A stretch of DNA of 64,000 nt. It comes from Longitalea arenae (GTDB taxonomy: Bacteria > Bacteroidota > Bacteroidia > Chitinophagales > Chitinophagaceae). This document shows, one piece after another, positions 1 to 64,000 of the stretch (position 1 is the first letter of the stretch; the number at the start of each line of letters is the position of its first letter). Where the stretch lies: assembly GCF_016924755.1 (NCBI RefSeq), contig NZ_JAFFJX010000006.1, forward strand, positions 248,001 to 312,000, in the 5' to 3' direction. The notes under the pieces were generated by a model, which was not told the DNA's origin, made no database searches, and was given only the letters and a program-made list of their open reading frames with translations. Both the position numbers and the translations under genes were made by a program.

Positions 1-45
1 ATGCAGGTAGATGCCGGCCAGCGTATTGTGATCAAAAAAGAATAG
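1..45 (+). CDS. 3' end of a gene that starts before the window (partial)
   Basis: Frame 1 is open from the first base and stops with TAG at 43-45, giving 14 C-terminal residues ending in VIKKE. A degenerate repeat array starts immediately after the stop and the next gene is convergent, which is the usual position of these arrays at gene ends. The fragment is too short to assign a family, and it could also be chance open sequence. Confidence 0.4.
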   Translation: MQVDAGQRIVIKKE

Positions 46-191
46 TTACAGGTTTCAGGTTAGAAGTTCCAGGGCCTGCAACCCCAGGTTTCCGATGCTC
101 AGCATTCGGCCTGGATTCGCTGAAGTAATACGAAAGATAAAGGGCATTAATTGGGAAGACCGGGTAACCTGCAACATGTAACCTGGAACTC
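46..191. repeat. 7-nt-period inverted array, family AGGTTNC (A1)
   Basis: The left arm has heptamer units aggtttc, aggttag and aagttcc at 50-70. The right arm has reverse-complement heptamers gtaacct, gcaacat, gtaacct and ggaactc at 164-191. About 90 nt of unique sequence separates them. The array fills the gap between a plus-strand gene end and the convergent RNA methyltransferase. The same unit family recurs at 3394, 11181 and 21247. Confidence 0.7.
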
Positions 192-218
192 ATGCCTTAT
201 GATAAAAAGCTTTGTACA

Positions 219-953
219 TTACGAATTCACGAGGTGGGACAATATAATGCCCGTTGCCACTGCTGCATTGAGTGATTCCGCCTGGCCATGGCGTGGAATG
301 GTAATGCGGTTACGGCACATCGCCAGCAGTTCTTCACTGATACCCTTCGATTCATTACCGATGATGATTATACCTTCTTTAACGGGTGGCAATTGCCGCA
401 GGCTGGTCCCATTCAAAACGGCCGCGTAGGTGGGGATCGCAGGTTCCTGTTGCAGCATTTCCGTTAATGATCCATACACTACCTGTACCCGCGCGATACT
501 GCCCATAGTAGCCTGCACTACTTTCGGATTATAGGCATCTGCAGAATCAACACTGCAAAAGATCTGTGAAATGCCGAACCAGTCGGCACAACGGATAATA
601 GTACCCAGGTTGCCCGGGTCTTGAATGGTATCGAGCATCAGGGAAATGGTATTTCGGCGAGGCTTGTCCGCCGTAAAAGCCGGTTTCTTAAAAATACCCA
701 GTACCTGGTTAGGCGTTTGCAACAGGGAGATCCGCTCCAGTTCTGAAGTTGTTATTTCCATGGCCATACCGGCCATCTGCTTATCCTGTTCACTGATCCA
801 TTCTTTAACGGCATACAACTGCTGCAGGGGTAAACGGGCACTTAATAATTCGTTAATTAGCTTCGGTCCCTCGGCAACAAATACCCCTTCGCTATCTCTC
901 AATTTTTTGTGGCTTAAACTTTGAATATATTTGACCTGAGATTTAATCAACAT
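219..953 (-). CDS. RNA methyltransferase, TrmH/SpoU family
   Basis: This is a 244-residue SPOUT-class, AdoMet-dependent 2'-O-ribose methyltransferase acting on rRNA or tRNA. An N-terminal substrate-binding part (about residues 1-95) begins with the SQVKYIQSL motif typical of 23S rRNA methyltransferases of this family. The C-terminal SpoU domain shows motif 1 NLGTIIRCADWFG (about 115-127), motif 2 IIIGNESKGIS (about 197) and motif 3 IPRHGQAESLNAAVA (about 219), which form the trefoil-knot AdoMet site. Length is normal. The start is placed at 953 because MLIKSQVKYIQSL matches the usual family N terminus. It is divergent from tamL, 21 bp away. Family is certain; the exact target nucleotide is not known from sequence. 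Confidence 0.93.
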   Translation of the reverse strand: MLIKSQVKYIQSLSHKKLRDSEGVFVAEGPKLINELLSARLPLQQLYAVKEWISEQDKQMAGMAMEITTSELERISLLQTPNQVLGIFKKPAFTADKPRRNTISLMLDTIQDPGNLGTIIRCADWFGISQIFCSVDSADAYNPKVVQATMGSIARVQVVYGSLTEMLQQEPAIPTYAAVLNGTSLRQLPPVKEGIIIIGNESKGISEELLAMCRNRITIPRHGQAESLNAAVATGIILSHLVNS

Positions 954-974
954 TGCATTCCGTTTAAACTAAAT

Positions 975-3350
975 ATGTTATTAGCCCGGCAAGTTACTGT
1001 TTTTAGATTGGTTCAATGGATAGCGTACTGCGCTTTAGTTGTGGCGTCAATAACTTCCTGTACAGTTCCCAGAAAATTTCAGCCAGGAAAACCTTTTGTT
1101 TACAAGACCACCATCAACATCGATGGCAATGTTCCCGATAACCTGCAGATGCAGGAACGCCTGCAAAACCAGCTCGATGACAGCCTGAAAACCCGGGTCA
1201 TTACCTATGCCGGGGTACGCAGGATCTTACTGAAACAGCCGGTATTCGACACTGCCAATATCAGCCGTTCACGCATTTTTATGACCAGCCTCCTGCATTC
1301 GCTCGGCTATTTTCACCCTGAGATCCGCGATACATTTTATATTGACACGGTGCGAAAGCAATACCGCACCTATGTAAAATTCACAGTTACACCCGGCAAG
1401 GTATTGCGGCTCGATTCCATCGGGTATGCGTTCAGTAATCCGGAATTGCAGCAGCTCGCCCTGCGCCAGCTCGATAAATCGGTGCTTAAAAAGGGCGAGA
1501 CCTATTCCCTGCAAAAACTCTCGGATGAGCTGGACCGGCTGATCACCATTTTCAGGAACAATGGATATTACAAACTGAATAAAGAAGACATTTTTGCCGA
1601 AGTAGATACCGTGGTGGCGGCCCTGATAGACCCTACCCTGGATCCTTTTGAACAGATCCGGCTGCTGGATTCGCTGCGGAAAAAAAGGGAGAACCCAACC
1701 ATTAACGTGGTGATGAAACAGCAACCGGTAAAGGACAGCACCCGCTTAAAAAAATTTTATATAGGCAATGTGACCGTGTATCCCGATGCCAGTTATACCG
1801 AAGAATTTGACTCCACCCGGCATGATACCGCGACGATAAAGGGTTTTAAACTGATCTATAATTCGCGGCGGTTCAAACTGCCTTTTATTGCCAATAACGT
1901 ATACCTGCGACCGGGATCGATGTATGTACAGCGCCGCTATTTCAGAACCATCAACAATTTCACCAGCCTCGGCGCCTGGCAGAACGTGGATATTGAAATG
2001 ACCGAACGGTACGACAGCAGCCGCCCTTTGCTCGATGCCAAACTGCTTTTGTATCCGCAGGCCAAACAAAACCTGAACGTATCATTCGAAACCAGCCGCA
2101 ACGTCAGCGACATCCTGTCGACCGGACAGTTATTCGGCATCGGTTTGAACGGCCGCCTGCTGAACCGGAACGCTTATCGCGAAGCCATTCAAACGGTGAC
2201 CAGTGCCCGGTTTGGCATTGAGCTGGGAACAAATATCATTCAAACCCTGCAGGCCAGCCTGGCGCATACCATCAATTTCCCGAAATTCATTTCGCCCATC
2301 AGAATAAAGACCGACAGCCTGATCGCGCCACGCACGCTGTTAAACCTCAACGCCGCGTACACCGACCGCTTCCTGTTGTATAAATCCCATTCATTCAACG
2401 CTTCCTGGGGGTATGAATGGATCAAGGGCCGCCGCCGCGAAGACCAGGAGTTGGTGGGACAAAGATGGCGCAAGACCTGGCAATACGTGCCCATCAATTT
2501 TGAATATACCGATGTAACCAAAACCGATAGCTTATTGAAACTGGAAGACAGGGTCAGTTCCTACAAGTTCGCTTTCAACAGCGGACTTATCATCAGCCAG
2601 ATCCTGAGCCTGTCGACCGGGGCTGAAAGAGACAATAAACTCACCCTCCTGCGGGCCCGCATAGAGGAAAGCGGCGCCTTATTCGGACTGATCAAAAACC
2701 TGGAGCTGGGCTCCCTGGCGCGCTTTATAAAAATTGACGGCGAGTGGAAACATGTGATCAATAAGCCGCATTCTTCCTGGGCTTTCAGGGCTTTTGCCGG
2801 TTATGGTTTTGTATACGGTAAAACCGACACGGCTACCACCGGGCCCAGCAAGATCGTAAATGAGAACAACCTGCCATTCTTCAAAGCGTTTTTTGCGGGC
2901 GGTCCCTACAGCATGCGCGCCTGGCCTATCCGGCGTCTAGGTCCCGGCTCCTCCAACCTCTACGACAAACGTGACACCAGCGGCATCGAACGCTTCGGCA
3001 ATATGCAAATTGAATTGAATGCGGAATACCGCTTTCCGATCACCACCATTGCTGGCATCAAGGTGAACAGCGCATTGTTCGTTGACATTGGAAATATCTG
3101 GAGCAAGGAGTTTGATCCGGCCAGCAAAGAAAAAATACCGGAAGCCTCTTTCGCTATCGACCGCCTGTACAAAGACATTGCCATTGGCGCCGGCAGCAGC
3201 TTGCGGTTCGACTTCGACTTCTTCCTCATCCGGCTCGACTGGGCCTACCGGATCAAGGACCCGCTCTATGCCTATAAAAATGATGGATGGTTCAACGACC
3301 TGCGCATATTGAACGGGCAGTTTCAGTTGGGCATTGGATATCCCTTCTAA
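975..3350 (+). CDS. tamL: TamA-like outer membrane lipoprotein (TamL), BamA/Omp85 superfamily
   Basis: This 791-residue protein combines a lipoprotein signal peptide with an Omp85-type translocator. From the start at 975 there is a hydrophobic segment followed by the lipobox SITSC (Cys about 31). POTRA-like sequence follows to about residue 390, then a beta-rich C-terminal barrel ending in aromatic GYPF, the typical barrel end. Lipidated TamA homologues (TamL) are a known Bacteroidota variant thought to pair with TamB for outer-membrane protein or lipid handling. A longer in-frame start at 921 exists, but it would overlap the divergent methyltransferase and push the signal peptide inward, so 975 is preferred. 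No TamB gene is seen in the window. Confidence 0.85.
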   Translation: MLLARQVTVFRLVQWIAYCALVVASITSCTVPRKFQPGKPFVYKTTINIDGNVPDNLQMQERLQNQLDDSLKTRVITYAGVRRILLKQPVFDTANISRSRIFMTSLLHSLGYFHPEIRDTFYIDTVRKQYRTYVKFTVTPGKVLRLDSIGYAFSNPELQQLALRQLDKSVLKKGETYSLQKLSDELDRLITIFRNNGYYKLNKEDIFAEVDTVVAALIDPTLDPFEQIRLLDSLRKKRENPTINVVMKQQPVKDSTRLKKFYIGNVTVYPDASYTEEFDSTRHDTATIKGFKLIYNSRRFKLPFIANNVYLRPGSMYVQRRYFRTINNFTSLGAWQNVDIEMTERYDSSRPLLDAKLLLYPQAKQNLNVSFETSRNVSDILSTGQLFGIGLNGRLLNRNAYREAIQTVTSARFGIELGTNIIQTLQASLAHTINFPKFISPIRIKTDSLIAPRTLLNLNAAYTDRFLLYKSHSFNASWGYEWIKGRRREDQELVGQRWRKTWQYVPINFEYTDVTKTDSLLKLEDRVSSYKFAFNSGLIISQILSLSTGAERDNKLTLLRARIEESGALFGLIKNLELGSLARFIKIDGEWKHVINKPHSSWAFRAFAGYGFVYGKTDTATTGPSKIVNENNLPFFKAFFAGGPYSMRAWPIRRLGPGSSNLYDKRDTSGIERFGNMQIELNAEYRFPITTIAGIKVNSALFVDIGNIWSKEFDPASKEKIPEASFAIDRLYKDIAIGAGSSLRFDFDFFLIRLDWAYRIKDPLYAYKNDGWFNDLRILNGQFQLGIGYPF

Positions 3351-3393
3351 TCAGCTGGTTCCTGATCTCCTGGTTGTAAGGTTTACCAATCAT

Positions 3394-3506
3394 GCCTTAC
3401 AGGTTCCAGGTTACAAATTTCATACATGATTTATAGCTGCCAATTTGGTTGGCAACGCTTGCTTCGGATGCTGACAATAAGCCCTGTAACCTGCAACCTG
3501 CAACTC
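3394..3506. repeat. 7-nt-period inverted array, family AGGTTNC (A2)
   Basis: The left arm carries gccttac, aggttcc, aggttac and aaatttc in one 7-nt register (3394-3421). The right arm has gtaacct, gcaacct and gcaactc (3486-3506). The arms are complementary and about 65 nt apart. The array lies between the convergent tamL and truB stop codons, so it could act as a two-way terminator. Confidence 0.72.
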
Positions 3507-3526
3507 ACCAATATATTACTGACCAT

Positions 3527-4225
3527 TCACTGGTTAGCTTTCACCAACTGGTTTATCCTTTCCAACGCTTCCTCCATGGTCATAGCCTGATCCAGGGTGA
3601 ATGCGCCGATACGCGTACGGCAAAGGCTGCTGAGATAAGCGCCGCATCCTGCGGCCTGGCCTACATCATTGGCAAGGCTGCGGATATAGGTTCCGGTTGA
3701 ACAAACCACCCTGAAGTGCGCCACCGGCAATTCGATCTTTGTAAATTCAAATTCACTGATCAGGATCTTGCGGGGTTCCAGTTCGATGGTTTGGCCTTTA
3801 CGGGCCAGCTCATATACCCTTTTGCCATCTTTTTTAATGGCCGAATGCATGGGCGGAACCTGCAAAAGATTACCGGTGAACTGCCGGGCAATGGCGGCTA
3901 ATTGTTCAGGCGTAATACCATTAAAATCTTTGAAATCCTGCGGTTCGCTTTCGAGGTCGTAGGTAGGCGTAGTGGCGCCAAAAGTAAAGGTGCCCGTGTA
4001 CTCCTTTTCCTGCGCCATATATTCGTTAATACGCTTGGTGAATTTACCGGTGCACAGGATCAACAAACCGGTTGCCAGGGGATCAAGGGTTCCCGCATGA
4101 CCCACTTTTTTTATTTTGATCGTATTCCGGATCTTTCTGACTACATCAAAGGAGGTCCACTCAAGGGGTTTATTGATCAATAAAACCTCTCCTTCCTCAA
4201 AAATATTTTTAGGCGCCTGTTGCAT
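3527..4225 (-). CDS. truB: tRNA pseudouridine(55) synthase TruB
   Basis: Converts U55 of the tRNA T-loop to pseudouridine. The 232-residue protein has the TruB signature HAGTLDPLATGLL, with catalytic Asp at residue 48, the N-terminal LLINKPLEWTSFDVV segment, and the downstream YELARKGQTIEL and GTYIRSLANDVG blocks. It is shorter than the E. coli enzyme (about 314 residues) because it lacks a C-terminal PUA-type extension, as is common in Bacteroidota. The start at 4225 precedes the conserved core by a normal distance. The gene upstream on this strand (4312-5370) ends in a terminator, so truB is probably transcribed separately. Confidence 0.95.
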   Translation of the reverse strand: MQQAPKNIFEEGEVLLINKPLEWTSFDVVRKIRNTIKIKKVGHAGTLDPLATGLLILCTGKFTKRINEYMAQEKEYTGTFTFGATTPTYDLESEPQDFKDFNGITPEQLAAIARQFTGNLLQVPPMHSAIKKDGKRVYELARKGQTIELEPRKILISEFEFTKIELPVAHFRVVCSTGTYIRSLANDVGQAAGCGAYLSSLCRTRIGAFTLDQAMTMEEALERINQLVKANQ

Positions 4226-4241
4226 TTGGGTGCGAAGCTAA

Positions 4242-4293
4242 TAAAAATGATGGTTCAACGGATTGCGATCGTACAACTCCATTGAACCATCAT
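4242..4293 (-). terminator. Rho-independent-type terminator after the 352-aa gene
   Basis: A perfect 12-bp inverted repeat (4247-4258 with 4282-4293, arm atgatggttcaa) has a 23-nt loop. On the minus strand it is followed by a T-rich run (complement of 4242-4247). It lies just downstream of the 4312-5370 gene and ahead of truB. Confidence 0.65.
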
Positions 4294-4311
4294 TCCGGAA
4301 TTATAAAGAAA

Positions 4312-5370
4312 TTAATCTTTCAGTTTTTTTACTGCTATGAAATTGCCGGTTAAATGATCAATTCTGAATTCAAAGAGGGCAAGATCATTCTTTGAAGCAG
4401 CGATTCCGCCCACAACGCCCAGCAGCGCCCCGGCCAGGGCTGCAGTGCCCACGTCCATGTCATCTTTTCCTATACCGGTAAAGCAAAAATCATTGCCCTG
4501 CTTCGTTAAAGGATATAAACCATATGCGTTGGAGACGAACATTTTTTCGCCGTCACAAACAACGTAGTAATATTTGTGCTTGATCTCCACCCCTTTTTTT
4601 CCATTCTCTTTCATCTCGAAGATAAAGGGACGGCTAAAGCCTTTTTTGTTTTGAATGATCACATCTTCGCGCGAAGGCCGGTTATTCTTAAAATCTTCAT
4701 AACTGGTATAAAGCCCTTTTTTCGGCAGCTCAAGACTATAAACGGGTATTTCCTTTTTTTCCAATTCAACAATATGCTCTATTTCGTATGCTGTATATTG
4801 TTTGGTTCCTGCCTTGCTCAGATCAAAACCGGCAGCCTGTTTAAGATAGCCGGCCAGGATCTCGGGCACCGTGTCGAGTAATTTTGTGGTCACGTCCAGC
4901 TCGCTACCCGCTTTTACCGTAACCGTACTGTCAATAGCGAAGAGGAAATTGTAACCAGCTCCCTGTTTTATATAAAATCCGGCATTAAAAGTAAAGGTTC
5001 CTTTTTCGGTTAGTCCGGCACTTACTTCGCCTATATTGAAATTACGGATATTGATGAGCAGGGTGCCTTCCTGTTTTTGGGCCTCGCGGAGCATTTTACC
5101 GGCAATGGAAGCCAGCTCGTTTTTCAGGGGTTGTGTGAGCACCAGATTCTCTTTTCTGTTGAGGCCGCCTTTTTGAATAAAACCAAGCTGCACCGTATCG
5201 AAGCGGGTATCTACTACTTCTACCTGGGAAAAATTGGCGGAACTGATCGTTGTTCGTTTGGGCATCAGTTGAAGCAGTTCCGTGCTCTTATCATTGTGCT
5301 GGGCATATACGGTATTGTTGCAGGCGCCGGCCATCAGGACCAGGCAGATGCCTTTTGCAAGTTGTTTCAT
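4312..5370 (-). CDS. Secreted protein of unknown function (352 aa)
   Basis: I do not recognise a named family. A signal peptide is visible at residues 1-24 (MKQLAKGICLVLMAG to VYAQ), so the protein should be exported. The mature part has a beta-rich middle, a Lys/Glu-rich linker near residues 205-255, and a glycine/alanine-rich hydrophobic stretch about 308-326 (GTAALAGALLGVVGGIAA) that could insert in a membrane or pack as a glycine zipper. It then ends in a beta-strand-like tail. It sits alone between truB and the DUF58/MoxR locus on the same strand, with its own terminator. It could be a periplasmic or cell-envelope protein. Confidence 0.75.
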   Translation of the reverse strand: MKQLAKGICLVLMAGACNNTVYAQHNDKSTELLQLMPKRTTISSANFSQVEVVDTRFDTVQLGFIQKGGLNRKENLVLTQPLKNELASIAGKMLREAQKQEGTLLINIRNFNIGEVSAGLTEKGTFTFNAGFYIKQGAGYNFLFAIDSTVTVKAGSELDVTTKLLDTVPEILAGYLKQAAGFDLSKAGTKQYTAYEIEHIVELEKKEIPVYSLELPKKGLYTSYEDFKNNRPSREDVIIQNKKGFSRPFIFEMKENGKKGVEIKHKYYYVVCDGEKMFVSNAYGLYPLTKQGNDFCFTGIGKDDMDVGTAALAGALLGVVGGIAASKNDLALFEFRIDHLTGNFIAVKKLKD

Positions 5371-5418
5371 ATGGAAGGTTGCTTATGTGGTTAAAGGTTT
5401 TACTGGTTTATGCTGCCA

Positions 5419-6765
5419 TCAGATCGCCTGCCGGGCCTTCAGCTCGAGGTACTTGTTCACGGTGTTGATGGTGAGGTTTTGCGGTGCTGTTAAAATAGTG
5501 AAAATGCCGTGCTGCTGCAATTCTTTTACGATCAGCCGCTTTTCATATACAAATTTCTCGGCAATGGTCTTTGTGTACAGCGTTTCAATATCTTCTGCCG
5601 GATCATCGGTGAGCTGGCGCAGCTCGGTATTCTCAAAGAAGACCACCAGCACCAGGTGATTGCGGGCAATATGCCTGATATAGGGCAGCTGCCGCTGCAA
5701 ACCTGACAAAGATTCAAAATTGGTGAATAACACAATCAGGCTGCGTTGCGAGATCCGGGTTCGGATATGCGCATACAGTTTTTCAAAATCGCTTTCCAGG
5801 AACTTCGTTTGCTGATTGTAGAGGGTTTCCAGGATATGTCCCATCTGCGCCGCTTTGCGGTCGGCCGGTAGAAAATGGCCGATATTTTCAGCAAAGGTAA
5901 CCAGTCCGGCCCGGTCCTGTTTTATGAGCGCTACCCGCGATAAGATCAGGGTGGCATTGATGGCATAGTCGAGCAGGGTCATGCCTTCGAAGGGCATCTT
6001 CATCACGCGGCCTTTATCGATGATACAATATACCTGCTGACTGCGTTCGTCGGTATAATTGTTCACCATGAGCTGTCCGCCTTTGCGGGCGGTCGCTTTC
6101 CAGTTAATGCTGCGGATATCGTCGCCGGTCACATATTCCTTGATCTGTTCAAACTCCAGGCTATGCCCGATCTTGCGGATCTTGCGGCTGCCTGCTTCTG
6201 CCAGGTTATTGGAATAGGCCAGTAATTCAAACTGGCGCAATGGCAAATACGAGGGCAATACTTTTACCATCTGTTCCCCTTCATTCCGGATGCGCCGCAC
6301 CACCAGTTGTAAAGGGCTTTTTACAAACACGTTGGTATCATGGAAGATGTATTCCCCTCTTTCCACAGGCCGGAGGGTGTATACGATGTTCTGGGTTTCA
6401 TCGCTGTTCAAAGTGGCCGCTACGGAAAAATCCCGTTGCTGGAACTGCACAGGGATCTCGTCGATGATCCTGAGCTGAACCCGGAAATGAAAGCGGTTGG
6501 TAATGAACAGCTGCACTTTATTGACATCCCCATTGCTGAACCGGTCGCTCACCCTGCGCTCGATGCGTAATCCTTCCTTGCGAAAGAACAGCAAGCCATA
6601 ATCGAGCATCACCATCGCCAGCAGGAACCAGCAACAGATCTGCGCTACCGTGTACAGTACAGGCCAGCTGTAAGACAGCACAAAGAGCAGGATCACAGCT
6701 ACGAAAGACCAGTAGAACCGGCGAGCGAAGAATAATGGTAGTATGTATGTTTTGTAAAAATTCAT
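5419..6765 (-). CDS. DUF58 domain membrane protein of the MoxR locus
   Basis: A 448-residue protein with two N-terminal membrane segments (about residues 17-60) followed by a cytoplasmic or peripheral DUF58 region. The family hallmark is present at about 213-240 (YVTGDDIRSINWKATARKG), followed by a von Willebrand A-like fold whose first strand reads VYCIIDKGR. DUF58 proteins are nearly always encoded with MoxR-type AAA+ ATPases and are thought to be their clients or adaptors. Here the MoxR gene is directly upstream on the same strand. The 189-bp gap between them holds a short-repeat array. Function beyond the association is unknown. Confidence 0.9.
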   Translation of the reverse strand: MNFYKTYILPLFFARRFYWSFVAVILLFVLSYSWPVLYTVAQICCWFLLAMVMLDYGLLFFRKEGLRIERRVSDRFSNGDVNKVQLFITNRFHFRVQLRIIDEIPVQFQQRDFSVAATLNSDETQNIVYTLRPVERGEYIFHDTNVFVKSPLQLVVRRIRNEGEQMVKVLPSYLPLRQFELLAYSNNLAEAGSRKIRKIGHSLEFEQIKEYVTGDDIRSINWKATARKGGQLMVNNYTDERSQQVYCIIDKGRVMKMPFEGMTLLDYAINATLILSRVALIKQDRAGLVTFAENIGHFLPADRKAAQMGHILETLYNQQTKFLESDFEKLYAHIRTRISQRSLIVLFTNFESLSGLQRQLPYIRHIARNHLVLVVFFENTELRQLTDDPAEDIETLYTKTIAEKFVYEKRLIVKELQQHGIFTILTAPQNLTINTVNKYLELKARQAI

Positions 6766-6784
6766 GTAGGGTTAAAAAATAAAG

Positions 6785-6937
6785 AGTTTGTGGTTTGTGG
6801 TTTGTTGTTTGTGGTTATCCTGTTTCGCAGCTGCTCACAAATAGCAGCATACTCAAACCTTGAAATCCTGAGGTTGAAATGAAATTGGGCTGCTGAACGT
6901 TAAAGAACAATAAACCATAAACTATAAACCATAAACG
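6785..6937. repeat. 7-nt-period inverted array, family GTTTNTG (F1)
   Basis: The left arm has heptamers agtttgt, ggtttgt, ggtttgt and tgtttgt at 6785-6812. The right arm has ataaacc, ataaact, ataaacc and ataaacg at 6910-6937. The arms pair as RNA on the plus strand with G-U wobbles. The array lies between two co-directional genes, inside the presumed MoxR-DUF58 transcript. A related array is at 22474. Confidence 0.65.
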
Positions 6938-6954
6938 CCGAAATATTTCGGCAA

Positions 6955-7929
6955 CTACCTCGGTACCTCTATACTCGTAATTATCTGCTGTATCACATCA
7001 TCGGTACTCGCTCCTTCCATTTCCTTTTCCGGCGTTAATACCACCCGGTGGCGTAATACCGGCGGAATGATATAAATGATATCATCGGGCGTAACGAAAT
7101 CGCGGCCCCGCATGGATGCCAGCGCTTTGGCGCCATTCAGAATGCCTATTGAAGCCCGGGGCGATGCGCCCAGGTAAATGGATTTATGGTTACGGGTATT
7201 GGCTACAATGGTTGTAATAAAGGTGATCAGCTTTTCTTCTACATGAATGCTGCGCACCTGTTTGCGGATCTCCTGGATCTGGGTAGCCGAAAGCACCGTA
7301 GATACCTTGTTGATCATATCGCCCAGGTTTTGCTGGTGGTGCTGCAAAACGATATGGAACTCCTGTTCGGCACTGGGGTACGATACATTTATCTTAAACA
7401 GGAAGCGGTCCAGCTGGGCTTCCGGTAAATGATAGGTACCTTCCTGTTCAATGGGGTTCTGCGTAGCTACCACCATGAAGGGCATCGATAACTGGTAAGA
7501 ATGACCGTCGACCGTTATCTGGCGCTCTTCCATGACTTCAAACAGGGCGGCCTGGGTTTTGGCCGGGGCGCGGTTGATCTCATCTATCAGCACGATATTG
7601 CTGAAGATGGGTCCTTTATTGAATTGAAAAGTAGAATCCTTGGGATTGAAAATGGATGTACCGATCACATCACTGGGCATCAGGTCGGGGGTGAACTGGA
7701 TACGTGAAAAACCAACCGAAATGCTTCTGCTCAGCAATTTGGCGGTAAGGGTTTTGGCTACACCGGGCACACCTTCAATAAGAACATGTCCATCGGCCAA
7801 CACAGCAGCCAGCAGTAGTTCAACCATCTGTTCCTGCCCAACGATCACCTTACCTATTTCCTGTTTTAAGGTTTGTACCGATTGCTGCAATGCGCTGAGA
7901 TCGGTTCTAACATCGAAAAAGTTTTCCAT
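6955..7929 (-). CDS. MoxR-family AAA+ ATPase
   Basis: A 324-residue ATPase of the MoxR clade, thought to act as a chaperone that remodels partners with von Willebrand A-like domains. Visible motifs are Walker A GVPGVAKTLTAK (about 54-65), Walker B IVLIDEINRAPAKTQ (about 110-124), a sensor 1 region with VATQNPIEQEGTY, and the C-terminal lid ending near residue 320. Length is typical. The next gene upstream (DUF4350) ends 3 bp before this start, so the two are translated from one transcript. The DUF58 gene follows. The whole set (SpoIIM-like, DUF4129, DUF4350, MoxR, DUF58) is a conserved Bacteroidota neighbourhood. Confidence 0.95.
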   Translation of the reverse strand: MENFFDVRTDLSALQQSVQTLKQEIGKVIVGQEQMVELLLAAVLADGHVLIEGVPGVAKTLTAKLLSRSISVGFSRIQFTPDLMPSDVIGTSIFNPKDSTFQFNKGPIFSNIVLIDEINRAPAKTQAALFEVMEERQITVDGHSYQLSMPFMVVATQNPIEQEGTYHLPEAQLDRFLFKINVSYPSAEQEFHIVLQHHQQNLGDMINKVSTVLSATQIQEIRKQVRSIHVEEKLITFITTIVANTRNHKSIYLGASPRASIGILNGAKALASMRGRDFVTPDDIIYIIPPVLRHRVVLTPEKEMEGASTDDVIQQIITSIEVPR

Positions 7930-7932
7930 GTA

Positions 7933-9201
7933 TTATGCGTGTTTATAAAAATGCTCCAATTTACGGTTCAGTTCAAGCAAAGCTTCATCGCTTACACTGT
8001 AATCATCCTGCAACATGTTCATGAAGTACAGCAGGTCTTTCAGGGCATTCACATCATAGCCTGTTTTCCAGGCCAGTCTTTTCTCAAATTCCGGATCGTT
8101 CAGGGAAGCGCGGATGCCGTACCGGCTGCGCACATGATCCTGAAAATGCACGATCATCTTTTGCGCCAGGTTCTTGTTATCGTGTCGCTGAAAATACAGG
8201 CGGCCGATGGTTTTAACGAAATCGACGGAAGCGTTCTTCAGGGGTTGTATTACCGGTATGATGCGTTGCTTGCGTTTGCTTTCAAACAGATAAATGATCA
8301 ACATCAGGATCAGCAATAAGGGCAGCGCCATGGCAAATCCGGGTTGTTTGCTCAACCAGCTGCCCGCGCCAAAAAGGCCTTTCCCTTTTCCGCCCGAACC
8401 GTTGTCATTCCCTTTCGTATGGTACCTGAAATATTCATCCCAGCGCACCACATCACTGTTCTTCGGCAGGTATGACAATACGTTATCGTAGTATGTTTTG
8501 TTATTCTTGTGCAATAAAAAGAAATTGGAAAAAGTGATCGGCGCCAGGTGAATGTACAGCGATCCACCGCCTTCGTAATTGAATTGTACAAAATTGGGCC
8601 GGCCGTTCTTGTCTTTTCCCAAGATGGAAGTAATGGAAGAATCCACCTCTACGAAATAGTTGTCAAGGGCATAACCGGGATAGGTGTACGATTGCGAATC
8701 ACCCGACACCGGATGCTGCACGCTTACGGTGAGCGAATCGTCGGTATTATAGGCGCTGGTATAAAAAGCGGTCTTTAAATGCAGGCTGTCGAGCAGGGTT
8801 TCACTGATGCGCAGGGCGGAAATGAACACGTGCTGCCCCCGGGCTACCATACCTAATAAGGCGGCTATTTCATCGTCATCGGGAATAACCTGGTTGGTGA
8901 TGATGATGTAGTTGGTCTTTTGATCATCGTAGTTATTGTAGGCTTCTTCTTCCTCCTCTTTATTTTTCAGGCTAAAGGTCTTGTACCGGTCGGGTGATCT
9001 TTTATTGATCAGCACCGAGGCATCGGGAAAAAGATGCTCCAGCTGCTCATACGCATAATAAGTACCATAAGGTATCTTATCGGTACGCCAAAGGGTCACC
9101 CGTTTGTTAATACGTTTTGAGCCGGAACCACAACTGGCGATAAGACCGGTTAACGCCACCAGCCAGCAGATCAAAAATCGATATCGTATAATCGGTTTCA
9201 A
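7933..9201 (-). CDS. DUF4350 domain lipoprotein/membrane protein
   Basis: A 422-residue protein with an N-terminal lipobox-like signal (LTGLIASC, Cys about 24), a DUF4350 region to about 270, then one clear membrane helix (FAMALPLLLILMLIIYLF, about 288-305) followed by a basic cytoplasmic tail of about 115 residues. DUF4350 resembles the glutamine-amidotransferase-like domains found beside MoxR/DUF58 genes; its activity is not known. Its start overlaps the end of the DUF4129 gene by 4 bp (ATGA-type), indicating translational coupling, and its stop is 3 bp from moxR. The dual lipid anchor and transmembrane helix is unusual, so the N-terminal signal may instead be a simple membrane anchor. Confidence 0.82.
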   Translation of the reverse strand: MKPIIRYRFLICWLVALTGLIASCGSGSKRINKRVTLWRTDKIPYGTYYAYEQLEHLFPDASVLINKRSPDRYKTFSLKNKEEEEEAYNNYDDQKTNYIIITNQVIPDDDEIAALLGMVARGQHVFISALRISETLLDSLHLKTAFYTSAYNTDDSLTVSVQHPVSGDSQSYTYPGYALDNYFVEVDSSITSILGKDKNGRPNFVQFNYEGGGSLYIHLAPITFSNFFLLHKNNKTYYDNVLSYLPKNSDVVRWDEYFRYHTKGNDNGSGGKGKGLFGAGSWLSKQPGFAMALPLLLILMLIIYLFESKRKQRIIPVIQPLKNASVDFVKTIGRLYFQRHDNKNLAQKMIVHFQDHVRSRYGIRASLNDPEFEKRLAWKTGYDVNALKDLLYFMNMLQDDYSVSDEALLELNRKLEHFYKHA

Positions 9202-10025
9202 GAATGAAGGGCGTTGTAAAAGTGGCTGAAATTGTTATGTACTATATCAAACTGTTCTTCAGTCAGTGTAAACTCACCATACCACACATAATCATATACG
9301 CGGGTGAGTGAACTGAATGCATTGCCCAGTTTATGGGCGCTCATCTGCATCACATACTCATAGTTGGTGCCATCGGCATGGTACCTGATCCATTGCCGCT
9401 CATTCAAAAGCTGCAGGGCTTTCAGGTACATGAACCGTACGGCGGGGCGATGTTCCCTGGCCGCTACGGCTTTCCGGATCTTTTCATCCAGGTTCTCATC
9501 CTCGATATCGATGGCTTCGCCATCGGCTACTGCTTTTGTTTTACCGGATGAATAGAACAGGAAGAGCTTATTCACTACTATTATGCGGTAAATAACGAAG
9601 AGGAAAAAGGCGATCAGTACCGCGTAGGTAATGGTGCGTACGGCAGATCCTGAAAAGAAGTTGAAGAAATAATCCCAGAACCCCTTGCTGCGCTTGCGGG
9701 GCTCCCTGGCTGTTTCCGGGTCACGGGCCCAGTAAGCAGGATCATTCGCATAGGCGAATTCTTTCTGGCGCTGCAATTCCTTTACTACAGAATCAGGAAC
9801 CTGCCGGTATTGGGGCGGTTCGGGCAATTTATAATTTTCTTCGGCATCCGTATCGTTGGTGGGTTCTTCTGCAAGCGCCTCTTCAATAACAGCCGTGGTA
9901 GAATCGTATTCTTTTACCTGCGCCTGCATACCCGCTGAACAGGCAAGCAAAACAGCCAGGCAGGCTATTCGCTGTATCCTTTTAACAGTGGGTATCAACA
10001 ACCGGTATGAAGCAAGATCATTCAT
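9198..10025 (-). CDS. DUF4129-like membrane protein of the MoxR locus
   Basis: A 275-residue protein with an apparent signal peptide (ending about residue 35 at SAGMQAQ). An acidic, Pro/Glu-rich periplasmic stretch (about 36-110) is followed by one membrane helix (about 132-154). The cytoplasmic C-terminal part contains the DUF4129-type sequence (residues about 190-270, with DYVWYGEF and LTEEQFD). DUF4129 domains also occur at the C terminus of membrane transglutaminases in similar loci; no transglutaminase domain is present here. It overlaps DUF4350 by 4 bp and follows the SpoIIM-like gene by 15 bp. Role unknown. Confidence 0.8.
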   Translation of the reverse strand: MNDLASYRLLIPTVKRIQRIACLAVLLACSAGMQAQVKEYDSTTAVIEEALAEEPTNDTDAEENYKLPEPPQYRQVPDSVVKELQRQKEFAYANDPAYWARDPETAREPRKRSKGFWDYFFNFFSGSAVRTITYAVLIAFFLFVIYRIIVVNKLFLFYSSGKTKAVADGEAIDIEDENLDEKIRKAVAAREHRPAVRFMYLKALQLLNERQWIRYHADGTNYEYVMQMSAHKLGNAFSSLTRVYDYVWYGEFTLTEEQFDIVHNNFSHFYNALHS

Positions 10026-10040
10026 CAGTAAGGCTAAAAT

Positions 10041-11009
10041 TTATGTAAGGGCTTTTTCGGCTTTTGTTCGGCGTTGTACCTGGATGGGGTACCACACAAA
10101 ATACCAAAAGATAAAAATGAAAGACAGGGCCAGGATCAAGATGCTTACCCACTGCGGCATGGATGAATAAGAATACCGGGTAACGAATCCTTCCAGGAAG
10201 GCGGCGGCGATCAGGATCGGTACCAGCGCGATCATTAATTTCAATCCGTCTTTCGCCCCCTGCATGAGGGAATGCAAGCGTTTATGTGAACCGGGAAATA
10301 ATATGCTGTTACCGATAATTAACCCGGCTGCGCCGGATAAAATAATAGCGGATATTTCCAGGGTACCATGGATCCAGATCACCAGCACCGAAGGCCAGCC
10401 CAGGTTCTTGGCAAAGAAATAATACTGGAATGAACCTACCATTACGCCGTTAATGAACAATTCATATACACTGCCCAGGCCCAGGAACAGGCCCCATACA
10501 AAAACCTGGAAAGAAACATAGATATTATTCAAAGCAATGTAAGCAAACATGTTGGCGGGATTGGTTTGCTTGTACACACCGAAGGGATCGCCTTTGGCAA
10601 TATTTGCTTCGGTCATTTCAACATAGCCATCCCCCAATACCCCTCTTACAAAACTTTCATCATGGGCTGCCGAAAAAGCCGCCATAACCGCAAAACCAAC
10701 AAAAATGAGAAAAGCATATAAGATCTCCCGGTGATGTTTGCGCACCGTTAAAGGCAGCTCCGTTTTAAAGAAACGGCCCACCCGGGAAGTTTCTTCCCTT
10801 TTGTTTTTATAAATGTCGAGGTAAATGCGCGATGCCAGGTCGTTCAGATACTGGGTCACCTTGCTGTGCGGATAGAAAGTTTTGGAATAACCAAGGTCAT
10901 TTACCAGTTCGGTGAACTGCTGCGCCATTTCATCTGGATCGGTGGTTGTTTCATATTGGTACTTTCTCCACTTATCAATATTTTTCTTTATAAATAGTCC
11001 TTCTCTCAC
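10041..11009 (-). CDS. SpoIIM-like (stage II sporulation protein M family) membrane protein
   Basis: A 322-residue polytopic membrane protein of the SpoIIM/DUF95 family. The start is GTG at 11009: the codon before it is an in-frame TGA, and the N terminus MREGLFIKKN matches the family. After a basic amphipathic N terminus (about 1-90) come several membrane helices (about 93-112, 155-180, 190-205, 212-235, 255-275, 283-305). The central EISAIILSGAAGLIIG motif (about 212-227) is characteristic. In spore formers SpoIIM works in membrane remodelling during engulfment. This organism type does not sporulate, and here the gene heads the DUF4129-DUF4350-MoxR-DUF58 operon and is divergent from an RDD gene, as in many Bacteroidota. 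Confidence 0.88.
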   Translation of the reverse strand: MREGLFIKKNIDKWRKYQYETTTDPDEMAQQFTELVNDLGYSKTFYPHSKVTQYLNDLASRIYLDIYKNKREETSRVGRFFKTELPLTVRKHHREILYAFLIFVGFAVMAAFSAAHDESFVRGVLGDGYVEMTEANIAKGDPFGVYKQTNPANMFAYIALNNIYVSFQVFVWGLFLGLGSVYELFINGVMVGSFQYYFFAKNLGWPSVLVIWIHGTLEISAIILSGAAGLIIGNSILFPGSHKRLHSLMQGAKDGLKLMIALVPILIAAAFLEGFVTRYSYSSMPQWVSILILALSFIFIFWYFVWYPIQVQRRTKAEKALT

Positions 11010-11180
11010 TCAGACGTATTTTTATGGTTTCAAATCTACCTATTCAGGCCCAAAATAAATGGCTCAAGTAAATATAATAGTAAAATTTTGAACGTTATAA
11101 CGTTGGGAAACAGATATTCTTGTTACCGACATCGGAATTATTACATATAATACATTATAAGTAAACAATATAGGATTTTG

Positions 11181-11257
11181 AGGTTTCAGGGGCCAGGTTT
11201 CAAATTTCAGGGGTTACGTACTTTGGAATTCCCCCTCTAACCTGTACCTTGTAACGC
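11181..11257. repeat. 7-nt-period inverted array, family AGGTTNC (A3)
   Basis: The left arm has aggtttc, aggggcc, aggtttc, aaatttc and aggggtt in one 7-nt register (11181-11215). The right arm has ctaacct, gtacctt and gtaacgc (11237-11257). Unlike most copies, this array lies between divergent genes (SpoIIM-like and RDD), in their shared upstream region, so it cannot only be a terminator. Confidence 0.65.
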
Positions 11258-11291
11258 CGGCCTGACCGGGTAAACGTTGTAATAGTTAAAG

Positions 11292-12056
11292 ATGCTGCAA
11301 GTAAAATTAGATACCGGTTTTAACATTGAAGTGGAATTTGCGCTGAGCCCTTTTCACCGCCGCTTTTTTGCCTGGTTGATCGATGCTACCATTCAGGGAA
11401 CCTACCTGTGGCTGGGCTCCAAATTTCTCGATGCGCTCACCAGCTTCCGCTGGAATGATGAGCTGTGGATCGTGGTATTGTTTTTACTGCCTTTCATTTG
11501 TTATCACCTGCTTTCCGAAATCATCATGAACGGCCAGAGTATTGGTAAAATGGCCATGCAAATAAAGGTAATGACCCTGCAGGGCGGACAACCTTCCGTG
11601 AGCCAGTTCCTGATCCGCTGGTTATTCCGCATCATTGATTTTCCCGTGCTGCTCTTCCTTGGGGTAGCGAGTGGCTATTCCACCTGGTGGGTGGTCATCT
11701 TTTTGTTTGCCGGTTTGATCTGCACCATTGCCACGCCTCATTCCCAACGGGTGGGCGACCTGGTGGCCGGTACCATTCTCATCGATCTTAAACACCGCAC
11801 TTCCTGGCAGGATACGGTATTCACCGAGGTGGAATCTACCTATCAGCCCCGCTATCCGCAGGTGATGCAGCTGAGCGACCGTGATATCAACACCCTGAAG
11901 AATATCATTGAGACCGTGAAAAAGCGCAACGACCACGACCTGGCGCTCAAGATAGCCGATCGCATTCAGTCAAAACTCAAAATGAACAGCGACCAGGATT
12001 CACTGGAATTCTTACAAACATTGTTGAAGGATTATAATTATTATTCGACCAACTAG
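11292..12056 (+). CDS. RDD family membrane protein
   Basis: A 254-residue protein with an RDD domain: the Arg-Asp pair of helix 1 appears as FFAWLIDATIQG (about 25-36), and a later MNGQSIGKMAMQIKV block (about 76-90) precedes further helices at about 107-150. The C-terminal third (about 165-254) is soluble. RDD proteins are small membrane proteins of poorly known role, some implicated in ion or antiporter function. It is divergent from the SpoIIM-like gene and shares its control region, the standard arrangement of this MoxR-associated neighbourhood. Confidence 0.9.
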   Translation: MLQVKLDTGFNIEVEFALSPFHRRFFAWLIDATIQGTYLWLGSKFLDALTSFRWNDELWIVVLFLLPFICYHLLSEIIMNGQSIGKMAMQIKVMTLQGGQPSVSQFLIRWLFRIIDFPVLLFLGVASGYSTWWVVIFLFAGLICTIATPHSQRVGDLVAGTILIDLKHRTSWQDTVFTEVESTYQPRYPQVMQLSDRDINTLKNIIETVKKRNDHDLALKIADRIQSKLKMNSDQDSLEFLQTLLKDYNYYSTN

Positions 12057-12067
12057 GACTGACAAAT

Positions 12068-12198
12068 GTGATAATTCGATAATTTGATAATTCGATAATG
12101 ACCTCCCGCCAGGCATTCTGAGAAAAGGCGATCCGCACGAGCAGGCATCGACTATCCCTGTAATTCATTATCACATTATCAAATTATCACATTATCAC
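12068..12198. repeat. 8-nt-period inverted array, family NKGATAAT (D1)
   Basis: Four left units gtgataat, tcgataat, ttgataat and tcgataat (12068-12099) face four right units attatcac, attatcaa, attatcac and attatcac (12167-12198) across a 67-nt spacer. Over 33 nt (12068-12100 against 12166-12198) the arms match at 29 positions; all mismatches fall in the two variable bases of units 2 and 4. It fills the gap between the convergent RDD and DUF5362 stops. Confidence 0.8.
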
Positions 12199-12203
12199 AT
12201 TGT

Positions 12204-12686
12204 TTACCGCATCATCGAAGCAACCGACACCACTACGATAGTTCCCAGTAAATAAAACGAGAGAAAAACGATCGTGAGAATGCCCACGAACTTGAAGCAG
12301 GATTTCAGGTTGGCAAAAGAGGCGTTTAAATGCGTTTGGTCGTTGTTCCGCAAGGCCATTTGCATTTTGCCCGAAAAATTAAAGAGGTATAAACAGGGAA
12401 AGAAATATAAGAGCGCAATTACAATATAAACAAGGGAAACAAAAGCCCCACCGAGTCCCATGTTGCTGGTGAGCGCATCCCGGTTGCCCAGCCGGGCGAA
12501 AGTAGTGAGTATGCTTCCCGCAAACAAGGCAAAAATGATCATCAACCCACACAATACAAATCCAACGATCGACAGGAATCTTGCCCAGCGGGCAGTTTCA
12601 CCCAGGTAACTGATGCTTTGCTGATCGACCTGCAGCTCAAATAAATGCTGACCGGCTCCTGTAGTGGCTTGATTGTATTGTTCCAT
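12204..12686 (-). CDS. DUF5362-like small membrane protein
   Basis: A 160-residue protein with three or four membrane helices (about 37-58, 82-103 and 135-157) and a conserved soluble stretch between the later helices (MQMALRNNDQTHLNASFANLK, about 109). It matches what I know of the Bacteroidota DUF5362 family. Function is unknown. It lies between two repeat arrays, convergent with the RDD gene and upstream of proS on the same strand. The start is the only ATG that leaves the N-terminal hydrophilic segment intact. Confidence 0.75.
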   Translation of the reverse strand: MEQYNQATTGAGQHLFELQVDQQSISYLGETARWARFLSIVGFVLCGLMIIFALFAGSILTTFARLGNRDALTSNMGLGGAFVSLVYIVIALLYFFPCLYLFNFSGKMQMALRNNDQTHLNASFANLKSCFKFVGILTIVFLSFYLLGTIVVVSVASMMR

Positions 12687-12737
12687 ATTCAGTGTTTTTG
12701 GTTAATGGAAGGCGGATGACATACAAGATAGGCAAAT

Positions 12738-12950
12738 GATTTCTTGATTTCGGGATTTCTTGATTTCGGGAATTCGGGATTTCGGGAATTCGGGATTTCG
12801 GGATTTTGCGATTTCTTGATTTCTTGATTTTGTGGTTTCTTGATTGCGAGATTTCCCGATTCCAATTCGGGATTTAGAGATCTTGGGATTTTTAAATCTC
12901 AAAATCTCTAAATCTCAAAATCAGAAATCTCTAAATCAGAAATCAGCAAT
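12738..12950. repeat. 8-nt-period inverted array, family GATTTCNN (B1)
   Basis: Sixteen consecutive 8-nt units run without a phase break from 12738 to 12865 (GATTTCTT, GATTTCGG, GAATTCGG, GATTTTGC and so on; the last two bases vary most). After a short break come more units, then a right arm of AAATCTCN/AAATCAGN words (12893-12950) complementary to the left arm. It sits between two co-directional genes. Low-complexity pseudo-reading frames inside it are not genes. Confidence 0.8.
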
Positions 12951-12953
12951 CAT

Positions 12954-14432
12954 TTAGTAGGCTTGCGCGAACAATACCCGTTGTTTGGCAGGTTTGCCCG
13001 AGAACACACATACACCGTCTTCCTGCGGGTTATCGAGCGGAATACAACGGATGGTAGCCTTGGTCTTGTCTTTAATAGCCTCTTCGGTTTCAGCAGTGCC
13101 GTCCCAGAAAGCCGATACAAAACCACCTTTTTCATTCAGGGTGTTCACAAACTCATCCCAGCTGTTTACAGGGGTGATATGGGAATCGCGGTAGGCCAGC
13201 GCCCTATTGTAAATAGCCTGCTGAATATCGGCCAGCAATTGTACAATACGCTCGGGCAGTCCGTCCATAGACACGCTTTGTTTTTCTTTTGTATCGCGGC
13301 GGGCCAGTTCCACCGTATTGTTCTCAAGATCACGTAAGCCCAGGGCAATACGAACGGGCACTCCCTTCATTTCATATTCGGCAAATTTCCAGCCGGGCCG
13401 GGCATTGTCGTTATCGTCATATTTTACGCGCACACCCAGGGCCTTCAATTGCTTTACCAGGTCCTGCACTTTCACATCGATCTTCGCCTTTTGTTCTTCT
13501 CCTTTATAGATCGGAACGATCACCACCTGCAGGGGGGCAATCTTTGGTGGCAGTATTAATCCATCGTCATCACTGTGGGCCATTACGAGGGCGCCGATCA
13601 GGCGGGTGCTCACGCCCCAGCTGGTGGCCCATACATAATCGAGTTTATTGTCCTTATCAGAAAATTTCACATCAAAGGCTTTGGCAAAATTCTGTCCCAG
13701 GAAATGCGATGTACCGGCCTGCAGGGCTTTGCCATCCTGCATCAGGGCTTCGATGCAATAGGTGTCAACGGCGCCGGCAAAACGTTCATTTTCCGTTTTT
13801 ACGCCTTTGATCACGGGCAGGGCCATCCAGTTCTCTACAAAATCGGCATACACGTTCAGCATTTGAACGGTTTCGGCAACGGCTTCCTGGGCGGTAGCAT
13901 GGGCGGTATGGCCTTCCTGCCATAAGAACTCAGCAGTGCGCAGGAAGAGGCGGGTACGCATTTCCCAGCGAACCACGTTGGCCCATTGGTTGATCAGCAA
14001 AGGCAGATCACGGTACGACTGGATCCAGTTTTTGTAGGTATTCCAGATGATGGCTTCACTGGTGGGGCGAACGACCAGTTCTTCTTCCAGTTTTGCTTCG
14101 GGATCAACCATGAGGGCGCCTTTTTTGGAAGGATCGGTCTTTAAGCGGTAATGCGTTACCACGGCGCATTCCTTGGCAAAACCTTCGGCGTTCTTTTCTT
14201 CGGCCTCGAACAGGCTTTTGGGAACGAAGAGCGGGAAATAGGCATTTACGTGCCCGGTATCCTTGAACATTTTATCAAGGGCGTCACGCATATTCTCCCA
14301 CAGCGAAAACCCATAAGGTTTAATTACCATACAACCTCTTACCGCCGAATAATCGGCCAGGCCGCCTTTAATTACCAAATCGTTGTACCATTGCGAATAA
14401 TCTGCGCTCCGGCTGGTGATCTCTTTGCTCAT
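12954..14432 (-). CDS. proS: Prolyl-tRNA synthetase (archaeal/eukaryal type)
   Basis: Charges tRNA-Pro. The 492-residue length and absence of the editing insertion between motifs 2 and 3 identify the short archaeal/eukaryal-like class IIa ProRS used by many Bacteroidota. Motif 2 is visible as [20 protein letters not shown] (about 154), preceded by the RPTSEAIIW block (about 122-130). An anticodon-binding domain (about 280-390) and the C-terminal zinc-like domain, ending in the Tyr typical of this type (AQAY), follow. The start at 14432 gives [20 protein letters not shown], the usual N terminus. Repeat arrays flank both ends. Confidence 0.96.
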
Positions 14433-14754
14433 GTTTTATTTTTTATGGAACTCTTTGACTGCTTTAACTCCTTTGACTGATTTGACTCTTTTGACCACTT
14501 TGACCAATCTGGTTCCTTTGACTGATATCGCTATTTTTTAATTATCATTTAATCCCAACCCAATTCCCCTTCCGTCCTCATTATCAGGTGCTTTACCGTC
14601 AAACTTTAACAATCGCCATGCAATAATTTCCTCGTTGCGGCTGTCTTTTTATTGTAACTTTAATTCGGAAAAACGCAAAAGTAACATTTAGCGTTGTAAA
14701 ACGAGTTGTGAATTGGTTTCAAATTATTAGTCAGCATAACGTAAAACCATAACT
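14433..14754. other. 322-bp upstream region between proS and a lipoprotein gene
   Basis: This divergent gap holds the 9-nt-period array at 14452-14523. Past it is AT-rich sequence with a TAACTTTA box near 14656 that could be a weak -7 element for the plus-strand gene. A GTTG about 17 nt upstream is a poor fit to the usual 19-nt spacing. No RNA gene or small reading frame was convincing. Confidence 0.4.
14452..14523. repeat. 9-nt-period array, family NNTTTGACY (E1)
   Basis: Eight consecutive 9-nt units keep phase from 14452 to 14523: tctttgact, gctttaact, cctttgact, gatttgact, cttttgacc, actttgacc, aatctggtt and cctttgact. No inverted second arm was found nearby. The array starts 20 bp upstream of the proS start codon, so it probably overlaps the proS promoter or leader. 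Confidence 0.75.
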
Positions 14755-15591
14755 ATGAGGTTCCTAAATATACTTCCTGTTGTATTGGCGATGGCTGCCT
14801 TATCCAGCTGTTCGGTGTACCGGTCTGGCCAAACACCGGATGATGTGTACTATTCTCCCGGACGTACGGAGGATTCGTATGTCACCGTTGATAATAACAG
14901 ACGTGGCCGCAGCTACGACCGTTACGAAAGAAATACCAGCCCGGATGACAATTACCTGCGTATGCGTCGTTATGGAAGCCGCTGGAGTACCTTTGACGAC
15001 TATGCCTATATGAACGACTGGCAATACAATGGCGGGTACTATGGTATGTATTCCCCCTATTCATATGGCGGTTTCTATGGCAGCCCCTATAGCCCATATG
15101 GCGGTTATGGCTTTTATAACCCCTGGGCTTACAATCCCTGGTCGTTCGGTTCCTATTGGAACAGCTACTATAACTGGAACAGCTATTATAATCCATACTG
15201 TCCCGGTTTTATTGTAGGCAGTCCGAAAACCAACCCGGTGGTGTACCAGTCGGTGCGTAATTTCAATATGGCAAGTTATAGTAACAAGAATTACTATAAC
15301 CGCAGTAATACCACCACCAGCCGCAGGAGCAATTACTATTCAAACCCCAATGGCCGTTCAAGTACCAGCGGCAGCTACTATAATAACGAGAATTCAGGTG
15401 GATTGCGCAGGGTTTATCCCAGCAGAAGCAATGACAGTTATTATACGCCCCAGTCGCAGTCTAACTCAAGGCCATCGTACTCACCTCCTCCATCATCTTC
15501 ACCGGTTAGAAGTTACTCCCCTTCATCGGGTGGCTCATCCGGCGGAAGCAGTGGTGGCGGTGGCGGCAGACCAAGCCGTGGTGGAAGATAA
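14755..15591 (+). CDS. Tyr/Gly/Ser-rich outer-surface lipoprotein (278 aa)
   Basis: Signal peptide with lipobox AALSSC (Cys about 19), so lipidated and exported. The rest is of low complexity. A YG/YS/PY-rich centre (about 95-150) has repeated NPW, SYWN and YYNWNSYYN words. A Ser/Asn/Tyr stretch follows (about 175-240), and the end is Ser/Pro then Gly-Gly-Ser/Arg. There is no catalytic motif. Such composition is common in poorly known Bacteroidota envelope lipoproteins and could be adhesive or structural. It is divergent from proS and 216 bp upstream of a FadL-type porin on the same strand, without a clear link between them. Confidence 0.8.
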   Translation: MRFLNILPVVLAMAALSSCSVYRSGQTPDDVYYSPGRTEDSYVTVDNNRRGRSYDRYERNTSPDDNYLRMRRYGSRWSTFDDYAYMNDWQYNGGYYGMYSPYSYGGFYGSPYSPYGGYGFYNPWAYNPWSFGSYWNSYYNWNSYYNPYCPGFIVGSPKTNPVVYQSVRNFNMASYSNKNYYNRSNTTTSRRSNYYSNPNGRSSTSGSYYNNENSGGLRRVYPSRSNDSYYTPQSQSNSRPSYSPPPSSSPVRSYSPSSGGSSGGSSGGGGGRPSRGGR

Positions 15592-15807
15592 TCAACAACC
15601 AATGGTCGGGCGGCTGTTGGCAACGCATAACACTCTTTAAAAAACAAATTGGTTTTTACAGATCAGGATCGATCCTGTTTTACTAGAATAAGATAAATGT
15701 CTTTTATACAACGGTAAACATGAAATACCGGTACAAAACTTCGCCACTGGCGGGTCGTTTGCCGGGGTAGCATTTCAGGTTTACCGTTTTTAATGTAATG
15801 ACGCACC

Positions 15808-17337
15808 ATGAAGTATACAATAACGATAGCAGTAGTTCTATTGATCGGCCAACAGGCAATGTCACAGTTACCAGAAGATGTTATCCGTTTGAACTGGAAC
15901 GTACCCTCAGGCACCGCGCGCAGCCAGGCCATCGGCGGCGCTGTAGGTTCACTGGGTGGTGAAATAACGAATACCTTTGTTAACCCCGCCGGTTTGGGTT
16001 TTTACAAACTGAGCGAAATTGTGCTGACGCCAGGTTTAACCCTGGCGAAAAGTAAGGGCGAATACCTGGGCATGAATTCAACCAGTGATAATATCAGCCG
16101 CTTTAATTTCAGCACCTCAGGTTTTGTATCGGCCACCAACGACCCGGGCAGCAGATGGGTGAGCAAGGCTTTCAGCATTGCCATTAACCGCATGGCCAAT
16201 TTCAATAATTCAGTGTATTACCGCGGCATTAATGATTCAAGCTCCTTCTCTGAAGTGTATGCTGTGCAATTAGCCGAGTCGGGCGTTGATATCGGGGACT
16301 ACCAGACCTCCCCCTATCTTTCCCTGGGCACCAAATCGGCCATTCATACATACCTGATCGATACGGTTACGCTAAATGGACAATTACAGGTGGTTGGCCG
16401 GCCCGAATACCTGAACGCGGTTGACCAGGAATACTGGGCTACTACCCGCGGCGGCATTACGGAAATAGCCCTTGGTTACGCCGGTAACCTGCAGGACAAA
16501 TTTTATATCGGGGGCAGTGTTGGCGTTCCTATCTTAAGATACGAACGTCGCCAGACGCTTAAAGAATCGGATCCCAGCGGTGACCTGGACAATGATTTCA
16601 GCTATGCCCGGTATGAAGAAAAACTCACTACTACCGGCGTAGGCTTGAATGCCAAACTGGGTATTATTTTTAAACCCGCTTCGCAAACCCGTATTGGCCT
16701 TGCCATTCATACCCCCACTATATTCGGATTGAAAGACCAGATAAGCACCAAAATGGTGACAGATGTAGAGCGTTTGTTCGGAAATGATCCGGTTGACAGT
16801 GTCACCTCCGATTATTTTGGCAGCAACCCGGTTTATAAATACGATATGAGCTCACCCTGGAAATTCCTGGTAAGCGGCTCATACGTGTTCAATGAAGTGG
16901 AGGATGTTAGCCGGCAAAGAGGCTTTATTACTGCAGACCTGGAATATGTCACTTATGGCTCTACGCGTTTCAGTGCTGCCGAGGCAGACGATGATGAGAG
17001 CTATTTCGACGACGTGAACAAAGTGGTTAAACAGGATTATAAAGGCGCTTTTAATTTCCGGGTGGGGGGCGAATTAAAATTCAATACCCTTATGACCCGC
17101 CTGGGTTTTGCTTATTATGGAAGCCCTTATGAAGAAAAGATGTTCAAAGCGGGTAGAACCAATATCAGCGGCGGTCTGGGATATCGTGATAAAGGCATCT
17201 TTGTAGACCTTACCTATGTGCATAGTATTTCCCGGGATGTTAATATTCCATACCGCTTACCGGATAAAGGCGTTCCCTTTGCCAATGTAAAAAGTGGCAT
17301 CGGACAGGTATTACTGACCTTTGGTTTCAAAATATAA
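15808..17337 (+). CDS. FadL/OmpP1-family outer membrane transporter
   Basis: A 509-residue outer membrane beta-barrel of the OmpP1/FadL (Toluene_X) type, typically for uptake of hydrophobic compounds. There is a signal peptide at 1-19 (ending AMSQ), then the family's N-terminal plug-like start (RLNWNVPSGTARSQAIGGA, about 27-45; VNPAGLGFYK, about 58). Many amphipathic strands follow, ending at a terminal FGFKI. Length fits the Bacteroidota branch. It is followed by a strong terminator. The substrate cannot be told from sequence. Confidence 0.86.
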   Translation: MKYTITIAVVLLIGQQAMSQLPEDVIRLNWNVPSGTARSQAIGGAVGSLGGEITNTFVNPAGLGFYKLSEIVLTPGLTLAKSKGEYLGMNSTSDNISRFNFSTSGFVSATNDPGSRWVSKAFSIAINRMANFNNSVYYRGINDSSSFSEVYAVQLAESGVDIGDYQTSPYLSLGTKSAIHTYLIDTVTLNGQLQVVGRPEYLNAVDQEYWATTRGGITEIALGYAGNLQDKFYIGGSVGVPILRYERRQTLKESDPSGDLDNDFSYARYEEKLTTTGVGLNAKLGIIFKPASQTRIGLAIHTPTIFGLKDQISTKMVTDVERLFGNDPVDSVTSDYFGSNPVYKYDMSSPWKFLVSGSYVFNEVEDVSRQRGFITADLEYVTYGSTRFSAAEADDDESYFDDVNKVVKQDYKGAFNFRVGGELKFNTLMTRLGFAYYGSPYEEKMFKAGRTNISGGLGYRDKGIFVDLTYVHSISRDVNIPYRLPDKGVPFANVKSGIGQVLLTFGFKI

Positions 17338-17358
17338 TCGAACCGTTTTAAAAAGGAA

Positions 17359-17386
17359 CCCCGGCGGTTTAGCGCCGGGGTCTTTT
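17359..17386 (+). terminator. Rho-independent terminator after the FadL-type gene
   Basis: A perfect 8-bp GC-rich stem (17359-17366 ccccggcg with 17373-17380 cgccgggg) has a 6-nt loop and is followed by tctttt. It starts 22 bp after the stop codon. Confidence 0.85.
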
Positions 17387-17614
17387 AAAGGTCTTCCAAT
17401 TGTGGTTCAACGTGGTACCTTTACCTGTTTCTTAGGTGTTACGGATTAAACTTTCTTTCTTCTTTCGTAGTGTAAAACTCGTTATTCCCAGCCGTATTCA
17501 AAAGCCATTGCCCGGCTATTGTTGAATGCTATTTATTAAAACCTAGCGGGTCTTAGGTAAATTTCCTTATCAGTGAGGACTATCCCGAACAGTTAACAAT
17601 GAACGCAAACACAT

Positions 17615-18517
17615 TTATGCATGTACATCAATGCTTTCAATGATTGCCTGTACATGATCAGGCGCAAACCATTGTAAACTGCTATCTTTCCTGAACCAGG
17701 TCATTTGCCGTTTGGCATAATGGCGGGTATTTGTTTTTATTTGCTCTATGGCCTGTTGCAATGATATCTTTCCAGCGAGATGGTCGAAGAGTTCTGTATA
17801 ACCTACTGTTTGCAATGCATTCAGTGACCGCTGTGGCAGCAGCGCTTTCACTTCCTGCAGCAGGCCCTGTTCCATCATTTTATCTACCCGGGTATTGATG
17901 CGCAAATGCAATTCAGGCTTTGGTAATTCAAGCGCCAGCTTAATGATGCGGAAAGGGCGCTGCACTTTTTTTCCCTGTTGAAAACTGCGTATAGAGGTAC
18001 CGGTTGCCTGCTTTACTTCCAATGCACGGATCAGCCGCTGCGGGTTTTGGATCTCACCGGTCTTATAATACAAGGGGTCCTGTTCCTGCACCTGTTGCTG
18101 TAACCAGGAGAGTCCATGCAATTCATATTGTTCGGTAATAGCCTGGCGGATGCCTGGCGAAACAGGGGGCATATCATCGAGTCCTTCACAAAATGCTTTT
18201 ATATACAAACCGGTACCACCGGTAACTACAGCAATCCTGTTATGCCGGAAAATGGCTTCTGCAGCCGCTAATGCATATTGCTCAAATACGGCCGCATTTA
18301 CATCATCATGGATGGAATGGGAGTTGATAAAGTAATGGTGTACCTGTTGCAGTTCTTCCGTTGAGGGTTTGGCCACCCCGATGGTCATTTCCCTGAAACA
18401 TTGCCGGGAGTCGGCGGAGATGATCTGTGTATTAAAATGGCGGGCTACTTCAATAGCTACAGCTGTTTTTCCCACGGCGGTGGGACCAGCTATTATAATG
18501 CAGATCTTTTCATTCAT
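17615..18517 (-). CDS. miaA: tRNA dimethylallyltransferase MiaA
   Basis: Transfers the isopentenyl group to A37 of tRNAs reading UNN codons. The P-loop IIAGPTAVGKTAVA lies about 9 residues from the start. Family blocks follow: ISADSRQCFREMTIGVAKP (about 38-56), VTGGTGLYIKAF (about 100-111) and QTVGYTELFDHLAGKISLQQA near the end. About 300 residues, normal length. The start is set at 18517 because MNEKICIIIAGPT is the usual N terminus; an in-frame ATG at 18547 would add ten residues and runs toward the adjacent repeat array. Confidence 0.95.
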   Translation of the reverse strand: MNEKICIIIAGPTAVGKTAVAIEVARHFNTQIISADSRQCFREMTIGVAKPSTEELQQVHHYFINSHSIHDDVNAAVFEQYALAAAEAIFRHNRIAVVTGGTGLYIKAFCEGLDDMPPVSPGIRQAITEQYELHGLSWLQQQVQEQDPLYYKTGEIQNPQRLIRALEVKQATGTSIRSFQQGKKVQRPFRIIKLALELPKPELHLRINTRVDKMMEQGLLQEVKALLPQRSLNALQTVGYTELFDHLAGKISLQQAIEQIKTNTRHYAKRQMTWFRKDSSLQWFAPDHVQAIIESIDVHA

Positions 18518-18559
18518 ATTATTTGCTTGAGCTTGTACAGAACCCACAACAAATTTTTA

Positions 18560-18770
18560 GATTTCTGATTTCGGGATTTCTGATTTCCTGATTTCGGGAT
18601 TTTGCGATTTCGGGATTTTGGGATTTCTGATTTCTGATTTCTGATTTAGAGATTTCTGATTTCTGTTTGGATTAACGATCAGGCATTGGTTTCAAAAATA
18701 ATTAACTCTCCAGATCTCAAAATCTCTAAATCTAAAAATCTCTAAATCTAAAAATCTCTAAATCAAAAAT
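18560..18770. repeat. 7/8-nt-period inverted array, family GATTTCNN (B2)
   Basis: The left arm (18560-18667) mixes 8-nt units such as gatttcgg and 7-nt units such as gatttct. The right arm (18711-18767) repeats aaatctct-aaatcta three times and is complementary. The about 45-nt spacer is unique sequence. It sits between miaA and the pRiA4b-like gene, both on the minus strand. It is close kin to the arrays at 12738 and 33473. Confidence 0.78.
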
Positions 18771-18775
18771 TACTT

Positions 18776-19342
18776 TCAGGCTTCATCGTCCTGTCCTTCT
18801 TCCGCTTCTTCACCGAGGCCAAGATCTTCATCATCTTCGTCGCCTTCGGTGCCAAAACCTTCGGTACCTGCTTTCAGATCGTATTTTTCTTCCATTTCGG
18901 TAAGCTTATCGCCAGCGATACCTTTTGTACCATATTGTGAAGGAGCAATGCCTTCCGATTTTATCATGGCCGGATAATCGATCTTGCTGCTTTCTTCTTT
19001 TGACACGCTGATCAATTCAACCAGGAAGGTCCAGCCCTTTACAAAGTCGTATGTGTATACAAATTTCTGATTGGGGTCTTTGATCTCAGATCCGATCGTA
19101 GTATTTTCCATGAGCAGGGGCGCCACTTTATAAGGTTTGTCATAAGTGGCCAGACTGATCTCGCGTCCCCGCTGCCAGTTGTCGTTACTGCGATAGAAGG
19201 TAGCCTGATGTTTGTTATCAAACTCGTATGCTTTCAGTATTACCTGATGCAATTGCAAAAAAGTTTGCGTGTGCTTGATAGCCACATCACGGTAGATACT
19301 GTCATCTTCTTCAAAATAGATTCTGAATTTTAAAACAGCCAT
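18776..19342 (-). CDS. pRiA4b ORF-3-like (IS1096 TnpR-like passenger) family protein
   Basis: 188 residues. The first 125 or so match the plasmid pRiA4b ORF-3-like family (KFRIYFEEDDSIYRDVAIK; FLQLHQVILKAYEFD; then FVYTYDFVKGWTFLVEL). The C terminus is strongly acidic (GDEDDEDLGLGEEAEEGQDDEA). Although the family name refers to a mobile element, this single-domain form is a common chromosomal Bacteroidota gene and no transposase is nearby. Function unknown. It lies downstream of the CCA-adding enzyme gene on the same strand, with a 280-bp gap that contains a small CCCGG-CCGGG hairpin near 19380. Confidence 0.85.
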   Translation of the reverse strand: MAVLKFRIYFEEDDSIYRDVAIKHTQTFLQLHQVILKAYEFDNKHQATFYRSNDNWQRGREISLATYDKPYKVAPLLMENTTIGSEIKDPNQKFVYTYDFVKGWTFLVELISVSKEESSKIDYPAMIKSEGIAPSQYGTKGIAGDKLTEMEEKYDLKAGTEGFGTEGDEDDEDLGLGEEAEEGQDDEA

Positions 19343-19624
19343 ACTTGGAATTTCAGGTTACTTGTTTCTGTTTTGTATACCCCGGAATGCCGGGATACTT
19401 GTAATATAATTCTCTATAATCGTGCCAGCCCATTGGCCTATAGACAGTTCCACCATTCGTTTGCCTCAGCGTCAAAAATAAGATAATTCCCCAACTATCA
19501 AAGTATGCAATTTAAGCTGCATTTGCATAGCAACAAAATGCCGGAACATACACAGTCAGATCGACTTATGCAAATAAATCCAACATAAGACCGGGAAAAT
19601 TCCGCAGCGCTGGCGTAAGTGGTC

Positions 19625-21211
19625 TTATTTGCCGGCAGCGTTCCTGTTCACCACCTGCAGACCGATTTCTGCTGCTTTTTTCATCATAAAATCGTATGCA
19701 GCATCGTACGTATTATCAATTTCTCCATCCAGGATGGCTTCCCGGATGGCGTTTTTCAGGTCACCTACAATTTTGCAGGGGGAAAGGCCAAAGATATCCA
19801 TAATTATTTCACCGGTGATGGGTGGTTGCCAGTTGCGAATGCGGTCCTTCTCTTCCACTTCTTTCAGGCGAAGGCGCACCAGCTCAAAATTTTCGAGAAA
19901 GCGAATGACCTTTTGTTTGTTCTTCGAAGTAATGTCAGCTTCACACAACAACATCAATGCATCAATATCATCACCGGCATCGAACAATAATCTGCGTATG
20001 GCAGAATCTGTGATATTTTCCTTGGTAAGACTGATGGGCCGCAGGTGCAGTTCAACCAGTTTGCGCACAAAACGAAGTTTTTCATTCTGCGGCAGTTTCA
20101 GTTTGGCAAACAGGCGCGGCACCATTCGGCCCCCCACCACTTCATGGCCATGAAAGGTCCAGCCATGTCCTTTTTCAAACTTCTTGGTAGCCGGTTTACC
20201 AATATCATGCAATAAGGCGGCCCAGCGCAGCCACAGGTCATTGGTGTGGCGGGAAATATTGTCTACTACCTGTAAGGTATGGTAAAAATTGTCTTTATGG
20301 CCCAGCCCGTCGATATATTCAGCGCCGGCCAGGTCAACCAGCTGCGGAAAAATAATATGCAGCAATCCGCTTTGGTACAGGAGATCAAAGCCAATGGAAG
20401 GTTTTTCGCTCAGCAGGATCTTGTTCAGCTCTTCGGTAATGCGTTCCTGGGAAATAATGCGGATGCGCTCTGCATGGTCCTTGATGCTTTGAAAAGTAGC
20501 CGGTGCAATGGTAAACTTCAATTGCGAAGCAAAGCGAACGGCGCGCATCATGCGCAAGGGGTCGTCGCTGAATGTTTGCCCCGGATCGAGCGGTGTTTGA
20601 ATGATCTTTTTCTCCAGGTCAAGCAATCCGTTAAAAGGATCGATAAGCTTGCCATAATCTGCGGCATTTAAAGAAATGGCCATGGCATTGATCGTGAAAT
20701 CCCTTCTGTCCTGGTCATCTTTTAAGGTGCCCGGCACCACTTCCGGGTTGCGGCTGTGATACCGGTAACTTTCCTTACGGGCGCCTACGAATTCGATTTC
20801 AAGCGAAGATTTCTCGGGCACGGTCTCGTTAAGCTCAGCCCCGCCCAGGCCTTCAGCGGTATGGGGCAGATCCAAATTAGTTTGCTCCTCTTCGTTATTA
20901 TTTTCACCGGTCAAATGACTGTGGTCTACCTCGCCCGGGTGTTCTTCGTAGAAATGCCGCAGTTTAATTTGTGCGGTGCCAAAATTCTTAAAGAAGGAAA
21001 CGGTAGGTTTGGGATGAAAACGTTCGGCCACTTTATGCGCCAATTGAATGCCATCGCCCACACATACGATATCGGCGTCCTTGGTGGCACGGCCCAATAA
21101 TTTATCCCGCACAAAACCACCGATCACATAGGCAGGCACGCCCAGTTCTTCCGCTGCATGAGCTATCTTTTTAAACACAAACAACTCCTTTTCAGTGCAC
21201 TTTATATCCAT
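19625..21211 (-). CDS. cca: CCA tRNA nucleotidyltransferase with HD domain
   Basis: Adds or repairs the 3' CCA end of tRNAs. The nucleotidyltransferase head has [22 protein letters not shown] (about 25-46) with the metal-binding DxD pair, then [13 protein letters not shown] (about 188), and an RNA-binding domain. A C-terminal HD phosphohydrolase domain follows (LHDIGKP, about 336). At 528 residues it is about 50 longer than usual. The excess is an Asn/Glu-rich insertion at about 95-140, between the active-site head and the conserved [13 protein letters not shown] block. The gene depends on its own role here, because the tRNA-Leu gene in this window does not encode CCA. A TANNTTTG box lies just upstream. 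Confidence 0.93.
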
Positions 21212-21227
21212 TGTATCTTGCTTCTTA

Positions 21228-21235
21228 CAAATGTA
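21228..21235 (-). promoter_or_regulatory. Possible -7 promoter element (TACATTTG) for cca
   Basis: On the minus strand TACATTTG matches the Bacteroidota TANNTTTG -7 consensus and lies 17 nt upstream of the cca start codon. No good -33 TTTG is seen, because that position falls into the start of the repeat array at 21247. The match alone is weak evidence. Confidence 0.4.
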
Positions 21236-21246
21236 CTATTTAGTTA

Positions 21247-21402
21247 CGGTTACCGGTTACAGGTTGCAGGTTCCAGGTTTCAGGTTACAGGTTACGGGGT
21301 CCAAGTTCCAGGTTTCAGGGTCCATGTTTCATGGCTCGCATGCGTAATTTCCAATTGGCTGTGACATGTTTTCCTTGTAACCTGTACCATGCAACTTGTA
21401 AC
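21247..21402. repeat. 7-nt-period inverted array, family AGGTTNC (A4)
   Basis: Twelve consecutive heptamers keep perfect phase from 21247 to 21330. Most read AGGTTNC, and the sixth base takes all four values while the others are nearly fixed. The right arm has ttgtaac, ctgtacc, atgcaac and ttgtaac (21375-21402). It lies between the co-directional glycosyltransferase and cca genes, directly behind the putative cca promoter box. Confidence 0.82.
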
Positions 21403-21470
21403 GCTTGCTATTGTTAAGCGATAGTCACTTTATAATGAATTGGCCATTTACTCGTCCCCCTGTTAGCTCA

Positions 21471-22469
21471 TCAACCCGCGGCAAGGGTATCCAACAACTG
21501 CGCATCAGTGATCTCATAAGCGCATTTGAAGTGCCCGAGCGGACAGGCTGCTTTGCCATGTAATCCGCATGGACGGCAGGGCAATGGTCCCTGTATTTCT
21601 ACAATGAAGCGTTTATCTGACAAAGGCCCAAACCCAAATGAAGGCAGGGTGGAACAATACACAGCCGTTACCGGCGCATTTACGGAAGAAGCAAAATGCA
21701 TCGGCGCCGAATCATTCACGTAATTCATCACCGCCTCCTGCATTAAAGCAGCCGATTGTAAAAAGCTGAGTTTTCCGCAAAGGTTTACAACAGTCGCAGG
21801 ACTGCCACCCGTGCGGATCGCTTCAGCCAGCGTATGATCACCGGGTGCACCCAATAAATAGATCGTATAATTGGCAGGCACCTGCCTGGCAAAGCTGATC
21901 CATTTATCGGTTGGAAATTGTTTGGTGAACCAGACCGATGCTGGAGAGATAGTGATATAAGGATGTTTTTTATACACTTGTACAGCGGCCCTGTCCTTGG
22001 CAGAAGGATAGAGCCGGGGTTTCATCACCTGGTCGCCGGTAAAATCCCGGATGAGTTCATTATTGCGATCCACTTCGTGAATGGGATGCGCTACATCGCT
22101 GATAACATGTTTTATTTTCTTACTGAACAACCAGCTGAACGGATTCTTATCGAAGCCGATGGTTTCGCGGGCGCCGGAAAATGCCGTGAGGATACCGGTA
22201 GCGGCAAAACGCTGTACATTGATCACTTTATCGTAGCGGCGTTTGCGGATTGTTCCCAATAATTTAAACAGGTTCTTCAGCTTTCCCTTCTTTTTATCCC
22301 AGATCAGCACGTCCTGCAGATACGGATGGTTTTGCAGCAAGCCTTCATTGCCTTTGCGCACCATAAAGTCGATCTCAGCATCCGGAAAATGCAGGTGCAG
22401 TTTTTCGATAATGCCTGTGGCCAGCACTACGTCTCCGATAAAGGCGGTTTGTATTATGAGAAACTTCAT
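21471..22469 (-). CDS. Glycosyltransferase family 9 (heptosyltransferase-like)
   Basis: A 332-residue GT-B enzyme of the ADP-heptose:LPS heptosyltransferase family, likely adding a sugar to the lipopolysaccharide core. The N-terminal motif is FLIIQTAFIGDVVLATGII (about 3-21). The acceptor-side fold runs to about 160. The nucleotide-sugar half has ITISPASVWFTKQFPTDKW (about 170-188), the LCGKLSFLQ block (about 230) and NDSAPMHFASSVNAP (about 250-264), which is the donor-binding signature. It lies upstream of cca and downstream of the Sua5 gene on the same strand, separated from each by a repeat array. Confidence 0.9.
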   Translation of the reverse strand: MKFLIIQTAFIGDVVLATGIIEKLHLHFPDAEIDFMVRKGNEGLLQNHPYLQDVLIWDKKKGKLKNLFKLLGTIRKRRYDKVINVQRFAATGILTAFSGARETIGFDKNPFSWLFSKKIKHVISDVAHPIHEVDRNNELIRDFTGDQVMKPRLYPSAKDRAAVQVYKKHPYITISPASVWFTKQFPTDKWISFARQVPANYTIYLLGAPGDHTLAEAIRTGGSPATVVNLCGKLSFLQSAALMQEAVMNYVNDSAPMHFASSVNAPVTAVYCSTLPSFGFGPLSDKRFIVEIQGPLPCRPCGLHGKAACPLGHFKCAYEITDAQLLDTLAAG

Positions 22470-22473
22470 GAAT

Positions 22474-22581
22474 GTTTATTGTTTCTTGTTTATAGTTTAT
22501 GGTTGTGCAGGAAGTGAGGCTGGCAATTCATTTTAAGCTCGCCGTTAAAGAACTATAAACCAAAAACCATAGACTATAAAC
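22474..22581. repeat. 7-nt-period inverted array, family GTTTNTN (F2)
   Basis: The left arm has gtttatt, gtttctt, gtttata, gtttatg and gttgtgc (22474-22508). The right arm has tataaac, caaaaac, catagac and tataaac (22554-22581). The spacer is about 45 nt. It occupies the whole gap between two co-directional genes and ends 2 bp from the stop codon of the Sua5 gene. Confidence 0.7.
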
Positions 22582-22583
22582 TG

Positions 22584-23153
22584 TTATTCTCTTATTACCG
22601 TTACACTCCCATCCTTATTCCACTTAATAATAGAAGACGCCGCATGTGCAGTCGTCTCTTTTTGCCGGTGCTGCACAATATAATCCACACCCTGCCAGAT
22701 GGCCGGCATAATATCGCCAAAAGTGGCCGGCGACGGATCACCGGAAATATTGGCTGAAGTGGAAACAATGGGTTTGCGGAACCGTTTGATCAGGTGTTTG
22801 CAGAAAGGATCTTTTACGATACGGATGGCTACTGTTCCATCGGCATTGACCACATTATCGGCCAGCCCGATAGCGCCATCGTAAATGACCGTGGTAGGCT
22901 TTTTGGTCTTAGCCAGGTAGTCGAAGACCTGCAGATCGATATGTGCAACATACTGCATCAGTTCTTTTTCATCGGCCAGCAAAATGATCATGCTTTTTGC
23001 TTCCGGCCGCTGTTTCAGCTGGAAGATGCGGTTAACAGCTGCCGCATTGGTAGCATCGCATCCAATGCCCCAGATGGTATCTGTAGGGTAAAGGATCAGT
23101 CCCCCGCCCTGTAATACTTTTAAACAATGATCGATATCGTGTGAAAAATCCAT
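22584..23153 (-). CDS. L-threonylcarbamoyladenylate synthase (Sua5/YciO/YrdC family)
   Basis: Makes threonylcarbamoyl-AMP from Thr, bicarbonate and ATP for t6A37 in tRNA. The 189-residue single-domain protein has the YrdC signature: GGLILYPTDTIWGIGCDATN (about 17), IFQLKQRPEAKSMIIL (about 42), and PIVSTSANISGDPS (about 128-141). It lacks the extra Sua5 C-terminal domain, so it is the short form. It sits between the glycosyltransferase gene and a secreted-protein gene on the same strand and ends next to a repeat array. Confidence 0.93.
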   Translation of the reverse strand: MDFSHDIDHCLKVLQGGGLILYPTDTIWGIGCDATNAAAVNRIFQLKQRPEAKSMIILLADEKELMQYVAHIDLQVFDYLAKTKKPTTVIYDGAIGLADNVVNADGTVAIRIVKDPFCKHLIKRFRKPIVSTSANISGDPSPATFGDIMPAIWQGVDYIVQHRQKETTAHAASSIIKWNKDGSVTVIRE

Positions 23154-23168
23154 GGTGCAAATGTAGGG

Positions 23169-24605
23169 TCAAAATTTTAATACCACCAGCCTGCGGTCTT
23201 CTTTATCGTAATAGGCATAATAGTGTACACCGTTGGTTACGAAGATGTTCTCCAATTCCGAAGGTATTTGCAGGTTAAACGTGTACCGTTCAATCTTTTC
23301 ATAGACCGAGCTCACCGGCTCGCCCGGTAATAGAGAATAGTCTGCATTCAGCAGCATCTTAAAGTGCATGGATCTAACCCAGGTTTCGCGATGAAAACTG
23401 CCATTGGTGTAAGTAGGAGGACCTATCGATGCCGGGCCCATCGATGCCGGCCGGCCGGTGAATCCATTATTACTGTAGTTACCCGGTGTTTGGGTCATCA
23501 CCCATTTTTTTGCATATGATCCTACCACCACCTCTATCTGGCCGTCGCCATAAGGTTTGGCCATGATCACCGCCGAGTCTTTGACCATTTTACGCAGCAG
23601 TTGTTTTGTTTTTTCCCTGTTGCGTATGCCGGTTTGGGCACCCGTGTTCTCCTGATCTAAGATCGGGGTGTTCTTCCAGGTGATCTCCTGGTCGGCTGCA
23701 GTTGAGAAGGATTTATTGATGGCGCCTGTATATGGATCAACTATCTGCATCAGCAAACTATCACTGGTAGCCTTTACGTAATACAATTTATTGCGGAACA
23801 GGAATGAATTGTCGGAATAAGAAACGTTTTTGGATACAGGCTTTCCCGGATTGTGATCGATGCCCCATGAACTTACTTTTTGTTGTTTTAGATCGTAACT
23901 GATGATACGGGTTGAATCGATGTGGTTGTTCATCACCAGCAATACCGATTCATTGCCTAAGTATAATTTATTTCTTTTGACGAGATTGTCGAGATTGAGA
24001 TCGCCTTCCTGTTCAATTTTAGTCAATCGCACCGTGCGGCTAAGAAAACCAGGGGTCGTAAGTTCTTTCCACTGCTCGTCGGAAAACTGGTAACGCAATG
24101 GCGTACCGGCCTGCTCATTGAAGAAGTCGTATATGATCAGTTCATTTCTCTTGTTACTGGCCGTCACATACAAAAAATGATTGCCAGCGCTGATATGGGT
24201 AACTGTTTTTTCCTTTTCCGGATCGAAAGGTATGATGTTCTCCCGCACCTTTTCGGTGATCACATTCATAGCCCAGCAATGCAGCTCATCTTTTCCTGTT
24301 TGTTCGGTGAACATGTACACAGAAGAGTCACGCATAAAGCCACCCAGCAGTTTCGTATCCGATTGACGAGGCAAACTGAACTGACGCATAAGTTTCAGTG
24401 GCCCGGTAAAAACAAAAGCCCTGATGCTGTCGCTGCTTAATAAAAATGTGCAGCTGCTCTGCCGGGTTCTGTTCAAAATGGTATGTAATTCCAGCTTTTT
24501 TCCATACCAGCCGATGTTTTCTACAAATTGCTTTGTTTGTGCCGGTAAACCGTTTGAAAATAAAAAAAGAAAGATCAGGAACAGGGTACTGGGAATTTTA
24601 CGCAT
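23169..24605 (-). CDS. Secreted protein of unknown function (478 aa)
   Basis: No family recognised. From the start at 24605 there is a clean signal peptide (MRKIPSTLFLIFLFLFSNG to PAQ). An in-frame ATG at 24686 would put 27 residues before it, so the shorter start is preferred. The mature protein is rich in beta strands with recurring patterns of about 45-60 residues (for example FLYVTASNKRNELIIYDFF and VLLVMNNHIDSTRIISYDL), suggesting a beta-propeller-like fold. The end (YYAYYDKEDRRLVVLKF) also fits a strand. It lies 15 bp upstream of the Sua5 gene on the same strand and may be co-transcribed. Confidence 0.72.
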   Translation of the reverse strand: MRKIPSTLFLIFLFLFSNGLPAQTKQFVENIGWYGKKLELHTILNRTRQSSCTFLLSSDSIRAFVFTGPLKLMRQFSLPRQSDTKLLGGFMRDSSVYMFTEQTGKDELHCWAMNVITEKVRENIIPFDPEKEKTVTHISAGNHFLYVTASNKRNELIIYDFFNEQAGTPLRYQFSDEQWKELTTPGFLSRTVRLTKIEQEGDLNLDNLVKRNKLYLGNESVLLVMNNHIDSTRIISYDLKQQKVSSWGIDHNPGKPVSKNVSYSDNSFLFRNKLYYVKATSDSLLMQIVDPYTGAINKSFSTAADQEITWKNTPILDQENTGAQTGIRNREKTKQLLRKMVKDSAVIMAKPYGDGQIEVVVGSYAKKWVMTQTPGNYSNNGFTGRPASMGPASIGPPTYTNGSFHRETWVRSMHFKMLLNADYSLLPGEPVSSVYEKIERYTFNLQIPSELENIFVTNGVHYYAYYDKEDRRLVVLKF

Positions 24606-24776
24606 AAACCTAGAATAAGAAGCGCTAAAAATAGCAAAAGGTTGGCAGCGGTCAAAACCGCCGCCTTCAATAGCTTTTACGGTCATCTGCCTTATTTATA
24701 AACTCAGGGGAAAAACCGCTCATGTTTTTATAACAGATTTATGATCTGTACTGTATGTTTGCAAAAAATTAAAAAA

Positions 24777-25583
24777 ATGCAAGATCTGATACTCGAAGCC
24801 TGGAGCAACCGCGAGTTATTAAAAGAAAAAAAATATACCGACGCGGTGAAAGCTGTTATTGAAGAAGTTGATAAAGGCCGTTTGCGGGTGGCTTCGCCCA
24901 CAGATGGTAAATGGACGGTGAATGAGTGGGTTAAACAGGCGATTTTGATGTATTTCGGCATTCAGCCTATGCAAACCTGGAATCTGGAGCCCTTTGAGTT
25001 CTACGATAAAATGCTGCTGAAGAAAAATTATAAAGAGCTGGGTGTTCGCGCTGTACCTCATGCGGTAGCGCGTTACGGCGCTTATGTAGCCAAAAATGTG
25101 GTGCTCATGCCTTCTTATGTAAACATCGGGGCTTATGTAGACGAAGGCACCATGGTTGACACCTGGGCCACGGTGGGCAGCTGCGCCCAGATCGGTAAAG
25201 GCGTACATTTAAGCGGTGGTGTAGGTATTGGCGGTGTGCTGGAACCTTTACAGGCCACTCCTGTTATTGTTGAAGATGGATGTTTTATCGGCAGCCGTTG
25301 TATTGTGGTGGAAGGGGTTGTAGTAGAGAAAGAAGCTGTATTGGGCGCCAATGTGGTGTTGACCCAAAGCACCAAGATCATCGACGTAAGCGGCGATACG
25401 CCGGTTGAATATAAAGGACGGGTCCCCGCCCGCAGCGTGGTGATACCCGGTACCTATGCTAAAAAATTCCCTGCCGGAGAATACCATGTAAGTTGCGCAC
25501 TCATCATTGGTCAGCGTAAACCAAGCACCGACCTGAAAACAAGTTTGAATGATGCGCTGAGAGATTTTAATGTATCTGTTTAA
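24777..25583 (+). CDS. dapD: Tetrahydrodipicolinate N-succinyltransferase DapD
   Basis: Catalyses succinylation of tetrahydrodipicolinate in lysine and meso-DAP synthesis, in the cytoplasm. The start at 24777 gives MQDLILEAWSNRELL; an upstream in-frame ATG at 24741 has no family support. The N-terminal helical domain (about 1-95) is followed by a left-handed beta-helix of hexapeptide repeats (about 105-220, with VVLMPSYVNIGAYVDEGTMV, IGGVLEP and CFIGSRCIV). The C-terminal cap ends near CALIIGQRKPSTDLKTSLN. Length 268 is typical. The transporter gene that follows begins only 9 bp later and in the same frame. Confidence 0.95.
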   Translation: MQDLILEAWSNRELLKEKKYTDAVKAVIEEVDKGRLRVASPTDGKWTVNEWVKQAILMYFGIQPMQTWNLEPFEFYDKMLLKKNYKELGVRAVPHAVARYGAYVAKNVVLMPSYVNIGAYVDEGTMVDTWATVGSCAQIGKGVHLSGGVGIGGVLEPLQATPVIVEDGCFIGSRCIVVEGVVVEKEAVLGANVVLTQSTKIIDVSGDTPVEYKGRVPARSVVIPGTYAKKFPAGEYHVSCALIIGQRKPSTDLKTSLNDALRDFNVSV

Positions 25584-25592
25584 CCATACTAT

Positions 25593-26504
25593 TTGGAAGG
25601 GAAAAAACATACTGTCACACTAGCGGGATTTCTCATTACGATAATTGGCTCCATTCTGTTTTCAACAAAAGCCATCATAGTAAAAGTGGCTTTTGCCAAC
25701 ACGTCTATGGACGCCCTGACCCTGCTGATGCTGCGGATGACTTTTTCCCTTCCCTTTTATCTGGGCGCCATCTGGTTCGCCCGCCAGGAAGGCCTTAAGC
25801 CATTGACCACCCGCCAATGGATGGGAGTGATCGGCCTCGGTCTTTTTGGCTATTACCTCAGTAGTTTATTTGATTTTACCGGACTGCAATATGTTACAGC
25901 CGGGCTCGAACGGTTAATTCTCTTCCTCTACCCCACTTTTGCTGTACTTATTAATTCGATTGTTTTTAAACAACCCGTTGTTCGCACGCAACAGATCGCT
26001 TTACTGCTCACCTATACCGGCATTGGTATAGCCTATCTTGGCGAGCTGCGCATCGATGTCAGTAACCCCAATTTCATCTGGGGCAGTTTTCTCATCTTCC
26101 TTTGTTCAATTACCTACAGTATATACATCGTTGGCAGCGGCCGCATGATACCAACGGTAGGCGTCACCCGTTTTACGGCCTACGCCATGTTATCTTCCAC
26201 CGCCGGTGTATTTGCGCATTTTATCTTCGGCGGGGGCAGCCTGCAGCTCTTGCAGGAAGCTGGTACACATGTATGGTATGGCATCTTACTCGCTGTTCTA
26301 GCAACGGTATTACCCACATTCATGCTGTCGAATGGCATGAAACGCATCGGCTCTAACAATGTGGCCATTATTTCGGCGATCGGTCCCGTTTCAACGATCA
26401 TCCAGGCGCATTTCATCCTGGGCGAAAAGATCTTTCCCGCACAAATTGCCGGTACGGTACTGGTTATTATCGGCGTTATTCTTATTGGCTGGAAGCGAAA
26501 CTGA
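25593..26504 (+). CDS. EamA-family (DMT superfamily) transporter
   Basis: A 303-residue inner-membrane exporter-like protein with ten helices in two EamA repeats (first about 8-140, second about 155-300). The first helix is GFLITIIGSILFS and the last ends VLVIIGVILIGWKRN. The only suitable start is TTG at 25593, 9 bp past the dapD stop in the same frame; the first in-frame ATG would remove the first helix. The reading frame has no other in-frame start between the dapD stop and the TTG. Genes of this type export metabolites or amino acids, so a link to DapD products is possible but is inference from adjacency. Confidence 0.88.
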   Translation: MEGKKHTVTLAGFLITIIGSILFSTKAIIVKVAFANTSMDALTLLMLRMTFSLPFYLGAIWFARQEGLKPLTTRQWMGVIGLGLFGYYLSSLFDFTGLQYVTAGLERLILFLYPTFAVLINSIVFKQPVVRTQQIALLLTYTGIGIAYLGELRIDVSNPNFIWGSFLIFLCSITYSIYIVGSGRMIPTVGVTRFTAYAMLSSTAGVFAHFIFGGGSLQLLQEAGTHVWYGILLAVLATVLPTFMLSNGMKRIGSNNVAIISAIGPVSTIIQAHFILGEKIFPAQIAGTVLVIIGVILIGWKRN

Positions 26505-26509
26505 AGAGC

Positions 26510-26879
26510 GATGTGCTGATTTGCTGATCTGCTAATGATCGATGTGCTGATTTGCTAATCATCGATGTGCTAATTTGCTAATGTGCTAATGTGCTAATCA
26601 TCGATGTGCTGATTTGCTAATCATCGATGTGCTAATTTGCTGATTTGCTAATGTGCTAATCATCGATGTGCTGATTTGCTGATCTGCTAATGATCGATGT
26701 GCTAATTTGCTAATGTGCTAATGTGCTAATGGAATACAGTAAGATCCTGCCTATAGGAACTGTATTCTAATCAGCAAATCAGCACATCAGCACATTAGCT
26801 AATTGTAGTTTTAATCAGCACATCAGCACATCAGCACATTAGCTAATTGCTGTCTTAATCAGCACATTAGCTAATTGCT
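26510..26879. repeat. 8-nt-period, block-structured inverted array, family RATNTGCT (C1)
   Basis: The left arm (26510-26730) is built from words a GATGTGCT, b GATTTGCT, c GATCTGCT, d AATTTGCT and e AATGTGCT, with separators X AATGATC and Y AATCATC. It reads abcX, abY, adeeY, abY, adbeY, abcX, adee. The spacer contains a 9-bp perfect hairpin (26732-26740 with 26759-26767). The right arm (26768-26879) repeats complementary atcagcac/attagcta words. The right arm overlaps the stop codon of the gene at 26871. Confidence 0.88.
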
Positions 26880-27806
26880 TCCACATCGGCTGCGGTAATA
26901 CTGACAGGATTTTTTAGCAGGCGCTTCTGCTTTCTTCGGTTCTGCCACTATTTTGGGTGCAGCTTTAACAGGTTCTTTTGCTGGTGCTACTGCCCCGGCA
27001 GGTGCAGCCTGTTTTTCTTTTTTAAAATATAGCGGCATACCTACGGTGATATTCCAGGCAGCAGCGGATGAAGACAATTGGGTATTGAGTTGTTTATTGT
27101 CCAATGCAGTGGTCAGCGTTTCAGTGCCCAAATTACCGATGCCTTTCAGGTATTGTACCCCGATCACATACTTGCTCACATTGCCTTTAGCGAAAGCAAA
27201 ATGAACGCCGGTGATAAAAGCTGAAGTCCAGTTACCGGCGCTGTACTGGTACACCGTTTCACCCGCCTGCATGGCGCTGCTGAGAGCTGTTTGCGGATTC
27301 GGAACAAAAGCCATTCCGGCATAAGGTTGAATGCGCAGGTTCATGACTGGTTTTTGCGCAACATTCGCCTTAGCGTGATTTAAGCGCGCCCCGCAGGGAC
27401 TTAACCTGGGTGCGGGCGTTTCGCTGGAAGCTTGTTTAACCGTTTTACCCAATGCAATGGGTTTGCTGCTAAGCTGGTAACCCGCTTCAAGGCGTAGTGT
27501 CCAGTCGCCATGAGAAGAACTGAATTCTTTATCGCCGGTCTCCGGATTGGTGAACATATAGTTAACCACTGAACGGTTGCTCGCTATCCCTACGAACGGA
27601 CCATGTGCTTTGTTGAAGAGGTAATCCATTCTCAGCGCAACCTGTGGGGCGAAATTAGACCCCAGGGCATTAATACCGGTAGTGCTGTTGTACTGTACAC
27701 AATTAAAGGCTTGTTCAATACCAACTCTGGGTGTAATGGAGAGTTGCGCATTCGTTGCATACCCACAGGCAACGAATACCAGGCTGAGTAACGCTGCTTT
27801 TCTCAT
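26871..27806 (-). CDS. Outer membrane beta-barrel protein (OmpA-barrel-like), odd C terminus
   Basis: A 311-residue protein with a signal peptide (MRKAALLSLVFVACGYATNAQ), then alternating strands of an eight-stranded-type outer membrane barrel (about 22-265). A Pro/Ala/Lys-rich tail follows (about 270-300, with AAPKIVAEPKKAEAPAK). The last residues are KKSCQYYRSRCGSN, unlike the rest. At a run of six A (complement of 26910-26915), a shift of one base would give a more natural end, AKNPVSITAADVEAIS, stopping at TAA a few bases away. The stop lies inside the adjacent repeat array. This may be a frameshift, a sequencing error, or real divergence. Function unknown. Confidence 0.75.
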   Translation of the reverse strand: MRKAALLSLVFVACGYATNAQLSITPRVGIEQAFNCVQYNSTTGINALGSNFAPQVALRMDYLFNKAHGPFVGIASNRSVVNYMFTNPETGDKEFSSSHGDWTLRLEAGYQLSSKPIALGKTVKQASSETPAPRLSPCGARLNHAKANVAQKPVMNLRIQPYAGMAFVPNPQTALSSAMQAGETVYQYSAGNWTSAFITGVHFAFAKGNVSKYVIGVQYLKGIGNLGTETLTTALDNKQLNTQLSSSAAAWNITVGMPLYFKKEKQAAPAGAVAPAKEPVKAAPKIVAEPKKAEAPAKKSCQYYRSRCGSN

Positions 27807-28013
27807 AGCTTTAGTTTTTAGTTTTGTGTCTTATAAGTTACACCATATTAGGCAAAACAAAAATTAGAATACATGAATGGTTCGAAGTTGAAAGTTTAAA
27901 GTTCTCGTCAATGCACCATCACTAAAAAATTTTTTATCGGCCTGTCCAATTCATAACACTTCATTTGTTATAAGGGTATATTAATTATATTCAATCACTA
28001 AAAACCAGAAACA

Positions 28014-28358
28014 ATGGACGAGTACATTTTGATCTTCCGGCATGAAGATGGAAATAAGATCGCTTCACCCGAGCAAATGCAGATCTGGATGAACCAGACT
28101 ATGGAATGGATTGGCGGCATTTCCGCAAAAGGAAAATTTGTAAGTGGCATTGGCCTGCCCTTCGAAGGCAGCAAAGTGGTTTGGTCGCACGGTGTGGTCA
28201 CCGACGGCCCCTTTGGCGAGATCAAGGAAACTATAGGCGGCTATATCACCGTAAAAGCCGATTCCTTCGACGAAGCTGTTGAATTTGCCAAAGGCTGCCC
28301 GGTGCTGCAGGGCGAAGGCAATAGTGTGGAAGTGAGAAAGATCGACAAACACGGATAA
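28014..28358 (+). CDS. YCII-related (DGPF) domain protein 1
   Basis: A 114-residue single-domain protein of the YCII/DGPF family, a ferredoxin-like small fold. The name-giving motif appears as VVTDGPFGEIKETIGGYITVKA (about 60-81), and the N terminus MDEYILIFRHED is typical. DGPF proteins are characteristically encoded beside ECF42-type sigma factors, as here: a paralogue lies 38 bp downstream and the sigma gene follows. Catalytic role is unproven; some relatives are annotated as dehydratase-like. Probably the first gene of a three-gene operon. Confidence 0.9.
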   Translation: MDEYILIFRHEDGNKIASPEQMQIWMNQTMEWIGGISAKGKFVSGIGLPFEGSKVVWSHGVVTDGPFGEIKETIGGYITVKADSFDEAVEFAKGCPVLQGEGNSVEVRKIDKHG

Positions 28359-28396
28359 TGATCAAATAACACAAAGCACTCATTAAACAACAGAAC

Positions 28397-28738
28397 ATGA
28401 AAGAATTCTTATTGGTATACCGGGCCGACTATAGTTTTATGCCTGACCGTACGCCGGAGGAAATGCAGGCCATGATGAAACGCTGGATGGATTGGATCGG
28501 TGGGATTGCCGCGCAAAATAAATTGGTGAGCCGCGGCAACCGGCTCGAAAGTTCAGGCAAAGTGATCAGAAGCGACAGCACCGTTACAAACGGACCATAT
28601 GCTGAGATCAAAGAATCAATCGGTGGTTATTCCGTCGTGAAGGCCGAATCCTATGATGCAGCTATTGAACTGGCAAAAGGCTGTCCGGTTTTAAGCATTG
28701 GCGGCAATGTAGAAGTACGGGAGATCAGCCAGATGTAA
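28397..28738 (+). CDS. YCII-related (DGPF) domain protein 2
   Basis: 113 residues, paralogous to the preceding gene. The motif reads TVTNGPYAEIKESIGGYSVVKA (about 61-82), that is NGPY in place of DGPF. The shared MDWIGGIAAQNKLVS core confirms tandem duplication followed by divergence. It lies 38 bp after the first copy and 71 bp before the sigma factor, with a 9-nt repeat array in that gap. Confidence 0.9.
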   Translation: MKEFLLVYRADYSFMPDRTPEEMQAMMKRWMDWIGGIAAQNKLVSRGNRLESSGKVIRSDSTVTNGPYAEIKESIGGYSVVKAESYDAAIELAKGCPVLSIGGNVEVREISQM

Positions 28739-28744
28739 TAAAGC

Positions 28745-28804
28745 AGTCAAGGGAGTCACGCTTTGGCTCCTTTGACTTTTTTGACTACTTTGACTCATAT
28801 GACT
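28745..28804. repeat. 9-nt-period inverted array, family NNTTTGACT (E2)
   Basis: The right part has four units cctttgact, tttttgact, actttgact and catatgact (28769-28804). The left part has the reverse complement agtcaaggg and agtca (28745-28758). The loop is only about 10 nt. It ends 5 bp before the ATG of the sigma gene, so it covers its ribosome-binding region. Same family as the array at 14452. Confidence 0.75.
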
Positions 28805-28809
28805 GGTAT

Positions 28810-30045
28810 ATGCAGGAACCGGCATTAATACCACATTTATTCAGAACGGAATATCGTAAAGTGATCGCGGTATTGTGCAAACGTTTTGGTTTCGACCAGA
28901 TCGAAATTGCAGAAGACATCGCGAGCGACACCTTTTTGAGCGCAGCGCTGAACTGGGGCATCCAAGGCATTCCGGAGAACCCGGTGGCCTGGTTGTATAC
29001 GGTAGCAAAGAACAAAGCAAAAAATTATCTGCAGCGCAAAGCTACTTTTACCAATAAGGTCCTTCCTGAAAGTTCGATGCAGGCTAACACGATCACCCAA
29101 CCCGATTACGAGATCGACCTCTCGCCGCAAAACATCAACGATAGCCAGCTGCAGATGATGTTCGCCATTTGTCACCCGGCCATTCCGCCCGAAGCTCAGA
29201 TTGGCTTATCGCTGCGCATCCTCTGCGGATTTGGGATTGAAGAAATTGCCGATGCATTTCTCACCAATAAAGAAACCATTAATAAACGGCTGTTCCGCGC
29301 AAAAGAAAAGCTCCGCGAAGAAAAGATCCCCATTGAAATACCAGCGCCGGAAGCGCTTGATAACAGGCTGGCCAGCGTGCTCACAACGATCTACCTCCTG
29401 TTCAGCGAAGGATATTATTCCATCAGCAATAATAAGGTGCTGCGGAAGGAATTGTGTATGGAAGCCATGCGCCTCTGTTATATGCTGGTAGAAAATAAAC
29501 ATACAAACAAACCGCCCGTGAATGCCTTATTGTCGCTCATGTGTTTTCATGCCTCGCGCTTCGCCGCGCGTATCGATAAGAATGGTGAATACGTATTGTA
29601 CGATGACCAGGATACCAGCCTCTGGGATCCCGATCTGATCAGCAAAGGCGCTTATTACCTGCACCTGTCTGCGAGCGGAGACCAACTCACCAAATATCAC
29701 CTCGAGGCTGCAATTGCCTACTGGAATACGCAAAAAGGTGATACCCCTGAAAAATGGGAGAACATATTACAGTTATACAACCGGCTTTTACAAATTGAAT
29801 ACTCCCCGATGGCAGCCCTTAACCGCACTTTCGCCCTTTCAAAAGCCAATAGCAAACAGGAAGCCATCATCGAGGCGGAAAAACTGCAACTCTCCAACAA
29901 TCACTTCTATTTCACCTTGCTGGGCGAATTATACACCGGTATAGACAACCGAAAAGCAAAGCAGCATTTTGAAAAAGCCCTTCACCTGGCCAAAACGATC
30001 ACTGATAAACAAACGATCCAAAAAAAGATAAACAGACTTGGCTAG
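28810..30045 (+). CDS. ECF42-like RNA polymerase sigma factor with long C-terminal extension
   Basis: 411 residues. The first 175 or so form sigma regions 2 and 4 (IEIAEDIASDTFLSAA near 34; region 4 helix-turn-helix near GFGIEEIADAFLTNKETINKRLFRAKEKL, about 140-168). The remaining 230 residues are the helical, TPR-like extension of the DUF6596/ECF42 group (LLFSEGYYSISNNKVLRKELCMEAMRL, about 197). ECF42 sigma factors lack a membrane anti-sigma factor, and the extension is thought to regulate them. The neighbouring DGPF genes are the usual targets. The ATG at 28810 follows a repeat hairpin, which may affect translation. Confidence 0.92.
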   Translation: MQEPALIPHLFRTEYRKVIAVLCKRFGFDQIEIAEDIASDTFLSAALNWGIQGIPENPVAWLYTVAKNKAKNYLQRKATFTNKVLPESSMQANTITQPDYEIDLSPQNINDSQLQMMFAICHPAIPPEAQIGLSLRILCGFGIEEIADAFLTNKETINKRLFRAKEKLREEKIPIEIPAPEALDNRLASVLTTIYLLFSEGYYSISNNKVLRKELCMEAMRLCYMLVENKHTNKPPVNALLSLMCFHASRFAARIDKNGEYVLYDDQDTSLWDPDLISKGAYYLHLSASGDQLTKYHLEAAIAYWNTQKGDTPEKWENILQLYNRLLQIEYSPMAALNRTFALSKANSKQEAIIEAEKLQLSNNHFYFTLLGELYTGIDNRKAKQHFEKALHLAKTITDKQTIQKKINRLG

Positions 30046-30420
30046 CAGCGGTAACCAGTATCGGTTAACCATGCTGAAGGTTTTATTAAAGGCTGCTGTC
30101 CGGCCCTGTTATACGCGGAAGTGTAGATCGGTTCCCCATGCATGCTTTATTTGTCATTACTTAAGTAAAGAGCCAGGGCATAAATCAACATGACAATAAT
30201 CAATTTATATTCCTACATGCTCATGCTTTAGAAGCAATAGTACCGCAAACTTGTTCTAGCGCTGTGTCTTCACCGGGAACGGTCCATTAACTCTTTTGTA
30301 TAAGCGGCTAAATATCCCAACCTTTGCCATCATCACCCGTACCTAGCTTCAAAAACAAGAAGCTGTTCAGGGCCTGCCTTCCATTAACTGTTGTCACATT
30401 AACCATTAAAACGTAAAAAG
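30046..30420. other. 375-bp gap, no feature recognised
   Basis: Between the sigma gene and the patatin gene. I found no convincing reading frame, RNA gene, terminator with a T run, or short-period array. A short GGTTAACC-type inverted element occurs just after the sigma stop. The patatin promoter is presumably here but no clear TTTG-N19-TANNTTTG pair was seen. Confidence 0.4.
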
Positions 30421-31314
30421 ATGTTTTACAACTACACCAATCTTGTATTTGAAGGCGGCGGCGTAAAAGGTATTGCTTATGCCGGTGCGCTGCAGGTATT
30501 GACCGATTGCGGTATTATGTCCCAAATAAAACAGGTCGCCGGTACATCCGCCGGCGCTATTACGGCCACACTGGTGGCCCTGGGTTATACCGCGCCTGAA
30601 ATTAAGTCGATCATCATGAGCATGGACTTCAAACAATTTGAAGACGGCTGGGATCCCCTTCGTTTGCCTACTGATTATGGATTGTACAAAGGCAATACCT
30701 TCCTGGCATGGATCCAGAAAATGATCGCCAACAAAGCCGTCAGGGGCGGCAATGCTACTTTCGCCGACCTGTACGCTCAAAATGGCATTGGCCTTTTTGT
30801 GTTCGCCACTGACCTTAACATCTACGACCTTAAACAATTTTCCCACCTCGATACACCGGATATTCCTGTTTGTGAGGCCGTAAGGGCATCTATGTCGATC
30901 CCCCTCTTCTTTAAAGCCTGGAAATTCAGCAATAACCAGCCCGATGATCATATTTATGTAGATGGCGGGGTGGTCTTAAATTACCCGCTCACGGTGTTCG
31001 ATACAGAAAAAGCCCCTGATAATCCGCAAACCCTTGGTTTCTTTTTATATGACCGCAACGGTAATAAAAAGCCCAGTACGCTCGATTACGATCAGCCGAT
31101 CGCTTACTGCAAGGCTTTGTTCGAGACCCTGCTCGATTCGCAGGACATCGATTTCGAGAACAATGCGTCTTTGGAAAAAAGAACCGTGCGGATCGATGAC
31201 TTTGGCATTGCCGCCACCGATTTCGACATTACGCAGCAACAAAAAGAACAGTTGTATAAATCGGGCGTTTATCACACTGAAGCATATTTAGGCATACCCG
31301 TATTGAACGCTTAA
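30421..31314 (+). CDS. Patatin-like phospholipase
   Basis: A 297-residue lipid acyl hydrolase with a Ser-Asp dyad. The oxyanion-hole loop is FEGGGVKGIAYAGAL (about 10-24). The nucleophile elbow is GTSAGA with Ser43. The catalytic Asp is in YVDGGVVLNYP at about residue 181. The N-terminal sequence shows no signal peptide, so the enzyme should be cytoplasmic. Length is normal for short bacterial patatins. It stands alone between two long gaps. Confidence 0.92.
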   Translation: MFYNYTNLVFEGGGVKGIAYAGALQVLTDCGIMSQIKQVAGTSAGAITATLVALGYTAPEIKSIIMSMDFKQFEDGWDPLRLPTDYGLYKGNTFLAWIQKMIANKAVRGGNATFADLYAQNGIGLFVFATDLNIYDLKQFSHLDTPDIPVCEAVRASMSIPLFFKAWKFSNNQPDDHIYVDGGVVLNYPLTVFDTEKAPDNPQTLGFFLYDRNGNKKPSTLDYDQPIAYCKALFETLLDSQDIDFENNASLEKRTVRIDDFGIAATDFDITQQQKEQLYKSGVYHTEAYLGIPVLNA

Positions 31315-32036
31315 GATCAGCTGCCGTTCGCAATAGTAAAATTACCAAATACGTTCCCGCACCCATTGGTACACGGGGCCCTGCAAGCGCCTTGACGAAA
31401 ATCAAAACTCACTAACGCCAACATGAAATAGTATGCTAATTAATTGTTGTATTGAAAATTTTTGTAACTTACAAGTACCCTCATAACCCAGCGATATCAC
31501 CCAAATAATGAACAGTGAAAAACCAAGTATAATATCCATAGTCCTGAAAAAGCCGATGCTAACTCTCTTATGAATTATCTCATTGGGTTGAGAAATGATT
31601 GCAGCTACGGGATACCAGTCAACCGGCTGTCAGCTGATCAGCCATGTCAATTCTTCGTATTTAGTTATTCCTGTCCCTAATCCCTTTTTCACCAAATGTC
31701 CCGTTTTTAATTACACTGATTACCTGATTTGTATTGATCCGTACCCTTCTTTTTATTGCTGCTTTTGTAAGATCCGGACCATATAAAACCTGCTTCTTAA
31801 GCTATTTCAGTTCAACGCCCCTCACTCGCATCTTCATTTACTTCATACTACCAGATTTTTACGGCTTTCGTAAATCGTTTCCCTAATCGCTATCACTATT
31901 TACTGCAGCTCCTGATACATTCGCCGCGGATCGAAGAACAACCCAAATCCTTCTGTGTGGCCACCCATCATCCATATTAACTTTATCAATTATATCAGTT
32001 ATATCGCCTTATCAACTTTTCAACTAAATTTGGTAT
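31315..32036. other. 722-bp gap, no feature recognised
   Basis: The longest gap in the window, AT-rich and without any short-period array. The longest reading frames (about 60 codons) have no coding character. It may hold a decayed gene or regulatory DNA. The DUF4920 promoter must lie near its end; a TAAATTTG at 32025 is too close to the ATG at 32037 to be its -7 box. Confidence 0.4.
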
Positions 32037-32510
32037 ATGAAACACTTACTATTGACGGCACTCGTTGCCTGTAGCCTTATAAAAGCGGCCGCCCAACCAC
32101 CGGCCGGAAATGCCAATCCCGGCGATTGGTATGGGGAGAAAATACAAACGGCCAATGCAATAGATATTGCAGAGATCCCGGCAAAACTCAACAACAAAGA
32201 AAGCTTCAACACCAAGGTGAAAGCCAAAGTGCTGGATGTTTGTCCCAAAAAAGGTTGCTGGTTAAAGCTGGCTGTTAACGACAGTACCACGGCTTTTGTA
32301 AAAATGAAGGACTATGGGTTCTTCCTGCCAACAGCAGTGAAAGGCAAAACGATTGTACTGGATGGCGAAGTAAAAATGATCACCACGCCGGTGAGTGAAC
32401 TGCAGCACTATGCGAAAGACGCCAAAAAATCAGCCGCTGAGATCAACGCCATCACACAACCTAAAAAAGAGATCCGGTTTACTGCAACCGGCATAACCGT
32501 AGTGGAGTAA
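32037..32510 (+). CDS. DUF4920 domain exported protein
   Basis: 157 residues with a signal peptide (MKHLLLTALVACSLIKAAAQ). The single DUF4920 domain has its conserved VCPKKGCWLKL motif (Cys pair at about 64 and 69), and later DGEVKMITTPVSELQHYAKDA. The two cysteines could bind metal or form a disulfide, which is inference. Family function is unknown. Followed by a terminator. Confidence 0.88.
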   Translation: MKHLLLTALVACSLIKAAAQPPAGNANPGDWYGEKIQTANAIDIAEIPAKLNNKESFNTKVKAKVLDVCPKKGCWLKLAVNDSTTAFVKMKDYGFFLPTAVKGKTIVLDGEVKMITTPVSELQHYAKDAKKSAAEINAITQPKKEIRFTATGITVVE

Positions 32511-32586
32511 TGGCTGATTAAATCTTGCATAATACCTAACAGTCCGTTCTATTTTCTTTCTTCATAAATGAATTTTCCTTATGGGT

Positions 32587-32615
32587 AAATGGTCCTTTAA
32601 AAAGGGACCATTTTT
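32587..32615 (+). terminator. Terminator-like hairpin after the DUF4920 gene
   Basis: Inverted repeat aaatggtcc (32587-32595) with ggaccattt (32605-32613), with additional ttt/aaa pairing inside and one bulged base. The right arm runs directly into a run of five T (32611-32615). Confidence 0.7.
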
Positions 32616-32764
32616 GCATTTTATAATGCCCGACGAATAGCAGAATAAACCGACTTAATTGCCTTCCTGGAAGCCTATAAACGGCTGTACCAACCAAATC
32701 GCGGCAACCGGTATTACCCGGCAGATAAATTGGCCGTTTGCCGTCAATCAAGTAGTTTGCCACG

Positions 32765-33472
32765 ATGCATATAACCGACTGGATCGTGCTGTTATTTACA
32801 GGCGCATTGGTAGCGGCCACTATCATTTTCCGCAAATTAACGGTAGCTGGTGCGCTTACAGGCGCTTGCCTGGCTATGTTCCTGTATAAAGGCGCCGGTA
32901 TTACCGGGCTTGCCATGCTGGGCGCCTTTTTTGTGGCCGGTACCGCCGCCACGGCTTTCGGCCGCAGCAAAAAAGAAAAAATTGGTATCGCAGAACAGAA
33001 CAAGGGCCAAAGAAGGGCCGGACAGGTACTGGCCAATGGTGGTGTTGCCGCCCTGGCAGGCTTGCTGGGCTGGTTGTATCCGCAACAGGCGGGTTTATGC
33101 CAACTGGCCGCCGCCGCTGCCCTCGCTTCCGCCAGCGCAGATACACTCTCTTCTGAAATGGGAAGTGTATACGGTAAATCCTTCTACAATATCCTAACCT
33201 TTAAAAAAGACGCTTGCGGACTGGATGGCGTTATAAGCCTTGAGGGCACGCTATGGGGTATTGCCGGCAGTGCCATGATCGCTCTGATCTATGCGATCGG
33301 TTATGGCTTCAGCCCGGCAGTCATATGGATCCTGCTTGCCGGCTTTACCGGCAACCTTGCAGATTCGGTTCTCGGTGCCTCCCTTGAACGAAAAGGCTGG
33401 CTCAATAATGACCAGGTGAATTTTCTCAATACATTAATTGCGGCGTTGGTGGCGCTCGCCGGAGGACTTTGA
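32765..33472 (+). CDS. DUF92 family membrane protein
   Basis: A 235-residue polytopic membrane protein of the DUF92 (TIGR00297) family. About six helices are seen, with the conserved ASASADTLSSEMGSVYGK motif (about 121-138), the later FTGNLADSVLGASLERKG (about 199-216) and a polar KKEKIGIAEQNKGQRRAGQVLANGG loop (about 71-95). The plant member VTE6 is a phytyl-phosphate kinase, so this protein could phosphorylate a polyprenyl phosphate; that is inference from family only. Its TGA stop is directly followed by a repeat array. Confidence 0.88.
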   Translation: MHITDWIVLLFTGALVAATIIFRKLTVAGALTGACLAMFLYKGAGITGLAMLGAFFVAGTAATAFGRSKKEKIGIAEQNKGQRRAGQVLANGGVAALAGLLGWLYPQQAGLCQLAAAAALASASADTLSSEMGSVYGKSFYNILTFKKDACGLDGVISLEGTLWGIAGSAMIALIYAIGYGFSPAVIWILLAGFTGNLADSVLGASLERKGWLNNDQVNFLNTLIAALVALAGGL

Positions 33473-33680
33473 GATTTCTTGATTTCTGATTTCGAAATTT
33501 CTGATTTCGGGATTTCCGATTTCGGGATTTCGGGATTTCTTGATTTCGAGATTTCGGGATTTCGGGATTTCTGATTTCGGGATTTCTGATTTCGAGATTT
33601 CGGGATTTCTTGATTTGCAGTTAATGGGAAAAATCAAACCGCGGCAAATCCCAAAATCTCTAAATCCCGCAATGAGAAAT
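33473..33680. repeat. 7/8-nt-period inverted array, family GATTTCNN (B3)
   Basis: The left arm has about nineteen gatttctt/gatttcgg/gatttct/gatttcga units (33473-33619). A short right arm of complementary aaatccc/aaatctc words lies at 33646-33680. It begins at the base after the DUF92 stop and ends a few bases from the stop of the convergent DinB-like gene. Low-complexity pseudo-frames inside are not genes. Confidence 0.78.
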
Positions 33681-33685
33681 TGTAT

Positions 33686-34153
33686 TCAAAGCTGGGCCAT
33701 GATCTTTTTCAGAAGAACGATCTGTCCCAGGTGATAATGATTATGCTCGATGATCCCATGAATGTTCTTGTAATAATTACCATATTTTTCATTGACGAAA
33801 ACTTCTTCAAACTTACTATCCGGTAATTTTTCAATTTCTTTGGCAAAAGCTTCCGCATCGCTCCAGAATTGATCTAACAGCTTCTGCCAGTCTGCTTCCG
33901 ATTTGATCGGCGGCGTATTAAAGGCATTATTATCATGCGCCTCGAACGGCTGTCCCTGGAACATTTTCAATACGCGGCTCACGTAGTAATTCATATGAAA
34001 AACCAGCGTTGCAATGCTATTGCAGTTATAGATCTGCCTGGTCGCCTGCTCCCAGCTTACCCCGGCAAGACTGTCCTTACAGTTTACATCGGTCCAGTTA
34101 TCACCGAAATACACCGTTCTGAAATTCGTAGCTATCTGTTTGGAAAGGTTCAT
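33686..34153 (-). CDS. DinB-like (DUF1572-type) four-helix protein
   Basis: 155 residues of mainly helical sequence with the DinB-superfamily histidines: FHMNYYVSRVL (about 52-62) and the C-terminal GIIEHNHYHLGQIVLLKK (about 133-150), which normally form a metal site. DinB-like proteins include thiol-dependent metalloenzymes, but most Bacteroidota members are uncharacterised. Cytoplasmic. It is convergent with the DUF92 gene. Confidence 0.85.
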   Translation of the reverse strand: MNLSKQIATNFRTVYFGDNWTDVNCKDSLAGVSWEQATRQIYNCNSIATLVFHMNYYVSRVLKMFQGQPFEAHDNNAFNTPPIKSEADWQKLLDQFWSDAEAFAKEIEKLPDSKFEEVFVNEKYGNYYKNIHGIIEHNHYHLGQIVLLKKIMAQL

Positions 34154-34227
34154 AGCAGTGATTTTGTAATCAAATATTGGAAAAATTACGAAAAAACTGC
34201 TTCACAAACCTTTTTGTCCGGCAAAAC

Positions 34228-34341
34228 TTATTGCTGGTCCCTTTCTCCCAGGTCCTGGCCTTTCTTCTTCTTATTAAAGGCAACAAATAGAAAAATAAGT
34301 ATGCCTATAACTGCAATGATCCCCACAATTCCTTCAATCAT
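34228..34341 (-). CDS. 37-residue single-helix membrane protein
   Basis: Small reading frame from ATG at 34341 to TAA at 34228. One membrane helix (IEGIVGIIAVIGILIFLFVAF, about 2-22) is followed by a strongly basic stretch NKKKKGQ and an acidic-polar tail ending RDQQ. The positive-inside rule predicts the tail in the cytoplasm. It starts 29 bp after the stop of the upstream lipoprotein gene on the same strand, so it is likely co-transcribed. No known name. Similar tiny proteins are often missed in annotation. Confidence 0.6.
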   Translation of the reverse strand: MIEGIVGIIAVIGILIFLFVAFNKKKKGQDLGERDQQ

Positions 34342-34370
34342 AAAATAGTATTTAAATAAAACAAATACGG

Positions 34371-35501
34371 TCAGGGCAGCTTCAGTTTGTAGACCGTGTA
34401 CGGCGTAGTGCGTTTATTGACTCCGTTATTATATTCGGGCTGCTTGTGTATCTGCGAACAGCTGATATACAAATAGCCATCATTGGAAATAGAGTAACTG
34501 TCGGGCCAGATCAGTCTTTCATCCCTGATCAGCGTTTGCATTTTGAGATCGGGTGAAATGCGTTTAATGGCATAATTCTGCAGATCGCCGATATACAGAT
34601 TCCCTTTTTTATCGAAGATCATTCCATCCGTTGTGGCAAAATGGCCCAGGTCTTCTACTTTGGACCCCAATGCGGCGCTGCTCATGGTATCATTGCGCAG
34701 GAATTCTGTACGGATGCGATACAATTTATCATCTGTTAAGGGTTTATAGTATAACCAGTCACCATCAGGTGTTAGCGCAATACCATCGGAGTGTATCTTC
34801 ACCGGCTGTCCGTTTTTCGTGAGCTCCCTGCCATCGATGATGAACCTGAAGGCCGGATCGGATTTGGTAGAATAGTGTTCCTGTAAAACCTGGCGGGCAT
34901 TTCCTGAAGCGAGGTTCACCACCAGGATACCACCTTCATTACTATTGGTCAAGTACGCATACTGGCGCTGGTTATCTACCCGCACATCGTTGATATAACT
35001 TTGGGGCCCCGCCACTCCTTCAAAGAAGTACGTGCGCTCGATATTATTGGTAGCCAGATTGATCTTTACCAGCTTATGGCTGTTCTGATACACGCCTGCC
35101 ATTTTAGGAGATGCGGGATCAACTACCCACAGGTAATTCCTTTCATCAGCATATACCGCCTGTACACATACCCATTTGTCTTTTCCATCCTGCCCCGCCT
35201 GCCAGCTGTTCATATATAAATTGGGATATGGGTGTTTACGGTTCCAGGATGTCTCTTCATGCCGCTTATCGTTTTCCCTGCCGGCTTCTATGACTGCATA
35301 CTTATAAATATCTGACCACAGGGGATAGTTGACAAATAAACGCTCTTCCGGCGTAATGGCCACCCCTGTCAATTGGAAGGTATCATCGACAAAGACCGTT
35401 TTCAACCGGTCGATCTCAGGCTCACAAGGTAATTTATCACAGGCAGTGAATGAAAAGTAAACAAAAAGGCAGCAAATAATTTGTACAACTGTGCGTATCA
35501 T
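34371..35501 (-). CDS. Major royal jelly protein/SMP-30-like lipoprotein
   Basis: 376 residues with a lipobox (YFSFTAC, Cys about 21). The beta-propeller-like body matches the major royal jelly/yellow group (LTGVAITPEERLFVNYP, about 45; YINDVRVDNQRQYAYLTN, about 167; HSDGIALTPDGDWLYYKPL, about 238; TTDGMIFDKKGNLYIGDLQN, about 290). Bacterial members are usually exported and bind or convert small ligands; the exact reaction is unknown. Surface- or periplasm-anchored. The 37-residue membrane protein gene follows closely. Confidence 0.85.
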   Translation of the reverse strand: MIRTVVQIICCLFVYFSFTACDKLPCEPEIDRLKTVFVDDTFQLTGVAITPEERLFVNYPLWSDIYKYAVIEAGRENDKRHEETSWNRKHPYPNLYMNSWQAGQDGKDKWVCVQAVYADERNYLWVVDPASPKMAGVYQNSHKLVKINLATNNIERTYFFEGVAGPQSYINDVRVDNQRQYAYLTNSNEGGILVVNLASGNARQVLQEHYSTKSDPAFRFIIDGRELTKNGQPVKIHSDGIALTPDGDWLYYKPLTDDKLYRIRTEFLRNDTMSSAALGSKVEDLGHFATTDGMIFDKKGNLYIGDLQNYAIKRISPDLKMQTLIRDERLIWPDSYSISNDGYLYISCSQIHKQPEYNNGVNKRTTPYTVYKLKLP

Positions 35502-35528
35502 AGATCGTCTTTTAAATTATCTATAGTT

Positions 35529-36167
35529 TCAGGACTGATTATAATGTAATAACCCATGGGTCAATGCTTTCCATTGCAGGTTGGCCAAACCCAGCTGTGC
35601 ACCTATATAGATGAACCAATTGCGGATCTTGGTAATAAAATTTGGGGTCCGGAGGTTCGAATGCTCATTCCTTCCAAATACAGCGGCCATCAGGGTCAGC
35701 TGCTTGCGATACACCACGAATGTTGAGGTAGCTGGCCGGTCGAAGAAATGCGCAGCACCGGTTGCGGTCACCATCGGATTCGAAGCCGCCCTTACCGTAA
35801 AAAACAGCAACTGCTGCTGTTCGCCCTGTTTTTCGCCAAGCTCGATCACCTGCACCCAATCGCCGCCATCACTATCCGGGTTACCGGGGCCTGGAATATT
35901 GATCCGCATATAATCGTTCTTCTGCACCGGCCGGTTAACGGCATTGCCAGCTTCGTCGAACACCTGGAAGGCAGCGGTCGGTTTCCCGGCAAACTCGTTC
36001 CATCGGTTCACATTCCGTAACCTGCCCGCTGCAATGTGAAAACATTCCTTTGCATGGTTATTGTTGCGGCAATCAATACGGCTATGGGTAAATGAAGACT
36101 GGCCGGTTCTTTGATCCGGAACGATTTCCTTTAACCATAAGTCTTTCAGCACATTTTTTTCGCGCAT
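35529..36167 (-). CDS. Conserved hypothetical protein (212 aa)
   Basis: No family recognised. The start at 36167 gives MREKNVLKDLWLKEIVPDQ; a longer frame from 36212 is possible. The centre reads like a beta-rich ligand or nucleic-acid-independent domain with DYMRINIPGPGNPDSDGGDWVQV (about 86-108), FFTVRAASNP and FFDRPATSTFVVYR. There is no signal peptide or membrane helix. It is followed 27 bp later by the royal-jelly-like gene on the same strand, but a functional link is not evident. Confidence 0.7.
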   Translation of the reverse strand: MREKNVLKDLWLKEIVPDQRTGQSSFTHSRIDCRNNNHAKECFHIAAGRLRNVNRWNEFAGKPTAAFQVFDEAGNAVNRPVQKNDYMRINIPGPGNPDSDGGDWVQVIELGEKQGEQQQLLFFTVRAASNPMVTATGAAHFFDRPATSTFVVYRKQLTLMAAVFGRNEHSNLRTPNFITKIRNWFIYIGAQLGLANLQWKALTHGLLHYNQS

Positions 36168-36212
36168 GTTCAATAAACGATTCCTTTTATTAATGATCAC
36201 TACTATAGCCAT

Positions 36213-36682
36213 GCCAGCATAACAGACCTTACCTTAAAGGAGAACAACAAATGAATGGGAATATAAACTTGTTGGGAAAAACGACCAGGAAATAGTATGA
36301 ACGTACAGTGAATTACCGTAGTCATACTAAGGTAATGCAAGGAATGGAAGAAAAAAAATATACCTGCGCCTAAGGGAAGTGTAGAAAAAAAATAACGGGC
36401 AGCAGAATTGAATTGTTGCAAACACTGCACAATATCATCGGTAAATGCCTTTCATGCCAGGCATAATTTTTTCAGTAAGCCATATTTTATATGGCCTTCC
36501 ATTGAAGAAATACCTCATCAGTTGCAGCAGTGACCTAAGTCCACACACCTGTTAACCTCCTTAAGTTATATCGAAATAGTGCTCAGGCCGGGGGTCTTGT
36601 TAGGGCAGTTGAAAGGGGTTGGAAAAGATATAACCGGGAATCACATAAGAGATCGTATCAGCAAAGACAATCAGGCCATCCG
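36213..36682. other. 470-bp gap, no gene recognised
   Basis: AT-rich sequence between two small minus-strand genes. No terminator, RNA gene or repeat array was seen. Short reading frames lack coding character. Confidence 0.4.
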
Positions 36683-36925
36683 CTATTCATCATTCCAGAT
36701 CTCTACCTGAACATGATAGCCGAGATCGAAATACCGTACGATCTTCTTGGTAAAGATATCGAGCAGGGTATCGCATTCCTGTGAAATGGGGCACACTTCA
36801 AAATAATGCTCATCCGCTCTTACTACCTGAAACAATGTTTGTGGACCAACTTCGCGTGGAGGGTTATTGAATCTGATCTTATCTCCCTGGTAAACTCTTT
36901 GGGTGTAGGCAAGTGATTTCCACAT
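36683..36925 (-). CDS. Small hypothetical protein (80 aa)
   Basis: 80 residues starting MWKSLAYTQRVYQGDKIRFNN. It looks like a compact beta-barrel-type domain (KIRFNNPPREVGPQTLFQVV, then HYHVQVEI-type strands near the end, acidic IWNDE tail). No cysteine pair with clear metal spacing and no signal peptide. No family recognised. Composition and codon pattern look genuine, and it is preceded by an A/T-rich leader. Confidence 0.6.
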   Translation of the reverse strand: MWKSLAYTQRVYQGDKIRFNNPPREVGPQTLFQVVRADEHYFEVCPISQECDTLLDIFTKKIVRYFDLGYHVQVEIWNDE

Positions 36926-37015
36926 GGTACTGGATTTTTTTGTTTAATACGGATTATTACGGAAATATAAAAACTAGGTAAAACAATTGCAATGCCTCTG
37001 GTATATTTATTTTAA

Positions 37016-37065
37016 CCACATAGGTCACAATCTGTTGGCGGTACCAAAAAATTGTGCCTATGTGG
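37016..37065. repeat. Long hairpin between two small genes
   Basis: The arms ccacataggtcacaat (37016-37031) and attgtgcctatgtgg (37051-37065) pair with one bulged base around a 19-nt loop. It lies downstream of the 114-residue lipoprotein gene on the minus strand and may end its transcript, but no strong T run follows on that strand. Confidence 0.6.
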
Positions 37066-37127
37066 GATCATACCTGGTAAACACCGGATCATACTATTCG
37101 TATAATTACCTGTACAGGTATTGAGAA

Positions 37128-37472
37128 TTAGTTGTACTCACGGACTTTTACGAAATGATTATTGGGATCTACATAATAGTAGCCCAGCTTAACCACTGAA
37201 TCGACCTTGTAAGGCTTTTCTTCAGTAATTGATAATTCATTTTTTTTGATGGTGAGAAATACCCATTTGTCGGTAAACTGACTTAGAAAATGGTGCGATT
37301 GGTTGTCGGAACCGCGGTAAAGAATGCAGTTAGCATTGTACTTTGAAGAATCCTTATTATACCTTTCCTGCACCTCCTTAACTGTCCAGCAGGATTTCTG
37401 TACCTGGTTCGAAACAGTACATGATGCAATGAAGGCCATGATGCACATGGTAAAAGGGATGTTCATTTTCAT
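37128..37472 (-). CDS. Small lipoprotein (114 aa)
   Basis: A signal peptide with a lipobox-like AFIASC (Cys about 18) marks it as an exported lipoprotein. The mature part has a KEVQERYNKDSSKYNANC helix (about 33-50), then a strand-rich end. A Cys pair is possible (about 28 and 50). No family recognised. It is upstream of a hairpin and downstream of the GxGYxYP gene's terminator, so it is probably a separate unit. Confidence 0.7.
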   Translation of the reverse strand: MKMNIPFTMCIMAFIASCTVSNQVQKSCWTVKEVQERYNKDSSKYNANCILYRGSDNQSHHFLSQFTDKWVFLTIKKNELSITEEKPYKVDSVVKLGYYYVDPNNHFVKVREYN

Positions 37473-37631
37473 TGGTAATGGATTAGATATTAGGTATACT
37501 GCTGCAAAATATGTCAGTTTTTACGCAAATGCAATGCCAAATATTATATATAATTCCATGTATTATGAAGTGGCGTTTAACATAGTAAGCTTACTTCGGA
37601 TATTCCCGCTCGTAAGCAGCAACAAGTCCCA

Positions 37632-37667
37632 TAAAAAGGTGTGGCACATTTCGAAAAATGTGCCACA
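37632..37667 (-). terminator. Rho-independent terminator of the GxGYxYP gene
   Basis: A perfect 12-bp stem (37640-37651 tgtggcacattt with 37656-37667) has a 4-nt loop. On the minus strand it is followed by CC and a run of five T. It starts 18 bp past the stop of the 37686-39725 gene. Confidence 0.9.
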
Positions 37668-37685
37668 GGTAATGCTGGAAATATT

Positions 37686-39725
37686 TTACTTCTTTGTTAT
37701 CGGGTTGAACCGGCAGCCATTGGGTGAAGCATCCACCGGTAAACCATTGGCTTCCCTGATCAGCTGAAAGATATGGTCAGGCCGCACCACCACATAATCG
37801 GCATTGAGGGAATTGGCCACATTCTTGAAATTGGATGGTTTTACATCTGTCCAGGGTTGCGCCTGAATGATGATAAAGCGGGGCGCTGTGCCATTCCAGC
37901 CGGCAGCCGCGGAAGCAATATGGTCTTTCATGGCCTGTTCACCTGTACAGTAATTGCAGGAAAGCGCCACACCGGGCAAACTATTGTTATAAATGGTCAG
38001 GCCGCCGCCGGTGTTTTGGGCGGTAAGGCCAAGCAGTGAAGGCGCATAGGTAGCAAAGCTTTGTCCTACATTTTGATTAATGCCGCCCGTGATCGTATTC
38101 CAAATGGTGATCACCCTGAAACCTGCACGGCGATTGTAATCTTCGGTTTTGGCCACAAACTGGTTCAGGCGCTGCTGATTGGGAAAACTGTTGGGATATA
38201 CATAACCATACCCTGATGGACCGGAGATGAGATTATCATTATCAGTGGCCGTTTGATAATAGAAGTTGAGGGCGCCGGGCATGGCATCGAGCATGGCCGG
38301 CGAAAGGGTCCAGCCAATAGGGACGGAGCCGCGATCTGGATTGTTCCAAAGCTTTCGCATCAAATGTTCAACATACTGCAGGTTATCACCATCGCTTAAA
38401 ATAAAAGCTACATAGATCTTGTTCTGTAATGCCGGTTTTGGCGGGGTGGGTTTTACAGCTACAGTTCGCGAAGTACCGCTGTGCATGGTCAGATTGCTGC
38501 ACCAGTCGCTGGCAATAGTGGAGATGCCATATTGCGATGCCCTTTGAACGCCGGGCGCTTCCTCTGGCCACCAACCCATGTAGTTGGCGCCGGGCGGCAT
38601 GGAAGCCAGGAAACTATTCAGCAGCGTACTTTCTGCAGGTATATTCGGATCGAGCCATATAACGGCGGCGCCCAGTGCTGTTGCATATTCACGAAGAGCC
38701 GCCTTATGTATATCGGGATTTAGGCCGATCAGCAAGCGGCGGTCGAGGTTGGGCCAATAGGTATTATACAGGGTTTGATACACCTGTAATTTGCTGCTGA
38801 ACTGACCGCGCAGGTCGAGCAGGACCGGTAAATTATAAGGTGCAGCAGTGAGGCGCGACAATAATAATGGCGAAGCTATAAGGGCCCTTCTGTTCTTCGC
38901 CAGCATGGTAGCCAGGTTTACTGTATGGATCTGCGCGGGGTCATACACGATGAGGCCGGCAATCTCGTTCCGGTATTTGCTGATCAAACTCCATTTATCG
39001 CTATGTTCGGTATAATTCAAACCCAGGGATTGCAGCCAGGTGAAAGGGCCTTCCGCAAAGGCATCTCCTTCATAGGAAAAAATGCGGGGTTTTGTTCTGT
39101 TTATAATGCCTTTCAAAGAAGCGAAAAGGAACATTTCAGCGGAAGAAGCGTTTTGCTGCACGGCGACCCAGTCGACCTTTGTATAAGAAGTGCCGCGCCA
39201 GAAAACCCGCAACTCGATCGATTGATTGGCGGCCGGCATGGTAAAGGGCAAGGTAAAGTTTACATAGTTTGATGCCACCGGAAACTCCAGCCGCGTGATA
39301 GTGCGAAATGCCAATGTTTCACCGGTAGTGGCGTTTCTAACGTCAATATCCACTACCGAGTCGTTATTGGCGGTATTGTTATCCACCTTCATTCTGAATT
39401 CCGCCACGTTCGGGCCGGCAGGGATACTGGCATCATAGGGACCATAGATCATATGCTGGTTCGGCGCATCGATGCTGGTCTGGCAGAGCCAGCCATCTGA
39501 TTCCAGGCGGCCGGTATTATGGCGTAATGCCGGGCCTTCTGCTTCCCAATGGGAAGAGGTCTCCCGGAGCAGTATATGATCCTGCGTTGCTGCAGGCGGC
39601 GGAAATGAAGGAAGGAGTTGTGAAGAAGGCCACGTTATCTGGGCCATTGTTGGAAGGATGATGAATTGCAGCAGCGGCAATAGCCAGGCTGCTTTCATGC
39701 GGCATAAAGCAAGCGTTTGGTTCAT
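37686..39725 (-). CDS. GxGYxYP family exported protein
   Basis: A 679-residue secreted protein (signal peptide ending LPTMAQ; an internal ATG at 39698 gives a shorter leader and is an equally good start). An N-terminal beta-sandwich region (about 65-200, sugar-binding-like) precedes the GxGYxYP domain, whose motif reads GPSGYGYVYP (about 500). The IRVIT-type strand and NTITGGINQNVG segment follow. The family occurs in Bacteroidota and is considered glycan-related, but no reaction is established. It is a single gene with its own terminator, not part of the SusCD locus at 51-64 kb. Confidence 0.88.
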   Translation of the reverse strand: MNQTLALCRMKAAWLLPLLQFIILPTMAQITWPSSQLLPSFPPPAATQDHILLRETSSHWEAEGPALRHNTGRLESDGWLCQTSIDAPNQHMIYGPYDASIPAGPNVAEFRMKVDNNTANNDSVVDIDVRNATTGETLAFRTITRLEFPVASNYVNFTLPFTMPAANQSIELRVFWRGTSYTKVDWVAVQQNASSAEMFLFASLKGIINRTKPRIFSYEGDAFAEGPFTWLQSLGLNYTEHSDKWSLISKYRNEIAGLIVYDPAQIHTVNLATMLAKNRRALIASPLLLSRLTAAPYNLPVLLDLRGQFSSKLQVYQTLYNTYWPNLDRRLLIGLNPDIHKAALREYATALGAAVIWLDPNIPAESTLLNSFLASMPPGANYMGWWPEEAPGVQRASQYGISTIASDWCSNLTMHSGTSRTVAVKPTPPKPALQNKIYVAFILSDGDNLQYVEHLMRKLWNNPDRGSVPIGWTLSPAMLDAMPGALNFYYQTATDNDNLISGPSGYGYVYPNSFPNQQRLNQFVAKTEDYNRRAGFRVITIWNTITGGINQNVGQSFATYAPSLLGLTAQNTGGGLTIYNNSLPGVALSCNYCTGEQAMKDHIASAAAGWNGTAPRFIIIQAQPWTDVKPSNFKNVANSLNADYVVVRPDHIFQLIREANGLPVDASPNGCRFNPITKK

Positions 39726-39834
39726 AGAAAAAAGTTTAATGTTAACGGTGAATACAACGAATTTCGGCGTTTAGCAAAAGCAACAACATGCTAAAAACTA
39801 TTCAGCCGGAAATTCCTTGCATCGGTGCTTTTTT

Positions 39835-40569
39835 CTATATATTCTTCAACTCTGCCAGCAGCCTGCGTTCTTCTTTGGTATCCTCAGCAGGAAGCAGCAG
39901 CAACTGGCCTTCTGCAGCCTGGATCAGTTCCTGCCGGCGATCGCTTTCTGAAAGCCGTGTTGCAAGATCTGCCCGCAGGATCAGCACCTTAAGCAAATTG
40001 AATGCATCATTCGCATCGGCCACCAGCAAGGCCTTGTCCAGCACTTTAGCAGCGGTTTCAAAATCTCCGTGTGCATCGGCCAGCCTGCTTCCCAGCTCAT
40101 ATACTTTGGCAAGGGGCGTACCAGCAATTGCCGGTTTGTCTTTTTCGGGAAACACAAGGCTGTTTGTTTTTTGAATGCGCTGCCCTACCCTGATATAATT
40201 GCCATTGGGATCAACGATTATGAACTGGCGCACGCCGTAAGCCGGCATGTCTTTCAATGGATTCAGGCGGGGATAGCCTTTCAGGGGTATTTTGCCATAG
40301 AGCGTTCTCAGGGAAGCCCTGCATGCTTCATAAATGGCATCGATCTCAGTAACCACCAGGTAGCAACCACTATAATTCGCATCCGGCTCCTGCTTCAGTG
40401 TAAAAAAATGAAGCTCCATATCCCATATATTAAAAGCGATATAATTGTTCGGCACTTTTTGCTTATAGGTGACAACAGCCCCCAATGCTGTATAAAATTC
40501 CTCTGTTTGGTTTATTGACATACAGGGCAGCAAGGGAATGGCAAAAGCATGTTTTTGATTGTCGGGCAT
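39835..40569 (-). CDS. VOC (glyoxalase-like) protein with helical C-terminal extension
   Basis: About 244 residues from the start at 40569 (MPDNQKHAFAIPLLPC); an in-frame ATG at 40611 would add 14 residues. Residues 1-130 form one vicinal-oxygen-chelate domain of the bleomycin-resistance type (FYTALGAVVTYKQKVP; FIIVDPNGNYIRVGQRI). The last 95 or so are a helical, TPR-like extension (VYELGSRLADAHGDFETAAKVLDKALLV). Such single-domain VOC proteins bind hydrophobic antibiotics; the extension is unusual. The divergence partner on this strand is an AraC regulator gene 79 bp upstream. Confidence 0.82.
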   Translation of the reverse strand: MPDNQKHAFAIPLLPCMSINQTEEFYTALGAVVTYKQKVPNNYIAFNIWDMELHFFTLKQEPDANYSGCYLVVTEIDAIYEACRASLRTLYGKIPLKGYPRLNPLKDMPAYGVRQFIIVDPNGNYIRVGQRIQKTNSLVFPEKDKPAIAGTPLAKVYELGSRLADAHGDFETAAKVLDKALLVADANDAFNLLKVLILRADLATRLSESDRRQELIQAAEGQLLLLPAEDTKEERRLLAELKNI

Positions 40570-40648
40570 AATACAGGCTTTGGTGTAGCACTGGCAAAGT
40601 TGCATAAGCATCCCTGCATTAAATTGTACCGAAACGACATTTTCGCCG

Positions 40649-41458
40649 CTACGCTACCTGTATTTCCTGTTGTTTTAAATAAGCAGTAGGCGACATGCCG
40701 GTGAATTCCCTGAAATGCCGGTTCAGGTGTGCCTGGTCGTAATAATCGAGGTCGTATGCTATGGCCGTGAGCTTTTGTGCAGTTGCAAGATCAGGGTTTG
40801 ACAGAAGCCGGATGAGTTGCTCAAAACGGGCCAGCTTGAAAAAGGTTTTGGCCGGGAAACCGGTCAGATCTTTGAAATGCCGCTCAAATTGGCGGGGCGA
40901 CAAATTTGCCTGCTTTACCAATTCATTGATGGAAACGGACTGCTTTGAATCATACACGAAAAGGATCAGTTTCTCGAGCCGGTTATATTTAGAGGCGCTC
41001 CGGCGCAGTTGCCCTTGCAGGAAACGGGAAACGATGGCTACTCTTTCTTCAAAGCTGGCTGCATGAAACAATTCATCGGCCAGGTCGGCGCCTGGTCTTC
41101 CCAATAATGAAACAATGTCTATCTGTTGATTGGTAATAACCGTAGCCGGAATATTGAAGAGCAGCGGTAATGCATGGGCATACAGCTGTACACCAAAGAA
41201 TCCGTTTAGGGTTGCTGCAGAAGCAAACTGCCTGCTGGTGTTGGTTTGACCGTAAAAGCCTACGGTTGGGATGCCTGTCGGTTCGCCATTATCAGCGGCT
41301 GTTACATAATTTCCAGCATAGCAAAACAGCATTTCCAGCATCCTGTTGGCAATGGCGTGGTGGGTATGCACCTGGCCCGGCGCGATAACCAGTTCTCCTT
41401 CCCAGAAACGGGAAACATAGCGGCTTAAGGAAGCATCAGGAAAGATCGATCTATACAT
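40649..41458 (-). CDS. AraC-family transcriptional regulator 1
   Basis: About 269 residues. The N-terminal region matches the DUF6597-type sensor (LSRYVSRFWEGELVIAPGQVHTH, about 11-33). The C-terminal HTH_18 domain (about 160-260) shows NELVKQANLSPRQFERHFKDLTG and DYYDQAHLNRHFREFTGMSPTAYLK. The start at 41458 is chosen because the in-frame extension to 41497 has no family support. Directly upstream of a VOC gene on the same strand, so a likely local regulator of it. Confidence 0.9.
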   Translation of the reverse strand: MYRSIFPDASLSRYVSRFWEGELVIAPGQVHTHHAIANRMLEMLFCYAGNYVTAADNGEPTGIPTVGFYGQTNTSRQFASAATLNGFFGVQLYAHALPLLFNIPATVITNQQIDIVSLLGRPGADLADELFHAASFEERVAIVSRFLQGQLRRSASKYNRLEKLILFVYDSKQSVSINELVKQANLSPRQFERHFKDLTGFPAKTFFKLARFEQLIRLLSNPDLATAQKLTAIAYDLDYYDQAHLNRHFREFTGMSPTAYLKQQEIQVA

Positions 41459-41515
41459 TAAGTATGAAAGCGCTTTAAATGCCAAAAATAGCTTCAATTT
41501 TTGAAATGCTTCGCA

Positions 41516-41842
41516 TCAGTGAGAGACCGCCTTGAGCCCGATGACCGACCCAATAAGTGTGATCAGGAAGAACAGCCGCCAGAAGCTGACCGGATCCTTA
41601 AATAAAAAGATGCCGATCAGTGCAGTGCCCGCCGCGCCAATGCCTGTCCATACGGCATAGGCCGTACCGATCGGCAGCGTTTGCACTACTTTATATAATA
41701 AGAACATACTGATAAATAAGGAAACAAAGAAACCTGTGTACCAGAGCCATACTGCATTGCCCGTAGCCGTTTGCGCTTTGCCCAAACAGGTCGCGAATAC
41801 GACTTCAAATAACCCTGCTATAATCAAAAGGATCCAACTCAT
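41516..41842 (-). CDS. Small multidrug resistance (SMR) transporter
   Basis: A 108-residue, four-helix drug or guanidinium exporter of the EmrE/SugE fold. The family glutamate lies in helix 1 (LIIAGLFEVVFATCLGKAQT, Glu13), and PIGTAYAVWTGIGAAGTALIG (about 56-76) is the diagnostic segment. The GXG variant and helix 1 sequence fit the guanidinium/SugE-like subgroup at least as well as EmrE. Encoded between an upstream VOC gene and a downstream AraC gene, all on one strand. Confidence 0.93.
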   Translation of the reverse strand: MSWILLIIAGLFEVVFATCLGKAQTATGNAVWLWYTGFFVSLFISMFLLYKVVQTLPIGTAYAVWTGIGAAGTALIGIFLFKDPVSFWRLFFLITLIGSVIGLKAVSH

Positions 41843-41909
41843 TACCAGATATTTTTTGCAAATGTCGGTAAAGCGTTTTTTCTAATAAAATATGCCCGGG
41901 GTTCATTGA

Positions 41910-42374
41910 TCATTGCTTCGTATATTTAACAATATCTATCCCAATGCCATTTGGGTCTTCGATGGCAAAATGCCGGTCGCCCCAGGGTTCATCGCGCAGT
42001 TCGATCTTAATGACCGCCCCTTTCTTTTTCAGTGCAGCATACAGTTTGTCAACATCATCGACTTCTATGGTGAGGTACATGCCCTGGCCCTGAAAAGGCT
42101 TATGAAATAGAGGCTGCTGGCTGGGATGATCAGGCAATAAAAAACTGATCTCTGCTTCTTTACCGGGCGTATGCATTAAGAGGTAAAACTCATTTTCAAA
42201 GGTAACGCCAAAGCCTAATTTTTCTGTGTAGAATGCTTTTGTTTCTTTTAACTTACTGGTCACAATGCCTGCATTTAATTTCATAGAATTCCTTTTTTCG
42301 GGTGATGAATGATCTTGTGCATAAGTGCCTGCTGTGAGCGCGGCCATTATTAATGTCAACATGAAACGTACCAT
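41910..42374 (-). CDS. VOC (glyoxalase-like) protein, apparent signal peptide
   Basis: 154 residues. The VOC domain starts at MKLNAGIVTSKLKETKAFY (about 31) and ends DPNGIGIDIVKYTKQ. The N-terminal 20 residues (MVRFMLTLIMAALTAGTYAQ) look like a signal peptide, which is unusual for VOC enzymes. The internal ATG at 42284 would give an ordinary cytoplasmic protein. Which start is used cannot be settled from sequence. An AraC gene lies 70 bp upstream and an SMR exporter gene follows. Confidence 0.85.
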   Translation of the reverse strand: MVRFMLTLIMAALTAGTYAQDHSSPEKRNSMKLNAGIVTSKLKETKAFYTEKLGFGVTFENEFYLLMHTPGKEAEISFLLPDHPSQQPLFHKPFQGQGMYLTIEVDDVDKLYAALKKKGAVIKIELRDEPWGDRHFAIEDPNGIGIDIVKYTKQ

Positions 42375-42444
42375 GACTGTGCAATTGATTATGGCACAAA
42401 TTTCCTGCTTAGGCCAGGCAATTCATTGTACAAATCGGACAATA

Positions 42445-43260
42445 TCATCTTCCGAATGCTTTGCTGGGCGTAACCCCATAAAAATTCCTGAACTCCCTGA
42501 TAAAATGCGCCTGGTCATAATAACCGGCATCAAAGAACAGCTTATTGTTCCGCAGGCTTTGGGTAGAAGGTTTAGCCTGCAGGATATTTTGAAAGCGAAC
42601 CACCTTCGCGAATGTTTTGGCGGTATCGCCGATGTAGAAGTCAAACAACCGGCGCAGCTGCCTTGGACTTATGCCTGTGTTCAGCTCCTTTTCTACGGCA
42701 ACAAGGCCCTGGTTGCGAAAAATAATTTGCAACGCATCGTAGAGGCGATCGTCCATGGTAAATCGAAGCCTGGAGATATGTTTTATAAAGAAGCCGTTTA
42801 AAAGCTGTACGATGGTATGGAAGGATTGATGGCTGTGGAAGGTGGCGGCAATGAACTGCGAAACGGGGTCATTCACTTCTTTCAGATGTATATACCTGTT
42901 GCTTAGCTCTTTTGCATTCACCTGGAACAATTGCGGAAACATGGTGGGCAGGAAGCGGATGCCAACATAATGAAAGCTGTTGGCCAGGGGGAACTCCGTA
43001 TACTTTTTGCAAAAGCCCATTACATAATTCTCCGCAGGGTTATTCAATTCAAAATAAATATCAATACATCCATCAGCAACTACGCGGTAGGTAAATCGTT
43101 CCTGCAGGCTTTTGTCGGTCTTTAACTGCCAGTAACAATAAATATAGGGCAGCAATGGTTCACCGGGCGGCAGTTCCACATAGGAAACATTGTCTGTGCT
43201 TTGTTTTACCGTTGGCTGTAAGGGCCGGTACAGCTGCCGGATATTCAATGAAAATTCCAT
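42445..43260 (-). CDS. AraC-family transcriptional regulator 2
   Basis: About 271 residues with DUF6597-like sensor (YVELPPGEPLLPYIYCYWQL, about 26-45) and C-terminal AraC DNA-binding domain ending ...YYDQAHFIREFRNFYGVTPSKAFG. The start at 43260 (MEFSLNIRQLYRPL) is chosen because extension to 43317 runs into a repeat array. It precedes the VOC gene at 41910 on the same strand, paralleling AraC 1 and its VOC gene. Confidence 0.9.
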   Translation of the reverse strand: MEFSLNIRQLYRPLQPTVKQSTDNVSYVELPPGEPLLPYIYCYWQLKTDKSLQERFTYRVVADGCIDIYFELNNPAENYVMGFCKKYTEFPLANSFHYVGIRFLPTMFPQLFQVNAKELSNRYIHLKEVNDPVSQFIAATFHSHQSFHTIVQLLNGFFIKHISRLRFTMDDRLYDALQIIFRNQGLVAVEKELNTGISPRQLRRLFDFYIGDTAKTFAKVVRFQNILQAKPSTQSLRNNKLFFDAGYYDQAHFIREFRNFYGVTPSKAFGR

Positions 43261-43306
43261 GGGTCTTCGATGGGCTAAAAATAGTAAATATTCCGCCCGG
43301 CTGCTC

Positions 43307-43424
43307 ATTAGCAACACTTGTCGCGCTTTGCGGGATCAGCACATCAGCAAATCAGCTAATTGTTATTAGCACATTAGCACAACTTGTCCCGCTTTGCGGG
43401 ATCAGCACATTAGCAAATTATCAG
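43307..43424. repeat. 8-nt-period array with 20-nt hairpin punctuation, family RTTAGCAN (C2)
   Basis: Units attagcaa, atcagcac, atcagcaa, atcagcta, attagcac and others (43307-43314, 43335-43380, 43401-43424) keep 8-nt phase. They are split by two copies of a 20-nt element (43315-43334 and 43381-43400) that differ at two positions. Each element contains a short palindrome ending cgctttgcggg. The words belong to the same family as the array at 26510 (complement). It lies between divergent genes. Confidence 0.78.
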
Positions 43425-43535
43425 ATTGCCCCCTTTAATAAACCAATTACACCAGCCGCCAATCGTTTCCTGCATCGTAATTTAAATGTCGCACTTATTG
43501 TTTCCATTATTCATTAATTATTAAACTTTTTAACT

Positions 43536-44165
43536 ATGAATGTTATGCTTGCACGTATTACCTGTATCGCTTTATTATTGGGCGCCCTGGCAGGCGGTAC
43601 CGGTTGTAAAAAAACGCTCACCGCCCCCGATGCTGAAAATGATCCATCGACCAGGGCTAATCCTACGCCGGAAGCTACGATCACCTGGTACCTCGTAAGG
43701 GTTTCGAACCCCAGTGCCGACCAATTAGATGCCTATGACCGCATCACCGCCGCCATGAATGCTGCCGTGGCGATGTACAACCAGCAAACTACTTATTGCA
43801 GTGGCAACCTCCGGGTAGAATACAATACCAGCGTGCCCACCGCCGATGGAAATGTAAATGGAACCATCCGTTTCGGCGCCAACAGGTCATACATGAACCA
43901 GCGAACCGCCATGCACGAAATTGCGCATACCCAGGGTGTGGGTACCACAGCCCGCTGGACGCAGCTGGTGGTAAATGGAAAATATACGGGCGCTTATGGA
44001 CTGGCCATGCTGAGGAGCTTTGTAGGTGAAAGCCCTACTGCCACCTTAAATGCCGATGGCCATTCTTTCTGGCCATATGGATTGAATTATAACAGTGAGT
44101 GGAGTACCGTGAATGGTCAACGGCATGCCCGCCTGGTAGGCGCTTTCCAACGGGATGGCGTATAA
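43536..44165 (+). CDS. Secreted lipoprotein with HExxH zinc-protease motif
   Basis: 209 residues. Signal peptide with lipobox GGTGC (Cys about 24). A Ser/Thr/Pro-rich linker follows, then a domain with MNQRTAMHEIAHTQGVG, in which His127-Glu128 and His131 form an HExxH zinc site and Gly134 follows as in HExxHxxG proteases. The usual third ligand of metzincins (His about position 137) is absent, being Thr there, so it may be a gluzincin-like or degenerate enzyme. The end has NADGHSFWPYGLNYNSEW. Short for a protease, so partner or pseudo-enzyme roles are possible. Confidence 0.72.
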   Translation: MNVMLARITCIALLLGALAGGTGCKKTLTAPDAENDPSTRANPTPEATITWYLVRVSNPSADQLDAYDRITAAMNAAVAMYNQQTTYCSGNLRVEYNTSVPTADGNVNGTIRFGANRSYMNQRTAMHEIAHTQGVGTTARWTQLVVNGKYTGAYGLAMLRSFVGESPTATLNADGHSFWPYGLNYNSEWSTVNGQRHARLVGAFQRDGV

Positions 44166-44473
44166 GTAATTCACCAGTCGTTTAAAAAGCTTCAGGTAGC
44201 CATCCGCCGCCTGGCACTGACCGGGGCCGATGGCATACCTGATCGCTCTGTTAAACAACCATATGTATGAATCAGGGTATCTTTATTTTAATAACAGGTC
44301 TCTTTATTTTACTGGCAGCCGGTACCTGCGTCAGGCTCATTATTCATCGGCATTAGCCTATGGAGAAATGGGGAATTCGATCTTTCCCCCATTTACTCCA
44401 TTGGTATGTAAACTTTCACTGTTAACTATTAAAAAGCGACGTTGATAAGCGCAACTGCAGTAAGATGCTGTTA
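44166..44473. other. 308-bp gap, no feature recognised
   Basis: Lies between the convergent HExxH lipoprotein gene and the sugar dehydrogenase gene. No strong terminator hairpin with T run and no short-period array were seen, although most other convergent gaps upstream of 44 kb carry one. Confidence 0.4.
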
Positions 44474-45871
44474 TTAATCCTGCGCAGGAACTATTTTAAA
44501 TACTTTGCCTGAATTTCCTGAAGGACCTGCATTGGATGAAACAGTGACGTACACTTCGCCGTCATTATCCTGTCCAAATCCTTTAATATAATAACCCAGA
44601 TCATTGGGATGGTTCTTCACTGAAACCTGCTTATGATCCCAGGATGATCCACCCATGGAAGCCATAAAAAGTTGCCCGTTAGCTGTAGTGGGCGATTGAG
44701 AGAATGTGCCGAAGATATATTTTCCATCCCAGCCTTCAATGGCGCGGCCGCGGTATACATGTCCGCCAATAATGGTGGTGGCCTTACCTCCTGCCGGGTT
44801 TTGCCAGTTGTTCATTGCTATCACCGGATCCCTCAACGCATTTCCTAAATTGTCTTCGGTAGGACAAGAACCCAGTACTTCCTTATTGTTGGCTGCATTG
44901 AAACAATGTCTGCCTTCTCTTACATTCCAGCCATAGTTATGTCCTTTTTCAACCAGGTTTATTTCTTCCGTTAATACCTGGCCTGCATCGCTGACAAGCA
45001 GATCATGATTTCCGCCTATGTCGAATGACATCCGGTAAGGATTGCGAAAACCATAGGCATAGATCTCATCCAAACCAGGTGCGTTGAGGAATGGGTTCTG
45101 CGTGGGGATCGTATAAGGCGTACCGGAAGGAGAACTTGATTTGATATTGATGCGAAGGATCTTTCCGAAGAAGTTGGCTTCAATATTCTGGGCATTACCG
45201 CCTTTATTAACCGAATACCAGTCCTCAACATGGCCAAGATCGGTATCGTTGGCGCCACCGCCATCACCAATAGCAATATAGAGGAACTCATCAGGGCCAA
45301 AAGCGAGGGCGCCGCCATTGTGGTTCATTTGCGGATCGTCCCATTCAAGCAATACTTTTTCAGTGCTCATGTCGGTCCTTCTTTCATCACAGTTCGCCCT
45401 GAACTGCGAAACCCGGCTCAGGTTATTCCAGGAAGCGCCGGGAACCGGGCCGCCTGGGCGGGCAGGCAATTGATAATAAACATAAAAGCGGCAATTGCTT
45501 TTGAAATCGGGGTGAAAGGCCAGGCCGATCAACCCACGTTCATCATAGTTAGATGACAGGGGAACGATCCGGCTGCTGAGATCCAGGAAGGGAGTGGGCC
45601 ATTTTTTACCACTGCTGTCGATCATCCATACTTTTCCAACCTGGTCAAGCACATACAGATTTTTAGTGCCAGGGGCAGAAACAACCTGCAGCGGAGAAAC
45701 AAAATCTTCTGCTACTAACTGCAGATCTACTTTCTTTTCATTTCCTCCGGAGCCGGAGTCCTCATCATGTTTTTTACAGCCCGATAAGATGAGAATAAAT
45801 AACAGCGATAGTGCAAAGAATACATTCATGGTTTCAAAACGATTGGTTACGGTAGGTACTTTGACTTTCAT
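44474..45871 (-). CDS. PQQ-dependent sugar dehydrogenase-like lipoprotein
   Basis: 465 residues of the soluble aldose/sorbosone dehydrogenase beta-propeller family. Lipoprotein signal: LFILILSGC (an internal ATG at 45829 gives the shorter leader and is plausible). Motifs seen include NYDERGLIGLAFHPDFKSN (about 112-130), DPQMNHNGGALAFGPDEFLYIAIGDGGG (about 180-207), AYGFRNPYRMSFD (about 270) and GHNYGWNVREGRHC (about 310). Oxidises sugars with quinone cofactor in the periplasm or at the surface. Single gene; no electron-transfer partner gene is adjacent. Confidence 0.88.
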   Translation of the reverse strand: MKVKVPTVTNRFETMNVFFALSLLFILILSGCKKHDEDSGSGGNEKKVDLQLVAEDFVSPLQVVSAPGTKNLYVLDQVGKVWMIDSSGKKWPTPFLDLSSRIVPLSSNYDERGLIGLAFHPDFKSNCRFYVYYQLPARPGGPVPGASWNNLSRVSQFRANCDERRTDMSTEKVLLEWDDPQMNHNGGALAFGPDEFLYIAIGDGGGANDTDLGHVEDWYSVNKGGNAQNIEANFFGKILRINIKSSSPSGTPYTIPTQNPFLNAPGLDEIYAYGFRNPYRMSFDIGGNHDLLVSDAGQVLTEEINLVEKGHNYGWNVREGRHCFNAANNKEVLGSCPTEDNLGNALRDPVIAMNNWQNPAGGKATTIIGGHVYRGRAIEGWDGKYIFGTFSQSPTTANGQLFMASMGGSSWDHKQVSVKNHPNDLGYYIKGFGQDNDGEVYVTVSSNAGPSGNSGKVFKIVPAQD

Positions 45872-46361
45872 AACAAACTAATTTTGGTTGGTTAACAAAC
45901 AATGCAACACTCAGGCACGCACCAGTTTAATGAAAGCATCATTAAGTGGCTTTCAGAGAATGTTTTTCGTGTTGGACATGGATGGTAAGCGTAATAGCAA
46001 CAATTAGGCACACACCAATAATGAAAGCATTTAACAGACAGACCAAGCTTCCGGAAAAATGTTTTCCTTATGGACAATGGATGTTACGTAGATTAGGAAT
46101 GATAGGCAACTGTAATGAAAGAATAGTTTTTAAGACCCAACCAATTGAAGGATGAAGAAAAGGATTATCAGAAGATGTTGGAATCGGGAATCAGAGCAAT
46201 TTCACTGTAAATATATATTATTTTTTATATGATAATAGATATTTTTTTCAATGTTCTGTCAGTAAACAAAGCGGAATTTGCTCTTGAAAATGAACATGTA
46301 AAAGGTTGTAAACACGAGCTTGCAAAAAGCCCGGATGATAGAATATTAAAATCTCATGCCA
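45872..46361. other. 490-bp gap with a diverged tandem duplication
   Basis: Two related segments start at 45913 (aggcacgcacc...) and 46006 (aggcacacacc...), with period about 93 bp. They share ATGAAAGCAT, AATGTTTT and GGACA-ATGGATG words. On the minus strand the period keeps the reading frame and gives twin Cys-rich motifs (WCVPNCC and WCVPECC). No coding gene is supported. Past 46085 the sequence is AT-rich with nothing recognised. Confidence 0.4.
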
Positions 46362-47018
46362 TTATAAATTACGGGGATTCTTCCAGCCTTTGGATAATCT
46401 GTCGAGGGTATCAAGGATGCGTTGTTGACGCGTTTCCACACGTTTTGCGGTCACTACCCATTCGACGTATTCTTTTTTGTTGGTAAAGGAAAGGGATTCG
46501 AAAAAGGCCTTTGCCTTTTTATTTTTGGTTAAGACCTGAGCAAGATCGTCAGGCAACCGAACGATCTTTTTTTTGGGATCGATATAATCGAGGATGGGAC
46601 GTATTTTCGGTTGTGCGGCCTTTTTTTCATCGGCCGCTGTTTTTAACCGGAAGCCAAAAGCCGACCAGGTATCGTCAAAAGAAATAAGGCTTATCCAGTG
46701 AAAGGTTTTTTCTTCAAGCAGTTTATCCCAGCCTTTATCGCGGGTAAGATCGGTTTGCAGGGCAGAACTGCCTTTGGGATAATAGCACCAGCAAAGCACC
46801 TCCCCTTTTACCAGCGGTTTAACTTTGGACAATTCTTTGTTAAGTTGCGCCTGGTTAAGGATAAACCAGTGAATTTGCTGAAAGTCTTTTGCACGGGCAT
46901 CGATCAACACCTTATCGGGCAGAACGCCCAGCTGCTTTTTAAAGTCAGCCGGCGCGTTGATGGTACGCAGGGTAAAGCCTTCCCTGATCTTTAACTTTTG
47001 AGCAACCGGTGTGGCCAT
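46362..47018 (-). CDS. YdeI/OmpD-associated family protein
   Basis: 218 residues. The N-terminal part (about 1-120) contains IREGFTLRTINAPADFKKQLG and LVKGEVLCWCYYPKG, resembling the DUF3052-type domain. The C-terminal part (about 140-215) has the YdeI/OmpD-associated core RLPDDLAQVLTKNKKAKAFFE and FTNKKEYVEWVVTAKRVETRQQRI, linked in some bacteria to bacteriocin tolerance. Cytoplasmic, no signal. It ends close to the tandem duplication and has its own start upstream of the tRNA promoter, divergent. Confidence 0.82.
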   Translation of the reverse strand: MATPVAQKLKIREGFTLRTINAPADFKKQLGVLPDKVLIDARAKDFQQIHWFILNQAQLNKELSKVKPLVKGEVLCWCYYPKGSSALQTDLTRDKGWDKLLEEKTFHWISLISFDDTWSAFGFRLKTAADEKKAAQPKIRPILDYIDPKKKIVRLPDDLAQVLTKNKKAKAFFESLSFTNKKEYVEWVVTAKRVETRQQRILDTLDRLSKGWKNPRNL

Positions 47019-47123
47019 AAGACGGTTTACAGCTAAGATAGCAAAGCCGGTTTGATGTGTTTATTGAAAATTGCAGGGTGGACGGCTGATAGTCAATTTT
47101 TTCCAGGATTTTTTAGTTGATTT

Positions 47124-47154
47124 TTTGGCTGTTTCCGAAATACAATTATCTTTG
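47124..47154 (+). promoter_or_regulatory. Bacteroidota-type promoter of tRNA-Leu
   Basis: TTTG at 47124-47127, 19 nt, then TATCTTTG at 47147-47154: an exact match to the TTTG-N19-TANNTTTG promoter of Bacteroidota housekeeping sigma factor. The tRNA begins 94 nt downstream of the -7 box. Confidence 0.85.
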
Positions 47155-47247
47155 CAACCCGAATTAAAAATAACAGGGCTGCCAAGCGGCAGACAAGTGG
47201 TTCGGAAAGTAAAAAGTTCTTTCAGTTTTTAATAATAGATCTGTATT

Positions 47248-47331
47248 GCCCAGGTGGCGAAATTGGTAGACGCACTGTGTTCAGGTCGCAGCGCTCGCAA
47301 GGGTGTGCTGGTTCGAATCCAGTCCTGGGCA
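47248..47331 (+). tRNA. tRNA-Leu (anticodon CAG)
   Basis: 84-nt class II tRNA. The acceptor stem GCCCAGG pairs with CCTGGGC, with A as discriminator base. The D-arm has TTGGTAGACGC, the anticodon loop TTCAGGT gives CAG, the long variable arm GCGCTCGCAAGGGTGTG is leucine-like, and the T-loop reads GGTTCGAATCC. CCA is not encoded, consistent with the cca gene present. A promoter lies upstream and a terminator follows. Confidence 0.97.
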
Positions 47332-47342
47332 CAAAAAAAGAA

Positions 47343-47369
47343 GCCTCTCGATAGTCGGGAGGCTTTTTT
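47343..47369 (+). terminator. Rho-independent terminator of tRNA-Leu
   Basis: A 9-bp stem (47343-47351 gcctctcga with 47355-47363 tcgggaggc, one G-U) has a 3-nt loop and is followed by six T. Confidence 0.92.
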
Positions 47370-47469
47370 ATTTGGTAGCATGCAAGCGCTAGAATTCCTA
47401 GTCCGGCAAATATAAATGGGACAGTAACCGGAAAAGCTGGACATAACCGGGTCTAAAATTCCATATTCC

Positions 47470-48042
47470 CTAATCTACCATAAAGCTATAATCGCGCAGA
47501 TTGTTCTTCAGTATGCGCAGCGCTTTGCCGATATGCTTTTCAACGGTGCTGACCGAAATATTCATCCCTACTGAAATATCCCTGTTAGATAAATTCTCCT
47601 CCCTGCTTAACAGAAACGCTTCCCGGCATTTTTGGGGCAATGAATGTAAGGTTTTCATAATGCGCGTGTTCAGTTCGCGCGCCTCACAATAATCCGCAGA
47701 ATCGGTTTTGCAATTGTCGTTTAAAAAAAGGTCTTTCCGGCATGCTGAACGGGTAAACTCATCCCGGTATATATTCAATACTTTGAATTTAAGCGCCTGG
47801 TATAAATATGCTTTAACAGAAATCGTAATTTCCCGCGTATGCCGCTTTTGGTAAAGACTTACAAAGATGTCCTGGATCAGATCTTCTGCCTTCTGGCGCG
47901 ACTGCAAACGGCGATAGGCGGCATCTATGAGGCCGGTCCAATGTCGATTATACAGTTCTTCAAATGCCTTGATATCATCTTTTTTTACCAGGTGGAAAAG
48001 CTGGGAATCTGAAAGACCGGCATAAAGCACAGATTGGGGCAT
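47470..48042 (-). CDS. ECF RNA polymerase sigma factor (Bacteroidota expansion family)
   Basis: 190 residues. Region 2 includes FHLVKKDDIKAFEELYNRHW and AEDLIQDIFVSLYQK (about 52-66). Region 4 includes LPQKCREAFLLSREENLSNRDIS (about 135) and the STVEKHIGKALRILK recognition helix. This is the FecI-like type that partners a FecR anti-sigma factor. Here the FecR gene is about 14 kb away at the other end of the SusCD cluster. It follows the LacI gene by about 118 bp on the same strand and ends the run. Confidence 0.92.
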   Translation of the reverse strand: MPQSVLYAGLSDSQLFHLVKKDDIKAFEELYNRHWTGLIDAAYRRLQSRQKAEDLIQDIFVSLYQKRHTREITISVKAYLYQALKFKVLNIYRDEFTRSACRKDLFLNDNCKTDSADYCEARELNTRIMKTLHSLPQKCREAFLLSREENLSNRDISVGMNISVSTVEKHIGKALRILKNNLRDYSFMVD

Positions 48043-48160
48043 GCAAATCGAATTTGAATATAAACTTAAAGAAATATCAACAAATTAATAAATGCTTCTT
48101 CCTTCCAAAGTCACGTGAACACCCGGCCACCCCCACTCCTTATAAAAATTTTTTATTTTT

Positions 48161-49174
48161 TCAGGTGGAAGCCCGCACAACCAGCCGCGCAGGCTGAAGC
48201 ACCTGCAATTCTCTGGTTACCAACGGCGCTTCTTCAAACTGCCGCATTAATAACTGCATGGCCGTATGGGCAATCTGTTGTACAGGCTGCTCAACGATGG
48301 TAATACCCGGTGAAAACAAACCGAAAATATCATGATCATCGAAACATACAACGGCCAGCCGCTGTGGTATCGAAATATCCAGTTGTTTTATGGCCTGCAG
48401 TCCATATACGCCAATATAATTGGTAGCGAAAAATACGGCATCGAGCTGCGTTGTGCTGCTGATAAATACCTTTATCTGTTCAATGGAATCCTGCGGCCTG
48501 CTGTGGTAACACAATTCCAGTACATGATGTGGTGCCACCGGCAGGCCGAATTCCGCCAGCGACCGCTCCCAGGCCTTCCTCCGCTCGTGCATCTGCACCT
48601 GATCCAGGCTGATGGTCACAAATCCTATCTTGCGGTATCCTTTTTCAAGCAAATGATCCATAGCCAGGCGTGCACCATTGTAATTATCCACAAGCACATG
48701 GGGTGCGCCCAGTTCAGGAAAATAGCGATCCATAAGCACCACGGGCTTTTGTTGCTTCAAAAGATCACTGATAAACGGCCGCATGCCGGCCGTAGGTGTA
48801 ATGAGAAAACCATCCACCTGCCGTTGATTGAATATGCGGATGCGTTCGCGTGCTTTTTCCTCATTGTTCTCTGTGCTGCAATACAATACCTTGTAGCCAA
48901 CCCTGTCGGCTTCCTCTTCTATGATCTTGGCCAGGGTAGCAAAGAACACATTGGAAATGTCTTCCACGATCAATCCCAACACCCTCGTTTTTCCGGTGCG
49001 CAGGCTTACCGCTGTATAGTTAGGCTGATAGTCCATATCCGAAGCGATCAATTTTATTCGGTCAGCCAACTGTTCGCTGATGCGTGATTCCTTTGCTTTA
49101 CCGTTCAATACAGCCGAGACGGTGGATGGAGCCACACCGGCTTTTCTGGCAATATCCCTGATGGTGACTTTCAT
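48161..49174 (-). CDS. LacI-family transcriptional regulator
   Basis: 337 residues: helix-turn-helix TIRDIARKAGVAPSTVSAVLNG (about 3-24), hinge to about 60, then a periplasmic-binding-protein-like effector domain (VLGLIVEDISNVFFATLAKIIEE, about 64; DGFLITPT, about 121; VLVDNYNGARLAMDHLLEKGYRKIGFV, about 160-186). The effector is probably a sugar linked to the SusCD locus. Gene order (upstream: ROK kinase, SGNH hydrolase, SusC) makes it the likely local regulator of that cluster. Confidence 0.94.
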   Translation of the reverse strand: MKVTIRDIARKAGVAPSTVSAVLNGKAKESRISEQLADRIKLIASDMDYQPNYTAVSLRTGKTRVLGLIVEDISNVFFATLAKIIEEEADRVGYKVLYCSTENNEEKARERIRIFNQRQVDGFLITPTAGMRPFISDLLKQQKPVVLMDRYFPELGAPHVLVDNYNGARLAMDHLLEKGYRKIGFVTISLDQVQMHERRKAWERSLAEFGLPVAPHHVLELCYHSRPQDSIEQIKVFISSTTQLDAVFFATNYIGVYGLQAIKQLDISIPQRLAVVCFDDHDIFGLFSPGITIVEQPVQQIAHTAMQLLMRQFEEAPLVTRELQVLQPARLVVRAST

Positions 49175-49218
49175 ACTGACTTTAGTCGAAGGTTAGTGAA
49201 ACGCCATGGTCATATTTC

Positions 49219-50097
49219 TCAGTTGACCTCCTGTGCTTCCATGGCTGCAGCAGCCGCACCTATCAAAGCAGCCTGCTCGCCGAGGACGGCTTGTTTAACA
49301 GGCGTATCATTCCCCGCCCGAGATAAACAACTCAATAAAGAAGTGCTGAATAAATCGAAGGCCTGCGTTATGTTACCGCCCAATACAATCAGTTCTATCC
49401 GGTCCTGTGAAATGGCCTGTAACAGAAAATGCCCCAGGTTATGGCCGAATTCGTTAAAAATGTTCTGCAGTAATGACCGGTCGCTGATCTCCAGCAACTG
49501 CCTTACATTATCTATTGCGTTTCCCGACAGTTCATGATAGCGTTTCGTAAACCAGCGGGTCGACAAATAATCTTCTGCAATGCCTTCCTTGAACGGCATA
49601 CGCCACCACCCTGCATCCAGCACTTTGCCATTTTTGCACGTAGCAGATCCAAGGCCGGTTCCCAATGTTATTCCGATCACCTCGTTCATCGATATGGCAG
49701 CGCCTGCCACCAGTTCTCCCTGTAAAAAACAGGCGGCGTCATTGGTAAAATGAATGGCTTCCTTTTTCAGACCCAGTTTTTGCGCCAGCAGCATTTTTAC
49801 ATTCAAACCATATAGTGCTTCATACTTATTCTGTCCACGGATATAAGAAATGCCTTGTTCATAATCAAACGGACCCGGCATGGCAATCCCCCATTTCACC
49901 GGTTTCAAAGGGTGGTGCATATAACTGCCGCTGATCACGCGGCCCCAGGCATCGATGATCTCATCAACTGTGCCTGTTGCGGGCACCATAGTGCGTTGCC
50001 ATGTGTTATGCATCACGATCCCGGTTTCAGCTTCTACCAAAGCCGCTGTTATATGTGACCCGCCTATGTCTACTGCGCCCATCAAAGTATTATTCAT
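49219..50097 (-). CDS. ROK-family sugar kinase
   Basis: 292 residues. The ATP-binding DxGG motif is AVDIGGSHITAALVEAE (about 8-24). The sugar/phosphate region follows (GIAMPGPFDYEQGISYIRG, about 89), then NDAACFLQGELVAGAA (about 129) and GITLGTGLGSATCKNG (about 152). The cysteine-rich zinc motif of many ROK proteins is not seen, so the substrate class is uncertain. Probably phosphorylates a monosaccharide released from the imported glycan. It lies between the LacI and SGNH hydrolase genes, with gaps of about 40 bp on either side. Confidence 0.9.
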   Translation of the reverse strand: MNNTLMGAVDIGGSHITAALVEAETGIVMHNTWQRTMVPATGTVDEIIDAWGRVISGSYMHHPLKPVKWGIAMPGPFDYEQGISYIRGQNKYEALYGLNVKMLLAQKLGLKKEAIHFTNDAACFLQGELVAGAAISMNEVIGITLGTGLGSATCKNGKVLDAGWWRMPFKEGIAEDYLSTRWFTKRYHELSGNAIDNVRQLLEISDRSLLQNIFNEFGHNLGHFLLQAISQDRIELIVLGGNITQAFDLFSTSLLSCLSRAGNDTPVKQAVLGEQAALIGAAAAAMEAQEVN

Positions 50098-50137
50098 AAC
50101 GGTATAGTCACATCAGTTACGTATAGCTGCTATCGCC

Positions 50138-51532
50138 TTAATTAACTTGTTTAATAATGCAGCGCCTGCTTACCGGTTTATTAATGGCATAAATAGTGCT
50201 GATCAACACTTCCATTTGTTTTTGCCATGCCTGGCGAATGGCGGGCACCCGTGAACGGGTATAGTTCTCCATATTCCCTTTAATCCATCCATTTTTTTCG
50301 GCCAGCACTCGGATGGTGTCCATCGAGTTCAGGTCATCTTTATGCAACAGGCCATGCTCTTTCAGAATATTGAACTCCATCCAGGCATGCATCCGGAAAC
50401 GTCTTTCCAGTTCCCACCGTTCTTCGTTCAATAACAGCACGGCGGAAGCCTGTTGATATTGTGGGGTTCTGTTTTGTGCTGCCAGGTTTATGCCTTCACT
50501 CCATTGCGCACCGGTGAAATGGCCGATGATTTCACCATCTATTTGCAGCTCAAAGTTCTTATCCGGCTTCAATCCTTTCACTATAAACAGTTCCCGGTTC
50601 ATCTCATCCATAAAAGGGATATACCTGATAGCATCTGATTGCCGGGTAGTATTGTTCCATCCCCTGGGAACGGTATCCAACGGATAAGGCAATGCATTGG
50701 CCAGGTAATCGAATTGTACCGAATTCGCAGTAGCGGTAAGGTTGGTCACTGCGCAATTGGAAGCCTTTTGCAGCCTTTTACCGGCCGCATCAACAACTAC
50801 GGCAGCTACCTCTTTATTCGCAAAACCCTGTGCCTTTAAGAAAATGTAGGCCATGATCATATGTCCGTCGAGGCCGGGATGTATGCGGTCGCCGCCGCAT
50901 ATGGTAAACGTGGAGTCCTTTTGCTGCCATTGTTGATTAATGGCTGTCATCGGCCGGTTGAAATCCACAAATCCCCATTGGTTATTGCTGGCCGCCACTT
51001 CCTGGAATCGGGCCACCTGCAACATGGCCCGGCTTTTTTGGGGGAAGTAATTTCCCCTGCCCTTTACCGTTTCATCATATGGCGACGACGCCATCAGAAT
51101 TTTGCGCACGGCAGGCAAGGCCTTCAATTTTTGTTCTATCTTCAAATAACTTGCCTGCGATTGGGCTACCGCGGTACGCGCCACTTCATCGGCCCCGGGT
51201 TGCAGGTATTCCCCATATTTCGTATCATTCATGCCAAATGTCAATGCAATTACGGTCGGCTTTTTCGCCAGCACATCTGCATCGAACCGGTCATAGATCT
51301 GACCTGCGACATCGCCGCCAATACCTGCATTGAAAATATCTATTCGCTGCCCGGGAAAACGGGTCATGTAGTACAACCAGATATACGAATGATAATGGCC
51401 GCCATCGGTAATGCTATTGCCTGCGAATACAATGCGGTCGCCTTTTTTGAAAGGCGCTACCTGCGCCTGTGTTGTGCTGCATGCTGCCATCGCTATTGCC
51501 CATGCAGCTTTTCTTATGTAATGCTTTTTCAT
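50138..51532 (-). CDS. SGNH/GDSL hydrolase, exported
   Basis: 464 residues with signal peptide (ending ACSTTQAQ). SGNH blocks: I FAGNSITDGGHY (about 36-47, Ser in GNSITD), II GIGGDVAGQIYDR (Gly), III FGMND (Asn, about 108), V DRIHPGLDGH (Asp-His, about 219-228). Expected to remove acyl groups (for example acetyl) from a polysaccharide in the periplasm. A long C-terminal region (about 250-464) is helical and carries no known domain. Its start is 2 bp from the SusC gene upstream, so it belongs to the same operon. Confidence 0.9.
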   Translation of the reverse strand: MKKHYIRKAAWAIAMAACSTTQAQVAPFKKGDRIVFAGNSITDGGHYHSYIWLYYMTRFPGQRIDIFNAGIGGDVAGQIYDRFDADVLAKKPTVIALTFGMNDTKYGEYLQPGADEVARTAVAQSQASYLKIEQKLKALPAVRKILMASSPYDETVKGRGNYFPQKSRAMLQVARFQEVAASNNQWGFVDFNRPMTAINQQWQQKDSTFTICGGDRIHPGLDGHMIMAYIFLKAQGFANKEVAAVVVDAAGKRLQKASNCAVTNLTATANSVQFDYLANALPYPLDTVPRGWNNTTRQSDAIRYIPFMDEMNRELFIVKGLKPDKNFELQIDGEIIGHFTGAQWSEGINLAAQNRTPQYQQASAVLLLNEERWELERRFRMHAWMEFNILKEHGLLHKDDLNSMDTIRVLAEKNGWIKGNMENYTRSRVPAIRQAWQKQMEVLISTIYAINKPVSRRCIIKQVN

Positions 51533-51534
51533 AA

Positions 51535-54500
51535 TTATAATCCGATCTGTAATCCCAGGTTCAATACACGCTGGTTAAGGTATGAATCTCCGATAGAGTT
51601 ACTGGCCGTTTCAGGGTCCTGCTGGTATTTTTTGTAATTCGTCCAGGTAAACAGGTTATAGCCACTTATGTAAAAACGGGCATTGTTTATTTTTAAAGGC
51701 AACCAACTGTCGGGTACCTGGTAACTCAGTTCTACCGTTTTCAATCTGATATAATGTGCATTGATAAGCCAGAAATCTGACATATAATTGGTTCCGCTGT
51801 TAACACTGGCGGCATCGGTCGTTAAGCGTGGAAACAGCGCGCTTTCCGTATTGCCGGGCATCCATCGTTGTAAGTGAACGGGCTGGAACTGGCTTTTAAA
51901 GGGCTCGATGCCACTGCCGATAATACTGAAACTATAATCGTAGGCGCCCTGGAAAAGCACGTTCATGCTGAATCCCTTATACCGCGCACCCAATGTTAAC
52001 CCGAAATTGGTAGAGGGTAGATTGGGTTTGCCGATAGGGGCCATATCCAACTGATCGATCACATTATCGCCGTTCAGGTCCTGATATTTAAGATCGCCGG
52101 GCTTCACACTGCCGGTATTGGGCTTGGCGCTTTTGTCGATATCGGCCTGATTCTGGTAAAAGCCGGTCCATTTATAACCAAATGGCTGGTTAATGGGATG
52201 ATCCGTTGCGGTTAACCACGGATATCGCTGCGCGGCTTCGTCTTTGAACAAAACAATATTTTTGGCTACGGATATAGTGGGTGTAATGTTGAATTGTACA
52301 TTGCCGATCTTATCCTGGTAAGTGGCTATCAGTTCCCAGCCCCTGTTCTTTACAGAGCCAATGTTTACGGGCGGCGTGCCAATACCCAGCACCATTGGAA
52401 TAGAACCGCGGTACACGAGCTGGTCGATACGAAGATCCCGGAAATACTCCACGGTGAAGGACAGCCGGTCCTGCAGCATATTCACATCCAGCGCATAGTT
52501 TTGCGACTTTTTCTTTTCCCAGGTTACATGGCTGTTACCCAGCGTTCCTTCCCTGATACCCTGGCTCACGCCACCGGTTTCTCCAAATGAATAATTACCT
52601 CCCAATTCATATACCTGTTCATAAATATAACGATTGCTGATAACGGCATCAGATCCTACCATGCCATAGGATGCACGCAGTTTGAACAGCTTGACAAAAG
52701 GCAGCAGGTTCTCAAAGAAAGGTTCGGCAGCGATGTTCCACCCGGCCGAAACAGCCGGGAACAGGCCATAGCGGTTATTACTTTGAAAACGGTCTGAACC
52801 GTTATAAGCCATATTCACATCTACCAGGTACTTTCTTTTGTAATTGTAGCCGGCAGACAAACTATAACCCCGGAAATTCTCAGGAACGGATGCCTGGTTG
52901 GTGTAACTGTTCTGGTTCAGCAGCAGCATCGTTCTTACCTGGTGATCGCCAAAAATGCGGTCGTAGTTCAGGTAGGCCTGAATATTTACCCGCTTATCTG
53001 AAATATTGGTACCGGCACTTACCTCGTAGGTAGGCATGCTGTACCGGCCGCGTGGATCTATACTGTATGAACCGGTGGCTGCATCGTAATGGTAGCTGGG
53101 CGGCAGATCGCGCAACAGCTTACGCCAGACATCCCAGGTGCTGGCATAGGCAATACGGCCGGTGAACGACAGGCCACGCAAAACAGCATCGAGCTTTTGC
53201 GTGCCGCCAAACAGAATGTTCAGATCGTTTTGTTTGGTGCGGGTATAACCAGATAAAGCGAGCCTTGCATTCAATGTAGGTAAACTGTGTTTTGTTCTGT
53301 ATGCATAGGCATAGGTGCCATTCGGGTTCATAAAGGGTGCCGCATACGGTGTGATCTTGTCGAAGTTGTAGATCTCCTCCATAATATTACTGGTGTTGGG
53401 CGTATTGATCATCCCAAAACGGCCGGTCACATCCAGGCGCAGGCTCAATGTGCTGGTAGCCTGGATATCGAGATTGGTCCTGAAGTTAAAGCGGCGGAAA
53501 AAGTAGTTCGTGTTCAGGTTCTCATTATTGCCTGAAAAGTCTTTGATGGAACCATTTTGGGTAAGCGCTCCGAATGATGTAAAATATTTTACGGTTCCGG
53601 TGCCTCCTGAAATGTCTACATTGGTGTTCGCCTGCAATGAATAATTCTTGAAGATGGCATCGTACCAGTTTATATCAGGGTGGCCGTAAGGATCGTCCCC
53701 CTGCTGAAAATGGTCCAGGTCCACCTGCGTAAATTGCGGGGCCAGTCCGTCGTTGGCGCGCGCTTCATTCACCAACAATGCGGTTTCATAGGCGTTCAGG
53801 AATTTTGGTTTGAAAGTGGGCACCTGTGCGCCGGCTTCTGAACGTATATTTACCCGTGGTTTGCCAATGCTGCCACGCCGGGTAGTGACCACCAGTACGC
53901 CATTGGCGCCTTTAATACCATAAATAGCGGTAGTAGAAGCGTCTTTGAGAATAGATATGCTTTCAATCTCGTTCACGTTTATTTGCGCCAGTTGCACATA
54001 AGTATATTCAATATCATCAACAATGATCAGGGGTCGGTTACCTTCGGCATTCAATGAGCTCACGCCGCGAATAAAATAATCTGCCGCATCATTGCCCGGC
54101 TGGCCAGACCGCTGCTGCGAAAAGAATCCCGGCAACCGGCCCGACAAAGCATTTTGTACATTGGCGGTAGGCACCAGCCTGATCTCTTCCGCTTTGATGC
54201 TGCTTACAGAACCCGTATTGGTGATCCGTTGCTTCTTGCCGAAGCCAACCACGATCACATCTTCCATGGCGCCGCGGCTGGCCTGCAAGGTAATTTCTAT
54301 ATTATCGTCTTTTACATTTACCTCCTGTGTTACATAGCCGATATACGACACCACCAGGGTATTGGTTTTTGACCGCAGAGTGATCCGGAACCGTCCGTCA
54401 TTGCCTGCAGTAGTGCCATTAGTGCTATTACCTTTTTCAGTAATATTAGCATTGGCCACAGGGCCGTTGTCATTCTTAACAATACCGGTAACCGTCCGCT

Positions 54501-54564
54501 GCCCCATCGTGAGCACAGGTAATACCAGTATGAGTATGATAAAATGCAGGGAAATCCTTTTCAT
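51535..54564 (-). CDS. SusC/RagA TonB-linked outer membrane protein 2
   Basis: About 1009 residues from the start MKRISLHFII at 54564 (an in-frame ATG lies two codons upstream). Signal peptide, then a carboxypeptidase-regulatory-like domain (about 24-95, TVTGIVKNDNGPVANANITEKG), TonB-box region DVIVVGFGKKQR (about 104), plug with NALSGRLPGFFSQQRSGQPG and IRGVSSLN (about 135-170), then a barrel ending NLGLQIGL. Imports a glycan with a SusD partner by TonB energy. No STN signalling domain is seen. A SusD gene lies 28 bp upstream. Confidence 0.96.
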   Translation of the reverse strand: MKRISLHFIILILVLPVLTMGQRTVTGIVKNDNGPVANANITEKGNSTNGTTAGNDGRFRITLRSKTNTLVVSYIGYVTQEVNVKDDNIEITLQASRGAMEDVIVVGFGKKQRITNTGSVSSIKAEEIRLVPTANVQNALSGRLPGFFSQQRSGQPGNDAADYFIRGVSSLNAEGNRPLIIVDDIEYTYVQLAQINVNEIESISILKDASTTAIYGIKGANGVLVVTTRRGSIGKPRVNIRSEAGAQVPTFKPKFLNAYETALLVNEARANDGLAPQFTQVDLDHFQQGDDPYGHPDINWYDAIFKNYSLQANTNVDISGGTGTVKYFTSFGALTQNGSIKDFSGNNENLNTNYFFRRFNFRTNLDIQATSTLSLRLDVTGRFGMINTPNTSNIMEEIYNFDKITPYAAPFMNPNGTYAYAYRTKHSLPTLNARLALSGYTRTKQNDLNILFGGTQKLDAVLRGLSFTGRIAYASTWDVWRKLLRDLPPSYHYDAATGSYSIDPRGRYSMPTYEVSAGTNISDKRVNIQAYLNYDRIFGDHQVRTMLLLNQNSYTNQASVPENFRGYSLSAGYNYKRKYLVDVNMAYNGSDRFQSNNRYGLFPAVSAGWNIAAEPFFENLLPFVKLFKLRASYGMVGSDAVISNRYIYEQVYELGGNYSFGETGGVSQGIREGTLGNSHVTWEKKKSQNYALDVNMLQDRLSFTVEYFRDLRIDQLVYRGSIPMVLGIGTPPVNIGSVKNRGWELIATYQDKIGNVQFNITPTISVAKNIVLFKDEAAQRYPWLTATDHPINQPFGYKWTGFYQNQADIDKSAKPNTGSVKPGDLKYQDLNGDNVIDQLDMAPIGKPNLPSTNFGLTLGARYKGFSMNVLFQGAYDYSFSIIGSGIEPFKSQFQPVHLQRWMPGNTESALFPRLTTDAASVNSGTNYMSDFWLINAHYIRLKTVELSYQVPDSWLPLKINNARFYISGYNLFTWTNYKKYQQDPETASNSIGDSYLNQRVLNLGLQIGL

Positions 54565-54592
54565 ATGCATGAATTAGCAATGGTTATCAATT

Positions 54593-56290
54593 TTACCAGC
54601 CGGGGTTTTGTTGCATGTTCGGGTTCTTGGCCACTTCGTCGTAATGTATGGGATACAGATACATGGCCGGCGCTTTGAACCGGGGTGTTAATATTTGAAT
54701 GCGCTGGTAGCTTCTGTTACCGGCGCTGGAAACATCTATACGCATGCCATGCAAAGGCGTATTCATAACCTGTTCTGCTATCTTCCACCGGCGGATGTCG
54801 AAGAAACGGTGTTCTTCAAACGCCAGCTCCACCCTCCTTTCGTTGCGGATGATCGTTCGCATTTCTTCTTTGCTTAACCCACCGGGTAGTTGATAAGGAT
54901 TTAAACCGGCGCGCCGGCGAAGAGCAGCTACCGCATCATATACCTCCTGTACAGGCCCTTCATATTCATTCAAAGCTTCGGCATAATTCAACAATACTTC
55001 GCCGTACCGGAAAAATGCAAAATTGTGCGATACATTGGCCAGGTTGTTCTCATTCTCGAAATTACCCATGAACTTACGCATGTAATATCCGCTGCGGGTT
55101 TGTTGTACGCTGGTGTTGGGCTTGTCGAGACCGCCTTCGAAAGTTTGCACCGCCCGGTTCATCCATTGGGAACCGTTGTAAAAAATGGTAAACGTTAGCC
55201 GTGGATCACGATTCGCATATGGAAAGGCGGCATCATACCCCGAGGAAGGGTCATTTATGGGCAGGCCGTTGCTCATAGGAAAAGCGTCTACCAGTTCCTG
55301 GGTAGGGCTGGTACGGCCAACCGAAACGGCCGCTGCGTAGCCAATGGGGCCATTGTTCTTCTCCACATCCTGGTTAGGCCCCTGTACCCTGGCAAAGATC
55401 ACCTCGCGGCTATTGGGAACGATAAAAATATTCTTGAAGTCGTTTTCCAGGGTAAATTTGCCATAATCGATGAGCTCTCTGGCAGCATCGGCAGCCAGTT
55501 TCCAGCGTTCAGCATTGTAATTGGTGTAGCCAGTCAATGTATTGCCTGCTTCAATATTGCCGCCATTGAATAAAGGGCTGGCTGCATATAACAGCGTTCT
55601 TGCTTTTAAGGCCAGGGCAGCTCCTTTGGTAACATAGCCCAGTTTGCTGTCTTCTATAGGATCGATGTATAAGCTGTCGGCAGCCTTATTACATTCGGAT
55701 ACTATGTAGTTAACGGTTTCCTCAAACGAACTTCTCGCGATACTTACATCATCGTTCACCTGCCGCACCCGGTCGCCCATGACCGGTACACCGCCATATC
55801 TTTTCAATAATTCAAAATACGCGAAGGCGCGTAAAAAACGGGCTTCGCCGCGCCAGGCTGGTTTGGCAGGCCGGCCATCGGCCAACATCGTGTTCAACGG
55901 CACTCTGTCGAAGTTGTTCAGAAATAAGCTGGCCTTGCGAATGGTATTATAAGCGTTGTTCCAGACATCTTCCGGATTGGTGAGCGAAGTAAAACTGGAC
56001 GTAGCTAGTTTCTGGATCTCGGTATTGCCGGTCGCCGATGAAATGGCATCGTCGCTGGCCGCATCGAGCAGGTCGCTGCTGACCCTGTTATACCCTGCGG
56101 GTAAATTGCGGTACATATCTGCCAGAAAACCCCTGGCCTTTGTTCCCAGTGAATCGTTTACGTCCCAAACATATTCTTCGGTGAATTGTTCCAACGGCAC
56201 GTCTTCCCATGTCTTTTTGCAACCGGTGATCACCAGCGCACTGAAAACAACCAGCATTGCACAACGGCATACTTTATTATGAGGGTTCAT
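54593..56290 (-). CDS. RagB/SusD-family surface glycan-binding lipoprotein 2
   Basis: 565 residues, lipoprotein signal with ITGC (Cys about 24). SusD features: FLRAFAYFELLKRYGGVPV (about 150-168), the TPR-like AALALKARTLLYAASPLFN (about 216-234), FRYGEVLLNYAEALNE (about 430) and LAFEEHRFFDIRRWKIAE (about 505). Binds the glycan at the cell surface and closes over the SusC barrel. Its start is 5 bp past the end of the SusC gene at 56296, the standard SusC-SusD coupling, so this pair is a likely functional unit. Confidence 0.95.
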   Translation of the reverse strand: MNPHNKVCRCAMLVVFSALVITGCKKTWEDVPLEQFTEEYVWDVNDSLGTKARGFLADMYRNLPAGYNRVSSDLLDAASDDAISSATGNTEIQKLATSSFTSLTNPEDVWNNAYNTIRKASLFLNNFDRVPLNTMLADGRPAKPAWRGEARFLRAFAYFELLKRYGGVPVMGDRVRQVNDDVSIARSSFEETVNYIVSECNKAADSLYIDPIEDSKLGYVTKGAALALKARTLLYAASPLFNGGNIEAGNTLTGYTNYNAERWKLAADAARELIDYGKFTLENDFKNIFIVPNSREVIFARVQGPNQDVEKNNGPIGYAAAVSVGRTSPTQELVDAFPMSNGLPINDPSSGYDAAFPYANRDPRLTFTIFYNGSQWMNRAVQTFEGGLDKPNTSVQQTRSGYYMRKFMGNFENENNLANVSHNFAFFRYGEVLLNYAEALNEYEGPVQEVYDAVAALRRRAGLNPYQLPGGLSKEEMRTIIRNERRVELAFEEHRFFDIRRWKIAEQVMNTPLHGMRIDVSSAGNRSYQRIQILTPRFKAPAMYLYPIHYDEVAKNPNMQQNPGW

Positions 56291-56295
56291 AAAAG

Positions 56296-59196
56296 TTATA
56301 ATTTGATATTGATACCTGTATTGATCACCCGCTGAATAGGATATTCCTTGCCATACACTTCCGGATCGCCATAAGGCGCATCGGCATGCGTAAACAGGTT
56401 TTGCGCATTGACGAATACACGCACCTGGCGCAGCTTCAGTTTTTTAATCCATGACTGCGGCAGTGCATAACCCAGGTCAATGTTCTTTATACGGATGTAA
56501 TCGCCGGAATGCAACCAGTATGTACTGTTGCTGACATGATTATTGTTATTAAATCCATAGGTAAGCCGCGGATAGGTGGCCGTGGCGGCGTTTTCGGGCG
56601 TCCAGCGGCCGAGGTGGTGATTATACAATTGCCCGGTGCGATTCAGCGCTCCGAATTCAAATTGTGTTTCCCAGGAGTTGAGTAAGAAGCTGCGGTTTTC
56701 CACGCCCTGCAGCAGAATGCTGATGTTAAATCCCCTGTATTCGATACCGGCGTTGATGCCATAGAAGAAAAATGGTTTGTTACCGCTGATATTCGTCTCG
56801 TCGAACTGATCTATCACGCCATCCCCGTTCAGGTCGCGGTACCTGATATCACCGGGTTGCAAGGTATAGCCGGCAATGGAAGCTGATGAATTCGCTTCTT
56901 CCTGGGTTTGTATCAGTCCATCCGCAATATAACCAAAGGTAGCACCTACCCGCTGGCCTGTTCTTTCATTCCAGGCATAACGGCGGCCAATTTCGTCCAT
57001 GAACAGCACTTCAGACCCGGTAAAACTGCCATTGGCGTTAATAAAATACCGGAAGTTGTTGAGGGCATCCTGCCAGCTAACCGACAATTCCGTACCCGTA
57101 TACCGGTTGCGGCCAATATTTTCAGCGGGATAACTGTTGCCGATCAACGCGATGCTGCGCCCACGCACCTGCATCAGATCAAAGTATTCGTCGCGGTAAT
57201 AGTCTGCACTGATCTGCAGCCGGTCGTTGAAGATGCCAATATCAAGGCCGACATTGAATTTATGTGCCTTTTCGGCTTCGGCATTTTCATTCACCAGCGG
57301 TAATTCGTATACGCCGTTCAACGGAGTATTGTTCACGCCATAGCCGTATGACTGAAAGCGATCGCTGTAGGAAGGCCGCCAGGTGAAATAACCCATATTC
57401 GCATTGCCGGTCAATCCATAATTCACCCGCCATTTGAACCTGTTAAGCCAATCAAGATTGTCCCTGATAAATGGTTCTTCGGCCATATTCCAGCCTATTC
57501 CAGCTGCGTAAAAAACGCCAAAACGATGGCCGGGTTTAAAACGATCATAACCACTATATGTTATGGCGCCTTCCAGCAAATACTTATCGGCAAAATTATA
57601 CCCCAGCTTTGCCGCCATATTGGTGAATTTCGAGGGCAGATCGAAATTGTAAGTGGTTTGCTGCTGATCAAATAAAGTAACAGCTTCAAGCTGGTGCCGG
57701 CCGAATTGCTTTGTGTATCCCAGTGAAGCCTGGTAAAACCAGAACTGGCCGCTCGCAGTAATGCTGAAGTTGTTACCCTGGCTCACAGGGCTTCCATATT
57801 GAGTGTAGGAAGTGTCGGTGCCGGTGGCATTCATCCGGAACACCGGCGATACTTTACTCCTGTTTATGACGGAGGACGTGAGCACCGATGTGCTGGCTTT
57901 TCCCCTGAACCACATTCCTTTTACCCAATTGTCTAGTTTGTAGGAAAGGTCAAGGGTGCTTAAGAGCTCTTTGTCGTTATTCATTATGTAACCCGAATTG
58001 GCCAATTGCGCATACACGTTATTGGTGTAGGTGGCTGTACCGCCAAAACTTTTATCGGGATTGAATACAGGATACGCATTATTAGGCGTGCCAAGCATGG
58101 TCCTGAAGATGTTCAGGTAGCCGGCGCCAGGTTGATTGCCATCCTGGATGCGGCCAAAGATCTGTAAAGAAATATTGAGCTCTTTGGTAAGGTCAACGTT
58201 AACCTTTGTATTGATCAGGTAGCGCTTGATCTCCTGCCTGGTATTATAGGAGTTGTTGCCACCTTCCTTCAGCATGCCCTGCTGACCGGTGTAGCTCAGT
58301 CCTACCAGGTAACGCGCCACCTTGGAACCGCCCGTCACATTTAAAGAATACCGGTTTAATAAGGAGCTCTTTTCAAGCAGCTCTTTCTGCCAGTTTACAT
58401 CCGGGTACAAATAAGGGTCGAGGTGATTGCGGTAGCCTTCAAATTGCTCTTTAGTATAAGCAGGCGCCTGCCCGCTGTTGATCAACGCTTCATTCATCAG
58501 GTAGGCAAACTGGTAAGCAGGTAATGGATCGAGTAAGCCCAGCGGCGATTGCCAGCCCGATTGGGCGGTCAAAGAGATCTGTGGTGGCCCCTGTTGTGGC
58601 TTTTTCGTGGTAACCAGTAACAGGCCTCTTGAACTTTTTTGGCCCAGCAGGATAGAAGACAGCGCATCCTTTTGTACGGATATGGACTCGATCGTTTCGG
58701 GATCGAGCGAAAAGATATCGCGCTGTACGCCGTCGATCACGGTTACCGGGTCCTGCCCGCGCAGGGTGAAATCGATCTCGGTGTTATCAGTCGTTTCTGT
58801 CCTTCCTACCGAAGCCTTATTCGGTATATTGAACAATATTTCCTGCTGGGTAATGCCGGTAGTAGGCGTAAACGTCCACCCGCTGGTTTGCTGTGCATAC
58901 AACCCTGCCAGGCGGCCGGGCAAGGCATATGCATATAACGAGGCCGGGGTAGTGGTAAGCTCACCGGTATAAATGGTAGCGGTTGCCTGTACCAGGCCGG
59001 TTTTGTTTTTTTCGCCGTATAGTATATCTATGCGTTGGCGGTTTTGCGCCTTCCCGATGGTAATAATGGTATCTGCGGTAACGGGTGGCAGCGTATCGGC
59101 AGCTCCCTTACCGGTTTGCGCCTGCAAGGTGCCAACACTCATCAACAACAAGCCACACCCGGTGGCCATGAAATGTTTATAGAAACTGCAAGCCAT
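56296..59196 (-). CDS. SusC/RagA TonB-linked outer membrane protein 1, short N terminus
   Basis: About 966 residues from the start at 59196 (an upstream frame start at 59247 would overlap the DUF4961 gene). Signal peptide ends near TLQAQ. The next 60-70 residues show neither a carboxypeptidase-regulatory-like domain nor an STN domain; the plug follows almost directly (YAYALPGRLAGLYAQQTSG, about 85; ESISVQKDALSSILLGQKSS, about 170). The barrel ends NTGINIKL. So it is an SusC of compact architecture. Followed 5 bp later by SusD 2. Confidence 0.94.
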   Translation of the reverse strand: MACSFYKHFMATGCGLLLMSVGTLQAQTGKGAADTLPPVTADTIITIGKAQNRQRIDILYGEKNKTGLVQATATIYTGELTTTPASLYAYALPGRLAGLYAQQTSGWTFTPTTGITQQEILFNIPNKASVGRTETTDNTEIDFTLRGQDPVTVIDGVQRDIFSLDPETIESISVQKDALSSILLGQKSSRGLLLVTTKKPQQGPPQISLTAQSGWQSPLGLLDPLPAYQFAYLMNEALINSGQAPAYTKEQFEGYRNHLDPYLYPDVNWQKELLEKSSLLNRYSLNVTGGSKVARYLVGLSYTGQQGMLKEGGNNSYNTRQEIKRYLINTKVNVDLTKELNISLQIFGRIQDGNQPGAGYLNIFRTMLGTPNNAYPVFNPDKSFGGTATYTNNVYAQLANSGYIMNNDKELLSTLDLSYKLDNWVKGMWFRGKASTSVLTSSVINRSKVSPVFRMNATGTDTSYTQYGSPVSQGNNFSITASGQFWFYQASLGYTKQFGRHQLEAVTLFDQQQTTYNFDLPSKFTNMAAKLGYNFADKYLLEGAITYSGYDRFKPGHRFGVFYAAGIGWNMAEEPFIRDNLDWLNRFKWRVNYGLTGNANMGYFTWRPSYSDRFQSYGYGVNNTPLNGVYELPLVNENAEAEKAHKFNVGLDIGIFNDRLQISADYYRDEYFDLMQVRGRSIALIGNSYPAENIGRNRYTGTELSVSWQDALNNFRYFINANGSFTGSEVLFMDEIGRRYAWNERTGQRVGATFGYIADGLIQTQEEANSSASIAGYTLQPGDIRYRDLNGDGVIDQFDETNISGNKPFFFYGINAGIEYRGFNISILLQGVENRSFLLNSWETQFEFGALNRTGQLYNHHLGRWTPENAATATYPRLTYGFNNNNHVSNSTYWLHSGDYIRIKNIDLGYALPQSWIKKLKLRQVRVFVNAQNLFTHADAPYGDPEVYGKEYPIQRVINTGINIKL

Positions 59197-59237
59197 AGTT
59201 GGTTTTTTTAAAATTGGCAGGGGTATTTTTTGAACGA

Positions 59238-60209
59238 TTACCGGCAACTGAAAGTGAATACAAAGGGATCGCCGGTGTTGCCCTGTTTAAGTACTTTGAT
59301 GGTTCCCGTTACATCGGTGAAATAGTATTCTATCCGGTCAAGGCTTTGTCCTTCGGTTAACCCGAAATATTTACGCGGCCAGATGTCCTTACGCCATTTT
59401 TTACCGCCTAATGCAGTAAAGGCAGTTTCACCGTCCTGTTTGCATACCGTTATTTCCTTGTTGTCGGTGGTATAGCCTTTGGCACACAGAAATACTTTAT
59501 CGGCGCCTGACAGGTTGGTTGCAATGGCGTCTTCATCATATTTGATCGTTATGATATCGTTATCGGTGCTTTGTACGGGATCGATGGCGCTTATCTGCGG
59601 GCTGCAAAAATCTATGAGCGCGCCGCTGCCATTCGTCACTTCAAAACAATCGCTGAACCATTTGCCATAAAACTTGGGCTCGCTGAGCTCCTGCTGGCTG
59701 GAGGCGCTGAAATAACCAAGTTTTACCCGCAGGTTTCCGGCACCTACTTTCACTTTGATGGTTACATCGGCTTCAATGGGTGGCAGATCGCTCAGGTCAA
59801 AAGCCCTGTCTGACTGAAACACGATCCATTCCAGGTCATTGATATAGTTGCCCCCAATGCCCAGGCGTTCCTGTATTGCTTCGGCCCAGGTTTGGCTGGC
59901 GCCTTTTGGGGCAGCATTGGCTGGTACCGGGCTCATGGTACCATTGTCGAAGCTGCTTGTATAGTACATGCGCATGTTCTGGCGTGCATTCCAGCTGCGG
60001 GGGGCCAGGAAACCAACGATCAGTCTCGATTGCGGCTGATCCCAATAGGGATCCATCCAGGCTTTAACAACCGCCGTCAGCGTATCCCCGGCATTTACCG
60101 ATGCAGGCTGGGAAAGACCGCGTATTTCAATACAGTTGGCCACAATGATGGCAACTGCAAGCAGAAAGAAAATGATGCGCAGCTTTTCTTTTTTGAACAA
60201 TCGTTTCAT
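59238..60209 (-). CDS. DUF4961-like cell-surface protein
   Basis: 323 residues beginning with a short basic N terminus and a hydrophobic segment (IIFFLLAVAIIVANC, about 14-28) that looks like a lipobox signal (Cys about 26). Beta-sandwich-type sequence follows. It matches the DUF4961 family, which is normally encoded next to DUF5004 and SusCD genes; here DUF5004 lies 13 bp upstream and SusC 1 follows. The NSTRLIVGFLAPRSWNARQNM region and WRKDIWPRKYFGLTEGQSLDR (about 265-285) are conserved-looking. Probably binds glycan at the cell surface. Confidence 0.8.
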   Translation of the reverse strand: MKRLFKKEKLRIIFFLLAVAIIVANCIEIRGLSQPASVNAGDTLTAVVKAWMDPYWDQPQSRLIVGFLAPRSWNARQNMRMYYTSSFDNGTMSPVPANAAPKGASQTWAEAIQERLGIGGNYINDLEWIVFQSDRAFDLSDLPPIEADVTIKVKVGAGNLRVKLGYFSASSQQELSEPKFYGKWFSDCFEVTNGSGALIDFCSPQISAIDPVQSTDNDIITIKYDEDAIATNLSGADKVFLCAKGYTTDNKEITVCKQDGETAFTALGGKKWRKDIWPRKYFGLTEGQSLDRIEYYFTDVTGTIKVLKQGNTGDPFVFTFSCR

Positions 60210-60222
60210 AGTAATTATTTAG

Positions 60223-60648
60223 CTAGAGGGGCAATGGTTCAAGCGTATATTCATATTTGTTGGAGGTACAACCCGGACTGAACGTGAGAATAAGGCTTCG
60301 TTTCCCTTTTACCACCGGGTAACGGAATGCGGGGCGCACCGGTGCAGCCGCCCCCTCCTGCTGCAGGCTGAGCGCTTGCGGATATTGAGGATCATCGAAA
60401 CTCCATCGCCCGTTCCCGGCCACTACAAATGGTACAGGATCAGTGAGGGTGTAACTGCTATCGGTGAAGTTGATGCGGAAAGCGCTGAAATCAAACCTGG
60501 CTGTTATATCTTCCCCGTTACGTATCACTTTTACAATTTTCCAGGCGCCGGTCAATGGTTTGTCAGCCTCTGTGAAGACCAGCTCTTTTTTCCGGCAGGC
60601 AGCCAGGATCACCAGTATCAGCACCAGTGCATTTCTTTTATTTTTCAT
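60223..60648 (-). CDS. DUF5004-like lipoprotein
   Basis: 141 residues with lipobox (LVILAAC, Cys about 18). Lipocalin-like small beta domain with LTGAWKIVKVIRNGEDIT (about 32-49), FRINFTDSSYTLTD (about 57-70) and GNGRWSFDDPQYPQAL (about 78-93). Fits the DUF5004 family. It is in an operon between SusD 1 (24 bp upstream) and DUF4961 (13 bp downstream). Function unknown; surface location likely. Confidence 0.82.
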   Translation of the reverse strand: MKNKRNALVLILVILAACRKKELVFTEADKPLTGAWKIVKVIRNGEDITARFDFSAFRINFTDSSYTLTDPVPFVVAGNGRWSFDDPQYPQALSLQQEGAAAPVRPAFRYPVVKGKRSLILTFSPGCTSNKYEYTLEPLPL

Positions 60649-60672
60649 AACGCAGTTATTATGCTTGAATAA

Positions 60673-62364
60673 TTACCAACCGGTATTTTGTATGAGTTCG
60701 GGAGATTTCGACAGCTCGCCCTGTGGCAATGGCCACAAATACATGGCAGGCCTGAACACGTGGGGGCGTACCTCAATTGTTTTATAGCTGTACACAGCGC
60801 CGTTTTTCGTCACTTCCTGCCCATGCATGGGTTTATTGTCGGTTCGTTCGGCAATTTTCCATCGCCGCACATCCCAGAACCGCTGTTCTTCAAATGCCAG
60901 CTCTATGCGGCGTTCATTTTGAATGGCGCTGCGCATTTGTTCTTTGTTTAGTCCTGCTGTTAGCTCATATGGTTGTAAGCCCGCTCTTTTACGAATGGCC
61001 TGCACAGCATTATACACAGCCGGAACCGGGCCATCGATCTCATTGAGCGCTTCTGCATAATCCAGCAATATTCCGGCATATCGGATGAGCGGATAGCAAC
61101 GCTGGGTTTGACCAAAATTGTTGGGCACGATATCTTCCTGCAGCATTTTATTGATGTAAAAACCGGTGAGCGTTCCTGCGTAGATGCCATCCTGTGGTTC
61201 TCCTGTATAGGTATATACAGGTTGTTTGGGACCATTATTCCTCCATATCATGGATTCATTGCGGATAATCGTATAATCAAAGCGGGGATCACGATTGTGG
61301 TATGGGTTGGCCGGATCGTAGCCCGAAGTGGGATCGGTGATGGGTTTGCCATTGCGCATCGGAAAAGCTTCGGCCAGCTCGAGATAAGGATTGGAACCAT
61401 CGCCGGCGCCGCGGCTCGGCGGCAACCACATGCCTTCCAGTTCTCTGTTGGCAGCGCGCATTTCCTGCAAGATGTACTCATCATTCTTACGCAGCGTAAA
61501 TAATTTATAGAAGCCATAACCGGGCGCCGTGGTATTGTCTTCGTTCAGTTTATAACGGTTGAGATCGATGACTGCCTTTGCGGCATCGGCTGCCAAACGC
61601 CACCGTTGCGGATCAGCCACCGGATAACCGGTAAGCGAACGCAGCGGTTCGCTTGTAGCAACCTGTTCGCCATTGAAGAGCGGACTGGCGGCATATAATA
61701 ATACCCTGGCCTTTAAAGCCATGCAGGCGCCCGAGGTGATGCGTCCGAAGTTGACGGTAAATTGCGAAGCGGGCAATAAAGGAGTTATGGCATCACATTC
61801 GCCTACAATGTAGTTCACGCATTCTTCAAATGTGTTACGCTTTACGGTAATGGGCGCATCTGCACTATAAATGGTATCGCCGATCAACGGCACGCCGCCA
61901 TAATGTTTCAGCAGGTTGAAGTAATACCAGGCACGGAGAAAACGGGCCTCCGCAAGGGCAGTGATCTTGAGAGCAGGTGTAATAGGTGATTGGGGCGCAT
62001 GCTGTAGGAACAGATTTACCCGCCGGATATTGGCGTAGCAAACACCCCATGCATCGCCGGTTACACTGGATGCGTTCACCGAAGCCCCCGCCCATTGAAT
62101 ATAGGCACTGGCGCTGGCCGAAGCAGGTCCCTCCGCTTCATCGCAGGCAGCTTCGAGCCCGGCTCCGCCAAAACGAAACGGATTGAAGCTGAAACCAATG
62201 TCAGCGTAGATCCCTGTAAGGAATTGCATGGTGCGGGTACTGTCGGAAAAAACAGATCGTTCTGTAAGATCAGAAGTAGCGGTTTTGTCAAGAAAGTCCC
62301 CTTTTTTACAGGCCACCAAACACCCCAGTATAATTATACCGGTAACAATTGTAGATTTGATCAT
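60673..62364 (-). CDS. RagB/SusD-family lipoprotein 1
   Basis: About 563 residues from MIKSTIVTG at 62364 (frame start 62373). Lipobox CLVAC. SusD signatures: RFLRAWYYFNLLKHYGGVPLIGD (about 150-172), ACMALKARVLLYAASPLFN (about 215-233), IRYAGILLDYAEALNE (about 425-440) and LAFEEQRFWDVRRWKIAE (about 505-522). It shows clear similarity to SusD 2, so the two arose by duplication. Unusually its downstream neighbours are DUF5004, DUF4961 and then SusC 1, so no SusC precedes it; a FecR gene does. Confidence 0.94.
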   Translation of the reverse strand: MIKSTIVTGIIILGCLVACKKGDFLDKTATSDLTERSVFSDSTRTMQFLTGIYADIGFSFNPFRFGGAGLEAACDEAEGPASASASAYIQWAGASVNASSVTGDAWGVCYANIRRVNLFLQHAPQSPITPALKITALAEARFLRAWYYFNLLKHYGGVPLIGDTIYSADAPITVKRNTFEECVNYIVGECDAITPLLPASQFTVNFGRITSGACMALKARVLLYAASPLFNGEQVATSEPLRSLTGYPVADPQRWRLAADAAKAVIDLNRYKLNEDNTTAPGYGFYKLFTLRKNDEYILQEMRAANRELEGMWLPPSRGAGDGSNPYLELAEAFPMRNGKPITDPTSGYDPANPYHNRDPRFDYTIIRNESMIWRNNGPKQPVYTYTGEPQDGIYAGTLTGFYINKMLQEDIVPNNFGQTQRCYPLIRYAGILLDYAEALNEIDGPVPAVYNAVQAIRKRAGLQPYELTAGLNKEQMRSAIQNERRIELAFEEQRFWDVRRWKIAERTDNKPMHGQEVTKNGAVYSYKTIEVRPHVFRPAMYLWPLPQGELSKSPELIQNTGW

Positions 62365-62435
62365 AAGCAGCAATGATTACAGTTAGTCACGTTGGCTGCT
62401 GTAAACCGCTACTGCCTCTGCATTATTTGTGACGA

Positions 62436-63416
62436 CTATTTACACCTTTTTTTTCCGGAGATGGAATAGGTGTTTGTATGCCTGGCAGGTTCAATGGTAC
62501 TGCCATTGGCAAGCGCCAGCATGTCGAGCATATCCCTTAAGGGTGTATTTTGATGGAAGCTGGCGGTGATGCGGCAATTGCCGATAGTGGCATCTTTAAA
62601 AGTAAGTTGTATGCCAAATTTTTTTTCCAGGCGTTTGGCTACTGCACGGAAAGGCATATCGCGGAAAACCAATTGTCCGGTGGTCCAGGCGGTGATATCC
62701 CCTGCGATTGCACTGTCTTTCTCGAACGTTCCATCTGCTTTATACAATAACCGCTGACCAGGTAACAAGACACCACTATTGTGCACTGAGTCAGCCACGG
62801 TTACCTTCCCACGTTTTACGGTAATGGCAATGGCTTCTTCCGGCGAATAGGCATCAATGTTAAAGGCGGTACCCAGTACACGGGTAGTGATGCTGCCGGT
62901 ATGCACTTCAAACGGTTTTCCCTCTGTATGTACTACGTCAAAAAATGCTTCTCCCTGCACCCATACTTCTCTTTTGCCGCTCATAAAATTACTGTCATAG
63001 CGAATGGCAGAACCTGCATTCAACCAGACAGCAGAGCCATCGGGCAACCGGATGCTTTTTATTTCATTAACCGATCTTTCTTCTTTCCATATGGATGCCA
63101 TTACCGGCGGCGCATAGGCCCGCCTGTTCACAAAGAAATACAGCGCAGCAGAAGCCAGCACTAAGAAAACAGCGGCTGCTATCATCCATGTACGATAGTT
63201 GATCATGGATGAGGTTTGTTCAGGTCGTAAACGTTGATGAATGGATTCAAATAATTGTTCACCCATGGCGCTTTTATGTTCTTCATCCAGGTCGCTGGTC
63301 AGTCCTTTACCTGTTTCCTGGGCAGCATACCAATCGTCGAGCTCCTGCTGCTCTTGTGCAGAAGCCCGGCCACTCAAAACCTTATTGATCAATTGCTGTA
63401 AGCGTTGATTTTCCAT
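62436..63416 (-). CDS. FecR-family anti-sigma regulator
   Basis: About 326 residues from ATG at 63416. Cytoplasmic N-terminal anti-sigma segment (about 1-80), one membrane helix (TWMIAAAVFLVLASAALYFFV, about 76-96), then periplasmic FecR domain (SIRLPDGSAVWLNAGSAIRYDSNF, about 121; VHTGSITTRVLGTAFNIDAY, about 170) and the DUF4974-like end. Normally controls a cognate ECF sigma in response to an STN-type SusC. None of the SusC proteins here has STN and no sigma gene is adjacent; the nearest ECF gene is at 47470. Partial SusD lies upstream and SusD 1 downstream. Confidence 0.92.
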   Translation of the reverse strand: MENQRLQQLINKVLSGRASAQEQQELDDWYAAQETGKGLTSDLDEEHKSAMGEQLFESIHQRLRPEQTSSMINYRTWMIAAAVFLVLASAALYFFVNRRAYAPPVMASIWKEERSVNEIKSIRLPDGSAVWLNAGSAIRYDSNFMSGKREVWVQGEAFFDVVHTEGKPFEVHTGSITTRVLGTAFNIDAYSPEEAIAITVKRGKVTVADSVHNSGVLLPGQRLLYKADGTFEKDSAIAGDITAWTTGQLVFRDMPFRAVAKRLEKKFGIQLTFKDATIGNCRITASFHQNTPLRDMLDMLALANGSTIEPARHTNTYSISGKKRCK

Positions 63417-63492
63417 GCTGCTCTTGTTGACGAACCCGTGCAAAGGTATTCTGAATAAATAAAATAACCCTTTTTTTTCGCAGAGCCGCCCG

Positions 63493-64000
63493 TTATTTCA
63501 ATAATGGGTTCTTTTGTACTTCACTCAATGGAACCGGCAGCAACAGGTCTGTTTCGGCAAAAGCTTTTAAATGGGTGGGGGCTTTGTAACCGATCAGGTT
63601 TACCATCTGGCCGTCTGCCAGGTTCAATGTTCTGCGCGTACGCAGCATATCGTACCAGGTTTGCCATTCGAAGCAGAGTTCAAAAAATCGTTCCTTTAAC
63701 ACTTCATCCACATGGATGGCCGCTGGTTTTGAAGCTGCAGGAAATGCGCGGCGCCGCACCTGGTAATAAGCGTCTATAGCGGTGGCGTCGCTGGTGCTGC
63801 CGCCGTCTATATTCGCCCTGGCTTCTGCGCATAGTAACAATACGTCTGCAAACCGCAGGTAGCAAAAGTTCTGGCCGGCTTTGCCGGTCTTTTCGGCCTC
63901 ATCATCCCAATACTTATAGATCAATGGGCCGGGCAGGTTTACCATATTGGAGGGATCGTTGTATTGTAAAGACCGCGTATAAAAAAATGCCTGCTCCTGT
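63493..64000 (-). CDS. RagB/SusD-family lipoprotein 3, C-terminal part (runs past window end)
   Basis: An open frame on the minus strand from the window edge to a stop at 63493. Methionine at 63945 is internal; upstream codons to 64000 stay open (...FFYTRSLQYNDPSN). Contains SusD C-terminal features: FCYLRFADVLLLCAEARAN, AYYQVRRRAFP, LKERFFELCFEWQTWYDMLR and LLPVPLSEVQKNPLLK. The rest lies outside the window, so an additional SusC/SusD pair is expected upstream. Confidence 0.9.
   Translation of the reverse strand, partial: QEQAFFYTRSLQYNDPSNMVNLPGPLIYKYWDDEAEKTGKAGQNFCYLRFADVLLLCAEARANIDGGSTSDATAIDAYYQVRRRAFPAASKPAAIHVDEVLKERFFELCFEWQTWYDMLRTRRTLNLADGQMVNLIGYKAPTHLKAFAETDLLLPVPLSEVQKNPLLK

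Follow-up and report, generated by a model that had tools for sequence, protein, structure and literature searches.

Cyanobacteria reportedly carry short tandemly repeated repetitive (STRR) heptanucleotides, which Mazel et al. are said to have described in 1990 as degenerate words of 7 nt that stand in tandem between genes, in many copies. The kind of array studied here is already published for one heptamer in Xanthomonas (GGGAATC) and Nostoc (GGGGA(T/C)T), where the arrays are intergenic and form convergent inverted pairs (70 and 75 cases) (PMC4692102, 2015). They lie near or overlap stop codons, are under-represented between divergent genes and vary extensively in length between relatives. 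The G-rich word is on the coding strand downstream of genes and on the non-coding strand upstream of them, which amounts to inward reading. This polarity was framed by G-quadruplexes, and repeats able to form quadruplexes harbor transcript starts or ends more often than controls do; a role was not established (PMC4692102). Direct repeats of the heptamer TAACTGA occur in Beggiatoaceae, cyanobacteria and some Bacteroidetes, intergenic and patchy across distant genomes; they form long mixed arrays in some Bacteroidetes and lie mostly just upstream of starts in a Beggiatoaceae strain (PMC4679880, 2015). The BrickBuilt MITE/minisatellite of Porphyromonas gingivalis is an intergenic tandem repeat from the Bacteroidota whose ends are inverted; it has a 23-nt unit and a fixed leader and tail (PMC4596501). 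Our literature search, which reached few subscription papers, found nothing specific on octamer arrays of Bacteroidota.

We analyzed a window of 64,000 nt from Longitalea arenae (contig NZ_JAFFJX010000006.1, positions 248,001 to 312,000), in which an array of 8-nt words follows a transporter gene (Table 1). This array is the left of two inverted arms, and the slot that they form fits between two convergent stop codons, one of which (26871-26873, convergent gene) lies inside the right arm. The product of the convergent gene appears to be outer-membrane-protein-like. The combined slot folds at -154.8 kcal/mol with a z of -10.2. As in the inverted arrays of the Xanthomonas type, the slot holds two arrays that share their words in convergent orientation. 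The words themselves (GATGTGCT, GATTTGCT, GATCTGCT, AATTTGCT and AATGTGCT) contain no GG, and a G-quadruplex was ruled out for lack of G-tracts. An intrinsic terminator (a GC-rich hairpin followed by a U-tract) was not found at the center, since no T-tract follows the stem AATACAGT/ACTGTATT and the stem itself is not rich in GC. A known structured RNA was ruled out because Rfam gave no match over the array, its sole match in the window being a tRNA at 47248-47331. Further inverted word-array slots with the same inward layout use the GATAATNT and GATTTCNN vocabularies and are present in the window at 12065-12201, 12737-12951, 18560-18770 and 33473-33675. At 21243-21319 and 14449-14504, the window has arrays of GGTTACAG-type 7-nt and TTTGACTGA-type 9-nt words. 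The GGTTACAG-type words resemble the fission-yeast telomere word, a likeness that we take to be probably by chance.

Table 1. Features of the hairpin slot and its two flanking genes (window coordinates).
Feature	Position	Strand	Content	Basis
EamA-family transporter gene	25593..26504	+	Stop 5 nt before array	Pfam EamA 3.9e-31, ORF
Left arm	26510..26732	+	22 words, seven blocks, six separators, closing AATGG	Parse; TRF 62-nt unit
Block 1	26510-26540		abc, separator AATGATC	Script parse
Block 2	26541-26563		ab, separator AATCATC	Script parse
Block 3	26564-26602		adee, separator AATCATC	Script parse
Block 4	26603-26625		ab, separator AATCATC	Script parse
Block 5	26626-26664		adbe, separator AATCATC	Script parse
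Block 6	26665-26695		abc, separator AATGATC	Script parse
Block 7	26696-26727		adee, then AATGG	Script parse
Largest internal duplication	26538..26641	+	Exact 42-nt copies, offset 62	Self-comparison
Hairpin center	26731..26767	.	Inner stem GAATACAGT...ACTGTATTC, short loop	Sequence; fold
Right arm	26769..26877	-	Same words, opposite strand; 44-nt higher-order unit ending in AATTAGCTAAT	Sequence, TRF, parse
Convergent gene	26871..27806	-	311 aa, no Pfam match	ORF, Pfam search

Parsed by script from the raw sequence, the left arm is a run of eight-nt words (a to e) that fall without exception into the blocks abc/ab/adee/ab/adbe/abc/adee. Four of the six 7-nt separators are AATCATC and two are AATGATC, both of these after word c. 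The sequence-only reading had described the same words, blocks and separators up to the closing AATGG, and the script reproduced its parse: each block opens with word a, AATGATC is limited to positions after word c, and block 1 equals block 6, block 2 equals block 4, and block 3 equals block 7 up to the separator. When the 22 words were shuffled with block lengths kept, three identical block pairs were reached in none of 100,000 shuffles, and in ∼0.05% of shuffles once the first word was fixed as a; the chance of all blocks being a-initial is ∼2e-5 under word shuffling. The block pattern is far beyond what word shuffling yields by chance. Tandem Repeats Finder reports a 62-nt unit in 3.4 copies at 88% identity. 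The array sits within a 402,591-bp contig, and similar arrays are found in many independently assembled genomes (one genome per species).

The left arm contains near-exact multi-unit copies at constant offsets, as in a higher-order repeat made by segmental duplication. The longest exact copies, at 26538 and 26600, are followed by copies of 39 nt (26510/26665, offset 155), 38 nt (26561/26693, offset 132) and 35 nt (26584/26646, offset 62), and the arm slid by 62 nt against itself matches at 82% over its whole length. The simplest reading of the seven blocks is abc followed by a two-block unit in triplicate, (ab adee)(ab adbe)(abc adee), with small edits. This higher-order tandem repeat is likely to have arisen from a few local duplications in the left arm of the hairpin. 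In alpha-satellite higher-order repeats, multi-unit blocks are likewise re-duplicated with unit identity kept; the likeness is in pattern alone, as scale and organism differ.

The earlier reading had combined two claims, duplication of several words with unit identity kept and a second-level grammar with the separators as punctuation. The 42-, 39-, 38- and 35-nt copies bear out the first. The second did not hold: the separator junction TGCTAATSATCGATGTGCT has six matches in the 7.28-Mb genome, all six inside the left-arm array. Because the junction is found only there, the separators are not a general punctuation, and a genome-wide grammar is ruled out. Higher-order periods of at least 40 nt were detected in 23 of 291 word arrays (1.2 Mb surveyed), and these other arrays carry inter-word sequence different from the separators of the left arm. 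The block grammar in itself is ordinary higher-order duplication.

The sequence-only reading had named a lack of block conservation in relatives as its refutation, and across species this largely applies. In the nearest relative, TGATAAT words fill the 148-nt orthologous slot, from which the left-arm blocks are all missing, and eight further congeners have different content again; among ten congeners the slot is 18 to 998 nt long. A test for a binding protein had also been proposed from the sequence; the array would then be a binding platform, with a protein recognizing the words and the blocks spacing its sites. The word form is kept across loci and genomes (among the matches listed), which favors this reading, but the separators are private to one locus and orthologous slots swap to other vocabularies, and we consider a platform of this kind extremely improbable.

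Turnover is not confined to this slot. In 167 conserved gene pairs, arrays were present in both species at 37, in the studied genome only at 16 and in its nearest relative only at 20. The TGCT word pattern has 159 matches in the studied genome, 15 and 6 in two congeners and none in seven, and the TGATAAT pattern has 78, 73, 39, 16, 9, 2 and 2 matches per genome and none in three. In one clear presence/absence case, the array starts exactly at a TAG stop and is missing from the relative. A MITE would carry fixed terminal inverted repeats and a target-site duplication; in presence/absence slots the arrays start at a stop codon, flank duplication was not recognized by eye, and no fixed ends were recognized. 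The same words recur in distant Bacteroidota (among the matches listed, with loci chosen by word pattern).

Genome statistics cover 1.2 Mb, of which 800 kb come from the studied genome and 400 kb from the nearest relative. Simple scripts called the genes and scanned for terminators, and the seeds used to group the vocabularies were picked by hand. Most tandem periods between genes are 7 nt (146 rows), 8 nt (121 rows) or multiples of these, with 6 rows at 9 nt; such a pile-up is expected of slippage with a preferred step. With a head-to-tail intergenic unit of ∼7-9 nt, the 8-nt words form a short intergenic tandem word array of the STRR or heptamer SSR kind, and their loci are dispersed, the word pattern giving 159 matches across the studied genome and its reversed control none. 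About a dozen vocabularies were distinguished, for example [AG]ATNTGCT, GATAATNT, GATTTCNN, GGTTACC, GGTTACA, AGTTCAA and GTTTGTG, and arrays built from them occupy numerous intergenic slots across the genus. Many TGCT and TGAT arms have the common suffix AATG(G/A)AATACAG at their inner end (G000, G003 and G004; e.g., L052 and L053).

The arrays are concentrated at gene 3′ ends. The share of gaps with a hairpin array is 19.6% between convergent, 6.9% between co-directional and 2.5% between divergent genes (p = 4e-5 for convergent against divergent), and the enrichment tracks the number of gene 3′ ends. Among arrays nearest a stop, 110 of 177 lie within 15 nt of it, compared with 19 of 111 within 15 nt of a start among those nearest a start; some arrays hold the gene's own stop in their first word. 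Inverted arms were found in 51 of 165 array gaps vs. 4 in re-paired controls. Intrinsic-terminator-like sites were detected in 8 of 47 array-bearing and 23 of 60 other convergent gaps (p = 0.019), a modest deficit obtained with a home-made scan and gene caller, which fits arrays substituting for terminators. The arms are not always the terminator, since some slots retain a conserved ordinary terminator between them. A conserved bidirectional intrinsic terminator at G000:C36 105894 (L066) and in the orthologous slot in G003:C38 is flanked by TGCT-word arms in one species and TGAT in the other. In Longitalea luteola (L150, 2879-2990), an ordinary bidirectional terminator, with a clear GC hairpin accompanied by A- and T-tracts, occupies the center between the same word arms. 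A small palindrome, CCCGC(A)GAGCGGGACAAGTTG, was seen within words from different vocabularies in the manner of an insertion (G000:C36 105894-106083 and 110115-110323, both L066, and 43825-44196, L063), and is possibly a REP-like mini-element landing in arrays.

Polarity of the arms is nearly fixed. The G+T-rich arm comes first in 46 hairpins and the A+C-rich arm in 2 (hairpins passing threshold), and elsewhere in Bacteroidota the ratio is 31:0 for word-pair arms, which were fetched by word pattern and, with several from one genome, are not all independent. The preferred inward sense holds by vocabulary (V1/V2 56:10, V3 35:9, V4 23:8, GTTTGTG 14:2), with V7 (TTGCCTT) pointing the opposite way (4:12); read inward, V7 words are not rich in T. 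A rival reading of the arrays is a translational stop fence, in which TGA or TAA in the 8-nt words would give stops in all three frames just past the gene. Arrays do adjoin stop codons, and the first word sometimes includes that of the gene itself; V1/V2 and several V3 words contain inward-sense stops. However, the stop-less vocabularies GGTTACC (23:8), GGTTACA (12:3) and GTTTGTG (14:2) are equally inward, which rules out the fence as a general cause and makes it a very unlikely explanation of the arrays.

Within a slot, the two arms agree in vocabulary and variant, and these switch together between species. The C/A variant of the words (TGCT or TGAT) correlates between arms in the studied genome (r = 0.71, permutation p = 0.002, 23 slots) and in the nearest relative (r = 0.955, p = 0.0006, 12 slots). 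Three orthologous slots, including that at 26510, have C on both arms in the studied genome and A on both in the relative; one of them has a single A word in the studied genome. Word-for-word mirroring between arms was absent, with 0 of 51 pairs at p < 0.05 and an observed score equal to the shuffle mean. Because arm order is no better than shuffled, exact pairing is neither copied nor selected at the level of word order. Word order shows no sign that one arm was copied from the other by fold-back; older copying scrambled by slippage is still compatible with this result.

These observations also bear on purely neutral satellite growth, in which both words and blocks would come from slippage, be simply tolerated in intergenic 3′ regions and form a hairpin without function. 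The very fast turnover of the slot among the ten congeners, the unmatched word order of the arms and the private separators are in its favor. Against it stand the vocabulary and variant common to both arms of a slot, the excess of inverted arms over re-paired controls and the enrichment that tracks gene 3′-end number, and we regard it as rather unlikely.

Overall, we favor local duplication in a two-armed 3′-end hairpin array with a putative transcription-stop role as the probable explanation. The element consists of two inward-pointing arms of degenerate 8-nt words between the stops of two convergent genes. Slippage or unequal exchange may have made the blocks (offsets 62, 132 and 155 nt), and replication slippage would gain and lose single words as well as blocks. 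One vocabulary per slot could be maintained by template switching between the arms (quasi-palindrome correction) or by coarse selection for pairing, while slippage would scramble word order. Less certainly, the long RNA hairpin might act as a bidirectional transcription stop or as an mRNA 3′-end structure; a terminator or 3′-end role of the hairpin arrays is proposed here only tentatively. Near-identical words pair in many registers, so that gain or loss of blocks would be tolerated and sequence detail left free, which would explain the lack of conservation.

The fixed inward polarity and the recurrence of the same words in distant Bacteroidota (among the matches listed) are not accounted for by slippage and hairpin selection alone. 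Both arms could instead be scars of end extension, broken 3′ ends having been extended with G-biased short words and joined, like head-to-head telomere fusions, to leave inward arms of one vocabulary. The polarity ratios of 46:2 and 31:0, the single variant per slot, the independent word order of the arms and clean presence/absence beside a stop codon are consistent with such scars. On the other hand, some arm pairs flank a conserved terminator and not a junction, no enzyme or template has been identified, and V7 words lack the inward T-richness; we consider this origin quite improbable. It is equally a long shot that this group of bacteria possesses a process which adds short, G-biased words to the 3′ ends of DNA, or some equivalent copying that respects polarity, so that slots are filled with inward one-vocabulary arms and rewritten in another vocabulary over short evolutionary times. 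If it were true, the polarity would be the footprint of a process common to the Xanthomonas heptamers and not of G-quadruplexes.

The difference of variant on both arms of orthologous slots, together with unmatched word order, constrains how arrays of this kind can arise. The genus has many presence/absence slots and slots with swapped vocabularies, which makes the function and spread of short intergenic repeats directly testable.

Compared with known systems, the L. arenae arrays resemble cyanobacterial STRR at the level of 7-nt intergenic degenerate tandem words. BrickBuilt differs from them in its 23-nt unit and fixed leader and tail, as the L. arenae arrays have many vocabularies and no recognized fixed ends. 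The TAACTGA repeats are direct and lie near starts in the Beggiatoaceae strain, whereas the L. arenae arrays are mostly at 3′ ends and often have inverted arms; patchiness is common to both. With the Xanthomonas and Nostoc arrays they share the polarity rule, the inverted pairs and the proximity to stop codons. Those arrays use one G-tract word with G-quadruplex potential, whereas the arrays studied here draw on about a dozen vocabularies, most of them without G-tracts; since words that lack G-tracts obey the polarity as well, quadruplexes cannot be what causes it in general. L. arenae further differs from Xanthomonas and Nostoc in that vocabulary differs between orthologous slots and blocks are duplicated at a higher order. 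The many non-G-tract vocabularies, the variant switching and the block duplication are apparently the new aspects of this array kind.
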